Assembly (NCBI GenBank): GCA_036924085.1
Contig: JAVGWX010000002.1
Coordinates: 44,597,666-44,661,665, forward strand
DNA length: 64,000 bases
Source: Ariolimax columbianus
Taxonomy: Eukaryota; Mollusca; Gastropoda; Stylommatophora; Arionidae
Direction: 5' to 3'
The notes beneath the pieces were generated by a model. It was given only the letters and a program-made list of their open reading frames with translations, ran no database searches and was not told the DNA's origin. A program made the translations under genes and the position numbers. Positions 1-64,000 of this stretch are shown one piece after another. The first letter of the stretch is position 1, and each line of letters begins with the position of its first letter.

Positions 1-922
1 ATCAACCAGATGATAGGGTGAAATGGAGAGACATACTTAGACAATCTTACAACCAGTCTCCGGACTGATCAACCAGATGATAGGGTGAAATGGAGAGACA
101 TACTTAGACAATCTTACAACCAGTCTCCGGACTGATCAACCAGATGATAGGGTGAAATGGAGAGACATACTTAGACAATCTTACAACCAGTCTCCGGACT
201 GATCAACCAGATGATAGGGTGAAATGGAGAGACATACTTAGACAATCTTACAACCAGTCTCCGGACTGATCAACCAGATGATAGGGTGAAATGGAGAGAC
301 ATACTTAGACAATCTTACAACCAGTCTCCGGACTGATCAACCAGATGATAGGGTGAAATGGAGAGACATACTTAGACAATCTTACAACCAGTCTCCGGAC
401 TGATCAACCAGATGATAGGGTGAAATGGAGAGACATACTTAGACAATCTTACAACCAGATGATAGGGTGAAATGGAGAGACATACTTAGACAATCTTACA
501 ACCAGTCTCCGGACTGATCAACCAGATGATAGGGTGAAATGGAGAGACATAGTTAGACATTCTTACAACCAGTCTCCGGACTGATCAACCAGATGATAGG
601 GTGAAATGGAGAGACATAGTTAGACATTCTTACAACCAGTCTCCGGACTGATCAACCAGATGATAGGGTGAAATGGAGAGACATAGTTAGACATTCTTAC
701 AACCAGTTTCCGGACTGATCAACCAGATGATAGGGTGAAATGGAGAGACATACTTAGACAATCTTACAACCAGTCTCCGGACTGATCAACCAGATGATAG
801 GGTGAAATGGAGAGACATACTTAGACAATCTTACAACCAGTCTCCGGACTGATCAACCAGATGATAGGGTGAAATGGAGAGACATAGTTAGACATTCTTA
901 CAACCAGTCTCCGTACTGATCA
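1..922 (+). repeat. 67-bp satellite array, LINE-tail derived
   Basis: About 14 head-to-tail copies of a 67-bp unit that begins at the window edge, so its true left end is not seen. Two variants occur (ACTTAGACAATC and AGTTAGACATTC), and one copy near 460 lacks about 20 bp. Read from GATGATAGG the unit gives DDRVKWRDILRQSYNQSPD followed by a stop. The DRVKWR motif is typical of the last residues of some LINE ORF2 proteins, so the unit looks like the end of a LINE. A related array lies at 46.3-47.1 kb. Confidence 0.95.
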
Positions 923-1290
923 ACCAGATGATGATGATGAGAAGATGGACCTTGTTAGAAATAGTCTAAGAATATCAAAATAATGTTTTTTTCCTTTCAG
1001 TCACTGGAGAAATAAGTTATGTTTTCATTTATTATTTGTATCTCATATTCTGGGTTTTGTTTCTAGAACCTTTTTTTCTAACAAAGTTGCCCACTCTACA
1101 TTCAGCAGGCTTTTGGTTTGGGTTAATGGTCTGGGTTTTTCAATGTCATGAGATGTACAATAGTTTACTCTGGAGGATATATGCATGAAAGGCCACAAGG
1201 GATCTTCAACAGGATTAGATACTAACTTTATACTCATGGGGAACTGAGGCGCTAGTCCAGTCAAGAAACAAAACTGATCAGGAAAGTCAC
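923..1290. other. no recognisable gene
   Basis: Leaves the satellite through a short GATGAT run and continues as AT-rich DNA. The reverse strand is open from 1,474 to 1,043 (143 codons). The upstream half of that frame lies in interspersed repeat B and the rest matches no family I know, so I do not call a gene. Confidence 0.5.
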
Positions 1291-1620
1291 TCGCGTCAGG
1301 GTCAATACACTGACCAGGACGTCGTGTCAGGGTCAATACACTGACCAAGCCCACAATCTCTCTTCCATGAAGCATTCCCTGGGCTGTTTTCAAGGCGGCC
1401 TGGCTGATGAGATGTGGATCGATGTGATTCTCGTAGTAGTCAGCACCTCGCAGATGAAGCCAAGCATAGCACAACTGCCTGGAGGACTGCGGTCCACCTT
1501 CATTAACATGCTCGAGATGTGAGAAAAGTTACTACAACCCGCCACTCAACGACACTAGACATCCTTTTCAGAGTGCACAGAATAGTAAACTTACTCATTG
1601 TGGGCATTAAACAACAAAAC
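1291..1620 (+). repeat. interspersed repeat B, copy 1
   Basis: Shares a long recognisable block with 23,868-24,187 and 33,030-33,356: a CAGGGTCA...CTGACCA segment, a GGCTGATGAGATGTGGATCG segment, ACTACAACCCGCCACT, and the end ACTCATTGTGGGCATTAAAC. No tRNA promoter boxes or poly(A) tail are evident. The class (SINE, or non-autonomous LINE relic) is unknown. Confidence 0.75.
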
Positions 1621-1771
1621 TTATACTCATGTTTTAAAATTGTGGTGAAGGACTAACACTCTAGAGAAAGCAGGAAGTGCCTGAGCAATGGCTTCTTGGC
1701 TATTTAGTCACTTCCTAATGTTGGTAAGGACCCTAACACTGACTGATTAGTTAACAGTAATGTCTAAGAAG

Positions 1772-1925
1772 TAGAGTGGCAGAGTGTTTGTTTCTCGCTG
1801 CAAAGGTACCATGTTCAAATCCTGTTATTGACACGTTTCAGTCAACCTAGCTGTGAATGGGTACCTCACTTACTGTTAGGGAAGAGAATTGGCTCACCCA
1901 TCTCATTGTAGCAGACCCCACTGTT
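1772..1925 (+). mobile_element. tRNA-type SINE (family S), copy 1
   Basis: Has a box A-like start (AGAGTGGCAGAGTG) and a box B-like GTTCAAATCC about 40 bp later, then a body with AGGGAAGAGAATTGGC that recurs in the copies at 43.5 kb and, reversed, 63.8 kb. The tRNA-like head is probably a Pol III promoter relic. It is diverged. Confidence 0.5.
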
Positions 1926-1929
1926 TGCC

Positions 1930-2990
1930 CTGGCCGTTATTCTAACTTAGAACACTATCACACTCATCCACATCATCATGACCACACACAGCAAATAATA
2001 TAGCACACAGCAGATGGCATATTTATTATTTAATACTCATACCAGAAAAATGAGTAGTGAAATTACAAACACAATACAATACATATCATCTTAACTAAGT
2101 ATTCTATTATTTTATATATGTTAAATATACATATTAACTAAAGCGGAAATTTTAAGCATTAGCTCTTAATGGAATTCCCAACTATCTAAAACCCAGTTCT
2201 ATTGCCTTACTCCCATCACACACACATCTCTTTAACTGCATCCTCAACACACCTTATCAAAAACTTCCTCACTCAAATCCCCTCAGGCGGGCGATCTGGA
2301 CATACCTCGTTCACAATGTCCCCTGCTTACAACACACATTCAGATTATCTATTAATACAAAACTCACACACCTATTTGAGCGATCCTGTTCTATCACTAA
2401 CATTCGTCCAACAGTCTATCAATCGTTCCTCTATCTAAGTCAGTGAGCTAAACAGACTATCTAAATTCAGTCTCTCTCGCTCTCATCTCTCTATCCAGCC
2501 TCCTCTCCATCCAGCCTCTCGAGCTAAACTTTGTCTCGAGTTATATACACTCAAGCAAAGTCAGAGCTTGACCAATGGATCTCAGGGGATGGCTCTATTC
2601 GGTCTAATTGGAACTAAATACTTTGCACATCTGTCACTCATCTATCGCAGCAAGCCCCGCTGCCAATCCGTCTGTCAATCATTCTCCCCCTACCCAAATC
2701 GGAAGGCCAGTGGTCAGCTTCTACCTGTTCACATTCTTTGCCCCAACTCTGTTCTCCTTTGTTGAGACGGTGAGGGACCTTGACACGCATTCAGGTACCT
2801 TTGTTATCAGCAACCACATCACCCCTTTCCTAAACTCTCTGCCCCTGGCGGGAACTGTTACATCATATATAGCTGAGGCCTAGTACAATTAAGTCTCTAA
2901 AACTTAATCCTCGACAGCAATTGTCTTGAAGTATATTTATTAATGCAGTCCATCATGTATTCTCATTGCTACACAGATATTCAACCATTT
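1930..2990. other. non-coding, partly CT-rich
   Basis: AT-rich then pyrimidine-rich sequence around 2,200-2,800. Short open frames here are compositional. I see no exon signal or known repeat. Confidence 0.5.
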
Positions 2991-3004
2991 CTGTACCATT
3001 AAAG

Positions 3005-3335
3005 AGCATACTAACTACACCAAAAAATGATGCTTATTACAGAAGAGAACTGGTGGTAGTCTTCAGACTCTGCACATAGGACACAACAGATTGAGGTACC
3101 ATCTATTCAATAAACTGAAGATAGATGCTACTGACGAATGCACCTGTGGTACAGGAAAAATGACCCCTGAACCTCTGCTGCAAAATTGCCCGACATATGA
3201 GTACCATAGAAAACACATGTGGCCATTACCAGTGCCAACCTTAGACAAGCTCCATGGCAGTGTCGACAGCCTCAGGATGAGCGCTGCTTTCTTTGAACAA
3301 ATTCAAGTTGACTCCTGACAGCGTAAGAAGAAGAA
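3005..3335 (+). pseudogene. 5'-truncated LINE tail (GAA-tailed family)
   Basis: Encodes only the extreme C-terminus of a LINE ORF2. Residues KNDAYY and LRYHLFNKLKI, then CTCGTGKM...LLQNCPTYE, match the copies at 52.1 and 61.9 kb. It ends in TAAGAAGAAGAAG. A 12-bp target-site duplication with one mismatch flanks it (GTACCATTAAAG at 2,993-3,004 and GTACCTTTAAAG at 3,336-3,347), which fixes both ends and shows target-primed insertion with 5' truncation. The RTGH motif is damaged and several residues are lost after KNDAYY. It cannot encode an active protein. Confidence 0.9.
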
Positions 3336-3458
3336 GTACCTTTAAAGGCTTTCTGTTATCTATTTCTGATTATATGAGTTTTTTTATAGCAGTAAAAACA
3401 AAGAAATGAACAAACTAAAATCTTGATGGGATTATGATGCTATTATGATTTTCTCCAG

Positions 3459-3554
3459 ACATTTTTGAAAAATGTTTACCGAGTCATGCAGTGCTCAGGT
3501 CAAGAACTGACACAGATGGTATCAACAATACCTGATGGCTGGAAATTTGAGCAG
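3459..3554 (+). CDS. host-gene internal exon (96 bp, phase 0)
   Basis: A 96-bp stretch lies between a polypyrimidine acceptor (TTTTCTCCAG) and a consensus donor (GTGAGT). It is open for exactly 32 codons, with codons intact at both ends (phase 0). The peptide runs from [11 protein letters not shown] through [19 protein letters not shown]. It has mixed composition, is not repetitive, and matches none of the transposable elements here. The next exon at 5,549 is also phase 0 and continues the frame, so both probably belong to one + strand gene. I do not recognise the protein and assign no function. Confidence 0.7.
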
Positions 3555-3611
3555 GTGAGTCACTTATTTTAAAATGGTCAATGGTTGTATTGACAGAAGT
3601 GAAAAGTGAAG

Positions 3612-4445
3612 AAATTTATTGGAAAATGATTTTCTGAAGCTCTCTTGTTTTTACAGAAGAGAAAAGTTTGAAGTGAAGGCATTAATTTGAAAAGGTTTGT
3701 CTGAAGGCCTGCTGTCTTGATAGAAGATTAAAGTGAAGACATTAATTTCAAAAGGTTTGTCTGAAGGCCTGCTGTCTTGATAGAAGATTAAAGTGAAGAC
3801 ATTAATTTGAAAAGGTTTGTCTGAAGGCCTGCTGTCTTTATAGAAGATTAAAGTGAAGACATTAATTTGAAAAGGTTTGTCTGAAGGCCTGCTGTCTTGA
3901 TAGAAGATTAAAGTGAAGGCATTAATTTGAAAAGGTTTGTCTGAAGGCCTGCTGTCTTGATAGAAGATTAAAGTGAAGACATTAATTTGAAAAGGTTTGT
4001 CTGAAGGCCTGCTGTCTTTATAGAAGATTAAAGTGAAGACATTAATTTCAAAAGATTTGTCTGAAGGCCTGCTGTCTTGATAGAAGATTAAAGTGAAGAC
4101 ATTAATTTGAAAAGGTTTGTCTGAAGGCCTGCTGTCTTGATAGAAGATTAAAGTGAAGGCATTAATTTGAAAAGGTTTGTCTGAAGGCCTGCTGTCTTGA
4201 TAGAAGATTAAAGTGAAGACATTAATTTGAAAAGGTTTGTCTGAAGGCCTGCTGTCTTTATAGAAGATTAAAGTGAAGACATTAATTTCAAAAGATTTGT
4301 CTGAAGGCCTGCTGTCTTTATAGAAGATTAAAGTGAAGACATTAATTTGAAAAGGTTTGTCTGAAGGCCTGCTGTCTTGATAGAAGATTAAAGTGAAGAC
4401 ATTAATTTCTAAAGGTTTGTCTGAAGACCTGCTGTTTTGATAGAG
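3612..4445 (+). repeat. 60-bp tandem array in the intron
   Basis: About 12-13 copies of a 60-bp unit, with a diverged half-copy at 3,612-3,668 on the left. Since 60 is divisible by 3 and the reverse strand of the unit has no stop, a 317-codon antisense frame results, repeating DSRPSDKPFQINVFTLIFYQ. Unit variants recur every four units: 3,841-4,080 and 4,081-4,320 carry the same order of four types, a 240-bp higher-order repeat. The array sits wholly in the 1,994-bp intron between the two exons. Confidence 0.93.
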
Positions 4446-5548
4446 GTTTAACATGATGTCTGACATGGTGTCCAGGACACAGAAAGTGAGTAAGTACACT
4501 TGCAAAAGAAACAATATGAGAATTAGCATGATGAAGACATCAACTATGGAGACTAATAGAACACCAGGTCCACTAAACATAAGTGTAAACAATGTCAAAC
4601 CCAAGAGTTCAAATAATTTACTTACTTACTTAGTCGCTCCTCTTCTACCGTGAGGTGTAGAGGTTGAGTTCAAATAATTTTAACGGAAAATGAAAGGCTT
4701 GATAGAGAAATTGAAACTAAATATAAGAAAACCTCTGCTTTGACATCAACTGACGTCACTACTTAACCTTTATCACACCGCATCAACTTTTCATAATTTT
4801 TTAAAACTTCACATTTTGCTATGATTCGAGATCCTGTAATCTTTCTGTTTGTTTGGTCAATAAATATGATTTTGTTGTGTGTAGAGACATAAATGAATAA
4901 AAAACTTGTTGATATTGTTGTTTTTGATGTGTGTGTGTTAGTTTCTGAGATACAAGAAGATGAAGGTAAAAATTTGTAAAAACAAAGCACACAAATTTGG
5001 ACTCATCTATTAGGGACTTGCTCCTCAATAAATCCATTGAAATCACAACAAAGTATAGATACTGTGTTTATAATATCAGCTCAACTTAGTTTCCACTTCA
5101 AACGTATTTATTACATCTAAATAAACTAAATACCTCATAAAGATCTTTTATAACAACTTACTTCACCTTTCTAAAAAAAATGGGCTGGTTGCAATCCTCA
5201 TAATAAGATAAATCGTGTCCATTTGTAATCTAACATACAATAGATTAACCGGCTAGAAACCTGTGTAGATGGACATGATGCAGTCAGCATAAAAAAATGT
5301 TTACTTTTACGGTCTCTGTGCCTGGTCATTCATGAATACAAAATTATAGACAAGTATGAACTAGTGAGACGGCCTGCAGGTTGGTAACACCCTAAGATCA
5401 ACTTGGCAACAAAACATCTGATGCACAGTCTATTTATACCAAAGAGAATACCAAACTGACCAGTTGATTATCAAATCTTGATAATTAGTGTTAGTAAACA
5501 TATTTACTTTCCAGCAAATGTAATTGAAAAACTGTATTTTGTCCTCAG
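4446..5548 (+). other. remainder of the host intron
   Basis: AT-rich sequence up to the acceptor TTTTGTCCTCAG before 5,549. It contains a fragment near 4,630 (CTTCTACCGTGAGGTGTAGAGG) also found in repeat E-type contexts at 5.75 and 22.0 kb. No coding signal is seen. Confidence 0.5.
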
Positions 5549-5671
5549 CTGCTCAATATTGGTTCCAACTACAATTGTGGGTCAGAGGAACATGCAGATT
5601 TCCTGTTTGTTGTATCTAAGGAGTGCCCCACTTTACTGAATGGTTCAAATGAGCCATCTGATAGAGCCAAG
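5549..5671 (+). CDS. host-gene internal exon (123 bp, phase 0)
   Basis: A 123-bp open stretch lies between acceptor TTTTGTCCTCAG and donor GTAAGG. It gives 41 codons with intact codons at both ends, the same phase as the exon at 3,459. The peptide begins LLNIGSNYNCGSEEHADFLF, continues VVSKECPTLLNGSNEPSDRAK, and has three cysteines. Joined to the previous exon it gives 73 residues with no stop. No transmembrane segment or known motif is visible. I do not recognise the family. The rest of the gene is outside the window, in undetected exons, or both. Confidence 0.7.
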
Positions 5672-5739
5672 GTAAGGAAAAGGTACACTTATGATAGTCC
5701 ATGCAGTTGATGTGACAAGTGATAACATGACTTACCCAC

Positions 5740-5900
5740 TATTCTTCTACTATAGGGTGCAGAGGTCTTGTTTTCTTCTTCTTATAAATTATATTCTCTA
5801 CAAGATGGGGTATCTGGTCCCATGCCCAACTCTCCCTAGTTACCTATCAGGAAATGCCTAGCAGGTTACAGTGTTACCATTTGTTGGTCTCCTTCATTTT
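5740..5900 (+). repeat. repeat E, 3' half fragment
   Basis: Contains ATCTGGTCCCATGCCCAAC and a downstream GAAATGCCTAGCAGGTTACA. The same order of blocks occurs at 22,040-22,140 (GACATGCCTGGCAGGTTGCA). It is an old copy of the interspersed E family. Confidence 0.5.
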
Positions 5901-6039
5901 CTACCCCTGTAACACTTGGACATGGTGGTCAGTAATAATTCACAATATCAACAGTAAACCTTTCATGAACAATAACTAGCATTGTATGAGATGAGAAATG
6001 ATATCATTACTTCCTGTATAGCAGACTCAGTGGAGATAA

Positions 6040-6310
6040 GATGTTCTCCTCAGGTGCTGGAAGTCGTGGGTTAAAATAACGGCGGAGACCAATTTTTTTC
6101 ACGTGGCTCATCTGGAAAAGTTTCCCCTGATCTCTGAGTAGTAAGATCAGACACCCGTGTGCAATGGAGCGCACGTTAAAAATTCATAAGCAGTTGTAAA
6201 TCGAACAGAGTAGGCCTCTGCTCTGGCAAAATTCAAGTTTAAAAAATCTACCTAAATTATTCGAGGGATTCTCGCCTCACAGAGAATATGTAGCAAAAAA
6301 GGGAACCATG
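6040..6310 (+). mobile_element. possible old SINE
   Basis: A segment with GTGCTGGAAGTCGTGGGTTA (box B-like), a central GATCTCTGAGTAGTAAGATC and ACCCGTGTGCAATGGAGCGC resembles SINE bodies common in mollusc genomes. This is family resemblance only; there is no second copy in the window. Confidence 0.3.
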
Positions 6311-6669
6311 TGGCTATAACATCAGGTCTTGATTATGTGGTTAGCGGAGTGGCATAAATGGCACTTGACACTGCGGGTCTACCTTGCTCTAATTTATGCT
6401 TCCACCACCACCAGTCCCAAAAATGGGCGATCGTATATTCCAGGGGCTACCAATCGTTATGTACTGGGATTGACCTCGCAAGTCACTAGTGAATTTTCAT
6501 CTGCCAACAAATATGAAACAAAGAAAATCTAATGACACAAGTTGACTGAAGATATGAAGCATGTTCAAATGAAACTAAACCCCAGTGGCTGTATTACAAA
6601 CATATAAAAGTTACATCATCTGGTGTGACAGAATTAAATATAGCAATTGTTATGAAGCAAACATGCCAC

Positions 6670-7659
6670 AAGGTTAGTTAGAAAAAGTCGCCATAGGTTC
6701 TTTGAACCACTTGGTCACCGAGGTCATGACGTTTACATCGAGTTGAATCTTTGTTCCTTCAGAAATATTTTAAAGAGTCTGAACAAATGGAAGTCACAAG
6801 GGGACATATTGGGGCTATAGGATGGGTGTGGCAGTACTTCCCACCTTTTCTGTGCACTTTCTGAACAATGTTCGCAACATGTGGACGCTCATTGTCGTAC
6901 AACAGAATCACACCACGCGAAAGTATGCCGGATCGTTTATTCATGATTGCCGTTTGCAGCTTGACTAGTGTGTCATTGTAGCGGATGGTATTGATGTTTA
7001 CGCCAGGCTCTTTAAAGTCTATCAACAAAAGTCCCTCATGGTAAAAAAAAATGCTGTCAGCATAACCTTATCAGCGGAAATGTGCGACTTGAATTTTGTT
7101 TTTGGTTTCAGTGATCTTGGGATGTTTCCATTGCATGCTAGCAGTTTTGGCTGCTTGGCTCAAAATGGTTGCACCACGATTCATCACCTGCCACTATGAG
7201 CAAAAGAAACGAATCACCCTCTTCGTATCGCAGCAAGTGGTTCAAACTCCATCCCATGCGTTCTACCTTATGGTGGTTGGTCAGCAACCGAGGTACCCAT
7301 TGTGAACACCTTCCGATAATCAATTTCTTCCTAAACACCATTTGAACTGTCCCTACCAACACAGCAATTTCCTCTGCTAGCGAACATAAGCTGCGGTAAC
7401 GGTCCAACCGAATTGCTACATCAATTTTGGCGATGACATCTTTTGACGCAACAATATGCGCCTGACCTGGTCTCGGAAGATCTTTCTTTAACTCACATCC
7501 TTCTTTAAACACGTCCTTCTTCACTGTTCTCTTCTACACACTTTTGTCACCATACACTGCCTGCATTCTGTGATGAATGTCAACTGGTTGACATCCTTCA
7601 GTTGTTAGAAACCAAATTACCGCTCGCTGATCAACTCTGGACGGATTCACACTCACCAT
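6670..7659 (-). pseudogene. mariner-family transposase, inactivated
   Basis: A mariner-type DDD transposase on the reverse strand. The start ATG at 7,659 opens MVSVNPSRVDQRAVIWF, followed by the N-terminal DNA-binding region (GCQPVDIHHRMQAVYG). A stop follows GDKSV, then the frame resumes (KKDVFKEGCELKKDLPRPGQ). The first catalytic Asp is in VAGDESWCNHFEP (about 7,170), the second in ILLYDNERPHVAN (about 6,890), and the third in SYSPNMSPCDFHLF (about 6,790), reached only after a frameshift near 6,850. All three acidic residues survive, but stops and frameshifts make it a dead copy. The downstream C-terminus (VTKWFKEPMATF) is degraded. I could not place terminal inverted repeats. Confidence 0.88.
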
Positions 7660-7908
7660 GTTTTCAACAGTCTGCCGAGGAAACTATGAGTCGGAGGATA
7701 ATGACATTTTGCAAACTTGACGGCTGGTATGTGCTGTTTACACTTGAAGTGGCGTCATCATGCGCATCGTACGTATGTTCACTTGATGTATTTGGTCCGG
7801 TTTCATTTGAACACGCCTCATATATACAGATAGATAGATAGACAGACAGACAGACTCAGATAAATTATCTCCTGTGTACGACAGAAAATAATATGGTTCA
7901 GTCATTTC

Positions 7909-8268
7909 ATGAGAATGGAACCTAATCAACTGCCACTATGCTCCTATAACAACAGAAGATCAGAGCAGATGGATACAGCAAATCCTACAACTTACACACC
8001 ACCATTTACTCAAGTGGAAACATCAGCTTCCGATGATGGTTCCCTGCAAAAATTTGACCCAAAAAGTAAAGTAGCATTAGACCAGGGATATTTGGAGTTT
8101 TGCCAACATCACATCAAAGCTGTGACACCTGTAACTTTGATGAGGGGATACTTGAGATTGGCTTGTGTTTGCATAAGAGAAGTGGACCCTGGGGTCCACA
8201 GACAACAGCTTCAGCAGAATGATTACAAATACCTGCTGATTAGGGATTTCCAGCAGTGTTCCTTCTAA
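7909..8268 (+). other. 119-codon open frame, unassigned
   Basis: Open from ATG 7,909 to a stop at 8,266-8,268, with mixed amino-acid composition (for example LDQGYLEFCQHHIKAV and RGYLRLACVCIREVDPG). It is not repetitive and matches no element here. It could be a fragment of a host exon or an unrecognised repeat. The reverse strand is open over part of the same stretch, so coding is doubtful. Confidence 0.2.
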
Positions 8269-8499
8269 ACTGCACGATAGTGCATCAGCCCACAGAAAAT
8301 CATTCTCATGCATAAATGCTGTGTTTAGTTGCCATCATCAGATTGAAAGAATGGCTGCAATGAATCTTCAAAAATTGCTGTCTCTTGACTAGGAGATGTA
8401 ATCTGACAGTCTTTACCCATATCCATCCCTTCTTCTTCTAATTATTATTAATCAGTTTCCTTGAGCAATTAGCACTTTGGGATTCTAGTCAGAAACCAT

Positions 8500-8775
8500 A
8501 AATGTATCTGGCTCCGTCCCAACCACAGGGGAGCTTGATGCCTTCAGTGGTGTGCAATGTCGAACTAAAACAATACAGACGAGCCCCTGACGGACTATCT
8601 TCACCATATCCATAATTTCCTCTGTGTTTTGCAATCAGGCAAGGGACACATTTCTCGCAGTTGGACACAATCTGCTCTGTGCAGTGCCAAGTTGTGCACC
8701 CTCAGCACAGTGTAATGCCGAACTGGTACCAGAGCCCTGGCGGACTACCAACACACATGACCTCTTATTATCTTG
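8500..8775 (+). repeat. diverged direct duplication before the 23-bp array
   Basis: Two related blocks (GTGTGCAATGTCGAACTA near 8,550 and CAGTGTAATGCCGAACTG near 8,709), each followed by CCTG(A/G)CGGACTA, suggest an old local duplication. No gene is seen. Confidence 0.4.
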
Positions 8776-10339
8776 TTATCCTCCTACTTATATTACTGTT
8801 TTCCTCCTACTTATATTACTGTTTTCCTCCTACTTATATTACTGTTTTCCTCCTACTTATATTACTGTTTTCCTTCTACTTATATTACTGTTTTCCTCCT
8901 ACTTATATTACTGTTTTCCTTCTACTTATATTACTGTTTTCCTTCTACTTATATTACTGTTTTCCTCCTACTTATATTACTGTTTTCCTTCTACTTATAT
9001 TACTGTTTTCCTTCTACTTATATTACTGTTTTCCTTCTACTTATATTACTGTTTTCCTCCTACTTATATTACTGTTTTCCTTCTACTTATATTACTGTTT
9101 TCCTTCTACTTATATTACTGTTTTTCTCCTACTTATATTACTGTTTTCCTTCTACTTATATTACTGTTTTCCTCCTACTTATATTACTGTTTTCCTCCTA
9201 CTTATATTACTGTTTTCCTTCTACTTATATTACTGTTTTCCTTCTACTTATATTACTGTTTTCCTCCTACTTATATTACTGTTTTCCTTCTACTTATATT
9301 ACTGTTTTCCTCCTACTTATATTACTGTTTTCCTTCTACTTATATTACTGTTTTCCTTCTACTTATATTACTGTTTTCCTTCTACTTATATTACTGTTTT
9401 CCTCCTACTTATATTACTGTTTTCCTTCTACTTATATTACTGTTTTCCTCCTACTTATATTACTGTTTTCCTTCTACTTATATTACTGTTTTCCTTCTAC
9501 TTATATTACTGTTTTCCTTCTACTTATATTACTGTTTTCCTTCTACTTATATTACTGTTTTCCTTCTACTTATATTACTGTTTTCCTTCTACTTATATTA
9601 CTGTTTTCCTTCTACTTATATTACTGTTTTCCTTCTACTTATATTACTGTTTTTCTCCTACTTATATTACTGTTTTCCTTCTACTTATATTACTGTTTTC
9701 CTTCTACTTATATTACTGTTTTTCTCCTACTTATATTACTGTTTTCCTTCTACTTATATTACTGTTTTCCTTCTACTTATATTACTGTTTTCCTTCTACT
9801 TATATTACTGTTTTCCTTCTACTTATATTACTGTTTTCCTTCTACTTATATTACTGTTTTTCTCCTACTTATATTACTGTTTTTCTCCTACTTATATTAC
9901 TGTTTTCCTCCTACTTATATTACTGTTTTCCTCCTACTTATATTACTGTTTTTCTCCTACTTATATTACTGTTTTCCTCCTACTTATATTACTGTTTTCC
10001 TTCTACTTATATTACTGTTTTCCTTCTACTTATATTACTGTTTTCCTTCTACTTATATTACTGTTTTCCTCCTACTTATATTACTGTTTTCCTCCTACTT
10101 ATATTACTGTTTTCCTTCTACTTATATTACTGTTTTCCTCCTACTTATATTACTGTTTTCCTTCTACTTATATTACTGTTTTCCTTCTACTTATATTACT
10201 GTTTTCCTTCTACTTATATTATTGTTTTCCTCCTACTTATATTACTGTTTTCCTTCTACTTATATTACTGTTTTCCTTCTACTTATATTACTGTTTTCCT
10301 TCTACTTATATTATTGTTTTCCTTCTACTTATATTATTG
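8776..10339 (+). repeat. 23-bp tandem array, 68 units
   Basis: The unit is TTTTCCTCCTACTTATATTACTG-like. The span is 1,564 bp, exactly 68 x 23. Sequence variation is confined to a few sites (CCTCC, CCTTC or TCTCC; late copies ATTATTG). As 23 is not a multiple of 3, each frame cycles through all phases, and no + strand phase contains a stop. All three + frames are therefore open for 535-580 codons. These frames are artefacts of the repeat, not genes. Confidence 0.97.
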
Positions 10340-10696
10340 GGGATCAAGATGCTGAGCAGCACATGAGCTGCAGTTGTTAGCGACCCATAGCTGACTGCTA
10401 GCACCAGTGCCAGCGAACCATAACTGCCAAGACCCTTCTACACCTCTACGTGGTGATCCTGGATAACAGACTGCAGCAGGGCAGACTGGCTAAGGAGAAG
10501 GGATCGAAGAAGGAATGCTAACCCGGTACTCAAAAAAAGCTTGCTGAAGTCGGATGTGTTGGACAGAAAGGTGCAAATATCGCAGCCAAGCTGTAAACTA
10601 CGACACACCGCATTCCGTTCTCTGGAGTACATTCTGCTACTTAAGCCCTTTCAGGGTTTGGTAGTTCGAGATTGAGAACAAACGAAGAAGAAGAAG
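10340..10696 (+). mobile_element. SINE A, full-length, inside the 23-bp array
   Basis: Starts GGGATCAAGATGCTGAGCAG and ends GAACAAACGAAGAAGAAGAA. The same about 355-bp sequence recurs at least seven times here, on both strands. It has no tRNA-like promoter boxes, a central core near GAAGTCGGATGTGTTGGACA, and a (GAA)n tail. It splits the 23-bp array, which resumes at 10,697. No clean target duplication is readable because the target is itself repetitive. Confidence 0.93.
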
Positions 10697-10762
10697 ATGA
10701 TATTGTTTTCCTTCTACTTATATTATTGTTTTCCTTCTACTTATATTATTGTTTTCCTTCTA
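10697..10762 (+). repeat. 23-bp array, continuation after SINE A
   Basis: Nearly three further units of the same 23-bp repeat, all with the ATTATTG variant found in the last units left of the SINE. The insertion therefore post-dates the array. Confidence 0.93.
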
Positions 10763-10954
10763 AATGTTTGCCCTCCGCCTTTCCTTCCAGTACAGTTTTC
10801 AACAAGGTCTTATGTCTTTTGATATGACCAGAATATCTGAACTGTCTGTGCCATGAGTAATTTTGTAATACTAATATATTTTATATATTGAATATGTAAT
10901 TGGTATGCCCATAAATTTCCCTTTCTCCGCTTGCTGAAAAGCAATGGAAATGGA

Positions 10955-11130
10955 CACTGGATCCTACTATGCAAGTCGTTTGCTCTGACTAAGCAGAGTT
11001 GTACATAAAATTGGCACCATCATCATGTAAAACAAAGTGCTACAAAAACTGTTTCTACAAGAACACATAAATGACTTGATACAGACTTCCTTCAAGGATG
11101 TCAACTGTAGTGCTGACCCCGATGCTCCTG
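10955..11130 (-). repeat. repeat E, reverse copy
   Basis: The reverse strand shows the E blocks in order: an ACTACAGTTGACATCC-type start, GTATCAAGTCATTTATGTG, TTTTACATGATGATG and a GCCA-type end. It corresponds to the forward copies at 20.8 and 43.1 kb. Confidence 0.65.
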
Positions 11131-11499
11131 AGAGTGAGAGAAAAAAATGCATGTATAATTTAATGATTTTAATGATATACCACCACTACAGAAAGATGCA
11201 CATATTTCTGCACACTCCTAAAAATGCTACACACTGTCACCAGTCTTTAGAAGAACATTTCCTTGTGCCTGTCTGATGAACACTTGACTGTACCGTGAAG
11301 GAATTACTTAGAAAGTCTGTAGTCAGGCATGTCAACAATATACCCAGTTCACCTAACCTGTCAGCGCAGACAGCCCACCTGGAAGGGATTGAGCCATCTG
11401 ATATCAAGAACGATGGCACGATATACTTGGACCTTGGCTTCTGTGCTGATGCCCTGTCTATTCCAAACATTTTCATGTAAATGATCAAACAACCCTGTC

Positions 11500-11829
11500 T
11501 ACATAGAAAACGATGCCTACCATCAACTAACTCTCCAGGCGAGACCAAGTGATAATTCTCCGGCTACGCACAGGTCACAACAGACTTAGATGCCATCTGT
11601 ACAACAAGTTCAAGATTGGTACTACAAACCTTTGTGCCTGCGGCACAGCCCCCATGAAGGCAGAACATATTTTGCAGTCCTGTCCACTGTATACCAACAA
11701 AAGAAGTAGCATTTGGCAACAGCCGGTGTCCTTCCACGAGAAGCTGTACAGAGCCTTGAGTCGACTGCTTCCTTCGTTAGAGTCATTGAAGTTGAGGTCT
11801 GAAGATGAATGAGGAAGAAGAAGAAGAAA
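11500..11829 (+). pseudogene. LINE ORF2 C-terminal fragment, GAA-tailed
   Basis: Encodes the conserved end of the GAA-tailed LINE group: ENDAYHQLTL, then after a frameshift ILRLRTGHNRLRCHLYNKFK, then CACGTAPMKAEHILQSCPLY. The Cys and His positions match the copy at 52.1 kb, but the sequence is a different subfamily. It ends at EDE-stop and GAGGAAGAAGAAGAAGAA. The frameshift near 11,545 and the lack of upstream domains mark it as a relic. Confidence 0.85.
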
Positions 11830-11869
11830 ATGCAATCCTATTGCTGATTTTTGAGTCTTGTACGCTTTG

Positions 11870-14290
11870 CTGATTAAGGTACTGCCAAGGTATTTAAATA
11901 GACGCTAATTATAGACTGTGCTAGTCTGTTCATGGTAGGGTTTTCCAGGAGCAGGCTGGAACAGAACCGTATTGTATTTATTGTGAGACCAAAACAAGAG
12001 CATGCACTTGAAGATACATCCATAGTGGACTGCGTATCCTGTTCTGAGCTAGTACTCAGGGCGCAGTCATCAGCAAATGGGAGGCCCAAGACTGTAGCAT
12101 CTAACACCTTATTGATGTATTCTAGACGCCCCAGATTGAAGAGCTCTGTGCACATCCTGTTGCTGATGTGGACGTCCATAGTAGTATTTTCCACAACCTC
12201 AGAGAACATTGCAACAAACACCAAAGTAAACAGTGGGTGTGAGAGCACCACCCTGCTTCATGCCATCTGTTACTGAGAAGGGCACAGGCAGCTCTCTCTC
12301 ATTCTGGGCCTGTGCCATCATAGAATTGATAGACCATTGTAATGAGTTTTTCTGGACAGCCAAATTTGCCCATAATTTGCCACAGTCAATTTCTGTTCAC
12401 AGTGCCAACGGCCTTAGTCAAGTTCACGACGTTCATGTACAGGTTGCGATGCTGTTCCTGTCACTTTTCCTGAGTTTGTCGTGTTGCGAATATCATATTG
12501 GTTGCTTCTGAAATTTACACTGGGAGTAAGGTACACTCCAGATGGGGCTAGACTTGCAACAGGCAGAAGGGAGATGCCTCTGTGTTTGTCACTGGATTGG
12601 CGGTTGGTCTTTTGTTTGCACAGATGTACAATGTTGGTGTCTTTCATATCCTGTGAACCTTGTTTGGCTTTCCACGTACAATAAAAGAGTGTAGGCAGCT
12701 CTTGAGGAAGCACAAAATCTGATCTTTGTCAGTCAATAGTGCTGTACTGTCAGCACTAAGGACAGGATATGGGTGATGGGACGGAGGGCTGCAGTTCACC
12801 GTTAGGGCACCATAAAACCACCTCAAGTCAGCATATTGTTAAATCTCAACTACCTTGTTATAGAGCCAGGCTACCTGTATGGAACTGAACCTTCATTGCA
12901 CAACCATATGTATGTTGATGATCGCAGTCATTCTGGATGATGAGAAATCACTTTAGAGTAGTCTGAACAAACTGTGCTTTTCATCCAGTAGGATGAATCG
13001 AACCAGTCATTTGTGAGTCACATGTCTCAAACACTCCATTGAGGGGACAATGTTGGCTAGTGGTTAAGTGACTCATTTCACAATCCGAAGGTGCTGGATT
13101 CGCTCCCCAATCACAGTATCGGCCGTTATCCAGGGAAAGCAAACCCTTAGAAAATGCAGGAGAAAGCAGACCCTTAAATAAAGTGCATGCCGAAGCCGGA
13201 GAAAATGCAGGAGAAAGCAGACCCTTAAATAAAGTGCATGCCGAAGCCGGATGCATTAGACCGACAAGCGCAAAATAAAAACAGTGCAATGCACACCTTG
13301 GGGAATACAGAAATAAGGCGAACACCCACACACAAAAATTCCATTGCAGAGAAGCGGACTGCAATCCTTAGGAAGTAGGAAGGCACATCTATCTTCCACG
13401 TATTCAGTGGGGGCTGATTTCTTGTCAGACAACTGTTCAGGTCTCTGCATGTGCCGCACTCTGTTGCTTGGAGATGTGGAACCTATTCACAGGTTTCTTC
13501 CTCTGTTGACGACACATAGACTCAACATGAATATTAAACTTGAAGGGAATGACTACGTGGTCTGTCCAGCACTCAGCACCACACATGACCTAAGTCATAC
13601 ACACATCCCATCTATTGTTCCTTCACGTGATAACATAGTCGATGAGAGACCACTGGTTAGATTGAGGGTATATCCACGATATTTTTTTCTGGGTGTGTAG
13701 ACTAAACATGGTGTTAGTGATGGAGAGATCATGAAAAGCACAGATGGTCAGTAATAGTTGGCCATTATTGTTGCACTTTCCTATGCCATGTTTCCCAAGT
13801 ACTCCTTTCTAGGAATGATGGTCAGAGCCTACTCTGGTATTAAAATTACCAGGGATTGCGGACTTGTTGGACTCGGGAGGTAGACAGAATGAGAGTGTGG
13901 AGATTCTCGTAGAATCTATCCTTTGCCTTTGCAGGGTTGGTCATTGATATATACACTGATCAGCACAGCTCCCACAACTCAATGATAGCTACAGAGACAT
14001 CAGCCTATCATGGACACCATTGGGGAGCACATCAATCTCATGGACCAGAAGGAATCTGACATCAAATTCAATACCATACACATCGTTCTGTGCTGATACG
14101 GCCACTGCAGAAGAATGTGTATGTAGCCACTCCCAGCCTTTAAGCTGGCCCTTGTCAGGTAATCGTGTCTTGCTCAGGGCAGACACCAAGACCACTAGAA
14201 GTAGCATGGGATGCAGATTTTTCCTCAGATTATTCACTAAAGGCCTCCTCCGAGAGACCTCCATATTAATATTGCTTCAGATCGCTCGAC
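11870..14290 (-). pseudogene. LINE (endonuclease + reverse transcriptase), degraded, RT1
   Basis: Read on the reverse strand from 14,290 down. It starts with an endonuclease relic: KTRLPDKGQLK, PNGVHDRLMSL, then GVLGKHGIGKCNNNGQLLL near 13,800 and CWTDHVVIPFKFNIH near 13,560. After an inserted SINE come HPYPVLSADSTALLTDKDQI (about 12,760), DKHRGISLL (about 12,590), and the catalytic PFADDCAL with FGLTIN (about 12,070-11,980), ending in KYLGSTL near 11,890. This is the endonuclease-then-RT order of a LINE ORF2. Many stops and frameshifts are present. The same FADDCAL...GLTIN type occurs at 38.9 kb. The last third is missing. Large + strand frames here are shadows. Confidence 0.9.
13041..13335 (+). 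mobile_element. tRNA-type SINE (family T) inside the LINE
   Basis: The head GGCTAGTGGTTAAGTG (box A-like) and GGATTCGCTCC (box B-like), then a body with GCCGAAGCCGGATGCATTAG, and the end CTTGGGGAATACAGAAATAA. The same head and end occur reversed at 21.45-21.69 kb. A 51-bp internal segment is duplicated in tandem (about 13,149-13,250). It interrupts the LINE between its endonuclease and RT regions. Confidence 0.82.
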
Positions 14291-14428
14291 TGCCGTTCTG
14301 CAATCACACATGGTGCTTGCCTGGCTCAGCAGAAAATATCAGATGCAGTGAGAGAGAAATGAGCCACTCGAAAGATCCCCGTACAGGATGCCTCTGCTAC
14401 CAGCGTCTTCCACATACATCCTTTGTGC

Positions 14429-16760
14429 AGTAGATCCAGGACTGAACTGCACAGCTACATAAAGACCCATGTGCAGCAGATCCAAGATGGAACTGCACAG
14501 CTACATGAAAACCCATGTGCAGCAGATCCAAGATAGAACTGCACAGCTACATGCAGACCAATGTGCAGCAGATCCAAGATAGAACTGCACAGCTACATGC
14601 AGACCAATGTGCAGCAGATCCAGTATAGAACTGGACAGCTACCTGAAGACCAACCAATGTGCAGCAGATCCAGGATAGAACTGCACAGCTACATGCAGAC
14701 CAATGTGCAGCAGAACCAGGATAGAACTGCACAGCTACATGCAGACACATGTGCAGCAGATCCAAGATTGAACTGCACAGCTACATGCAGACCAATGTGC
14801 AGCAGATCCAAGATAGAACTGCACAGCTACATGCAGACCCATGTACAACAGATCCAGGATAGAACTACACCACTACATGCAGACCCATATGCAGCAGATC
14901 CAGGATAGAACTGCACCGCTACATGCAGACTAATGTGCAGCAGATCTAGGATAGAACTGGACAGCTACATGAAGACCCATGTCCAGCAGATCCAAGATAG
15001 AACTGGACAGCTACATGCAGACTCATATGCAGCAGATCCACGATAGAACTGCACCGCTACATGCAGACCAATGTGCAGCAGATCTAGGATAGAACTGGAC
15101 AGCTACATGAAGACCCATGTCCAGCAGATCCAAGATAGAACTGGACAGCTACATGCAGACTCATATGCAGCAGATCCAGGATAGAACTGCACAGCTACAT
15201 GCAGACTAATGTACAGCAGATCCAGGATAGAACTGGACAGACACATGTGCAGCAGATCCAAGATAGAACTGGACAGCTACATGAAGACCAACCAATGTGC
15301 AGCAGATCCAGGATAGAACTGGACAGCTACATGCAGACTCATGTGCAGCAGATCCAGGATAGAACTGCACATCTACATGCAGACCAATGTACAGCAGATC
15401 CAGGATAGAACTGGACAGCTACATGCAGACTCATGTGCAGCAGATCCAGGATAGAACTGCACAGCTACATGCAGACCAATGTACAGCAGATCCAGGATAG
15501 AACTGGACAGCTACCTGAAGACCAACCAATGTGCAGCAGATCCAGGATAGAACTGCACAGCTACATGCAGACCCATGTGCAGCAGATCCAGGATAGAACT
15601 GGACAGCTACCTGAAGACCAACCAATGTGCAGCAGATCCAGGATAGAACTGCACAGCTACATGCAGACCCATGTGCAGCAGATCTAGGGTAGAACTGGAC
15701 AGCTACGTACAGATCAATGTGTAGCAGATCCAGGATAGAATTGCACAGCTACATGCAGACCCATGTGCAGCAGATCCAAGATAGAACTGCACAGCTACAT
15801 GCAGACCCATGTACAACAGATCCAGGATAGAACTACACCACTACATGCAGACCCATATGCAGCAGATCCAGGATAGAACTGCACCGCTACATGTAGACCA
15901 ATGTGCAGCAGATCTAGGATAGAACTGGACAGCTACATGAAGACCCATGTCCAGCAGATCCAAGATAGAACTGGACAGATACATGAAGACCAACCAATGT
16001 GCAGCAGATCCAGGATAGAACTGGACAGCTACATGCAGACTCATGTGCAGCAGATCCAGGATAGAACTGCACATCTACATGCAGACCAATGTACAGCAGA
16101 TCCAGGATAGAACTGGACAGCTACATGCAGACTCATGTGCAGCAGATCCAGGATAGAACTGCACAGCTACATGCAGACCAATGTACAGCAGATCCAGGAT
16201 AGAACTGGACAGCTACCTGAAGACCAACCAATGTGCAGCAGATCCAGGATAGAACTGCACAGCTACATGCAGACCCATGTGCAGCAGATCCAGGATAGAA
16301 CTGGACAGCTACCTGAAGACCAACCAATGTGCAGCAGATCCAGGATAGAACTGCACAGCTACATGCAGACCCATGTGCCGCAGATCTAGGGTAGAACTGG
16401 ACAGCTACGTACAGATCAATGTGTAGCAGATCCAGGATAGAACTGCACAGCTACATGCAGACCCATGTGCAGCAGATCCAGGGTAGAACTGGACAGCTAC
16501 CTGAAGACCAACCAATGTGCAGCAGATCCAGGATAGAACTGCACAGCTACATGCAGACCCATGTGCAACAGATCCAGGGTAGAACTGGACAGCTACCTGA
16601 AGACCAACCAATGTGCACAGCAGATCCAGGATAGAACTGCACAGCTACATGCAGACCCATGTGCAGCAGATCCAGGGTAGAACTGCACAGCTATGTACAG
16701 ATCAATGTGCAGCAGATCCAGGATAGAACGGGACAGCTACGTGCAGATCAATGTGCAGCC
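14429..16760 (+). repeat. 46/50-bp tandem array with 702-bp higher-order unit
   Basis: About 50 copies of a 46-bp unit containing GTGCAGCAGATCCAGGATAG, interspersed with a 50-bp variant (CTGAAGACCAACCAATGTGC). About 480 bp from 15,280 recurs almost exactly from 15,982, an offset of 702 bp, so the array grew partly by block duplication. Another shared block sits 970 bp apart (14,855 and 15,825). Short open frames on both strands come from the repeat. Confidence 0.95.
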
Positions 16761-17183
16761 ACATTTGCCTACACAAATCTGCTGTCGTCATCTTTGTTCT
16801 CGATGGACTACTACTAACTACTATTACTGAAAAGATCATTAATCCCCAGGCTACTGAAGTTGAAGTTAGGCTGTTAAAACGTAGCTACACCGGATTCTGT
16901 TCACCAATCCCTATTTTGAGTTGCCGTCTTCAGCTCCATCCATTAGACTGCCGATATCCTAGTCTTCTCATTCACTGTTCTTTGCCATGTGTTCTTTGGT
17001 TCTGCTCGCTATTTTTTATTCTTATGGGTTCCGGTCCAGTGCATGTCTGGGTGTATTACTGTTTCTTTCTAAAGGATGTATCTAGTTCATCACAACTCTC
17101 TCTCCCAAATCTTCAGCTGTATTTTGTTGTTGTCATGTCCTTCTTTGCCTCAGTTCTGTGTTTGTTATTTCATCTGGTGATTT
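16761..17183. other. no recognisable gene
   Basis: The forward frame from 16,751 to 17,269 is open (172 codons) and rich in Leu, Cys and Phe, but it begins in the array and runs into the 35-bp repeats. I find no domain. It may be antisense to an old retroelement. Confidence 0.35.
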
Positions 17184-17320
17184 CACACCAAGTATGTGAT
17201 GGAGACACCTCATCATCTCACACCAAGTATGTGACCGAGACATCCCATCATCTTACACCATGTATGTGACGGAGACACCCTGTCATCTAACACCAAGTAT
17301 GCAACAGAAATACCTGTTTA
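17184..17320 (+). repeat. 35-bp minisatellite, 4 copies
   Basis: Four units at exact 35-bp spacing with CACACCAAGTATGTGA and GAGACACC(T/C)CATCATC blocks. The last unit is diverged. Confidence 0.85.
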
Positions 17321-17458
17321 TGAAGAATCTCTGCAGTCTGGGTGTGACACTATTAGTTAATACAAGCCATGTTTCTGGCGATTCACAAAGAATGTCTTGT
17401 GTTCTGTACTAAGATTTAAGACTTGTTTCAATCAAATGTAATAACATTTCTTTACAGG

Positions 17459-17488
17459 TTTTACAGCTGAAGGGGACAAGGTTCTAAC
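17459..17488 (+). other. candidate terminal exon (weak)
   Basis: A good acceptor (ACATTTCTTTACAG) is followed in phase 0 by VLQLKGTRF and a stop, then about 2 kb of unique AT-rich DNA that could be a 3' UTR. Phase 0 would fit the exons upstream, but a 10-codon frame is weak evidence. Confidence 0.2.
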
Positions 17489-19639
17489 TGGTTGTATTGG
17501 AATTTAAGAAATATGGATCAGGTGCTGAAGTTAGCACTGACGGAGGACCTGCCAGTTTGCAAATTTGGGCCATATTACTTTCCTGTGGCATCTTTTGACA
17601 AGGTTTTGAACACAAGTTGTATTTATGTAATAATTCAGAACAGAGCCTTGTGACAATACAGTCAGAACAAGAAACAGCTAAAACATAAAAACTTTGAGCA
17701 ACAAATATTTTCCTTGTATAAATAATTAATGAAGCAGACGAAGCAGCATACTTATTGGTCAAGTGGATTGTTACAATCATCTTTTTTATGATGAGGCAGA
17801 TTGCCATTTGGAATCATCAGTGCTGTTGTTACTGTAAACAATTTCTTCCTTCTCGTATTGTCTAAGTTTGTTGCTGTCTTTCCAGCTTTGATAATCTTCC
17901 CATCTAAGCATATGTTGTAGATATTGTATTTTTAGTTTAGCAGCATCGTACTGACTATTGTTCTCACCTTTTTTATTATTTGGAGCAGGGTTCTGAGACT
18001 TAAATCACCCCATGGGCAACATTAGGGCAAACTCCGAGGCCCTATTTCTGCACGACACTGTGAAATCTGCTTTTAACTTACGTTATTCTGTTGCTTGTTT
18101 TTTATTGTAAACCTTCCATTTTCTATTAAGAAAGCTCCAAGCTATCTGGAATTGTTAACTTGTTTATATACATATATTTATATTTCCTTTTACAAGTACC
18201 TTAGTCTCACTTTAAATTAGTGTTTCAGTTTCCTCTTTTGTTATGACCTTCGCTTCTGTTTTGGAAATGTTTTGAGTTTATCTTATCATAGAATGTTAGA
18301 AAAGTTTGCCTATTCTGGAAAACTCCTTGACTTACAGCTATTATTGGCTTGTGTGAAATCCGATGGCCAATGAAAAAGTAGCTATTAGTAACTTATTGAC
18401 ATTATTATAAACTATGTAGAAGGATCCTGTTACTGTAAGTATAGTAAATGTTATAGGAATCACATAAATTGGTCGGGATTGAAAACATAGATAAGATTCT
18501 GTGGCATTTGAAAGTACTGTGTTGCCCATCATAGTAGTAGTGTATTATGACCTATATTCTTAGTCCAACCATTATTTCCTATTCCAACTTGGTACGGTAG
18601 TGATGATCTCAAGAAAACTCTTAACATTACTGTATGACTGTGTATAGTTCTGTTCAAAGTGACAACCAACTAAAACTTGAGATGTCTTATAAATGATGAA
18701 ACCCTTTACAGCTGCACACACTAATTATTTCAGATTTTCCAAAGTTTAGCATCTCTAGTTCTGTATTATCATATTTCAAAGGCTTAATGTCATTTTGCAA
18801 TGCATTTTTGATCCAGTTTTATTCTCTTGCATTTGCTTGTGTGATGTTTCTGCTTGGTATAGTTCTACCTCCTTTTAATTAACACTTCATGCATGATTTT
18901 AAATATTTTAGAAATGTGTTTTTGAGTGATAAATTGATCTTGGTGTGCTTTTTGTGTCACATTAACTTAGCTCTGTGATATGCGGACAACAGTGATCTTG
19001 GTCATTTATATCTCTTACGTGTTAGTTGAAAATCACAAAATCAGATATTAGAATTTTATATTTGCCAGCGTGGTATAAGGTGGACTTGGAATTTTGTATT
19101 TATTTTTTAAATAGACATTCTGTAATCACGATCGCACATGTGTACTTGGAATAGGTTATAAAGTTTCTTTTAAATAGTATTTCCTTCCTTTCATATCATG
19201 GATATCTAATAATTACTTGAAAAAAATCCAGAAATAATCCATTGTGGCAATCCAGTCAATTAAAATGTGCTTCCTGGCAATTACTTTATGATGGATAGGA
19301 TAAAAAAATTGCTTTCATTTCAAATAATATGTAGGCTGTAGTTTTCTACATTAAGCTTGTACAAAATTAATGGCTGATTCTATAAACTGCTTTCATTTCT
19401 TGATGCTCAAATAATTTGAGAGAGAGAGAGTTAATTCGATGTCAACCTTTACCCACTCTTATAGGAAGTGACTGAGAACAATATTTCATGTGTTACTAAG
19501 TCTCAGTTAGCATGAAATATTGTTTTATTTAAGAGTTCAAATATAGACAACAGCATTGTTAAAAAGGAAATGGTTTCTTTGTTATACGAATATTGATATT
19601 TTTATATATATGAATAATCATCTTTTTGTTTGCTTCATG
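17489..19639. other. unique AT-rich DNA, no gene seen
   Basis: Low repeat content, no frame above about 110 codons, and a (GA)n run near 19,418. It might be intron or 3' UTR of the host gene. I see no supported coding signal. Confidence 0.4.
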
Positions 19640-19765
19640 TGAAGCGTAGGACCACCACTACAGCTGACCCCACTACAGGAAGCATGTATTTGATCATTTT
19701 ACAGGCATGATTTCAATAGCAGTGGTTTTACATGAGGTTGCTAGCGCCATGCACAATCAGCTTTT
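19640..19765 (+). repeat. repeat E copy
   Basis: Contains GTAGGACCACCACTACAGCT, GGAAGCATGTATTTGATCA, and TTTTACATGAGGTTGCTAGC, the clearest statement of the E core in the window. Confidence 0.75.
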
Positions 19766-19839
19766 AGTCACTTATTCATTTTAACCAACGTACCACTTTG
19801 AGGGTATGTGTGTGAATATGTTAATGATGTTTGTCCAGC

Positions 19840-20083
19840 AGCAACATGTAGAGCCAGGATGGACTGGCAAACTTACTCACCTGATCTCAACTCTATTGAG
19901 CACCTCTGAGACAATTAGCAAGAGCTAGCCATCCACCACGTGGTGACCTGAACCAATTGTTTCAAAACCTTCTGCAGGAGTTGCAGGCGATCTTGCAGCA
20001 CTCTATCAGAATGTTGATTTTATCCATGAGGCATCCCTGCCTAGCTTGTATCAATGCCGGTGTAGGTCACACACATTACTGAC
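19840..20083 (+). pseudogene. Tc1-type transposase C-terminal fragment
   Basis: In one frame MDWQTYSPDLNSIEHL carries the SPDLNxIEHLW signature of Tc1-like transposases, which includes the last catalytic acidic residue (Glu in IEH). It is followed by a stop where Trp is expected. After frameshifts SMRHPCLACINAGVGHTHY-stop matches the usual Tc1 C-terminus (CINARGGHTxY). Only the last about 80 residues remain. This is a dead DNA-transposon fragment. Confidence 0.85.
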
Positions 20084-20343
20084 CATTAACCAGCAATTTC
20101 TCATAACTTAACTGAACATTGTTATACTGGTTTAGAAGACCCTGCAGAGTCTCCGCATGAAACTGCCACACTTTGATGTCAAAATTACTGAAGAATGACG
20201 TGAGCAGAATTTCAGAAAGAAGGATGTATCCAATTAAACAGCATTTTCTCCCAGACATGTTTGTTCTTCTTCATGAAACTGTCACACTCCTATGGTTAAA
20301 TTACGGAACAACAATTTGATAAAATATAATTGACTTCTCATTT

Positions 20344-20703
20344 GGCTTGGCTTGGCTTCGTTCGTTTTCAATCTCCCAATACCAAACTCTGAAAGGACTT
20401 AATTAGCAGAATGTAGTCCAGAGAACAGAATGCATTGTGTCGTAGTTTACAGCTTGACTGCAATATTTGCACCTTTCAGTCCAACACATCCCACTTAAGC
20501 AAGCATTTTGTGAGTACCGGGCTAGCATTCCCACTTTGATCCCTTCTCCTTAGCCAGTCTGCCCTGCTGCAGCCTGTTATCCAGGATCATCGCGTGGAGG
20601 TGTAGAAGGGTCTTGGCAGCTCTGGTTCGCTAGCCCTGACGCTAGCAGTCAGCTATGGGTCTCTGACCACTGCAGCTCATGCGCTGCTCAGCATCTTGAT
20701 CCC
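20344..20703 (-). mobile_element. SINE A, full-length, AAGCC-type tail
   Basis: A complete reverse copy flanked by a perfect 12-bp target duplication GACTTCTCATTT (20,332-20,343 and 20,704-20,715). Unlike most copies, its 3' tail is CGAAGCCAAGCCAAGCC, not (GAA)n. Confidence 0.95.
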
Positions 20704-20774
20704 GACTTCTCATTTTATATAGATAGATATAGATTATATAAATAGATGTCATTCTGCAATAGTGCGTGTGTCCT

Positions 20775-20950
20775 TGTTCTCTTCAGTAGGAGTATGGAAC
20801 CACATCTACAGTTGAGGCTCTTTAAGGATGCCTGTATCAAATCATTTATATGCTCTTGTAGAGGTGGTTTCAGTGGCTTTTTGTTTTACATGATGATGTT
20901 GCCAGCCTCATACCCCACTCTGTCATCTCTTATGGCATGTAAAGGTAAGA
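20775..20950 (+). repeat. repeat E copy
   Basis: Blocks GGAACCACATCTACAGTTGA, GCCTGTATCAAATCATTTAT, TGCTCTTGTAGAGGTGG, TTTTACATGATGATGTTGCC in the same order as 43.07-43.23 kb. Confidence 0.75.
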
Positions 20951-21444
20951 TACAGTGGCTTTATTTTGACAAGCTCAGTAAGGGGGCCTGGTCTCCACAC
21001 ATGAATTTTATTGATTAGTTTAACCTCCTATAACATTATTTAATTAAGTTGTGCTGATAATTGGTAACCTGCCAGGATAAATGTTGATGATATCAATGTT
21101 GGAGACAATATTACACATGATCTCACTGCCAAGCCCACCAACATGCATATGTACACAACCTGATATTTCAGTATAATATCGTTATTGCTATTCTGATTTT
21201 GTTGTGAAACTGTGTATGACTGTTCAGATGGTCTCATTTGACATACCTTTAATACATACCTGTGAACCTCTTGAGACGAAGAAAACTTATTTGCTGAATC
21301 AATTTTATTTCATGTATTTATAGCATGTACACAATCATGAATCAGGAAATAAGAAATAGCGCATTGTAATTAGTAAGTAAATAGCATATCCTTTCTTACA
21401 ACTGCCAACCTATTTAGCTGTTATCTTCTTCATATTTTTTTTTC

Positions 21445-21686
21445 TTTTCCTTTCGCCTTATTTCTCTATTCCCCAAGGCGGGTGTGCGTTACACTGTGGT
21501 TTTTATTTTGCACCTGTCGGCCCAGTGCATCCGACTTCAGCAAGCATTTTATGTAAGGGTCTGCTTCCTCCTGCATTTTCTAAGGGTTTGCTTCCTCGGG
21601 GTAACGGCCGGTGCTGTGATGGGGATCGAACCCAGCACCTTCTGGTTGTGAGCCGTGCCACTTAACCACTAGGCCACGCCGTCCCC
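21445..21686 (-). mobile_element. tRNA-type SINE (family T)
   Basis: The reverse strand starts GGGGACGGCGTGGCCTAGTG GTTAAG (box A), has GGGTTCGATCCCC (box B), then a body with GAAGTCGGATGCACTGGGCC and the end CTTGGGGAATAGAGAAATAA. The tRNA-like 5' end marks a Pol III SINE. It is related to the copy at 13.04 kb. Confidence 0.85.
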
Positions 21687-21979
21687 ATCTTCTTCATATA
21701 TATATATGTACTTCTTTAGAAATTGGGAAAACAGGGCACAAAGCACTACAATTTTTAATGGATCGGCTTGTTGGTTGACAGTGTTATGAAAAATGGCTCA
21801 TAGAACATACTTCATTGCACCTCAGTGCCTCCATAAGTGCTCAGTCCCTTATATTGCTCAAAGTGCTGACAACAGAGCAGGAAATCTGTAGCTCCTGTGG
21901 TGGCTTCAGATTTTCTTCTGACTTTGTAAACTGCCCATTTACATCTTGATCAACTGGGAGAAGTTCTCATGGCTACATC

Positions 21980-22150
21980 TAGCCACTCTTCTTCTACCAT
22001 GGGATATATAGGTCTTCATTTCTTTGTCTTGCAGGTTTTAGTTTTCACTTGATGGTGTGACTGGTCCAATACCCAACCTTTCTTAGCCACCTCTTATGAC
22101 ATGCCTGGCAGGTTGCAATGTTACTATTCTTTCCTTTGCATTCAAGCTAG
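21980..22150 (+). repeat. repeat E, 3' half
   Basis: Contains CTTCTTCTACCATGGGATAT, GACTGGTCCAATACCCAACC and GACATGCCTGGCAGGTTGCA, the same order as 5.74-5.90 kb. Confidence 0.55.
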
Positions 22151-22488
22151 ACAGCTACAGAAGCAAGGATTGAGAATAATGGACACACAGGTGGCATGTG
22201 ACAGATCAGATGACATGACAAAAGATTAGAATCAAAACACACTTTTATCAACAAATAAATCTTATATAGTTGCAAATATATTTGTATTTCCAGAGTGGAT
22301 TCCAGGGTCCCTTACTAGGGAAGAAAGAGTGGAGCTACTGAAACCCTTTGCATGTCATAACCGGCAACTTAAGATGGTTGTGCATGGTAATACTAACATC
22401 AACAATCACCATCTCAATTCAATTTATCAGCCTCATAATTTTGTTCATTACATTCAACGACTTATTCTGTTAGCATTTTAGAATGTCC

Positions 22489-22610
22489 CAAACTGTAAAC
22501 TAGCGACACAACACATTCTGTTTTCTGGACTACATCCTGCTACTTGCAAAGTCCTGTTCAGGACTTGGTAGCTGGAGATTGAGAACGAACACAGAAGAAG
22601 AAGAAGTAGA
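22489..22610 (+). mobile_element. SINE A, 5'-truncated
   Basis: Only the last about 120 bp of SINE A (AAACTGTAAACTAGCGACAC ... GAACACAGAAGAAGAAGAAG). It is flanked by the 9-bp duplication AGAATGTCC (22,480-22,488 and 22,611-22,619). Such 5' truncation is typical of LINE-driven insertion. Confidence 0.88.
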
Positions 22611-23074
22611 AGAATGTCCATTTCCTGAAATTTTCAAAACCCTTTTTCATCACGAAAATGATTGTGAGGTCATGCTTCGAAATTTGCACCACCATATTTG
22701 TTATTTTCAGAAATGTGTGCTTTGTAGACATCACTATATTATGGCTAAAATCCAAGCGGTATAGTCAGAAATACACTGTAAAATAATGGCAAACGATTGG
22801 CTCAGGGAATGGAGTATTTACACACATCCCGATATATCTGTGTCACGGGTTCAAAGGGTTAATATACAAATGTATCTACCATCTCATCATTATCCCTCCC
22901 TTTTTGGGTTCCTGTAAGAGCATGGGTATTCAAACAGGCAGGTATTGCCTGTTGTCAGGTAGCTGAAGAAGACGGTACAGGTATGTTGTTGAATGCCTAC
23001 CATGAGTAAGGTACTTTTTTTGTGCGTCCTGAAAAGAATATTAAACGGTGATAATATTAAATGGTAGTTTGTTG

Positions 23075-23335
23075 TAGCTTTCCTCACATCCAGGGTGTTC
23101 TGATGAAGGTGAACCAAGGTCCTCCAGGCTGCTGTACTATGCTTGGCTTCATCTACGTTTCGCTCACTACTACGGGGACATTGTCAATCCCTGACCTCGT
23201 TAGACAGGCTGCCATGAAAACAGCTTGTTTCCAGGAAGGACTGCGGTGAAGTCGAGGTGAGGGTCTTGGCAAGAGTATTTTGCCTGACCCTGACATGTCT
23301 GATCAGTATATTTTGCATGACCAGACATCAGTTTT
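23075..23335 (-). repeat. repeat B, reverse copy
   Basis: The reverse strand gives the B blocks: GTCAGGGTCAGGCAAAATAC, GGAAACAAGCTGTTTTCATG, GATGAAGCCAAGCATAGTAC, and GGATGTGAGGAAAGCTAC. Confidence 0.75.
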
Positions 23336-23867
23336 CCTTCCCAAGAAGAAGGTAGGCCTAGGGGAAGGTAGATTGTGTATTGGGTAGGAATGTCATTACT
23401 TTTCATAACTTTGTACGGACAGCTGCTAACAGCCTACTCTTATCAGTTTTCAACTGCCAGGAGCTCTTTTATGTCTTAGTGTTTTTCATCACTTTCCAAT
23501 ATGACTAGATGCTGGTCTCACCTCCAATGAGCACAGAGAACACTTGAAACCTGTGCAATTCAAAACCCCACTGTTTTTCACTTTTGTTTCTTGAGAGCCG
23601 AACACCTTTATCTCTAAGCTATAGCCACCTATTTCCTTTCTTTCTATTTGATCATTAGACATCATCATGTGTCCTTTTTTCACTCTACTACAGTTTACCT
23701 CATCACAGGAAGTCTGGGTCCCTTATTACATGAAAGTTATGAAAGGGCTAGAAACTTCAGTTGCGTAAAAACTAATGCCAATAAAACCAAACCACAAATA
23801 AATAGACTCAGAATTCCTATAAGATAGATAGAGCAATATGACCAATGTTTCAACAATCGCATTGCTA

Positions 23868-24187
23868 GCCCCATGCACAACCTTATATATTCAGCTTTAT
23901 GCAACGTCAGGGTCAGGAACAATACCACAATCTCTTTTCCATGTAGCTTTCCCTGGGAACAGGCTGTTTTCAAGGCAGCCTGGCTGATGAGATGTGGATC
24001 AATGTAAATGAGATTCCCGTTGTAGTGAGCACCACACAGATGAAGCCAAGCATAGCACAACCGCCTGGAGGACTGCGGTCCACCTAAATCAGAATGTGAG
24101 GAAAGCTACTACAACCCGCCACTTAATGTCCTTTTCAGGGCGCAGAAAAGAGTAAGCTTACTCATTGTGGACATTAAACAACAACAA
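23868..24187 (+). repeat. repeat B copy
   Basis: Runs from GCAACGTCAGGGTCAGGAAC to CTCATTGTGGACATTAAACA. Closely related to 1.3 and 33.0 kb. An antisense frame of 107 codons crosses it and is not a gene. Confidence 0.8.
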
Positions 24188-24302
24188 CGACCTCCTTGCA
24201 GAAATGTTATTGTTTATTAGTAATTATCCTCCTTTGATCAAGTACTTTTATCTTTCAACTACATCCACGTTTCTTGGTTAAATCAGGGCAGGAAGCATAT
24301 GG

Positions 24303-24388
24303 CGAAGTACTGATGTTTTCAAACAGTGGTGAAGTACTGATGTTTTCATACAATGGTGAAGTACTGATGTTTTCATACAGTGGTGAAT
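24303..24388 (+). repeat. 27-bp minisatellite, 3 copies
   Basis: Three units of GAAGTACTGATGTTTTCATA CAGTGGT. The 27-bp length keeps a short + strand frame open. Confidence 0.85.
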
Positions 24389-24506
24389 TTCATACCATAT
24401 TCCCAATTGTTTTTAATTCAAGTGTTGGTTGCTTTGTGAAGAATAAATGTTTTCAGCGGGGGATATTCTTATCCATTGCAATCATCAGTATGTTTTGAAG
24501 TGGTTC

Positions 24507-24860
24507 TTCTTCTTCTTCGTTCGTTCTCAATCTCCCACTACCAAACCCTGAAAGGGTAAGTAGCAGAATGTAGTCCAGAGAATGGAATGCGTTGTGTTGT
24601 AGTTTACAGCTTGGCTGCTATATTTGCACCTTTCGGTCCTACACATCCGACTTCAGCAAGCATTTTTTGAGTACCGGGTTAGCATTCCCTCTTCGATCCC
24701 TTCTCCTTAGCCAGTCTGCCCTGCTGCAGCCTGTTATCCAGGATCACCGCGTGGAGGTGTAGAAGGGTCTTGGCAGCTATGGTTCGCTGGCCCTGACGCT
24801 AGCAGTCAGCTATGGGTCGCTGACCACTGCAGCTCATGCGCTGCTCAGCATCTTGATCCC
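24507..24860 (-). mobile_element. SINE A, full-length reference copy
   Basis: A complete 354-bp reverse copy, (GAA)n-tailed, with a perfect 11-bp target duplication TGAAGTGGTTC at 24,496-24,506 and 24,861-24,871. It defines both ends of the family: 5' GGGATCAAGATGCTGAGCAG and 3' GAACGAACGAAGAAGAAGAA. Confidence 0.95.
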
Positions 24861-24871
24861 TGAAGTGGTTC

Positions 24872-26030
24872 AAAACTTATTCCTTAACATCGAGTCATTA
24901 AATAGGATGCTGTCCCATGCGCAATCCTCTTCAGTTACTTTTTAAACACATCTAGTTTCAGCACGCCATTTGGGACCGAGTTTTCTAAGTGCCGATAGGG
25001 ATGTGTTGTGTCGACAGTTTTATATCACCATGCTGGCTTTATCTCTGAATGGAATCAGAAGTTTTGAACAATTCAACCGAAGGCAGAGATGTTAAACACT
25101 TTCCAATGCAGAGAATCATGTTTATATTGGTCAGATTTTAAGGTGAAAACTCAACTGTAATTGCTTTTAAAAAACACAAAATTAAAAAACAAAATGCATG
25201 AAAAAACTTAATTAGATGATAATGTAGAAGAAATCAAAACAGTGAGAAAGTGTATAAAAATAACCACTTGTAGATGTCATATGACATGGAAATACAGTTT
25301 ATAATCACATATCAGGCCATTTGTTGTGAGAAAATATACCGGATTTTGTCAACCATAAACATCATGAATAGGCGGAACTTTAGAATTGCAAGCGAAAGAA
25401 AGAGAAGAGTTGGGAGAGCAAAGATTACCTAGTGAAGAGTAGGTAAGAGGAAATCATAGTACTCTGGAACTTTACCAGCCTGCCCAAACCAGCAATCAGT
25501 TGTGTATGACTGACTGTTTCAGTTTGAAACGTAGAGCTGGCCACTTACAGGAAGTTTGTATCAAAGAACATGTTTGCACTATTTCAGTGGCTATTTTCCT
25601 CTCCCTGCCAGATGCCACTCTGGTGAGTCATTTTCCTCCTCATCAGTCATCACTCTGGCGAGTCCTATGTTTCAATATTCCCAAGAGTAGATAGCTAGAT
25701 GACATGCTGCCCAATAACGTTGAATTACAATACAACATAAAGAACCTGGCAGCACAGACATACATATCAAAATGATGCAACAATAAATGAGTTCATGCAA
25801 TTATTTTTGTTAATAGTCTTTAAAAAAGTCAAGGTAGTCCCATAGAGACACTGTCCTATCACTGTGTCTTTTCTGGTTGACGATTGGTCCATTCTTTTAT
25901 ACTTAAACATATTATTTCATATTGAGATTGGTTTGGTTGCAGAGCAACTTGAGACAATGTGGACACAACGACAAAAGACATTCAATACAGTTTGACATAA
26001 CAAATGTCCTCTGCTTCTTTGTATGGATTC
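24872..26030. other. AT-rich non-coding DNA
   Basis: No recognisable element except a possible E-like scrap near 25,540-25,600 (CACTTACAGGAAGTTTGTAT). No gene. Confidence 0.45.
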
Positions 26031-26034
26031 CAGG

Positions 26035-26178
26035 GTCCCTTGAACATGTGACTAATGAGGGTTGCACATGGGGATAGCAATATCATCACGTAAAACAAAT
26101 GACTTCAGAAACTGACACTTTCAAAACACTGCATGCACCTAGGCACAGGCTTCATGTAAAGTGACCATGTGCTTCATT
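26035..26178 (-). repeat. repeat E, reverse copy
   Basis: The reverse strand carries an ATGAAGCCTGTGCCTAGGTG segment, TTTTACGTGATGATATTGCT, and a CATGTGCAACCCTC end. The bases before it (GGATTCCAGGGTCCCTT) also occur at 22,293. Confidence 0.55.
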
Positions 26179-26445
26179 AACCCTTTACAGACTAACCTCA
26201 TTTACAAGGTATTAGAAACCCGAACTGCAAGAATTCCTCAAGGAAAACGACATAGACATAATTTGTATCCAGGAAACACACCTAAAAGAAACTCCAAAAT
26301 TTTCCATCAGAGGATATGAATGCTTCCGTCAAGATAGGAAAAAAAGAGCCAAAGGAGGAATAATAGCAGCAGTAGAAACAAATAGATCCGGACCAGATGA
26401 GCTGGAGTACATCACAGTTAAGATAATCTTACCCAGTGGAGACTC

Positions 26446-26541
26446 TTCTTCTTCTTCTTCGTACACTGTCAGACGTCAACTTGAATTTGTTCGAAGAAAG
26501 CAGCTGTCATCCTGAGGCTGTCGACACTGCCATAGAGCTTG
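26446..26541 (-). mobile_element. LINE tail nested in the LINE endonuclease
   Basis: A 96-bp, strongly 5'-truncated reverse copy of the GAA-tailed LINE end, starting on the + strand with TTCTTCTTCTTCTTCGTACA. It is bounded by a perfect 12-bp duplication CAGTGGAGACTC (26,434-26,445 and 26,542-26,553). Removing it and one repeat restores the surrounding endonuclease frame. Confidence 0.95.
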
Positions 26542-28033
26542 CAGTGGAGACTCAATGACAACAAAGTGCTATAGTCCACCAGCCACAACTCTGGCAATAC
26601 ACAAAGTCAAAATCAAAGAGTCGAGACATCTCATAGTGGGAGATTTATATAGTCACTCCCCAAGCTGGGGCTATGAAACAATGGACCAGAGAGACGAGGA
26701 GGTAGAAGATTGGATGATAGAAAAATAAACTCATCCTAATAAATAGGCCAGATGATAGGCATACTCTAGAATATTTTTTTTTAAAATGAGTACTCCGGAT
26801 CTTGTTATGGCAACAGACGACCTTCAACGGCTAATAGCAAGAACAGTCAACAGCTAACTGGGTGGGAGTGACCATGTCCCAATAACTTTAGAAATATATA
26901 ACATGGGACAAACATAGATAACAGATATTCATCCAAGCTGGAATTTCAAAAGAGCAAACTTGACTCTATTTAGAGAAAATGTAAATAAACTCTGTCAAAA
27001 AATATCCCATCCAAAAATGTTAACAATAATGTCGCCATCATGACGGATGCTATTATTCAGGCAGCAAAGAAATCAATCCGTGGAAAACGGGAAAAACTAT
27101 AAACCCTACTGGAGTGATAGACTAGGGAAAATCCACAAAGAACTAAGTGAGGCAAGAGATACCATGGAAAAAAATCCTTCCCCAGAAAACATAGGGAAAC
27201 AGCCAAATTAAAAACACATTCATAGAGCAAAAGAAGGAGGAGATCCAAAGAAGTTGGCATGAAAAGACTGAAAGCCTCAACATGGACAGGGATACAAGTA
27301 AACTCTGGAACCTGACAAGAGTCTTAAATGAAGAAACCCGATGGAGCAATGGGAAGACAGTTATTAAGGAAAATGAGAAACATCATACAGGGAAAATGAC
27401 AGCAAACATTCTAGCTGAATTTTTCAGAGAGGAGAGTACTACAACATTGACACGAGAACGCAAACTAGAAGTTAAAAAAAGGAGATAAAAGAGAACCTGA
27501 AGACACAGAATGCGGATCCCTGCATGAAGGCATCATTCAAAATGGTAGAGCTAAAATAAGAAAGCTCCAGAAAAAGATGGCATCGCAAATGAAATGATTA
27601 AAAACCTAGATCAAGGGGCAAGAAGAAAACTCCTGAAAATCTTCAACCAATCATGGAGCACAAGTAAAATCCCAGACCAGTGGTGGGATGCTATCATTAT
27701 CCCCATCAGAAAACAAAAAAAAGACAAGACAAGCAAGGAAAGCTAAAGACCAATAAGTCTGCTCAGCTGTGTTGGAACAGTCATGAAAAAATAGTAAATG
27801 CAAGACTAGTAAAACATCTGGAAAAAAACCAGCTCCTATTCAACTCACAATCAGCCTTTAGGAAAAACTGCAGCACAGAAGACCAACTAGTGTACCTAAC
27901 CCATAAATAGAAAATGCATTCTAGGGTAAGTAAAAAGTACTAGCGATTTTTTTGGATATGGAAAAAGCTTTTGACAAGGTATGGAGAGAAGGACTCCTTT
28001 AAACTATTAAACAATAAAATAGAAGGGAGAATG

Positions 28034-28195
28034 CTGCCGAAGACGGATGTGTCGGACCGAAAGGTGCAAATATCGCAGTCAAACTGTAAACTAGCGACAC
28101 AACGCATTCCGTTCTCCGGACTACATCCTGCTACTTGCAAAGCCCTGTTCAGGACTTGGTAGCGGGAGATTGAGAACGAACGCAGAAGAAGAAGA
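28034..28195 (+). mobile_element. SINE A, 5'-truncated, nested in the LINE RT
   Basis: The 3' 160 bp of SINE A ending in (GAA)n. It is bounded by the 13-bp duplication AGAAGGGAGAATG (28,021-28,033 and 28,196-28,208; the right copy overlaps the tail). It splits the RT between KIEGRM and YSWIQNFLQYRT. Confidence 0.93.
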
Positions 28196-30174
28196 AGAAG
28201 GGAGAATGTACAGCTGGATACAAAACTTCCTCCAATACAGAACAGCAAGAGTGAAATTAGATGGATCACTGAGCCATAAAATAACTCTCTAACAAGGTGT
28301 ACCCCAGGGAGGAGTCATCTCTCCTACCCTCTTTATCCTATTCATAAGCAATATAACGGGAAAACTCCCAAAGAAAATATCCAGTGACCTAAACGCTGAT
28401 GATTTTGCAATGTGGAGTGCTGCAGAAAAACTACCAACAGCTAAAAACAGAGTGCAGACAGCACTGGACACTGTTGGAAAGTGGATTGCAGATTAACATC
28501 TCAAAGACAGTTACAACATGCTTCTCACTGTCCAAAACCAAGGAAGTAACAAAACTTATCCTAAATGGCAAAGAACTTGTACAAGGAAATACCCCTGTGT
28601 ATCGGAGTTAAAATGGACAAGAGACTCAGATGGAGGGAACACATACAGGAGATAGATCAAAAAGCAACCACAAAACTATCCCTCGTGTAGAAGCTGGCTG
28701 GAACAAGATGGGGTGCAAATAGCAACATTCTTAAAAATGTATATAATGGCACAGTCAGGCCAGTACTTGAATATGGTACGACAGCCTGGACCACAGCATC
28801 AAAAACAAACACGGAACACCTTAACAAAATTCAAAACTCGGGCTTAAGGATAATAACAGGAGAGATGAAGACTACACCAATCCAGAAAATTGAAACATAC
28901 AAATATAAGATCCTTAAATATTAGACGAGAGGAAAGAGTGCTGACACAAAGTGAAAAGATGCTACGTATGCCTGATCATCCCATACGTATAAAACTGAAA
29001 CACCCAGTTAAAAATAGGCTAAAGAGAACCAGCTTCATCCATATATCCAACCATCTACATGAAAAATATGGAGAACTGATTCCTAACCAACCTGAAGAAA
29101 TAGAAATGCTTATCAACTATGAAGAGCCAAGCTGCAACATAAACAACATCGAAATAAGTACAGAGATCCCAGGAATCAGAAGAAAAGACCAATACAGTGT
29201 CCACGAGCTGAAAACTTTAGCACAAGCAATGATTGAAGAGAAATATAATACCAAGGAATGAATACAGTTTCAGCAGAGGGGGCAGGTCAAAATGGGGGAG
29301 GAGGCATATTCATAAGACACAAAAGTGGAAATATAACAGAAGAGGTCCTGCCAACAGAAAAGTCGTTCACAAACCTCGGTGCAGAATCTATGGCCCTCCT
29401 GCGAACAATGATAATACTTGAAACAGAAAGGCAACCTCCAACAAAAAGCTATTTCACAGACTGCAGAGTAATATTAGAGGCAATGCAAAAAACAAACGAC
29501 GAACCACTGTTATCAGAGCAGAACTAGGAAAACTCCAGAGATCCTCAACAATAGCGTTCCAATGGCTACCCTCCCATTGTGGAATCACAGGAAACAAGAG
29601 AACTGACGCTCTAGCAAAAGATGGCAGCAGAAAGGCACAATTTAATCATCGAGTACCATACAGAGAGATCAAGAACATCATTAAACATCAGTATATACAC
29701 CACTGGAGAGAAGACAGAAACATAAGCAGTACACCAGACCCAATTCACTAACTCAAGAAATCAACAAACTACCTTATTTCGCCTGAGAACTGGACACTGC
29801 AGACTACTAGAACATCTATAGCGTCTAAAGATCTCACACACCGATGAATGCCTATGGGGACAGAATCCTGAACATATTCTACAGGAATGCCCAATCTATA
29901 GGGAAATGAGATACCAGAGGGTGTGGAGCTGAGAGTTTGATGGCCTGCAGATATAGCATGATCAAAAGATACTGAACACAAAGAAGAAAGACCAAGATAT
30001 TAATGTTCATGACAAGAACAGTAATTGTGTGTTTCATGGTTAACAGAAAAAAGTAATTCAAACTAAATTTATGATTTTTTAATAATTTTTTTAAGATGCA
30101 GCTTTTGTTTATAAATCAAATTTAGTTAAATAACAAGAAATAGTTGATAAGTGACATGTGACTTCAGATAAATC

Positions 30175-30285
30175 TGACTGTAAGGGGTACTACTTTAGTT
30201 AACTGCAATGGGACAATTTGGACTGTAAGTGGTGGTACTCTAGTTAACTGCAATGGGACAATTTGGACTGTAAAGGGTGAAGTGG
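30175..30285 (+). repeat. 52-bp duplication
   Basis: TTAACTGCAATGGGACAATT TGGACTGTAA appears twice about 52 bp apart, in otherwise AT-rich DNA downstream of the LINE. Confidence 0.75.
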
Positions 30286-30603
30286 AGAAGTCCTTTCTTG
30301 TTTCTGTTCATTCGCGAAGCTGCATTTGAACCTTGCATTTCATGAAATGATTATCAACTTTGTTTTGTGTTCATTTTAGTTTATCATTTTATACATGTGT
30401 GTTTCTTGTGGTTTCAATTTCTTAGTGTGCATACTTGTGTACCAAATTATATTTTATGAACTGAATGTTGCAAGTTGTGATATGTCATGTTTATAATCGG
30501 TAATGTCTAGGTTTACAGCAAAAATATGTTGGTCAAATAAACAATTTAAATGCACAATACACTGTGACTGCAGGGACAAGTAACCTGTGTTCTAAAGGAT
30601 TTT

Positions 30604-30727
30604 AACGATTTTCCTGTTTACTTGATTCTTTCTTTCCTGTTCACTTAATTCTTTCTTTCCTGTTCACTTGATTCTTTCTTTCCTGTTCACTTGATTCTTT
30701 CTTTCCTGTTCACTTAATTCTTTCTTT
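30604..30727 (+). repeat. 23-bp minisatellite, about 5 copies, next to repeat E
   Basis: The unit is TTTCCTGTTCACTTGATTCT TTC. It stops directly at an E-type core (TTTTGCATGATGAGTTTGCT). It is unrelated in sequence to the 23-bp array at 8.8 kb. Confidence 0.85.
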
Positions 30728-30840
30728 CTGGTTTTGCATGATGAGTTTGCTAGTCCAATGCACAATTCTCTTAAGCAACCATTTATGACATGCTTGGATT
30801 GTTACAGTAATCTATTCTTGGCCTATATTATCAGCTTACG
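30728..30840 (+). repeat. repeat E fragment
   Basis: TTTTGCATGATGAGTTTGCTAGTCCAATGCACAA-type core (30,732 onwards) and ATTTATGACATGCTTGGATT. An old E copy. Confidence 0.55.
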
Positions 30841-31755
30841 TGGAATCTGGAGACAATCAGAAATTAACTATTAAAAGCTTGCATGATGTCACCATAGAAA
30901 GATCCAGTAGCTGTTATAAGAATACCAAAGGTTTTTCCTTGATATGAATGTCAGTATTGTTCCTCTTACTTTTGCAAGTACCCTATTGCCTGTTGTAGAC
31001 AGGCTTACATACTAGTCGCTTTATAATTGTACATATATACATGCACAATTTCCTATGGTTTTACTTGCTGGTGTTCCCTTTCAACTTGTTTGCTATGCCA
31101 AGAATATATGTTCTCATTATTAGTGGATGTTCGTATTCATGACACATTTCAGCACGTTTTCAGGTGGTTCACAAACTTATTTTTTTAACATTGAGCCATT
31201 AAATATTTATTGACTTTTACAAATGAAAAGTGCTTTGTTTGGTTTTTTAACAAAATGTTGATTCAAACATTTCTTGCCGGGTCGATATTTGGTTTAGAGT
31301 CATGTTTTCTTCCACCTGTGCGAGAAACCTCTTCTCTTCTAGAACTTTCTCTAGTTTGTATTGTACACAAGAAACAGGAAACATCAAAGATGGAAATTCA
31401 CTTCATGGAGATTATCTTACAAGAAGAAGACAATATAGTCATCATCATATAAAGATGAAAGGACAGATATCTGCCAAGGAATGCTTTGAGCTTCTTTAAT
31501 AGATCTCTGTAGTGGTGGAGGGGTAGTGAATAATGGCACAGCTCAACCCAAACTTTCCGGGCTCAGACTCTAGAAGCATCAAGTTAAAACAAAACATTCC
31601 TACAAAAATATGGGTGAACCAAATCAGAACAATGTTGACGATTGTCAGATAATGAAATTCTCACTACAGAATTGAACTGCATAGTTGAATTAGGAATGAC
31701 ATATCAGTATGGACTGGAATGATTTGTAGGTTTTTGAGAAAAAAAAGATCTTTAA
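30841..31755. other. AT-rich DNA, no gene seen
   Basis: A forward frame of 80 codons at 31,210 has no domain. A segment near 31,160 (AGGTGGTTCACAAACTTATT) resembles DNA flanking the SINE at 24.87 kb, so a further old repeat family is likely. Confidence 0.4.
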
Positions 31756-31760
31756 GGCGA

Positions 31761-32050
31761 TTTCTTCTTCTTTGGTGTTCATCCTGAAAAGGACGTTTCG
31801 TAGTTTACAATGAGGTTGCATATCAGTGTCTTTCGGCATGACACATCCGGTTTCAGCTAGCTTTTTTTTTTGAACTTGGTTTGCCTTCCACTGCGATCCC
31901 TATTCTCTTATCCAAGCTGCACAAGTGCAACCTTTTTTCAGGGCTGCTGGAAGCAAACGAGGGTCTTAATCAGCTCTGGTTCGCTGTAAGCAGCCAGACA
32001 TGGGTTGCTGACTACTGTTAGCTTATTCACTGTGCTGCATCTTCGTCCCA
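31761..32050 (-). mobile_element. SINE A-related, diverged copy
   Basis: The reverse strand has the SINE A layout (GCTGAAACCGGATGTGTCAT core, GTAAACTACGAAACGTCCTT, GAAGAAGAAAT tail), but its middle and 3' part differ strongly. It is an older subfamily. Confidence 0.65.
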
Positions 32051-32289
32051 CAAAGCCGTTTTCTGATGTTCTTCAATGAACAGAACCTTCTCATTATAAA
32101 CACAACTGCATTCATACATGCACATGAAGACAACCAAAATCTCGCAAGGACTTCTATGTGTATTTGCTTTTCTTTCCACGAAATGCGACCCCTGCTTCTG
32201 TATTTTAAGTGACTCCATTTAGTCCTCCAACTTTTGCTCATCGCCAACGTTTTCTTACCATAAAGTATTGATGATTATACATAAAATCT

Positions 32290-32885
32290 GATAGCTCTAA
32301 TGTTTAGTGTATTTACTGGTCATTCTAACATACTCCAGGAGCGTACTCCAAGCCATATCAAACCTTAAGCAAGATAGATTCTTGCCTGAAATAAATTTTA
32401 ATATTGGGTCGCTGTTCCAAAAAACACTGGGATCCCTGGAAACAGAAGGCAGATATGATAAGCTCGTAAAAGCGGGAAGTGTCAGCACGTAGACCCGCCA
32501 TCCACAGAGCTATAAAGAAGCAAATACAGTCATAAAACGACCCATGAGGACAGAATGGAGAGACAAGCACAAAGAATACAAACCAGAAAATGACAGCATA
32601 GACAAACTTGACAGAGATGAGCAGACAAAGATCTTCAGTTCCTCAGAACGGGACATTGCAGACTCAAGGCCCACCTCCACACAATAGGCCTTAGAGACAC
32701 CGCCACGTGCGACTGCGGAGTACCCAAGCATGCACCAGACCATATCCTGCAGGACTGCCAAACTTATGCAGACCAAAGAGAGACAGTCTGGCCCGGGGCA
32801 GCGACCATGCTCGAAAAGCTGTGGAAAATCGGCGAGACCTAAAACGCACAGTCTTCGTGAACCTCAATGGGTCAGAAACATAGCA
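32290..32885 (+). pseudogene. LINE RNase H/C-terminal fragment
   Basis: Begins in the RNase H relic (LTYSRSVLQAISNLKQD ... DKLVKAGS, where DKLAKAGS is typical). After a stop and a frameshift come TEWRDKHKEYKPENDSID and the tail LRTGHCRLKAHLHTIGL, then CDCGVPKHAPDHILQDCQTY. The Cys/His spacing matches the other LINE tails, but the residues differ, so it is a third subfamily. No GAA tail is readable. Confidence 0.85.
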
Positions 32886-33029
32886 TTAGTTGATAGAAGA
32901 AACGGAAGTGGTGTATTTACCTGGATGTCAAGATATATTTCTTGTGTAAATATGGGTTTAGCGATTCATATCCTCTTCTTCACTCCTCAATCACATGTTC
33001 CAGGTGCAAGAAAACTGAGACAGTCTAGT

Positions 33030-33356
33030 CAGGCACAACATACTGGCCAGGACGTCGCGTCAGGGTCAGGCACAATATACTGACCAAGACCCCTATATCT
33101 CTCTTCCATGTAGTGTTCACTGGAAACATGCTGTTTTTAAGGCATTCTGGCTGGCAAGATGAGGATCGACGTGATCCCCGTAGTGGTAAGCGTCACGCAG
33201 ATGACGCCAAGCACAGCTCAACCGCCTGGGAGACCGCAGTCCAACTCCATCAGCACGCTCGGGATGTGAGGAAAGCTACTACAACCCGCCACTGAACGCC
33301 ATTTGCAGGGCGCACAAAAGAGCAAACTTACTCATTGTGGACATTAAACAACAATA
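33030..33356 (+). repeat. repeat B copy
   Basis: GGCCAGGACGTCGCGTCAGG through GAGGATCGACGTGATCCCCG to CTCATTGTGGACATTAAACA. The least damaged B copy in the window. Confidence 0.8.
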
Positions 33357-33373
33357 GCCCTAGGTACAATGAA

Positions 33374-33600
33374 CTATTTACTTGTTCCAATATCTTCCTC
33401 TTTACTATGTTGATTATCTGTTTTGCTAATTATCATAGTTTTTGTTTTACTAATGTCAATCACGAATACATATTCTTTATTTCTATTGTTGACTGTCTTC
33501 AAAAGTTTCCGCAACTCTTGCTCACTTTCAGTCAACAGTACTGTGTTATCAGCATATCTCGGTTGTTGATTAGTCTTCGATTGATGATTAGACATGAAAT
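33374..33600 (-). pseudogene. reverse transcriptase fragment (YADN)
   Basis: The reverse strand reads RYADNTVLLTESEQELRKLL, then NNRNKEYVFVIDISKTKTM. This is the catalytic box region of a LINE RT, with YADN in place of YADD. The flanking sequence does not extend the homology. It is unlike the RT types at 12, 28 and 38.9 kb. Confidence 0.8.
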
Positions 33601-33947
33601 CGTGTCAATCTGTCTGATAACTGTCTCTGTGCAGCTGTTAAAAATGACAGTAGAGAATGAAACAAAGTTTCGTCCTTTGCGGTCTGTATGGTTGACAACT
33701 GGCCGGTTTGTCCTGCTAATTATAGACGGCTGCTGGATTGTCCCGAGTTAATTTAACTTTTCCAGTCGATCCATTTGTCGAAGCAGACGTACACTACTCC
33801 ATTTGTTGAATCAAATAGTACAATACTATTTGTTGAAGCATAGACCCAACATTGCATTTGGCTATCCTAACCAGCTTTTAGGAAAACTAATTAGTCATTT
33901 GCCGAGTGTTTCAAAGCTGTAGTTTTTAATATGATGACTTGCACATC

Positions 33948-34075
33948 CACCTGACCACATGGTGGGCTATAGCAACACATCCACCTGACCGCACGGTGGG
34001 CTACAGCAACACATCCACCTGACCACATGGTGGGCTACAGCGGCACATCCACCTGACTGCATGTTGTGCTTACAG
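33948..34075 (+). repeat. 34-bp minisatellite, 4 copies
   Basis: The unit is CACATCCACCTGACCACATG GTGGGCTACAGCAA. It runs into an E-like 3' scrap (CTTCTTACGACATGCAAGTG). Confidence 0.88.
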
Positions 34076-34324
34076 CTCTCTTTATTCACTTCTTACGACA
34101 TGCAAGTGAAGAAACATTGTTGCTGTTCTGTTTGCCCTGAGAACTACTTGGGCCAGATATGTTTAATATTCTCTACATATCTTGTTGGTTGCTCCGGGCA
34201 AGCAGTTCTTGGTTGGTGATGGTGTGCGGCCAGATAATTATATGAATCTTTTTCAGGTTGTGTGGAAAGATGTGTTTGGACATTTCTTTTTATAATACTC
34301 TCCAAAACCCCGTGCCATATAACT

Positions 34325-34520
34325 TAACTAAACGTCTTTACACTGGTTTATGAGACTCTTTATTCAGCCAGTTTAATTCGTATGTCATTGCTCTAGAAAC
34401 TATGAGCATTAAATCTATTCTTAAATGCATCAATTGTTCCACTACTTCCTGTGGCAATGCATTCCAAGCATTCACCACGCTATGACTAAAAAAATAGTGC
34501 CTAGTATCCAATCAGGACCT
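34325..34520 (-). pseudogene. LINE 3' end relic (VVNAWN type)
   Basis: The reverse strand encodes HYFFSHSVVNAWNALPQEVV E, the conserved end of a CR1-like LINE ORF2 (R-VVN-WN-LP-EVV). It then runs into a tail ending with TTTAGTTAAGTT. A related relic is at 47.46-47.66 kb. Confidence 0.8.
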
Positions 34521-34803
34521 TCCATTAGCTGATGTGTAACTATGCACAGAAAGTACGTAACTCGTGTATGTTCATTTTCAACTTCGTGTTTGTGCTGTAT
34601 CTGGAATTCCTCATAGTTACAAACATACAAATACCTACAAAGTCTACGTTAGACATAACCAAAGATGAGGTCGGAAGGAAGAGCAAGATAATTAAGACTC
34701 GAATATCATGAACCAGAGCTGAGACACCGTATGAACGATGACCGTAGTCCAGGTGAGCTGGAAGAAATGTGTTGATACCTTTAAAGACACCATCAGGCGT
34801 GAT

Positions 34804-35528
34804 GGTCACTGACCACTTGTCTAGCCTGCTAGTCACTGCCCACTTGTCTAGTCACTGACCACTTGTTTAGTCACTGACCACTTGTCTAGTCACTGACCAC
34901 TTGTCTAGTCACTGACCACTTGTCTAGTCACGGACCACTCGTCTAGTCACTGACCACTTGTCTAGTCACTGACCACTTGTCTAGTCACTGACCACTTGTC
35001 TAGTCACTGACTACCTGTCTAGTCACTGACCACTTGTCTAGTCACTGACCACTTGTCTAGTCTGCTAGTCACTGACCACTTGTCTAGTCTGCTAGTCACT
35101 GACCACTTGTCTAGTAACTGACCACTTGTCTAGTCACTGACCACTTGTCTAGTCAGTGACCACTTGTCTAGTCACTGACTACCTGTCTAGTCACTGACCA
35201 ATTGTCTAGTCACTGACCACTTGTCTAGCTTGCTAGTCACTAACCACTTGTCTAGTCACTGACCACTTGTCTAGCCTGCTAGTCACCGACTACTTGTCTA
35301 ATCACTGACCACTTGTCTAGTCACGGAACACTTGTCTAGTCACTGACCACTTGTCTAGTCACTGACCACTTGTCTAGTCATTGCTCATTTGTCTAGTCAC
35401 TGACTACTTGTCTAGTCACGGATCACTTGTCTAGTCACTGACCACTTGTCTAGTCACTGACCACTTGTCTAGTCACTGACCACGTGTCTAGTCACTGACC
35501 ACTTGTCTAGTCTGCTAGTCACTGACCA
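34804..35528 (+). repeat. 19-bp tandem array, about 38 units
   Basis: The unit is GTCACTGACCACTTGTCTA. Several units carry an inserted GCCTGCTA or TCTGCTA. Point variants are scattered, indicating moderate age. Confidence 0.95.
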
Positions 35529-36110
35529 TGGCCAACTGTAATAGAAGGCCTACGGACACCCTTGAAAGACTGACGCCTAAATGACGAAACTTTCATGTGT
35601 TAACTATTGTCCATTTCACAATGGTTGTCGTCAATTGCCGCCTAATATCTGAATTACCCTTACAACTACCTATATGCGCGATTTTTTTCACGCGAACTTA
35701 TCTTAATAATTTCCTCAATAATTTACATTGTGTCAGGTAGTGCCTTTTTCTTAAAGTGGCTAGTTCTTTTGTTATTTGTTAGCAAAGTCATTATTTTGTC
35801 TCTTGAGAAAATAATTTACTGTAATTATTTTTTTAAATGTCTTTCTTTAGGCATAGGCGTCTCTCCAATTTGGATGAGATTTTCTGCATTAGGTTCCACA
35901 TAATGCCTTTTTGTAATGTAGTTCATGTACCACAGATGGCCATGTCACTGACCAATGATCTAAGAATAGGAAGAGAGCCTCAACGTGTGCAACAGTATCT
36001 GCAGTGATGGTCTGCCCATATCTGCACAGTCGGACAAATTAAACCTCCATCGTTGTAGAGTTCGATGCTAATCTTATTTTTGGCAAATGCACAGTTCTGT
36101 CAACTACAGA
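35529..36110. other. non-coding DNA
   Basis: AT-rich. I see no repeat or gene. Confidence 0.4.
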
Positions 36111-36119
36111 GTAAGTTTG

Positions 36120-36245
36120 GCCATATCAGGTTACACGGTTACGCTTTTGATGAGGAGGTGAAAGCAGCTGTGCGTACCTGGTTTCGGGAGAAAACCTCTC
36201 ATTTTTTTCCTCAACGAAATGTAACGACGTCCGACTCTGGAGTGT
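36120..36245 (+). pseudogene. possible mariner C-terminal fragment
   Basis: The frame reads LHGYAFDEEVKAAVRTWFRE then KTSHFFPQR. The FxxDEEVKxAVxxW pattern just before an FF pair is usual near the C-terminus of mariner transposases. No catalytic region is present, so the call rests on about 30 residues. Confidence 0.5.
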
Positions 36246-36551
36246 GTGGACCGGGATGATGACTAGGTTCAACAACAAAAATGAGACATCATCTAAACGG
36301 CATTCCAAACTTGAAGAAAATGTTTAGCTCAAGTGTAAATCTTGCATGTTAATTAAATTATCTCCACAAAGGCTAAACTTTTAAAATTACCGTCGTACAA
36401 TTTGTTTTTCTTTTTTACAATCCCGATTGCACTCCATAATAGGCGTGACATTTTAACATGATTTTACCAATTGTGCATCACTTCATCTGAGTCCCGATTA
36501 CTCCACAAGCCTACTGACGTCATTTAATCATTTTACGTTATTTCACACAGT

Positions 36552-36656
36552 GGGATCAAGATGCTGAGCAGCGCATGAGCTGCAGCGGTCAACGATCTAT
36601 AGGTGCAGAAGAAGAAGAAGAAGAAGAAGAAGAAGAAGAAGAAGAAGAAAAAGAAC
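36552..36656 (+). mobile_element. SINE A head joined to a GAA tail
   Basis: The first about 65 bp of SINE A (GGGATCAAGATGCTGAGCAG...) joins directly to a long (GAA)n tract. The middle is lost by an internal deletion. Confidence 0.8.
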
Positions 36657-36763
36657 AAATTCCACACTGTGATTGTTGAACACATCACGCGTAATTACGT
36701 CACAGTTCATGTTTCTGTATACTGCCTTTGTAAATGTTTCACAACTTTCCCCCTTTTTTCAAA

Positions 36764-36785
36764 TGGGGGGGGGGGGGGGGGGGGG
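36764..36785 (+). repeat. poly(G) tract
   Basis: A run of G, about 22 bp. Its length is likely unreliable in the assembly. Confidence 0.9.
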
Positions 36786-36892
36786 TTGGTTGGGTGTATA
36801 ATGTGGACTGATCTATCTTCACATTGATAAATACATCATGATCCGTAGACGAACTTTTGTGGAGCTGGAACTTGAGATACGGACGTGCCCGA

Positions 36893-37183
36893 ATTTTTTT
36901 TTTTTTTTGCTTAGATGTTTGCCTCACTAGTTTCTACTGGCGGAGGCGCGCCATTTTCCACCCCAGACCGTAGTCAATTGGGCGATATCAGGACGAATAA
37001 ACCAGTGCTTGGATGCATGTGTACATCTGTATGTACCTATGCTAGGTTTGTGCGCCCTCAGAAGCTAGCCCAACCAAAGTGCAATGGAAGGGCTTTACCA
37101 GGAGGGCGCGTGTGAAAGTTGTGCAAGGGTGTGACTGTAGGACAGAGTCAAATGAAACAGAGTGAGGTAAGAGGAGAGAGAAG
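36893..37183 (-). mobile_element. SINE D (poly-A SINE), copy 1
   Basis: The T run on the left is the poly(A) tail on the reverse strand. The body has GGCGGAGGCGCGCCATTTTC and TTGGGCGATATCAGGACG. It is nearly identical to the copies at 38.43 and 39.01 kb. It is preceded by GGACGTGCCCGAAT, which resembles the target duplication of copy 3. Confidence 0.9.
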
Positions 37184-37473
37184 TTTTTTTTGTTTTTTTT
37201 TGTTTTGAAAAAATCTTTATTGCACAATTTTAAAACAAAATGTTGTGTGATGTGAAATGAAGTGAGGCGAAAATTCCCATGAGATGAAACGTGAGATGGT
37301 GGGAGTTACACTTTGTGAGGTGAAAGGTGACATACATTTATTTGTGAAAGCATAAATGAATGTACATATAAATGAATGCCAAAATAAAATAATACACATG
37401 TGTACTTGCTGATACATACCTATTCATTTTGCATAAACATATATCTTTTCACACCCACAGGCACATATCCACA

Positions 37474-37479
<6 letters not shown>

Positions 37480-37533
<54 letters not shown>

Positions 37534-37560
37534 TGCGCACACACATATATACGTATATGC
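37480..37560 (+). repeat. (TA)n and (CA)n microsatellites
   Basis: A pure (AT)n run followed by ACACACAC. The Tyr/Ile-rich frames across it are repeat artefacts. Confidence 0.95.
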
Positions 37561-37613
37561 ATATATACCCACTCATGCTTACACCCATGTATACATAATA
37601 GTAATAATAATAA

Positions 37614-38995
37614 TAGCTGTCCATCGTTGTCGATGAGGACCGCCGACATCATCCTTGTCACAGATTTCCCTGTTGGGTGTGGGTGCGCATGTGGCTGAAC
37701 AGGCCAATGCGAGCACGAAAACATCTGCTACATATCGGGCACACGAGATTTGTAGAAGGGGATGGTGTTCCCGCTGCTCGGGATTTCCGCGTCTCGCGTC
37801 TGTTCTGGGCTTTCACAACACGGTCATCTTCACCAGCAGCTACACCCGATTTGACTGCGCTTCTCCAGTCAGATCTGTTTTTCGCAAGACATTCCCAGGT
37901 GTCGATGTCTATCTGGTAACTTTTTAGTGAGTCCTTCAGACCGTCTTTAAAACGTTTCTTTGGGCGCCCCCTCTCGCGCCATCCCTCTCTCAGCTCGCCG
38001 TAGAGAAGCTTCTTTGCGAGCCGCTCGTCTGACATACGGACGAGGTGTCCGGCCCATCCTAGTCGTGCTTTTTCTAGCAGTGCATGGATGCTGGGCATGT
38101 TAGCCCTCGAGAGAACCTCGATGTCAGTGACACGATCTTGCCATCGGATGTGGAATATTCACCTCAGGCAACCTGTGTGGAAGTGGTTTAACCTCCTTGC
38201 ATGTCCAGAGTATACAGTCCAGCTTTCGCAAGCGTATAGTAGGGTTGGAATGATGGTTGCACGGTAGACTTTGAGTTTGGTCTTGACGCTGATTCCACGA
38301 CGTGCCCAGACCATCGAGCGCATTCTACCAAAGGCTGTGCTGGCCTTTGCTATTCTGCTTGCCACCTCATCGTCTAGGCTGACAGATCTCGACAGCGTGC
38401 TGCCCAGATATGTGAATCGGCAGAAATAGAGGGGGCTTCACCCTGGGGGCCACTCTTCCCCTTCTCTCTTCTCACCTCACTCTGTTTCATTTGACTCTGT
38501 CCTACAGTCACACCCTTGCACAACTTTCACACGCGCCCTCATGGTAAAGCCCTTCCATTGCACTTTGGTTGGGCTAGCTTCTGAGGGCGCACAAACCTAG
38601 CATAGGTACATACAGATGCACACATGCATCCAAGCACTGGTTTATGCGTCCTGATATCGCCCAATTGACTACGGTCTGGGGTGGAAAATGGCGCGCCTCC
38701 GCCAGTAGAAACTAGCGAGGCAAACATTTAAGCAAAAAAAAAAAAAAAGATATGTGAATTTGTCTACGGCATTCAACGTCTGCCCGCTGGCTGTAGTCTC
38801 TGGTTTTGTGTACGGCATGCCTGGTGCTGGTTGGTACATGACCTCTGTTTTTTTTTGCATTTATGGTCAGACCAAAATTTTCGCATGCAGCAGAGAACTG
38901 GTCCATTCCAACCTGCATGTTCAGTTCTGAGTTGCTCATCAGAGCGCAGTCGTCAGCAAATACAAGAGGAGAGAGAAGGGGAAAAGTCACCCCCG
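37614..38995 (-). pseudogene. LINE RT to C-terminal zinc finger, interrupted by SINE D
   Basis: Reverse strand, from 38,995: VFADDCALMSNSELNMQVGM with FGLTINAKK (catalytic RT box), then KFTYL, the SINE D insertion, YLGSTLSRSVSLDDEVASRI, RRGISVKTKLKVYRATIIPT, LLYACESWTVYS, RWQDRVTDIEVLSRANMPS and RLGWAGHLVRMSDERL. It ends with a classical C2H2 finger, CX2CX12HX3H (CPICSRCFRARIGLFSHMRTH spans about 37,675-37,740). The 3' tail is an (ATT)n-like tract near 37,610. The RT type equals that at 12 kb. The 146-codon C-terminal frame (38,098-37,658) is intact. The 5' part is missing and a frameshift lies near 38,860. Confidence 0.93.
38418..38747 (+). mobile_element. SINE D, full-length, nested in the LINE RT
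   Basis: A 330-bp copy with a poly(A) tail at its right end. It is bounded by a perfect 12-bp duplication AGATATGTGAAT (38,406-38,417 and 38,748-38,759). It interrupts the YLGSTLSR region of the LINE. It is the most complete D copy and has no obvious tRNA boxes. Confidence 0.95.
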
Positions 38996-39008
38996 GACAT
39001 GCCCGAAT

Positions 39009-39295
39009 TTTTTTTTTTTTTTTTGCTCAAATGTTTGCCTCACTAGTTTCTACTGGCGGAGGCGCGCCATTTTCCACCCCAGACCGTAGTCAATTGGGCG
39101 ATATCAGGACGCATAAACCAGTGCTTGGATGCATGTGTGCATCTGTATGTACCTATGCTAGGTTTGTGCGCCCTCAGAAGCTAGCCCAACCAAAGTGCTA
39201 TGGAAGGGCTTTACCACGAGGGCGCGTGTGAAAGTTGTGCAAGGGTGTGACTGTAGGACAGAGTCAAATGAAACAGAGTGAGGTGAGAAGAGACT
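39009..39295 (-). mobile_element. SINE D, copy 3
   Basis: T run on the left, body as in copy 1. It is bounded by a perfect 14-bp duplication GGACATGCCCGAAT (38,995-39,008 and 39,296-39,309). It lies in opposite orientation to copy 2. Confidence 0.95.
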
Positions 39296-39379
39296 GGACA
39301 TGCCCGAATAATTTACGTTTACTTTCTTATACAGACACATCCTAGCTTATTATTATAGATGAACTTAACATTATTATTC

Positions 39380-39480
39380 TCTTTTAACTTAACTTAACTT
39401 ACCTTAACTTAACCTCTTTATACTGGCTTAGAAGACTGTAGAGTCTGGAAGAACAACTGATAGCTACAGTTTTTCACTGA
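39380..39480 (-). repeat. (AAGTT)n tail of the VVNAWN-type LINE
   Basis: TTAACTTAACTTAACTTACC TTAACTTAACC followed by TCTTTATACTGGCTTAGAAG. The same junction of TTAAC(G) with TCTTTATACTGGTTTAGA occurs at 47,460 and 34,330, so this is the 3' end of that LINE, not a telomere tract. Confidence 0.65.
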
Positions 39481-39926
39481 TTCTTGTTCAGGCCGATTAC
39501 GTCAAGATGTGTACGCATTTTATTTGACTAATTCCCTTAGATCGGTGAAGTTTGGCTAAGGTTGTCGCACTTGGCGCTCGTGATCTAACGCCTTGAAGGC
39601 TGAATGAAGGCAAGCTCGATGGTTCAAAGGTCACGCGATCTGCAGTTTGCGCTTGTTTTAATGTATTCTCTTCTAGTTTGGTTTTTGTTTCAACAAAATT
39701 TTAATGTTAAGAAAATCTTCAGTTGAAAAACAAAAAAGTTATGGTACATAGAGCCGACTTCATTACACATGGAAACCCACATACGTGTTCAGTACCTTTC
39801 ATTGCTGAAAGTGAAAACGATACAACACGAACACCGTATCTACCGCTGCTCCGAAATGTTCCGTTGAATTTATCAGGTACCCATTTACAGCTGAGTCGAT
39901 CTGGGAGAACATTCAAACCATGCCCC

Positions 39927-39946
39927 CTTCCCCCCCCCCCCCCCCC
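39927..39946 (+). repeat. poly(C) tract
   Basis: A homopolymer run followed by CACAAAAAAAA. Similar C runs occur near 54,212 and 56,650. Confidence 0.85.
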
Positions 39947-40004
39947 ACAAAAAAAAATAACCTCGAGAAACTCGGTCAGTCTAACGTCTAAGCAAATTCC
40001 ACTT

Positions 40005-40367
40005 GGGATCGAGACGCTGAGTAGCCTATAAACTGCAGCGGTCAGCGACCCATAGCTGACTGCTAGCGTCATGGTAAGCGAACCAGAGCTGCCAAGACCC
40101 TTCTACACCTCCACGCAGTGATCCTGGATAACAAGCTGCAACAGAGCAGACTGGCTAAGTAGAAGGGATCGAAGAGGGAGGACAACCCGGTACTCAAAAA
40201 TGCTTGCTGAAGTCGGATGTGTTGGACCGAAAGGTGCAAATATCGCAGTCAAGCTGTAAACCCCGACACACCGCATTCCGTTCTCTGGACTACATTCCGC
40301 TACTTGCAAAGCTTTTTTTCAGGGCTTGGTTGGTTGAGATTGAGAGCGAACAAAGAAGAAGAAGAAG
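40005..40367 (+). mobile_element. SINE A, full-length
   Basis: A complete forward copy starting GGGATCGAGACGCTGAGTAG and ending in (GAA)n. An 8-bp duplication TTCCACTT (39,997-40,004 and 40,368-40,375) flanks it. Confidence 0.93.
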
Positions 40368-40435
40368 TTCCACTTCATTTGAACCTGGTGTGTTCTATTT
40401 ATAAACCAAGCTCACAATCCGCTGGCCACACGTTT

Positions 40436-40580
40436 GAGTCCTTTATGTCCTATCTGTCCTTTATGTCCTATATTTTAGTCATTTATGTCCTATATCTGTC
40501 CTTTATGTCATATATTTGAGTGCTTCATGTTCTATATCTATCATTTATGTCCTATATGTGTCCTTTATGTCCTATATTCC
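40436..40580 (+). repeat. about 20-bp minisatellite
   Basis: About seven imperfect units of TGTCCTTTATGTCCTATAT. Confidence 0.85.
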
Positions 40581-43050
40581 GGTGTAAGCATTATTAACTC
40601 ATCACAAATAACTGACATTACTATGTTTCCGTCCACTGCTAGGGTCCAATGAGAGGATTTGTAATGCTGAGGAATAAAAGCCGCTTGCCTTACTAACAAG
40701 TGTTCTTTGTAAGAGAAACCGGGTCCTTGATCCGACAATGAACGAAGTTGTATTAATTTTTCTAACCGAACACCATCTTCAATCAAGTGTTGCTTGTCTG
40801 AGACAGTCAAGAAGATATGAGCGCCATCATAGCTTTTCGCATTCAGAAAACAATTTTGCACCAAGAAGGGTCTCATGTGCCACCATTAGGAGTAGGACTG
40901 CCATGATATGGAGCAGAGGTGGAATGCGTAACAGGCACACCTTAAACAACATGGCAGTTGTTTGCATCGAAGGAAGCATTTGCATGTGCTGAGTCAGACG
41001 CAGCAGCAACAGTTCTTAACTGCGCGTGGACTTTATTTAAGAATAAGACCTAACTACAATAGATGCAGCTCCATCTCTTCTAGAACCTAATAATTTGTCC
41101 ATATCATTTCTTTAGTTTGTAATATCGTTATTTGCATGCTTAGTTGCAAGTCATGTTTAGCAAGTCGATCTTTATGGTAGTTTTTCGCTGTTCACCATAT
41201 TTCCGAGCCATTAAAAAAGTCAAACTTAACATTTGGAGTTGAAGATTTTTGTTTTTGTGCTGGATTGAAGTAAAAAAAAAAAGCCTATAATGTTCCTATT
41301 GTTGTGAAAAGTCTTCTTTCCTTTTTAAGTATTATTTTTGTGTTTTTATATCTTATTCATAGTAGGTTTAGATTGTTACAATGTTAATTACCGACTCCAC
41401 ATCTTACAAGATGATTATTGTTGTTAATTTCATTTATTCTCATAAACTTTGTTTTGTTCTCTGTGACTTTAAAACACTGTTTTCAGTTCTCAATTATGTG
41501 ACCTCTCATCAAGTATTATTTTGTCTTTCACGATTCAATAATAGAACAACGGAGCTATGTCTTCTTCAAAAAAGCAATAGCAATCTAATAATATCGGATC
41601 ATCTCCTATTTTTGTTCTTTTGTAAAACCGTATTTCATCATTTTGAGTTTATCAATTACTAAAGACGCCAACACACAACAACAAAAATTAATGAATTTAA
41701 AACATTGTATCTGCCCCTAGAAACACTGCACATTAGTCTCACGCAGAAGGCTTGCATGAAAGACATTTGCTTTTAATATTTGGATTTTGATGCCTCTGCG
41801 TATCTGGCACCTACTCATCCGGGACGAAAACAACATGGCTTCCTAAGCGATAACACAAATCTGAACTTAATAGGTTCTCGGTGTTCGTCAATTTAAAAGT
41901 CTTTCTGTGTAATTAGGAGTCAGATTAGCGTGAGTGTTAATAATTTATGAATAAATGTTGTTTTATTTTGTTGATTTGAAGCGTTTGTTTATTTTTAAAC
42001 TTCACTGAATTGGTTTTTACTGAATGAACCGAGTGATTATATATTGGATTCATTTAATAAATTCGAAATCGTGTTTCGTTGATCTCTCTACGACTATCTC
42101 ACTATCACTTTATTGTCTACTATTTCTATCTGCTATACTTCTTTGAACAAACGCAGTGTATGCATTGGTAAGAATATGCAGATTTGATTGATTTAATAAC
42201 CAAATATTTAATTGTAATAGTTGACTGGATTTAATCATTCAACACTGACACTCAACTTATATTCTTATTGTCTAGTATTTTAGTAATATATTTCCGGTTA
42301 GACGAATATTCAAATCGCACACACTAAGACGCCCAAACAGATCAGCTAAGGCCAGGACTGCCGTTGACAGTTAAGAGGCTAATTAATGATTCATGAACAA
42401 TGAATAATAATAGTATCATGCAGGGCAGTGCGCTAAGCAAAGTTTGAAATTTCATAAACTTTATTATCATGACTCGACTAGCAAGAAAGTTTTAGAAAGA
42501 CAACCATGTCATTATTATTAATATTACTGGATACCGATTGAGCGATTGCACTGTGAAACTGTCTACACGGAGTGCATGATTATTATTTACAGGACAGTTT
42601 ACAATTTGTCTTGGAAGAAGGTCAACATAATTGACAAAGTGCATTAGAAACAGGACATTATAAAGAGACATGGCAGACTAAATCTTTACCATACAAGAAA
42701 ATTACAACAGAGGAAAACTGGAACTTTTTTAGGACAGTTAAATTGCTGTGAAAATATATAAGATAGCAGTGAGAAAAAAATATTAGTATTGTTTCACGAG
42801 AAAGCACTCCAGCTTGGTTAATTCATAATTTATTAATTTGTTTTAAATAATTTGCAGACGCGGAAAAATGACATCATTTTGATCTGTGTTCCTGTGTGAC
42901 AAGTGAGTAGACCTACATACATTTTGTTACATGCCTGTCTATGTCTGAATTAAGTGCAAACTAATTCAAAACTTATATTACTATTCAGAGGACAGATGTA
43001 GAATCGACTCTAAGAAGTCGCAAAACATAATAATATAAACTTAATCATCA
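40581..43050. other. unique AT-rich DNA, no gene called
   Basis: Frames of 84-103 codons overlap on both strands near 40.6-41.0 kb without a recognisable domain. The rest is low-complexity AT-rich sequence. No exon pair could be supported. Confidence 0.4.
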
Positions 43051-43069
43051 TCTTTTCTTGTTCCCTGCA

Positions 43070-43230
43070 ATAGAAGTTTGGTTCCACCACTACAGTTGGC
43101 CCCCTTGCATTGAGCCTGCATTCAAGCATTTATGTGCTCTTTTAGAGGTGGGCTTCTTTAGAATTGTATTTTACATTATGAGGTTGCCATATGCAAAACA
43201 CGCAGTTGCCTCAAATAAAGTGCATTGCTT
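43070..43230 (+). repeat. repeat E copy
   Basis: GGTTCCACCACTACAGTTGG, GAGCCTGCATTCAAGCATTT, TTTTAGAGGTGGGCTTC, TTTTACATTATGAGGTTGCC. A clear forward E copy. Confidence 0.75.
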
Positions 43231-43474
43231 AAATTTTGTTTCTTAGTCTAATGCACAACCTTCAGAAAGTAATCTCACTTTCTAAAATGATACTTACGGA
43301 GCGAGGATATGTAAAAAAAATCAATGAAAAACACTAACTTGCAAACGAAAGAATATTGTAGAAATCTTTCACATCATTATTAGTGAGTGCATGACATGAA
43401 GTTGCTACACTACAATGTAAACCTTACATCTCTTGTAGTTACACATTCCAATTATCTCCACATCTTGCTGTCCT

Positions 43475-43690
43475 AGAGTGGTTGGAGTGCTTTACTTTTG
43501 GCAAAGGGACTGGGTTTGCAGTGCGCTCAAGTATGCCCATCTGTAATTTAGACCTGGCTTGCAGTTAGTAAAGGCAAGACAGTGAGAAAGGGAACTGGTC
43601 ATCCAATACCACAAAAAGCTGAGATCTAGTACAATGAGACTAATGCTTCATCCACAACAACAGTGTCTGCTATGGAGCTGCCTTTACCTT
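43475..43690 (+). mobile_element. SINE family S, copy 2
   Basis: CCTAGAGTGGTTGGAGTGC (box A-like) and a body with GAGAAAGGGAACTGGTCATC, as at 1.8 and 63.8 kb. Box B is degraded. Confidence 0.5.
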
Positions 43691-44079
43691 TGCTATCTCA
43701 CTGTTGCAGACATTGGGGCCATTTCTTTTATATTTATCTTCTATGCAGTTAGCAAATAGTGGGGCGATTGCTGCCCTTGGTCTCTTTCTCTTCTTTGTTT
43801 ATTGCTCTCAAACAATAACATCCATTTCCTTCATAAAAATTGACAGCCTGTCTCAAAGTTCACTCGTTAATGTGCAGTTTGTTTTTTATCTCGATTGGAG
43901 AAGGTCATACGGTCAGTCTGTTCCTCTTATAGAGTGGACAGATTTGGAGAACATGTTGTACTGTTTGTCTTTCACACACACAAGAACATGTTTCATGTCT
44001 AATATTTAACTAGCAGAATGGTGCAAAAAATATGCATGTCAGTTGAACTGAACAATATGAAGGTTAAAGGTGAGGGCTC

Positions 44080-44306
44080 GACTTCATCGCCACGGGGTTT
44101 CTCCATTTGATCCCAGTCTCTCTCAGCAGAAAGGTATGCCGTCTGCTGAGAGCATTGACATAGCATGAACTCCGTAGCTCCAGCGATGAACCCAGGGATC
44201 TCTGGAAAAAATTGCCATCATGAACCAACCGTCGAAGTTAGAATTTGAACCTCGACCGCCTGAACACGAGGCGAACGGCTTGACCACTTCGCCAAGGAGA
44301 CCCCCG
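44080..44306 (-). mobile_element. tRNA-type SINE (family U)
   Basis: The reverse strand starts GGTCTCCTTGGCGAAGTGGT (box A-like, followed by CAAGCCG) and has GAGGTTCAAATTC (box B) about 45 bp later. It then runs through a body ending near GATGAAGTCGAGCCC. The head resembles a tRNA with a long variable arm. It is the only copy in the window. A functional tRNA is unlikely because no acceptor stem closes. Confidence 0.6.
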
Positions 44307-44884
44307 AATGTACAATATGAAAGAAATAACAGCAGTTAAACAATTAAAGGCTTCTCCAAATCCCTCCCAAATGTCACCATTCTACTCTTTCTCCACCCTC
44401 CAACCCGTCAATCTCTTCCCCCCTCATTAATCGCCCGTCCCTTAAACCCGCCAACCACACACAGCTCATTTCATGCGCACTGACCCCCCACCCAATCTCA
44501 ACACGACAATACTTAATTTTGATTCAGAACTGTGTTAATTACTTTCATAATTGTTCCATGCAAGGCTACTTTTGTCTTGATGCAAATTTGCAAGATGAAC
44601 GCAAATTATGTCACATCCCACTTTTGATGGTATCACGTGATTCAATTATCCAATAAAATCTCCCATGCAAAACAGATGCACTTTTGAGAAATAATTATAG
44701 TGATTTGTTGAACGAATAATGTCTGAGTCTGCAGTGATGAGTTTATACTCTATATATTGTCACTTGATCTATTCTTGGTAAGGAGTAGTCAGCATCTGTA
44801 ACATACGCCTGGGATTTTTCTGTTTATGTGGCTGTTTTTATTATTGTTTTTACTTCTCTGTGTGTTGTTGTACTTTTTGTGTAG

Positions 44885-45075
44885 GGGGAGGAGCTTCCCC
44901 ACCTCTTTGACTGATGTGCGCTACAGTGGTGATATTTTTAAACACTTTGTTTTACATAAAGAGGTTCTTCGTGTTTTACGTGAAGAGGTTGTCATGTTTT
45001 ATGTGAAGTGCTTGTCATGTTTTACATGAAGAGGGTATTATGTTTTACATGAAGAGGTTGTTATTTTTTACACAA
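44885..45075 (+). repeat. repeat E with internal 23-bp expansion
   Basis: An E-like start (CTACAGTGGTGATATTTTTA) runs into five units of GTTTTACATGAAGAGGTTGT CAT at 23-bp spacing (first unit 24 bp), from 44,956 to about 45,070. The unit equals the E core TTTTACATGATGAGGTTGCT, so the minisatellite arose inside the element. Confidence 0.75.
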
Positions 45076-45079
45076 TGGG

Positions 45080-46129
45080 TTTCAAACTCAAACCATCCTG
45101 AGAGTTGCATAAGAATAATATTGAACAATATGTAGAATGGAACGAGCAGTAGCGAAGTGTGGAGGACAATTTTAGAGTATGCTGTGTCATGAACATAAAA
45201 AGGCACACTTAACAATGTAGAAAAACTGTTGAAAAGTACTCTGTATTGTGCTGAATGCGGTAGTTTAAACCCACGCTGTCGACGTACTTCTGCTCAGTTG
45301 TCAGCTTTTTTTTTGGTAAATCAGTTCTAAGCGTCTTTGTTTCATTCCTGAAAAAAAAAATCTACCACCCTCTCTTTTAACACATGATCTTGAGTGCACG
45401 TACAAGAAAGTTCCTTTTCTGTTGAAATAGTAGCCAGATTTGATAGTCTATTATTTGTCATAGAATTATGTAGTTTAAATTCTTTTCAATGTACTCATTG
45501 AACGTTCTGTAGTAGCCGGGCTCGTTGGAATACTGAGAATCAGTTGCAGCAACTTGCTGATCTGTTCATACATTATTTGGAGGTCGTTATCTACAATGAA
45601 ATCAAATTATTCAATGCAAGATTTGTCTTCTGTGCTGGAAATATTTACCAGTTCATTGTGTAGTGCTATACCGTTAAACACCTTAGGGTATATGTTTTAC
45701 AGTTTTTTAAATTGACTGTCAGGAAAAGATTTTTTGAACTGCGTACATTTTGCATAGTTTAAGAGTTAAACAAATGCAACTTCGTCAAAGTTGGAGAATC
45801 ATTCCTCTAACTGAACTATGATGGAGTCAAGAACTTAATGCAACTCAATACAAAAATAAATTCAAATCGCAGTCACAAAACTGCATTGAAATTACATTTG
45901 AAACACACTTCCAGAGCTTGGAATTAAACACTGTCAGGGAAGACCAGCCTAAGTTGTCGCTAGTTGGCTGTGACAAAAAGCAGCGTCCTAATGACTGTCT
46001 CCTAGCTACCAATTGCCTTGATTCCTACACAATGTCAGGCTGGATGCAGTCAGTTTACCTTTCCAATAATAACTGATAAATAATTTATTTCACATCTGTT
46101 TTATGCAAAGGGATATCTTCTCTAATTCT
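45080..46129. other. AT-rich DNA, no gene seen
   Basis: No repeat or exon that I can support. Confidence 0.4.
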
Positions 46130-46400
46130 TCGAAACCGTTTGGTAAACACTCAAAGACAAAAATTGAAAGTGATAAAAAAACGAAGATTGAGTTTGCTTG
46201 GACACAATAGTCTTCTACAGAAGATACTAGAGGGCAAGATGCATAAGAAAAGAGGAAGGGTGCAACCAAATCTGAACTTTACATCTCAGACATGCAAATA
46301 TATTAAAATACGACTCTACGCAGAGAGCTGCAGAGGATAGGGTGGAATGAAGAGACATGTTCAGACAATCTTACAATCAGTCTTAGGACTGATCAACCAG
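46130..46400 (+). pseudogene. LINE ORF2 C-terminus entering the 67-bp array
   Basis: Reads KKRRLSLLGHNSLLQKILEG KMHKKRGRVQPNL, the LGH...ILEGKMxGKRGRGRP pattern of the ends of some LINE ORF2 proteins. A frame later AEDRVE-stop-RDMFRQSYNQS gives the DRxxWR terminal motif, with W changed to a stop. This last segment is the first unit of the 67-bp array that follows, so it shows where the satellite came from. Confidence 0.85.
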
Positions 46401-47072
46401 CTGACACGGTCAAATAGAGAGACATGTTCAGACAACCTTACAATCAGTCTTAGGACTGATCAACCAGCTGACACGGTCAAATAGAGAGACATGTTCAGAC
46501 AATCTTACAATCAGTCTTAGGACTGATCAACCAGCTGACACGGTCAAATAGAGAGACATGCTCAGACAATCTTACAATCAGTCTTAGGACTGATCAACCT
46601 GATGACACGGTCAAATAGAGAGACATGCTCAGACAATCTTACAATCAGTCTTAGGACTGATCAACCAGCTGACACGGTCAAATAGAGAGACATGCTCAGA
46701 CAATCTTACAATCAGTCTTAGGACTGATCAACCAGCTGACACGGTCAAATAGAGAGACATGCTCAGACAATCTTACAATCAGTCTTAGGACTGATCAACC
46801 TGATGACACGGTCAAATAGAGAGACATGCTCAGACAATCTTACAATCAGTCTTAGGACTGATCAACCAGCTGACACGGTCAAATAGAGAGACATGTTCAG
46901 ACAATCTTACAATCAGTCTTAGGACTGATCAACCAGCTGACACGGTCAAATAGAGAGACATGCTCAGACAATCTTACAATCAGTCTTAGGACTGATCAAC
47001 CAGCTGACACGGTCAAATAGAGAGACATGCTCAGACAATCTTACAATCAGTCTTAGGACTGATCAACCTGAG
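46322..47072 (+). repeat. 67-bp satellite array, second locus
   Basis: About 11 units of 67 bp, homologous to the array at 1-922 but about 20% different (GCTGACACGGTCAAATAGAG for GATGATAGGGTGAAATGGAG). Each unit has a perfect 7-bp stem, ATCAGTC-TTAG-GACTGAT. A few units carry CCTGATGACACGG. Confidence 0.95.
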
Positions 47073-47454
47073 GATGATTTCTTCATATTTGTTGATAATC
47101 TATATCACCAGGGAAAAATAGCCTAGAGACCAGACCATAAGGTGAAATTCAAGTCTTTTTTTGACATGCTTAAAACATGTATAAACTGCCATTTATTAAG
47201 TGCACACTAATGTTAGATTTTAAAATAAAGTAAAATGAATGAACACTACTATATAAACATTGCATATCTTAAAACATATTTGACCACTGTGTATGGGGAA
47301 TGAAAAATGAATTCTTTTTGATGGTAAACTAACCTTAACTAGTCTCAAATTTGTCTTTTGCAGCTTCTTTCAGCCTTCATAGTTTGGAACAGAGTTAGGA
47401 TCTTGCTCTGAATTTAGGTTTGACCTAATAGCACATCGTCGCTGGATTAAACTT

Positions 47455-47657
47455 AAAACTTAACGTCTTTATACTGGTTTAGACAACTTAGCAGTCTGTA
47501 TACAAACAGTTTCATTTACATTTCTTTCCTAGCTCCAAAAACTATGTGCATTTAATCTATTCTTACATGCATTAATTGGCTTTGCCTCCACTACTTCCTG
47601 TGGCAATGTATTTCAAGCATTCACCACTCTCTGACTAAATAAATATTTACTAATATC
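47455..47657 (-). pseudogene. LINE 3' end relic (VVNAWN type)
   Basis: The reverse strand reads KYLFSQRVVNA, stop, NTLPQEVVEAKPINACK, and continues to the 3' end CAGTATAAAGACGTTAAGTT. It is the same family as 34.3-34.5 kb. Full-length SINE A sits at its ORF end. Confidence 0.8.
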
Positions 47658-48012
47658 CTCTTCTTCGTTCGTTCTCAATCTCCGACTACCAAACCCTGAA
47701 GGGGCTTAAGTAGCAGAATGTAGTCCAGAGAACGGAATGCGTTGTGTCGTAGTTTACAGCTTGGCTGCGATATTTGCACCTTTCGGTCCAACACATCCGA
47801 CTTCAGCAAGCATTTTTTGAGTACCGGGTTAGCATTCCCTCTTCAATCCCTTCTCCTTAGCCAGTCTGCACTGCTGCAGCCTATTATCCAGGATCACCGC
47901 GTGGAGGTATAGAAGGGTCTTGGCAGCTATGGTTCGCTGGCCCTTACGCTAGCAGTCAGGTACGGGTCGCTGACCATTGCAGCTCATGCACTGCTCAGCA
48001 TCTTGATCTCTC
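47658..48012 (-). mobile_element. SINE A, full-length
   Basis: A complete (GAA)n-tailed reverse copy flanked by CTAATATC (47,650-47,657 and 48,013-48,020). It interrupts the LINE relic, whose upstream coding sequence resumes at 48,021. Confidence 0.93.
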
Positions 48013-48020
48013 CTAATATC

Positions 48021-48910
48021 TAAAATCTGGAGCTTTCTTTTGTTAGTTTGTAGCTATTCTCTCTTGTTCTTGAAGGGGCTTGAATTTTGAATAAAAAACT
48101 TGTTATAGTCTAATTTATTCTTTCCTTTGACATCTTATAAACCTAGAATTCTTCTCTTTTCTTGATGCTGTAGGCCCGGTTTTTCAGAGTCTTTCCTCAT
48201 AACGGCAGACCTGGACTCACTTTACCTGTATGATCTATTTTAACCCATAGATTCCTTTAATTTTTCTTCAATCTAATATTGTTCTTACCCATTCTGTAAT
48301 TATGTTCCGTATTTATGTTCTATCCAGACCATAAATACTTTCTCCATTTCAGCAATAATGCAGTCTTTCTTCTCATTCTAAGACCGGTTTGTTTACCAAA
48401 GTTAAGACTTTTTGTAAATCTACTTTAAATACTTCTCCTGAGCATTGGTTGTGGTGCTAGTAGTTTACCACCCCACAACGGCTGTTCAACATGCCTTTTT
48501 CCTTAAGCTTGATCATTTCCCTTTGGAAAGTTCATGTAACAGGCTGTTGGATCTTCTTTTTACTAGATTTAGGTGTCATTGTAACTACTTTTTAATTGTA
48601 ATACAAAATAAAAAGTTATTTCTACAGATTTGAAATTGCCAGATTGCTACACTGAGACACAAATGCAGCAAAGAAAATGAACAAACTCATACAAAATTAC
48701 TCTTGACAACTGACTAAAAATTTGTTGTAAGGAGGGGCAGCATTACTTACAAATATTTTTTTTAAATTGAAAAGAGCTTATTTTTTCTGCAAACTTCAGA
48801 CTTTCTGTAATGGGGATTTTATTATCTTTGTTGTGCAATGTAAACTCTTCTTTGTCAGTAGTCATCAAAAGGGCATTTTGTTAGGTTGTGTTTTAGTTTA
48901 TATCGAGGCT
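48021..48910. other. AT-rich DNA beyond the LINE relic
   Basis: Probably older LINE sequence near 48,020-48,400, too degraded for confident translation. No gene. Confidence 0.35.
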
Positions 48911-48914
48911 GCGA

Positions 48915-49090
48915 ATCCGCTCCTTTTAATCCAACACATCCTGTTTTAGCATGGCACATTTTTGTAAATGGGGTTGCCTTTCCTCTTCGATCCCTATTTT
49001 TTTAGCCACGCTGAACAGATCCAGCCTGTTTCTAAAGCCACAGTTTGGGTGATGGTTAGATCTTTGACCGCGCTGGTTCACAATTCAGCC
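48915..49090 (-). mobile_element. SINE A-related, diverged
   Basis: Has AATCCAACACATCCTGTTTT and CCTCTTCGATCCCTATTTTT blocks matching SINE A in reverse. Many differences. Confidence 0.55.
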
Positions 49091-49207
49091 CTGTAAACTC
49101 ATATTTAATTGATTTTGTCCGTTAACTAGCCCATGCTTCTGTTTAAAGGTAAATAATGCTCTATATTATTGTGTAATATTTATTATCCCTTATGACACAC
49201 TAAAATG

Positions 49208-49452
49208 GCTTGGCTTCGTTCGTTCTCAATCTCCCGCTACCAAACCCTGAAAGGGCTTAAGTAGCAGAATGTAGTCCAGAGAACGGAATGCATTGTGTCA
49301 TAGTTTACAGCTTGACTGCGATATTTGCACCTTGCGGTCCAACACACCCGACATCAGCAAGCATTTTTTGAGTACCGGGTTAGCATTCCCTCTTTGATCC
49401 CTTCTACTTAGCCAGTCTGCTCTGTTGCAGCCTGTTATCCAGGATCACCGCG
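49208..49452 (-). mobile_element. SINE A, 5'-truncated, AAGCC-type tail
   Basis: Bounded by the perfect 15-bp duplication TGACACACTAAAATG (49,193-49,207 and 49,453-49,467). It lacks the first about 110 bp of the family. The tail is CGAACGAAGCCAAGCC rather than (GAA)n. Confidence 0.95.
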
Positions 49453-49675
49453 TGACACACTAAAATGACAGCCATGACGTGGGGCAAATAAAATGGCTTC
49501 TGGGATCGCTAGTTTGTGACCCATGTTTTACTCAGATGTTGTCATTCTCTTGTATAACCCTTCTTTGCTGCCATTATAATGAGCATTGTAGGGAATCATT
49601 TGTCTTTTCTTTCCTCCTGAATAAGAGACCTAGGGATTTGCTCAGGAAGTCTTATGTATATGATGATGATTAGGA

Positions 49676-49840
49676 GAAGCGATTGGCAGAATGGCTTGAA
49701 TGTCAGTCTCTGACCGCGGGGAAATCCACTCAGATCCTCAGCAAGGCATAGGCTTTTTTCTGTCATAGATAAAATAACAACCTGGTCTATTCAGTGTGGG
49801 ATGTCTGCAGGACAAGAGGCCTTTATTCATTGAGCAACTT
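49676..49840 (+). mobile_element. possible tRNA-type SINE (family V)
   Basis: TTGGCAGAATGGCTTGAATG (box A-like), then GCATAGGCTTTTTTCTGTCA and ACAAGAGGCCTTTATTCATT. The last two blocks recur in order at 54.66-54.80 kb. Confidence 0.45.
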
Positions 49841-50269
49841 CATCGAGAGTGAGGACCAAATAGCAAGTTTAAATATATCCACACGCCGTACCATTGAATA
49901 TGATTTTTAAATTTTTTATTTATTGGACAAATAATCTTTAGTTTTTGTTAATTTAAAACAAAATTATTCAAGTTATGTAATTAGTATAATATATAAACAA
50001 GTATATTAGCAGTAAAACACAGATGTCATGAAAGCTTTTTTCAACTATGAGGGAAGGAAGATTTTAAAATTTCTTCTGCTGAAAAATCACGGAGCCTGTG
50101 GTTGAATTCTTCATTAAAATGCTTCAATTTGTCTTTAAGTTAATCACAATCAAAATCATTGAAGTGGTTTGCAAGTGTGATGAAATGATAAATCTTGTCT
50201 ATCTGTAGTTAACTTTTAAAGTTGTTTTCTGAAATGACTTAATATGTACATGTAGCTTATGAACAAAGT

Positions 50270-50512
50270 GTCTTTGAGTTTGTAACTTAGCACTGAGGTA
50301 ATTAAGATGAGTGTAATGAGTTTGTAACTTAGCACTGAGTACATTAAGATGAGTGTAATGAGTTTGTTACTTAGCACTGAGTACATTAAGATGAGTGTAA
50401 TGAGTTTGTTACTTAGCACTGAGTACATTAAGATGAGTGTAATGGGTTTGTAACTTAGCACTGAGTACATTAAGATGAGTGTAATGGGTAACTTAGCACT
50501 GAGTGTAATGGC
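50270..50512 (+). repeat. 42-bp tandem array, about 6 copies
   Basis: The unit contains TAACTTAGCACTGAGTACAT TAAGATGAGTG. The 42-bp length and stop-free reverse strand create the antisense frame repeating LITLILMYSVLSNK. Confidence 0.93.
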
Positions 50513-50818
50513 CACAATAATTGCCAGATCATACTGCCAGCTTTTGTTTTTTAACTCCTGCCAAGGTTTTCCTTTCTTTTCTTTTTCTTTTTGCTCGTGC
50601 CTTTCAGTGTCAGATTATAAAGAGGTTTCTTGATTGGGCCCTAGTATGTGCTTCGTACATGGGGAGCTTTACTGCTTCTGTAATTTCTGCTATCCACTGT
50701 TTGCGTGGTCGCCCCTTGGCAAAGATCTCTCAAATCGTCAAATGGTTTCAGCAGATTCCCCTTACCAGGACAACACACTTTACAGTATAAGGTGAAGTCT
50801 TTGTGCTTGAATTATGTC

Positions 50819-52387
50819 AATATTCTCGCTTTCAATCAAACCCCAAAATACAAAATTAAGTTTAAATGGCAAATTCCTGCAGCCAAACGACAACCCAACC
50901 TATCTGGGAGTCACATTTGATCGGCGCATGACATGGAAAAGTCAGATCGAGAGAAACCGAATGAGAGCCAGAGAAAGAATGGCAATCATGAGGAAACTTG
51001 CTGGCACAAGCTGGGGAGCAGACGAAAGCATACTAAAGAAACTGTACACTGGAAGAGTGAGACCAGTTCTCGAGTATGGAATTGCGGCATGGACAACAGC
51101 AGCAAAGGCGAACTTCGATAAAGTTAGCAAACTTCAAAACCAAGCCATGAGAGTTATAACAGGAGGCATGAAGTCAACGCCAATTGTAGAACTTGAAAAG
51201 ATTACAAAACTGCAATTCATGACCAATAGAAGAGACTGCAGAGCCCAGCTGCAGTCAGAGAAACTCAGAAGACTGACTGACCATCCAATGCACCAGAGAC
51301 TAAACAATTTTGGAAATGGGAAACTAAAGAGGAGAAACTCTGCAGAAATAGCCAAAGCAAAGATGCACGAAGATCCCATAAACGCACTAACAACACCAAA
51401 GCCCATCACTACTGTACGAAAACCTACCTGGAGGCAGGATATATTTCCAGAGGTGGTAGAAAATATACCAGGTATTGGAAATAAAAACTGCCAGACTGAA
51501 AAAGAAAGGAGAGATACTACCCTAAGCTTTATATCGAAAAACTACCCAAGCATGGACTGGACCCATGCATACACCGACGGTTCTGTAACAAACACTACAC
51601 AGAACGGAGGGGCAGGAGCATTCCTGAACCTACCAAATGGCAGAAAAAGAACACTGTCATTCGCTACTGGTAAGCACACAAGCAATTTCAGAGCGGAGGC
51701 AGAGGCACTGAGGGCGGCAGTGGAAGAAATGGTGACACATAAAGAAAATGAAAGCCATACAGTCCTGCTTACAGATGCTCTGGCCGTAGTCACAGCGCTA
51801 AAAAGCGAGAAAAACACTGAGCTTAATGACTTAAGAGCAGTACTCTGTCAACTATGCCAGCAGTCCGCACCAAAAAGGGTAGTGGTACAGTGGGTCCCAT
51901 CACACTGCAACATCCAAGGCATCGAGGAGGCAGACAGACTGACAAAAGAAGGTGCAAGACTACCACAAACAGATACTAGTATGACGTACGAAGAGTCAAA
52001 ACGGCTTATCAAAGCCAGATACATGACCAAATGGGAAACCGAACATACTGGTTACACCAAAAACGATGCCTATTACTAGTTGAACAGAAGAGAGCAGGTC
52101 GTTGTCTTAAGACTTCGCACTGGCCACAATAGACTGAGGTACCACCTATTCAACAAATTGAAGATAGGTGAAACCGACGAATGCCCGTGTGATACCGGGA
52201 AAATGACCGCTGAACATCTGCTGCAGAACTGCCCGACATACGAGGATCAGAGAGAGCAGATGTGGCCATCACCAGTGGAACCACAAGACAAGCTCTATGG
52301 CAGTGTCGACAGCCTCAGGATGACCGCCGCTTTTTTCGAAAAAATAATGGTCACTGTCTGACTGCGTACGAAGAAGAAGAAGAAGAA
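50819..52387 (+). pseudogene. 5'-truncated LINE: RT thumb, RNase H, Cys tail
   Basis: Coding starts inside the RT (IFSLSIKPQNTKLSLNGKF, then NPTYLGVTFDRRMTWKSQI). It passes the thumb (RPVLEYGIAAWT, QNQAMRVITGGMKSTP) into an RNase H domain with Asp in HAYTDGSVTN (about residue 255), Glu in NFRAEAEAL, Asp in VLLTDALAVV, and QWVPSHCNIQGIEEADRLTK. There the usual GNEEADRLAK has changed at two sites. The tail has RTGHNRLRYHLFNKLKIG and the CPCDTGKM...EHLLQNCPTY box. A single in-frame TAG at 52,077 splits the frame where the 62-kb copy has CAG. A 10-bp duplication GAATTATGTC (50,809-50,818 and 52,388-52,397) brackets it, so the ATG at 50,814 is target DNA, not a start codon. Confidence 0.95.
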
Positions 52388-52814
52388 GAATTATGTCTTT
52401 TAGAAATACTTGAAACTAGTGGTAGTTTAATGGAAACATATGCAGAAAGTGACTGGTCATGACATGGGCAGATTTTATTGTATTTGCACACATGTTTTGT
52501 TGGTGTAAAATGCAGTGAAGCACACACAAATCTACTGTGTCAATGTTCATATTAGATAATTAAAATCTGATCTTAAAAATGTCCAAGTTTGATTCAATCA
52601 TTGCTGGAGCCATATCTGTTGATATCCCGTTTAGGTTCACCCACATAAGGTCAAATTAATTTTTTTTAAATTAATCTACTGGAAAATGTATTCCCCTCTT
52701 GTAGGATCTTTAATTGGTTCAGAAGCAAGCAATTCTGCTATACAGTTAAACATACACTGTAGTGATAATATTATGTCGTTTTTAGTTTATGATGATTATT
52801 TGCCTTCTTGCTGC

Positions 52815-52985
52815 ATTGGAGCATAGGACCACCGCTACAGCAGGACTCCTATACAAGAAGCCTGACTCCAGGCATTTAGTTACAGTTTCACTAGCATTAT
52901 TTTTTAATATGGTGAGGTTGCTACTTCTATGTACAGACCTCTTTATTTGTATTTTCTGTCATGATTCGTAGGTTTCAATGTTCCC
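52815..52985 (+). repeat. repeat E copy
   Basis: CATAGGACCACCGCTACAGC, AAGAAGCCTGACTCCAGGCA, ATATGGTGAGGTTGCTACTT. It leads directly into the CTTTACA repeat. Confidence 0.7.
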
Positions 52986-53185
52986 TTTTATTTTCAAACC
53001 TGGTTCTTAACCCTTCACAGTCCATTCTAATTGATTAGATTCATGTCTTAACACTTTACCTTCTGGTTAATTGATTAGATATTTGTCTCAACCCTTTACA
53101 TTATAGTCTAGTTGATTAGATTCATGTTTAACTCTTTACGGTCTGGTCTAATTGGTAAGATTATATATTATATACGATTATATCG
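52985..53185 (+). repeat. about 40-bp CTTTACA repeat, locus 1
   Basis: Four imperfect units with AACCCTTTACA and TAATTGATTAGAT. About 250 bp including the left flank is duplicated at 58,265-58,520. Confidence 0.8.
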
Positions 53186-53299
53186 AATCAAATTTGCAGG
53201 ACTGTACTAGTGTTAAATACTTAATAAATATTGTATAAATGTATCAGCATATTTTAGGTAGAATAAATAAAACAACCTGGAAGCTGCAGAATCAAGTAT

Positions 53300-54205
53300 G
53301 AGGGCAAGTCAGTAAATAGATCAGAGATGGCTGTTAAAGAAAAACTAAATGATATACAAACTTAAAATATCATGTATTATTGCACTTACATTGTCCCTTA
53401 CTTTCAACATAATTTACATCAACATTGATACACTTATTCCATCGCTTTATCAGCACACCAAAACCTGCAGCATACAAGTCTTTGGTCTGCTGAATCAACC
53501 ACATTTGCTCGTCACGTTAACCTCATAGTGTACTAAACCGGCGGAATTCACTCGTGGCTAAGTTGGGGCTGTAAGGTGCATGTTCAAGAAGTTGCTACTG
53601 TAGTTTGTTTATTTTCATCTGGATTAATCCAACCGTACGTGGTCTGGCAATGTCATGATGGGTGATGGTTCAACAGGCCTGGACATTTCCTTCGAATGCA
53701 TTCCATAGCATTAACATATCGTCACAGTACGATACAGCATTTGCATTGTCAGCTTTCTTCTGGAAATTGGTTAATAGCACTGCAGGAGAATCCCAAGAGC
53801 TATATAAGAATAACCTTTCCTGCTGATGGCGTAACGTTGAATTTCTTGTTAGAAGGCGAAGAAGGATGTTTCCATTGCATCGAAGCACTGTTTGATTTGG
53901 GTTCGTGGTGATGCACCCATGATTTGTCCCCAGTAACCATCCTGTTAAGCATGTCTTCCTTTTCATCTGCATACCGACAGAGATGCTGCAGGCACAGGCC
54001 CATTTGATTCATTTTGTGTTCATTGGTCAGTTATCTGGGCACCCACCACGAGCACACTTTCTGGAAATTCAATCGTTTGTGCATTATGCTGTAGACTAAA
54101 CCATGCGAACACTCTAATGAAGTTGCTACACTGTCTGTCGTTACTAGCTTGTCAGTTTAAACCATTTCCCAACCTACAGTAAATACCTTGTGCAACATGC
54201 AGTCG
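53300..54205 (-). pseudogene. mariner transposase, inactivated, with right TIR
   Basis: Reverse strand: MVTGDKSWVHHHEPKSNSAS holds the first catalytic Asp (about 53,920). THHDIARPRTV near 53,665 holds the second. EHAPYSPNLATSEFRRF near 53,555 has Glu where the third Asp (SDFHLF) is expected. The C-terminus reads YAAGFGVLIKRWNKCINV then VNYVES. Frameshifts and stops break the frame. After the gene, TCATTTAGTTTTTCTTTAAC runs to GACTTGCCCTCA beside a TA at 53,298, a likely inverted repeat and target site. The same gene end and tail are found at 57.3 kb, so the two belong to one family. The left terminus was not located. Confidence 0.88.
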
Positions 54206-54211
54206 GCCATA

Positions 54212-54230
54212 CCCCCCCCCCCCCCCCCCC
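54212..54230 (+). repeat. poly(C) tract
   Basis: A homopolymer run at the upstream edge of the recognisable mariner. Confidence 0.85.
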
Positions 54231-54654
54231 CCCTCCACTGTAGTGCCTCAGCATCCATGTGAGCAATATATATTGACTGGATGATAAATAAGATAGACAA
54301 GCCATTGCTCAAATTTGCTCCCAGCTGCACATAGCTATCTTAATAGTGCATTTCTATTCTGGAACCCAATGGTTAAAGAAACCTTGTACACGGAGACGAG
54401 ACCTGGCAGCAGAAATAAGAGGAATAAACGTGGCCTGGAAAACACTTTAGCAGATTAACTATGACCAGACGGCTTAAGGAGATCTGTATGTAATACTACC
54501 TGTGTATCTGCCAGTCTTCTGTCTTGTGTTGCTGATCAATGTGAACATACGGAAGTGAGAATAATGAACGTACGAAAAGGAACCCATTAAGATTAATGGT
54601 CGGATAATTGAAGAATTTCAGTTTTTATTTGGAGGATACTATGAACATAGGAGG

Positions 54655-54800
54655 AATGTGTGGCTGAGAGGTTTGGATTCGGGTCTGCGGACCAAAGAGG
54701 CACATGTACATATTTCTGGTACGGCATAGGTTTTTGTTTCTCTTAGAGGTGAAATAAAAACTTGGTCTGTACAAGCAGCCTTTATTTCTCAAACCTATAA
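54655..54800 (+). mobile_element. possible SINE family V, copy 2
   Basis: GTGGCTGAGAGGTTTGGATT (box A-like), then GCATAGGTTTTTGTTTCTCT and ACAAGCAGCCTTTATTTCTC, matching 49.68-49.84 kb in order. Confidence 0.45.
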
Positions 54801-55023
54801 TCTTATATTTTCCCTTTTTAAAATTAAAATGTCTTCCCCCCATAATGATTGTTATTTTCACGCTGCTATACAGGTTGAGCGATTGACACATGAAGTTGTT
54901 GATACCTGTATTAACTGAGCCAGATATTTCTTTCAGCTGGCTTCAGGCAATGTGGATTTCAGCGAGGGGAATTATGATTAAACTCTTCTATATCTGTTCT
55001 ATTTTATGGTTCAGAAGCATGAC

Positions 55024-55866
55024 ATGTAGTTACCAGCATCACTACCAGACTACGTAGATACCTTCACTAACACACTAACTATCATTAAAAACCAGACTGG
55101 AGACCTTCACTAACACACAAACACTCATCACTACCAGAGTGAAGACCTTCACTGACACGCCAACAATCATCACAACCAGACTTTAGACCTTCACTAACAC
55201 ACTAACGATCATTAAAAACCAGACTGGAGACCTTCACTAACACACTAACAATCATCACAACCAGACTGGAGACCTTCACTAACACACTAACAATCATCAC
55301 AACCAGACGAGACCTTCACTAAGACACCGACAATCATCACAACCAGACTGAAGACCTGCACTAAGACACCGACAATCATCACAACCAGACTGAAGACCTT
55401 CACTAACACACCGACAATCATCACAACCAGACTGAAGACCTTCACTAACACACCGACAATCATCACAACCAGACTGGAGACCTTCACTAACACACCGACA
55501 ATCATCACAACCAGACTGGAGACCTTCACTAACACACCGACAATCATCACAACCAGACTGGAGACCTTCACTAACACACTAACAATCATCACAACCAGAC
55601 TAGAGACCTTCACTAACACATTAACAATCATCACAACCAGACTGGAGACCTTCCCTGACACACTAACAATCATCACAACCAGACGAGACCTTCACTAACA
55701 CACTAACGATCATCACAACCAGACGAGACCTTCACTGGCACACTAACAATCATCACAACCAGACTGGAGACCTTCGCTGACACACTAACAATCATCACAA
55801 CCAGACTGGAGACTTTCACTAACACACTAACAATCATCACAACCAGACTGGAGACTTTTACTAACA
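55024..55866 (+). repeat. 42/39-bp tandem array, about 20 units
   Basis: The unit is CACTAACACACTAACAATCA TCACAACCAGACTGGAGACC TT. Some units are 39 bp (AGACGAGACC). Both lengths keep the reverse frame open, giving repeated VMIVGVLVKVSSLV. Confidence 0.95.
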
Positions 55867-56244
55867 GACAGATTCCGTCTTTGTGTGACTTCCAGTTTGA
55901 TGGTCAGATGTAAAATTACACGCGCATATCTCGGGGAAAGCAGCAAATACAGCAGGGGATTATGGATAGAACATTACATCACAAAGAAACTTAACGGTAT
56001 AACCATACAGGCCTTGGATTGGAACCCTATGTAGGCCAACGATTTCCTGGCAAAGAATGATGGGATGAGAGGTTAAGACCGCTGGAGCCTCATGAGTAGA
56101 AATCTTCTGGAAGTAGTTGGATATGACGTGTACACAATTATTATTGTTGTTATTTGAAGCTACTGGAGCTGGATTGAGCTAACTATTGATGGTGTTTCTT
56201 TAGTAGCGAGTTACATCGGCTCTTTTTACATCACAAGCATACTT

Positions 56245-56438
56245 CTTTAGGTGGGCCTAGGTCCTCCTAGCTGTAGTGTAATGCGAGGCTCTTGAGTAAG
56301 CTCACCACTAAGGAGACTATAGTGTCTATCACCTCCTTGTTGATCATACTGCTGTAACACAGCTTGTTTCCAGGATACACGAGGTTGGGGTCTTGATTAG
56401 TATGTTTCACCTGACCCTGATTACTCCTGGCTTGTTGC
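56245..56438 (-). repeat. repeat B, diverged reverse copy
   Basis: The reverse strand has GGAAACAAGCTGTGTTACAG, an AATCAAGACCCC block, and a GAGGACCTAGG block in B order. Confidence 0.5.
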
Positions 56439-56446
56439 AACACTAT

Positions 56447-56573
56447 TGTGTCGGACCGAAAGATGCAAATATCGCAGTCAAACTGTAAACTGGCGACACA
56501 CCGTGGTCTGTTCGCAGGACTACATCCTACTATTTGGTAGCGGGAGATTAAGAATGAACGAAGAAAAAAAAAA
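56447..56573 (+). mobile_element. SINE A, 5'-truncated
   Basis: GTGTCGGACCGAAAGATGCA to GAATGAACGAAGAAAAAAAA. The tail is A-rich rather than pure GAA. No clear target duplication. Confidence 0.8.
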
Positions 56574-56919
56574 GAATGTATTATAATCGTGTTATAAAAA
56601 ACGTACACTAGTTGAATACACAGTCTTGTGGTATGGTACAAGAGACAGCCCCCCCCCCCCCACCTCTTCAAATTACGGTGGTAAGTCAGTAAGTAGGTCA
56701 CAAACTGATATGGGATCCCTGAAAGATGTAGTTTCAAGGTGACAGCAGTATCCATCTTTGTGATTATAGACAACAGACGATAGGTGTCGCGTATAGCCAA
56801 GATACATAACGGTGTTATGTTGTGAGTTTTTGTTGATAATTCGAGTTGACAGACGAGCAACGGTAAAGAGAAGTAGCAACGGCAATTGGGTGTTTGCGTG
56901 GTCTGCATAATGCACGATC

Positions 56920-57395
56920 CCACCTTGACACGAGACGTTTCGCCAATGCCGAAGACATTGAATGCTAAGTGCAAATGTGGTCTATGCGTCAGACCAAATA
57001 CTTCCGTACTGCATGTTTTTGGTGCACCGAAAAAGTGGCAAATACTTCTGTACTGCATGTTTTTGGTGCACCGAAAAAGCGGCAAATACTTCTGTACTGC
57101 ATGTTTTTGGTGCACCGAAAAAGCGGCAAATACTTCTGTACTGCATGTTTTTGGTGCACCGAAAAAGCGGCAAATACTTCTGTACTGCATGTTTTTGGTG
57201 CACCGAAAAAGCGGCAAATACTTCTGTACTGCATGTTTTTGGTGCACCGAAAAAGCGGGGGGATAAGTGTGCCAATGTTGGTGGAAATTATATTATGAAA
57301 TAAGAGGCAATGTAAGAGCAATAATAAATGGTTTTCAAGTTATCATTTAGTTTTTCTTTAAATAACCATTAGTTACCTATTTTGTGACTTGCCCT
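56920..57395 (+). pseudogene. mariner transposase end with internal 44-bp expansion
   Basis: Left of the array the + strand reads TRRFANAEDIEC, stop, VQMWSMRQTKYFRTACF. Right of it comes DKCANVGGNYIMK and a stop. In a normal mariner these two pieces are separated by only a few residues (FxxAFxALVKRW-DKC). The 44-bp units fill the gap, each encoding KYFCTACF and, in another frame, GAPKKR. Downstream, TCATTTAGTTTTTCTTTAAA and GTGACTTGCCCTA match the 53.3-kb mariner up to its inverted repeat. Only the last about 50 residues of the gene are present. Confidence 0.88.
56996..57259 (+). repeat. 44-bp tandem array, 6 units
   Basis: Six units of exactly 44 bp (264 bp), nearly identical. The first unit differs at two sites (CTTCCG, AGTGGC). 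Each contains the 8-bp palindrome GGTGCACC. Because 44 is not a multiple of 3 and no phase has a stop, five or more frames are open on both strands. Confidence 0.97.
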
Positions 57396-57631
57396 ATTAG
57401 ATTTGACTTGCATATGCCAACATCATGGCCCCGTTTAGCCGTGCTTTTTAATAAATATATTGGTTGTGTTAGTGAGAGCATTTCCCGCTGGTTGGTTATA
57501 TGCGGCTGTATTTTGTCTATAGTATGTCGGTAGCTGGGTCTGTATTAACTTTAGTTTATCCGCAACAAAATATGTTTCACATTATCCTGGCCGGCAGTAT
57601 GCGAGGAAACCAACAATATTCCGTATTCGAC

Positions 57632-58256
57632 CCGACCTTTTGCAGTGCTGTACCAACCGACCTTTTGCAGTGCTGTACCAACCGACCTTTTGCAGTGCTG
57701 TACCAACCGACCTTTTGCAGTGCTGTACCAACCGACCTTTTGCAGTGCTGTACCAACCGACCTTTTGCAGTGCTGTACCAACCGACCTTTTGCAGTGCTG
57801 TACCAACCGACCTTTTGCAGTGCTGTACCAACCGACCTTTTGCAGTGCTGTACCAACCGACCTTTTGCAGTGCTGTACCAACCGACCTTTTGCAGTGCTG
57901 TACCAACCGACCTTTTGCAGTGCTGTACCAACCGACCTTTTGCAGTGCTGTACCAACCGACCTTTTGCAGTGCTGTACCAACCGACCTTTTGCAGTGCTG
58001 TACCAACCGACCTTTTGCAGTGCTGTACCAACCGACCTTTTGCAGTGCTGTACCAACCGACCTTTTGCAGTGCTGTACCAACCGACCTTTTGCAGTGCTG
58101 TACCAACCGACCTTTTGCAGTGCTGTACCAACCGACCTTTTGCAGTGCTGTACCAACCGACCTTTTGCAGTGCTGTACCAACCGACCTTTTGCAGTGCTG
58201 TACCAACCGACCTTTTGCAGTGCTGTACCAACCGACCTTTTGCAGTGCTGTACCAA
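57632..58256 (+). repeat. 25-bp tandem array, 25 perfect units
   Basis: Exactly 625 bp, 25 copies of CCGACCTTTTGCAGTGCTGT ACCAA with no difference that I can find between units. The six 209-264 codon open frames crossing it, on both strands, are artefacts. Such uniformity means very recent expansion, ongoing homogenisation, or an assembly effect. Confidence 0.97.
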
Positions 58257-58264
58257 TGCGGGCT

Positions 58265-58520
58265 TCTTTATTTGTCTTTTCGGTAATGCTTTGACGGTTT
58301 CATTGTTCCCTTTTATTTTCTAACCTGGTACCACTTGGGTCTGGTTCTTAACCCTTTACAGTCCGCTCTAATTGATTAGATTCATGTCTTAACACTTTAC
58401 ATTCTGGCTAATTGATTAGATATTTGTCTCAACCCTTTGCATTATAGTCTAGTCGATTAGATTCATGTTTAACCCTTTACGGTCTGGTCTAATTAGTAAT
58501 ATTAAATATTATATACGATT
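58265..58520 (+). repeat. about 40-bp CTTTACA repeat, locus 2
   Basis: A near copy of 52,930-53,185, including the left flank TTCTTTATTTGTCTTTTC-type and the CATTGTTCCCTTTTATTTTC block. It starts just after the 25-bp array. Confidence 0.85.
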
Positions 58521-58844
58521 ATACGAGGTCTCTGGTCAGTCCATCCCACCATTGCATGGTGGACGTGTACAGGCATAGTGCCACCAATACACCGTTCTAC
58601 GTGTCCAGCTGGTGCCAGACATGCGTACCAAGTGTCAAACTCAATGATGTAAGGGGATGTGTTTATAGCCATTAAAACAGGTCGCCGTGTTGTCCCGATA
58701 ACAAACATCATGACACTAGCTTGCAGAGTGGATAACCTTCTGAGTTTGAAAGAACTCTAGAATCAGTATCCCACGTGTGGTTCTGGGATATGAAAGTTAA
58801 TCATTGGTTTACCTAGTGATCTAGTAGAGGAGACTAACGTCTGG

Positions 58845-59335
58845 TCAGGCACAACATACTGATCAGACATGTTAGTCAGGTAAAATATACTGGCCAAGAC
58901 CCACACCTCGATTTTCTCCCTGGAAACGGGCTGTTCTTCTTGGCAGCTTGGATAACGAGGTGGGCTATGGACGTGATCCCAGTAGGGGAGAATCCCAGTC
59001 CACATTGGCTAACGAGGTGGGCTATGGACGTGATCCCAGTAGGGAAGGATCCCAGTCCACTTTGGCTAACGAGTTGGGTTATGGACGTGAACCCAGTAGG
59101 GGAGGATCCCAGTCCACCTTGGCTAACGAGTTGGGCTATGGACGTGATCCCAGTAGGGGAGGATCCCAGTCGACTTTGGCTAACGAGTTGGGTTATGGAC
59201 GTGAACCCAGTAGGGGAGGATCCCAGTCCACCTTGATTAGCACACTTGGGAAGTGGCGAAAGCTACTGCAACCGCCACTTATCTCCCTTTTCAGGTCTCA
59301 AAAGAGTAAACTTACTCATTGTGGGCATTCACCAA
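58845..59335 (+). repeat. repeat B with internal 57-bp expansion
   Basis: B ends are clear: GGTCAGGCACAACATACTGA and AAACTTACTCATTGTGGGCA. In between, 58,950-59,235 holds five units of 57 bp, each with GGCTAACGAG(G/T)TGGG(C/T)TATGG. These correspond to the B block GGCTGATGAGATGTGGATCG plus part of the CAGTCCACCTT block. The 57-bp length keeps a frame open (LANELGYGREPSRGGSQST). This is not a gene. Confidence 0.88.
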
Positions 59336-59339
59336 CACA

Positions 59340-60750
59340 GCGATCTTACAAATGGAAGAAACACCGCTCACCAATACTCCCTTTCTCTTCCTCCCACAGT
59401 CTCTCTGCTTACTCTCTCACCACTCCTTGCTCTTACTCACTTTTTTTCATACTCACTCTGCTACCCCACGCTCCCTTCTTCACTGTCTCTTACTTTCCCA
59501 GTAACTCTTCCTCCCACAGTCTCTCCTCACTCCATGCCATTCCTCCTTGCTCTTGCAACCCTTTCCCTCTCACTCTATCACCCCACACTCTCATCTCACT
59601 CTATCACCCCTCTGATCTTACTCCCCCTCCTCTCTCACTCCCCCATATGTATATTATCGACTTGCTACAGTCAGGTACATCCATCAACTCAAGTATTTTC
59701 CCTATATTGTTATTGTGCAGCCAAAAGTACGCTGTGACCCGCCCGAGCCAGGAATACGCATTGTCAGCACACACTTACACACACCACACACACGCGCTCC
59801 TTTACTCACACTGCGTCAAACTCGTTCAAAGACTGACTACAGCTGATTTGCAATTAACAGGTCGCTGACTGCATGCATTCTCTGTGTTTACTCTGGCGTT
59901 GATGAGCTGTGCTGGCAGGTTATGATCTCTGCTTGTTTGTCAGTCACATCAGGTTAACCGTCTTCACGTCCAAGGTCGGCCGCAATGGATCACCAAAGTT
60001 TATTTTATATCATTTTTCTTTCCTTGTCATTTTAAAATGATCTACTGACACCTCCATAGAGAGAGAGAGAGAGAGAGAGGGATACGTTTATTGAAATGTA
60101 TGTTTATATGGTAGAGCTTATTTTACAACCAGCCTAGGGATCTGAACCAAGGAATGAGAAGTTAGGCGGAGCGTATTTAGTTTATTATATTAAAAAAATA
60201 ATTATTATTTCAAGCTTTATAATTAATTTAAAAAAAAAAAAATTTCTAGCGTGATGTACCAGATTATTTAAACAATTAGCCAAATTTCATAGGCGTCAAC
60301 TTTTAATAAAATCTTCAATGTTTATAACAGTTTGTGTCCATAAGTTATTTCAACGTTGGCCGTCAGATAATTGTGTATGGGTTTAATATTTATTGTGTTA
60401 TTTTGTTTATTCATTGTTTTGTGGTACAAGGACACTTGGATATGTTTATTTGTGTGTTCTTTCTCTTTCTTAAAAAAATTAATTATAATGTAATTGCTAT
60501 TTCAGTTTTAAAAAATATAGTGTTCCACATTATAATACAAAATAATTCAGGCCTGATCATGGCTATTCCAAATCCGTCTGCCACACCATACAGGTGGTCA
60601 GCACACCTTGATATAACTTGAAAGACTTGGTCGGTGGTTGAAAGAAATGAACCTTCCCAAAATGTAGCAACAATATCTAAAAGCAGCAGATATCATCTGA
60701 TACACCCGTAGCACATTTTCTACTTGACACCAGGCCAGAACCACTTCAGT
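59340..60750. other. CT-rich then AT-rich DNA, no gene
   Basis: 59,360-59,660 is pyrimidine-rich (repeated CTCCCACAGTCTCTC). It gives Ser/Leu-rich frames that extend from the 57-bp array and are not convincing. A (GA)n run lies at 60,057-60,079. Confidence 0.45.
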
Positions 60751-60935
60751 GGGTTATATTTAAATGTCTGTATTTTGTGCTTTAGCGGGGTATGGGTAAT
60801 ATTCAAATGTCTATTTTGTTTGTGCTTTATCTGAGTATGGGTTATATTTAAATGTCTGTATTTTGTTTGTGCTTTATCAGGGTATAGGTTATATTTAAAT
60901 GTCTATTTTGTTTGTGCTTTAGCAAAGTATGCCAT
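60751..60935 (+). repeat. about 46-bp tandem repeat, 4 copies
   Basis: Units share GGGTTATATTTAAATGTCT and ATTTTGTTTGTGCTTTA, spaced 42, 46 and 47 bp. Confidence 0.88.
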
Positions 60936-61686
60936 TACTAGTTATATTACCCAGCGTTGTCTGGGATAGTTTTTTTAAGCCAACCAACATATTCCTAGTC
61001 AATCATTTCTCACCCTCAAACTTGTCCACATCAAACTCTTTCCCATCAACCCACCCATCTCTTTCACTTTTAAACCTGCCCTCAACCATTTCTTCCGCCT
61101 ACTCTTCGCCCATTTCCTCATTCCTTAGTTCAGATGGCTAGACTGGTTATAAAAGAAGCAACCAGCTCATCATGTCAGTATTTCCAGTAAGCAATATTCT
61201 TCGTGCAACCATATTACAAAAACACAAAATTCTTAAAATAATTATCCGTATTTCAGAGGCATCAATTGAAAAGGAAAAGTCTTAACATAGTTATTCACAT
61301 TTCAAAGGCGTCAATTTTGCTTTCTGTTTGTTCATAATCAGTGTTTGCTCCACCATTCAGTAATTAGGAGTATTCATAACATTTGATTGCTCTTATGTTT
61401 AATTTGTGTTTTGTGTGTGGACGTTAGACATGACGTTCGTGTACGATTTTATTCACTGATTGCAGAAATCTATTTTTGAAATAATAGAAACAAACAAGAA
61501 CTTTGAGTTGACACTAACACCTTACAGGTGAGACAGGAAGCCGAAACCGTATCAGATGTCAAGAGCGGCCTGTTCAATGTAGCGAACGGGGACTGGTTCA
61601 TAAATACAAAATAAGTCCGTCTTCTTTGTTGTTTGCTCCCAAATAACTATTTCCCTGGTAATCGGGAGCAGGTGGTCTAGCATACC
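60936..61686. other. no gene seen
   Basis: Pyrimidine-rich to 61,140, similar in composition to 44.35-44.5 kb (CCACCCATCTC-type blocks), then AT-rich. Confidence 0.4.
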
Positions 61687-61699
61687 GGCCGTTTAGTTT

Positions 61700-62279
61700 C
61701 TTCTTCTTTCTTCTTCGTCGTACGCAGTCAGACAGTAACCATTATTTTTTCGAAAAAAGCGGTGGTCATCCTGAGGCTGTCGCCACTGCCATAGAGCTTG
61801 TCTTGCAGTTCCACTGGTGATGGCCACATCTGCTCTCTCTGATCCTCGTATGTCGGGAAGTTCTGCAGCAGATGTTCAGCGGTCATTTTACCGGTACCGC
61901 ACGGGCATTCGTCGGTACCACCTATCTTCAATTTGTTGAATAGGTGGTACCTCAGTCTATTGTGGCCAGTGCGAAGTCTGAAGACAACGACCTGCTCTCT
62001 TCGGTTCAACTGGTAATAGGCATCGTTTTTGGTGTAACCAGTATGTTCGGTTTCCCATTTGGTCATGTATCTGGCTTTGATAAGCCGTTTTGACTCTTCG
62101 TACGTCATACTAGTATCTGTTTGTGGTAGTCTTGCACCTTCTTTTGCCAGTCTGTCTGCCTCCTCGTTGCCTTGGATGTTGCAGTGTGATGGGACCCACT
62201 GTACCACTACCCTTTTTGGTGTTTTTCTGGCTTTTTAGCGCTGTGACTACGGCGAGAGCATCTGTAAGCAGGACTATAT
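61700..62279 (-). pseudogene. 5'-truncated LINE: RNase H end and Cys tail
   Basis: Reverse strand, bounded by a perfect 13-bp duplication GGCCGTTTAGTTT (61,687-61,699 and 62,280-62,292). It encodes LLTDALAVVTALKSQKNT, then after a deletion VQWVPSHCNIQGNEEADRLA KEGA (RNase H, intact GNEEAD), KNDAYYQLNRREQVVVFRL, RTGHNRLRYHLFNKLKIG and CPCGTGKM. A 53-bp gap relative to the 51.8-kb copy, at 62,225, shifts the frame. The tail is an interrupted GAA tract. It is the best-preserved C-terminus of this LINE here: 159 codons open. Confidence 0.95.
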
Positions 62280-62629
62280 GGCCGTTTAGTTTGAAAAGCA
62301 TTGGTTCAAACCCTAGCAGGGACAACCTTATGTCCACCCAGTTTAGCCTATCAAAGCAGTGCAACGATAATCTTACATTGTTTAAATGAACAACATACAC
62401 CTGGCGATCTGCGAGTCTTCTCTAGTGTCATACAGTTTACCCCTCAATCTGGTGACATGGACCATGCTGTCACACTGCATCTCTCGTGTAGCCGACATAC
62501 CTTGAGAGGAAGTTAAATTGTTACTGTACTAGTTATGACAAGTGTTAGCTATGGTGCAGGGAAAGGATAGGTTGTTTAAAAACAAAACAACATCCGGTCA
62601 TTCACTTCGTCTTGTAATTATCATGTCAG

Positions 62630-62900
62630 AATCTTTCAGCTCCCTGTGAAGCACAGTTCTTCAACAAATGCACACCAAGTCCTGCTGTCCTGAACCATCC
62701 GTTTCAGCTCTGTTCACGCTTTCCTTTGTATTGTATTTGTTTCGACCTCTCTTCTTCATGTGCGTTTTGGTCTGACTCTGATTCTCTTGTCTTTGCGATT
62801 TCAGAGCAGAGGCTGTCTTGTATATTATCAGCTGGTTTCCTTAATATGTTTCCCATGTAGCACGAGCGTCTTCTCCCAATCCCATGTTTCACTTATATCT
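62630..62900 (-). pseudogene. LINE C-terminal relic (GRPK...WRR type)
   Basis: The reverse strand reads WDWEKTLVLHGKHIKET, NRKDKRIRVRPKRT, stop, RREVE, then QDSRTWCAFVEELCFTGS. This follows the W-GH-LR ... KRKRGRPK-TWRR ... DR-WR-FV-LC pattern of a common LINE ORF2 end. It is strongly decayed and belongs to a family different from the GAA-tailed LINE. Confidence 0.7.
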
Positions 62901-63054
62901 TTCCGCTTCTGTCCCACATTAATGGTCTTATACCTTCTCCTTATTTTGTGCAGTCACCCATTTTCGGAATTCAGTTTCCTTTCCGTTGTTCTGTTTCTTG
63001 TTTATCCATATTCCACCTTCAAATGGCGGCCAGAACACTGCATCATGCAGCCTG

Positions 63055-63200
63055 GCTTAGAGAATGGGGATCGAAACGGGAAAGCAAACCCTGACACAAA
63101 AATGCACCGTTGAAGCCGGATGTGTCGGGCCGAAAGGCGCAGATACCAACGCCTTTTTTTAAACAGCGACACAACATCCTTTTCAGGACGAAAAAAAAAA
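63055..63200 (+). mobile_element. SINE with the shared core (family T/A)
   Basis: GGGGATCGAAACGGGAAAGC, then the core GAAGCCGGATGTGTCGGGCC GAAAGGCGC, and CGACACAACATCCTTTTCAG with an A-rich tail. The core links it to both SINE A and SINE T. Confidence 0.65.
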
Positions 63201-63770
63201 AAGAAAGAAAAAGAAACACATGGGATTCAGTTCAGTTCATCCCATAACCCATCAGGTCGTTGGGGCACACACGAAGACACCCCCAAAATCCCACGCCATG
63301 GGATTAACAACCGCATTATGTAATAACTCCTGTGACTTAATACGTACTACAAACAAATGGATTTCCAGTTCCCGAAAACCAGGATAGCGTAAACCAAATA
63401 CAGTATTGGACCTGCCCTCTGTTATCTGAAGTGACTGGTGAACGATGAATGATGGACGGCCTGGAAATATTAGATAAATGGGCCCCTCTGAAGCCAGCAC
63501 TTGTATTTCCAGATGAGACTGTCATCCACTTGTACACCAATTTGTCGTGACGATGTACATAGTTAGATGAAGTGGGCATGTTCTTTCCCACTAAAGCTGG
63601 GGTTCACACGTGCAAGCGTAGAAGATGGTTTGCTATTGTGGTTTTCAAGCGGCCAACTCCTGAAACTTGGTCTTTTTCTTGTAGTGATGCGGTATTGTCA
63701 CTTGGAAAGTAAGGTAAAGATAGTCCCAAAGCAGACTCTCTGCTGTCGGGGGTGAAGTGTTAGAGACTTC
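63201..63770. other. no gene seen
   Basis: Overlapping 82-84 codon reverse frames show no domain. Confidence 0.4.
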
Positions 63771-63774
63771 ATTA

Positions 63775-63935
63775 TATTAGGTCTCTTTTTTTTATGAGGT
63801 AGGTTGGCCAGTTCTCTTCCCTAAAAGTTCGACAGGCACTATTGACAGCTGGAGCGTGTCGATAGCGGGGATCGAACCTTGTCCCTTTTCCGTGAGAGGC
63901 CAGCACTCTACCCTCTGCTGGTCAGACGTGTTGTA
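63775..63935 (-). mobile_element. SINE family S, copy 3
   Basis: The reverse strand reads AGCAGAGGGTAGAGTGCTGG (box A-like), GGTTCGATCCCCGC (strong box B), then AGGGAAGAGAACTGGCCAAC, the body block shared with 1.8 and 43.6 kb. Confidence 0.65.
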
Positions 63936-64000
63936 TCAATATAACACATTTCAAATTCATCCTTCCCGTAGCCTAGATGGCTATTGTCGTATCACATTTC

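What the first reader, a model, noticed from the sequence alone, without database searches (positions are those of the whole stretch)
46130..47072. 67-bp satellite born from a LINE 3' end, with the parent still attached
The LINE C-terminus (LGH...ILEGKM...KRGR) runs straight into the 67-bp array, and the first unit is the LINE's own terminal DRVxWR...RQSYNQS segment. A sister array, about 20% different, opens the window. The satellite therefore has an identifiable origin, and it expanded at two loci or was moved with its LINE.
Basis: partly seen in the sequence, partly recalled or inferred. Interest (0 to 1): 0.75.

Follow-up and report, generated by a model that had tools for sequence, protein, structure and literature searches.

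The report
Tandem arrays born from LINE ends
A common jumping gene in this animal genome often ends in a string of copies of its own last 67 letters, and copies with one unit and copies with many survive side by side, so the birth of a tandem repeat can be followed in many parallel cases.

Summary
Window 46142-46331 is a decayed LINE ORF end. It runs into unit 1 (46332-46398, the LINE's own C-terminus), ten more 67-bp units (46399-47068) and a GAT-rich tail. A second array (1-925, 83% alike) ends in the same kind of tail.

The whole genome (2.29 Gb) could be searched. Of 21 array loci with visible 5' sides (20 fetched of about 36, plus this one), 20 have LINE sequence upstream. Of 40 LINE copies picked by sequence upstream of the unit, 25 carry two or more units, 14 carry one (one of them split), and 1 lost its end. 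A foreign relative's ORF ends at the matching residues, so the unit is LINE sequence.

Units cluster by locus, outer units diverge more than inner ones, a few arrays show multi-unit periods, and old insertions hold young arrays. Arrays therefore turn over in place. The likely seed is a near-repeat, CAGAGGAT and CAGATGAT, 67 bp apart in one-unit copies.

Correction: this array's diagnostic changes match an array on another contig, not the attached LINE's own unit. LINE-derived satellites are known; the dispersed, family-wide form looks like a new variant.

The parts
46142..46331 (+). decayed 3' part of a LINE ORF (C-terminal LGH / ILEGK / KRGR segment), 5'-truncated
   Evidence: 190 bp aligned, score 110 vs null maximum 19; frames; its family's C-terminal consensus hits RVT_1 proteins
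46332..46398 (+). unit 1: the LINE's own last 67 bp (family reading AEDRVKWRDM.RQ.YNQS; here with a stop at W), hairpin-like CAGTC-NNNN-GACTG, ATCAACC
   Evidence: ORF end of P0002
46399..47068 (+). ten further 67-bp units, 98% alike
47069..47078 (+). LINE 3' tail remnant TGAGGATGAT
   Evidence: GATGAT follows the last unit in 26 of 33 body-selected copies whose end is visible and in 11 of 22 of the other loci and window arrays
1..925 (+). sister array, 14 units (one shortened to 47 bp), open at the window edge
926..940 (+). LINE 3' tail AGATGATGATGATGA closing array 1

Best explanation
The array is a minisatellite made from the 3' end of a non-LTR retrotransposon family (LINE). SHOWN: the unit is the element's last 67 bp, covering the ORF C-terminus, the stop and a few bases before a (GAT)n tail. 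One-unit and many-unit copies coexist in one family, and the arrays sit between the LINE body and the tail. SHOWN statistically: arrays are homogenised locus by locus and, in old insertions, are younger than the insertions that carry them, so they expand and turn over in the chromosome. INFERRED: the first duplication comes from slippage or unequal exchange between two near-identical 8-bp words that bracket the unit, CAGAGGAT in the ORF and CAGATGAT at the start of the tail, 67 bp apart. Some source elements already carried two or more units and passed them on by retrotransposition; the variant shared by this array and L021 argues for that.
For: Origin. Among 40 body-selected copies: 14 with one unit (L062's split unit counted as one), 25 with two or more, 1 with none. 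Seed words exactly 67 bp apart in 8 of the 9 one-unit copies where the script found both, 70 bp in the ninth (13 examined). Locus clustering: the nearest unit is of the same locus for 105.5 of 154 units of body-selected copies (0.685 vs 0.044 shuffled) and 151.2 of 201 units of the other loci (0.752 vs 0.050); the unit tree needs 50 label changes vs 159 shuffled (200 units of 20 loci). Edges: unit 1 is farther from the inner consensus than inner units in 23 of 28 arrays, the last unit in 14 of 21. Age: pairwise divergence within arrays is below twice the body divergence in 35 of 35 loci and below the body divergence itself in 27; medians within arrays and for bodies are 0.06 and 0.17 in the old set, 0.06 and 0.076 in the body-selected set. 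Multi-unit periods: lag 4 in L043 and L052, lag 3 in L080, lag 2 in L035 and L039, of 20 arrays tested, p 0.04 or lower, uncorrected. Only 1 of 21 arrays begins without LINE body, where about 8.8 are expected if 5' truncation often fell inside RNA-borne arrays of today's length.
Against: Having arrays in 25 of 40 copies is a high yield for chance slippage, and points to a seed made at or before insertion. The 8-bp match itself is not rare: 13% of shuffled 250-bp stretches hold one, and the LINE end holds a second such match about 120 bp further upstream that is not the array's edge. W2 and L021 share array variants that W2's own unit 1 lacks, so pure in-place birth from the attached LINE fails for this very array. 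Of 119 rare unit-1 variants in 36 loci, 25 are shared by half or more of the locus's own later units, 25 by some, and 69 by none. Most arrays show no multi-unit period; this window's array 2 does not (p 0.54). Body divergence was measured against one majority reference, so it includes subfamily differences. The truncation test used the 21 units of L034 as one array though they lie in runs of 4 and 17, and it weakens if RT runs are longer (P 0.02 at twice the mean run length, 0.10 at three times). No target-site duplication or empty site was established.
Confidence: 0.6

Rival explanations
1. The arrays are made during insertion: while copying the LINE RNA from its 3' end, reverse transcriptase slips or jumps from CAGAGGAT back to the CAGATGAT tail and copies the last 67 nt again, each jump adding a unit.
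For: Head-to-tail order with the tail only at the end; tail-like AGATGAT at unit junctions in at least one later unit at 10 of 47 loci vs 2 of 57 first units; arrays in 25 of 40 fairly young copies; the state is not clustered on the body tree (11 changes vs 12.2 shuffled).
Against: Arrays are much younger than old insertions; diverged edges and some multi-unit periods; few arrays lack LINE body. It may still explain the first extra unit.
Confidence: 0.2
2. The array is a standing part of the element: source LINEs carry several 3' monomers that are copied as they are, like the 5' monomers of mouse L1 (recalled).
For: W2 and L021 share array variants though their bodies are 74% identical; L043, L049 and L050 share a body clade, and L043 and L050 also share 57-bp units.
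Against: 14 of 40 copies have one unit, and the state is not clustered on the body tree; strong per-locus clustering; arrays rarely truncated inside. L043 and L050 may be one duplicated insertion, since the first bases after their tails match.
Confidence: 0.15
3. An unrelated satellite into which LINEs inserted, or which captured a LINE end.
For: One of 21 arrays (L027) has only about 6 bp of LINE body.
Against: The unit codes the LINE C-terminus, matching the ORF end of P0002; 14 of 40 copies have a single unit.
Confidence: 0.02
4. Units are exchanged between LINE ends of different loci by ectopic gene conversion.
For: The W2-L021 shared unit variant with poorly related bodies and no clear flank similarity.
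Against: Most units are nearest to units of their own locus. One clear pair only, and L021 was found because it best matches the W2 unit.
Confidence: 0.1

Closest known systems
Common cetacean satellite from the L1 3' end; chicken HinfI from CR1; 18HT from HeT-A (passages of review PMC9659126)
   Same: Tandem unit taken from the 3' part of a LINE
   Different: Those are described as satellite DNAs; here short arrays (longest unbroken one read 17 units) sit at the ends of many dispersed LINE copies and turn over one by one
Gmr9/GmOgre minisatellites of soybean (abstract of PMC3305785)
   Same: Variable tandem repeats between the coding region and the 3' terminus of a retrotransposon family, most of them still attached to it
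   Different: LTR element with five interleaved minisatellite families; here a LINE, one 67-bp unit overlapping the ORF end, and one-unit copies preserved
Haber-Louis model of minisatellite birth from 5-10 bp flanking repeats (as described in passages of PMC6947457)
   Same: 8-bp near-repeats bracket the 67-bp unit; later growth by slippage or unequal exchange
   Different: Here the same birth seems to recur in many copies of one element
Mouse L1 5' UTR monomers (recalled)
   Same: Variable number of tandem monomers at one end of a LINE
   Different: 5' end with promoter function; here the 3' end, no function shown

Membership tests
Non-LTR retrotransposon (LINE) | Reverse transcriptase upstream of the C-terminal segment | tested here: met
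   14 of 23 proteins found with the C-terminal consensus are listed with PF00078, and all five scanned have RVT_1; P0012 matches LINE-1 ORF2p and R2 structures; locus L081/L045 holds part of the RT in tblastn
Non-LTR retrotransposon (LINE) | 5'-truncated copies with a constant 3' end | tested here: met
   Aligned bodies span 59 to 1062 bp at 20 array loci; in four (L024, L029, L034, L040) the alignment stops short of unit 1, as with internal deletions. GATGAT tail in 26 of 33 body-selected copies with a visible end and 11 of 22 other arrays
Non-LTR retrotransposon (LINE) | Target-site duplications | tested here: inconclusive
   Best candidate at the window locus is 6 bp, p 0.77; none of 10 bp or more at two younger loci
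RTE/BovB-like clade | RT phylogeny and endonuclease | not tested
   Resemblance of the C-terminus to BovB is recalled only; no full-length copy was obtained
LINE-3'-derived satellite | Unit homologous to the LINE 3' end | tested here: met
LINE-3'-derived satellite | Long (many kb) arrays | tested here: inconclusive
   Longest unbroken array among 62 scanned loci has 17 units, about 1.1 kb; six arrays run past the fetched end, and the genome was not searched for longer ones
Minisatellite born from short direct repeats (Haber-Louis) | 5-10 bp direct repeats flanking the unit before duplication | tested here: met
   CAGAGGAT/CAGATGAT (7 of 8 bases) 67 bp apart in 8 of 9 measurable one-unit copies of 13 examined; a match of this kind is expected by chance in 13% of such stretches

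The most novel reading that the evidence does not exclude
The repeats are heritable 3' monomers of the LINE: each unit repeats the ORF stop, a hairpin-like CAGTC-NNNN-GACTG and a tail-like word, so an array would give the reverse transcriptase several entry sites. Unit number would be a trait of the element under selection, gained in the chromosome and passed on through RNA.
Probability: 0.12. Interest if true: 0.75.

Novelty: new variant of a known kind. Interest (0 to 1): 0.52.

Why it matters
How satellites start is usually guessed from finished arrays. Here one element offers many natural replicates in one genome, from the one-unit state through 2, 3 and 4 units to 17 in a row, each with a datable insertion next to it. 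Birth rate, growth steps, edge decay and inheritance through RNA could be measured directly. If unit number affects retrotransposition, it would be a 3' counterpart of the monomers known at the 5' end of mouse L1 (recalled).

Tried and rejected
Chance resemblance of the upstream stretch to a LINE: rejected. LINE inserted into a pre-existing satellite: rejected (one-unit copies). RNA hairpin as a proven functional element: not supported. The stem is 93% conserved, the loop 79%, the rest of the unit 91%; the named pairs form in 91% of cells against 4-39% for slid partners, as expected for a stem read off the consensus, but double changes are no more frequent than with slid partners (7 against 7 to 25 in 367 units). 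Of three units folded, two are no better than shuffles and the window's array-2 unit has z -1.67. Target-site duplications: nothing significant. A first protein search with the decayed window reading gave no hit; the family consensus did. Pfam and PDB searches with the C-terminus alone gave nothing convincing; a weak pairwise match to another LINE end in the window (E 0.006) fits. Viral contigs: no exact match to a 21-base pattern. One paper search was rejected as malformed; ten ran. By title and start of abstract none listed a LINE family with this 3' array; two of the ten returned nothing, and Repbase and most subscription papers are not in that library.

Rows dropped or recounted: L062 (one unit split by an insertion) was counted as one unit; L063 has none; array 1 (W1) was left out of the 5'-side test because its left side is outside the window, while its first unit in the window was treated as a unit 1; units not covering profile positions 8 to 60 were left out of the unit alignment (367 units of 59 loci kept); L043 was left out of the last-unit test with the six cut arrays; one search used loci with 4 or more units and 90 or more aligned body bases (35). 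Corrected on checking: the 21 units of L034 are runs of 4 and 17, and L043's 11 units end inside the fetched stretch.

Full report
What is there. The window lies in a 2.29 Gb genome in 401 contigs, at C2:44597666-44661665. At 46142-46331 lies a decayed, 5'-truncated LINE ORF end: 190 aligned bases, score 110, against at most 19 for 105 random segments. It runs without a break into unit 1 (46332-46398), ten further 67-bp units (46399-47068) and TGAGGATGAT. A second array fills 1-925 and ends in AGATGATGATGATGA. The two arrays are each 98% alike inside and 83% alike between them.

The unit is LINE sequence. A DNA search with one unit of array 2 gave 174 matches, a lower bound; the listed ones fall at 36 places by my grouping. 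I fetched 20 of these, the best-scoring ones beside the window's own, with about 6 to 7 kb of 5' side. With array 2 itself, 20 of 21 have LINE sequence 5' of the array, each scoring above the highest of 105 random segments (L022 and L031 only just); in four the alignment stops short of unit 1, and L027 has only about 6 bp. The majority sequence of eleven of these LINE ends reads ...CYRRMERVSWTERRSNDNVLTEVGAQRQILKIIQKRRLSWLGHNMRHESLLQKILEGKIQGKRGPGRPRLTFTSQACRDIKVRTYAEMKRAAEDRVKWRDMLRQPYNQS-stop. Its C-terminal part finds 23 proteins at E up to 1e-3, the best at 65% identity; 14 of the 23 are listed with an RT domain. P0001, P0002, P0005, P0012 and P0018 were scanned and all have RVT_1. P0002 ends ...RAAEIREGWRDMVHQLNNQS, so the ORF naturally stops where the unit's ORF part stops.

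One-unit and many-unit copies. To avoid picking arrays, I searched with 137 bp lying 5' of the unit (40 scored of 3,580 first-look candidates) and fetched all 40 ends. A profile of the unit finds 0 units in 1, one unit in 14 (L062, split by an insertion, included), and two or more in 25. The 25 are: 2 (3 copies), 3 (3), 4 (4), 5 (2), 6 (3), 8 (1), 9 (2) and 11 (7, of which 6 run off the fetched end). GATGAT follows the last unit in 26 of the 33 whose end is visible, and in 11 of the 22 other arrays. In one-unit copies the ORF word CAGAGGAT and the tail start CAGATGAT lie 67 bp apart in 8 of the 9 cases the script could measure and 70 bp in the other; 4 of the 13 examined were not measurable. 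Such a match is not rare by itself: 13% of shuffled 250-bp stretches hold one, and the real stretch holds a second one upstream.

Turnover in the chromosome. Units resemble units of their own locus: nearest neighbour in the same locus for 105.5 of 154 (0.685, shuffled 0.044) in the body-selected set and 151.2 of 201 (0.752, shuffled 0.050) in the others. In a tree of 200 units from 20 loci the labels need 50 changes against 159 shuffled, though with 67 columns many forks are open. Unit 1 is farther from the inner consensus than inner units are in 23 of 28 arrays (p 2e-5), and the last unit in 14 of 21 (p 0.007). Of 20 arrays tested, L043 (p 0.006) and L052 (0 of 500) show a four-unit period, L080 (0.03) a three-unit one and L035 (0.01) and L039 (0.04) a two-unit one, uncorrected; L034 and L068 also reach low p, with their smallest or tied smallest distance at lag 1; the rest, the window's two arrays among them, show none. 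Divergence within arrays does not follow body divergence (rho 0.04, 35 loci), is below twice the body divergence in all 35 and below it in 27; medians are 0.06 within arrays and 0.17 for bodies in the old set, 0.06 and 0.076 in the body-selected set. The age gap is thus clear for old insertions and small for young ones. These are the marks of unequal exchange or slippage in place. The body divergence contains subfamily differences, so the ages are upper bounds.

Seed and inheritance. One-unit and multi-unit states are not clustered on the body tree (11 changes, 12.2 shuffled; the tree is poorly resolved), so gain or loss seems to recur. If arrays of today's length had been copied from RNA with ordinary 5' truncation, about 8.8 of 21 arrays should lack LINE body; one does (P 2e-4, weakening to 0.02 and 0.10 if RT runs are two and three times longer; L034's two runs were taken as one). 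Against a purely local origin stands the window's own array. Unit 1 differs from the array consensus at 9 sites, 8 of them in the first 20 bp, and the array's changes at columns 7, 9 and 18 recur in the array of L021 (C4:31.807 Mb), whose body is 74% identical (mean of all pairs 79%) and whose flank shows no clear similarity; the two arrays form one supported clade. So some arrays were inherited from an array-bearing source, or exchanged. L051 and L052, with nearly identical bodies, have 4 and at least 11 units, which shows how fast the number changes. Junction words are tail-like (AGATGAT) in at least one later unit at 10 of 47 loci and in 2 of 57 first units (p 0.006), as expected if units were joined at the tail.

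What is not shown. No target-site duplication was found, no full-length copy was obtained, and the clade is open; a BovB/RTE-like C-terminus is recalled only. The hairpin CAGTC-NNNN-GACTG is in the consensus, but pair counts give no covariation. The left side of array 1 was not reached, since the tool did not complete (and repeats). Unit number does not rise with body divergence in the body-selected set (rho -0.20, p 0.22, 39 copies).

Known kinds. Satellites from LINE 3' ends are known (cetacean L1, chicken CR1, HeT-A; passages of PMC9659126). Soybean Gmr9/GmOgre carries minisatellites between coding region and LTR in its family (abstract of PMC3305785). The birth of minisatellites between 5-10 bp repeats is the Haber-Louis model (passages of PMC6947457). 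What differs is a dispersed LINE family in which the unit overlaps the ORF end and the one-unit state survives beside arrays of many sizes. Ten paper searches, seen as listings, showed no such case; Repbase and most subscription papers were not searched.

Verdict. Observation confirmed; origin from the LINE end strongly supported; 'satellite', 'two loci' and 'parent attached' need correction. I rate it a new variant of a known kind.

Noticed in passing
58947-59235: 57-bp array (5.1 copies) inside an interspersed repeat; TRF lists no array of it in its related stretches at 1295-1617, 23917-24184 and 33028-33354, one of which holds a weak single match to the unit: perhaps a second array born inside a transposable element.
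   Followed up: partly
13149-13251: 51-bp perfect duplication inside an interspersed repeat (tRNA-like SINE by eye) that holds the unit once in its copy at 21452-21686 on the minus strand.
   Followed up: partly
8774-10762: A 23-bp array of about 68 copies is interrupted by a roughly 360-bp interspersed repeat (10340-10697) that has several other copies in the window; the array resumes at 10701.
   Followed up: no
399-512: One unit of array 1 is 47 bp, a 20-bp deletion between two CAACCAG words within the unit.
   Followed up: no
37661-38158: Minus-strand ORF end of another LINE with a similar GH/RGRP C-terminal pattern followed by a C2H2 zinc finger match below Pfam's cut-off.
   Followed up: no
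50811-52390 and 61698-62282: Two 95-97% identical, oppositely oriented stretches of an RNase H-bearing element, a candidate young LINE family.
   Followed up: no
L043 and L050: The first 25 or so bases after the tail match, but there are 11 and 4 units: one insertion duplicated, or two insertions into one repeat.
   Followed up: partly
L029 near 6307-6690: The RT part of the LINE seems joined directly to the array, the C-terminal part being deleted.
   Followed up: no
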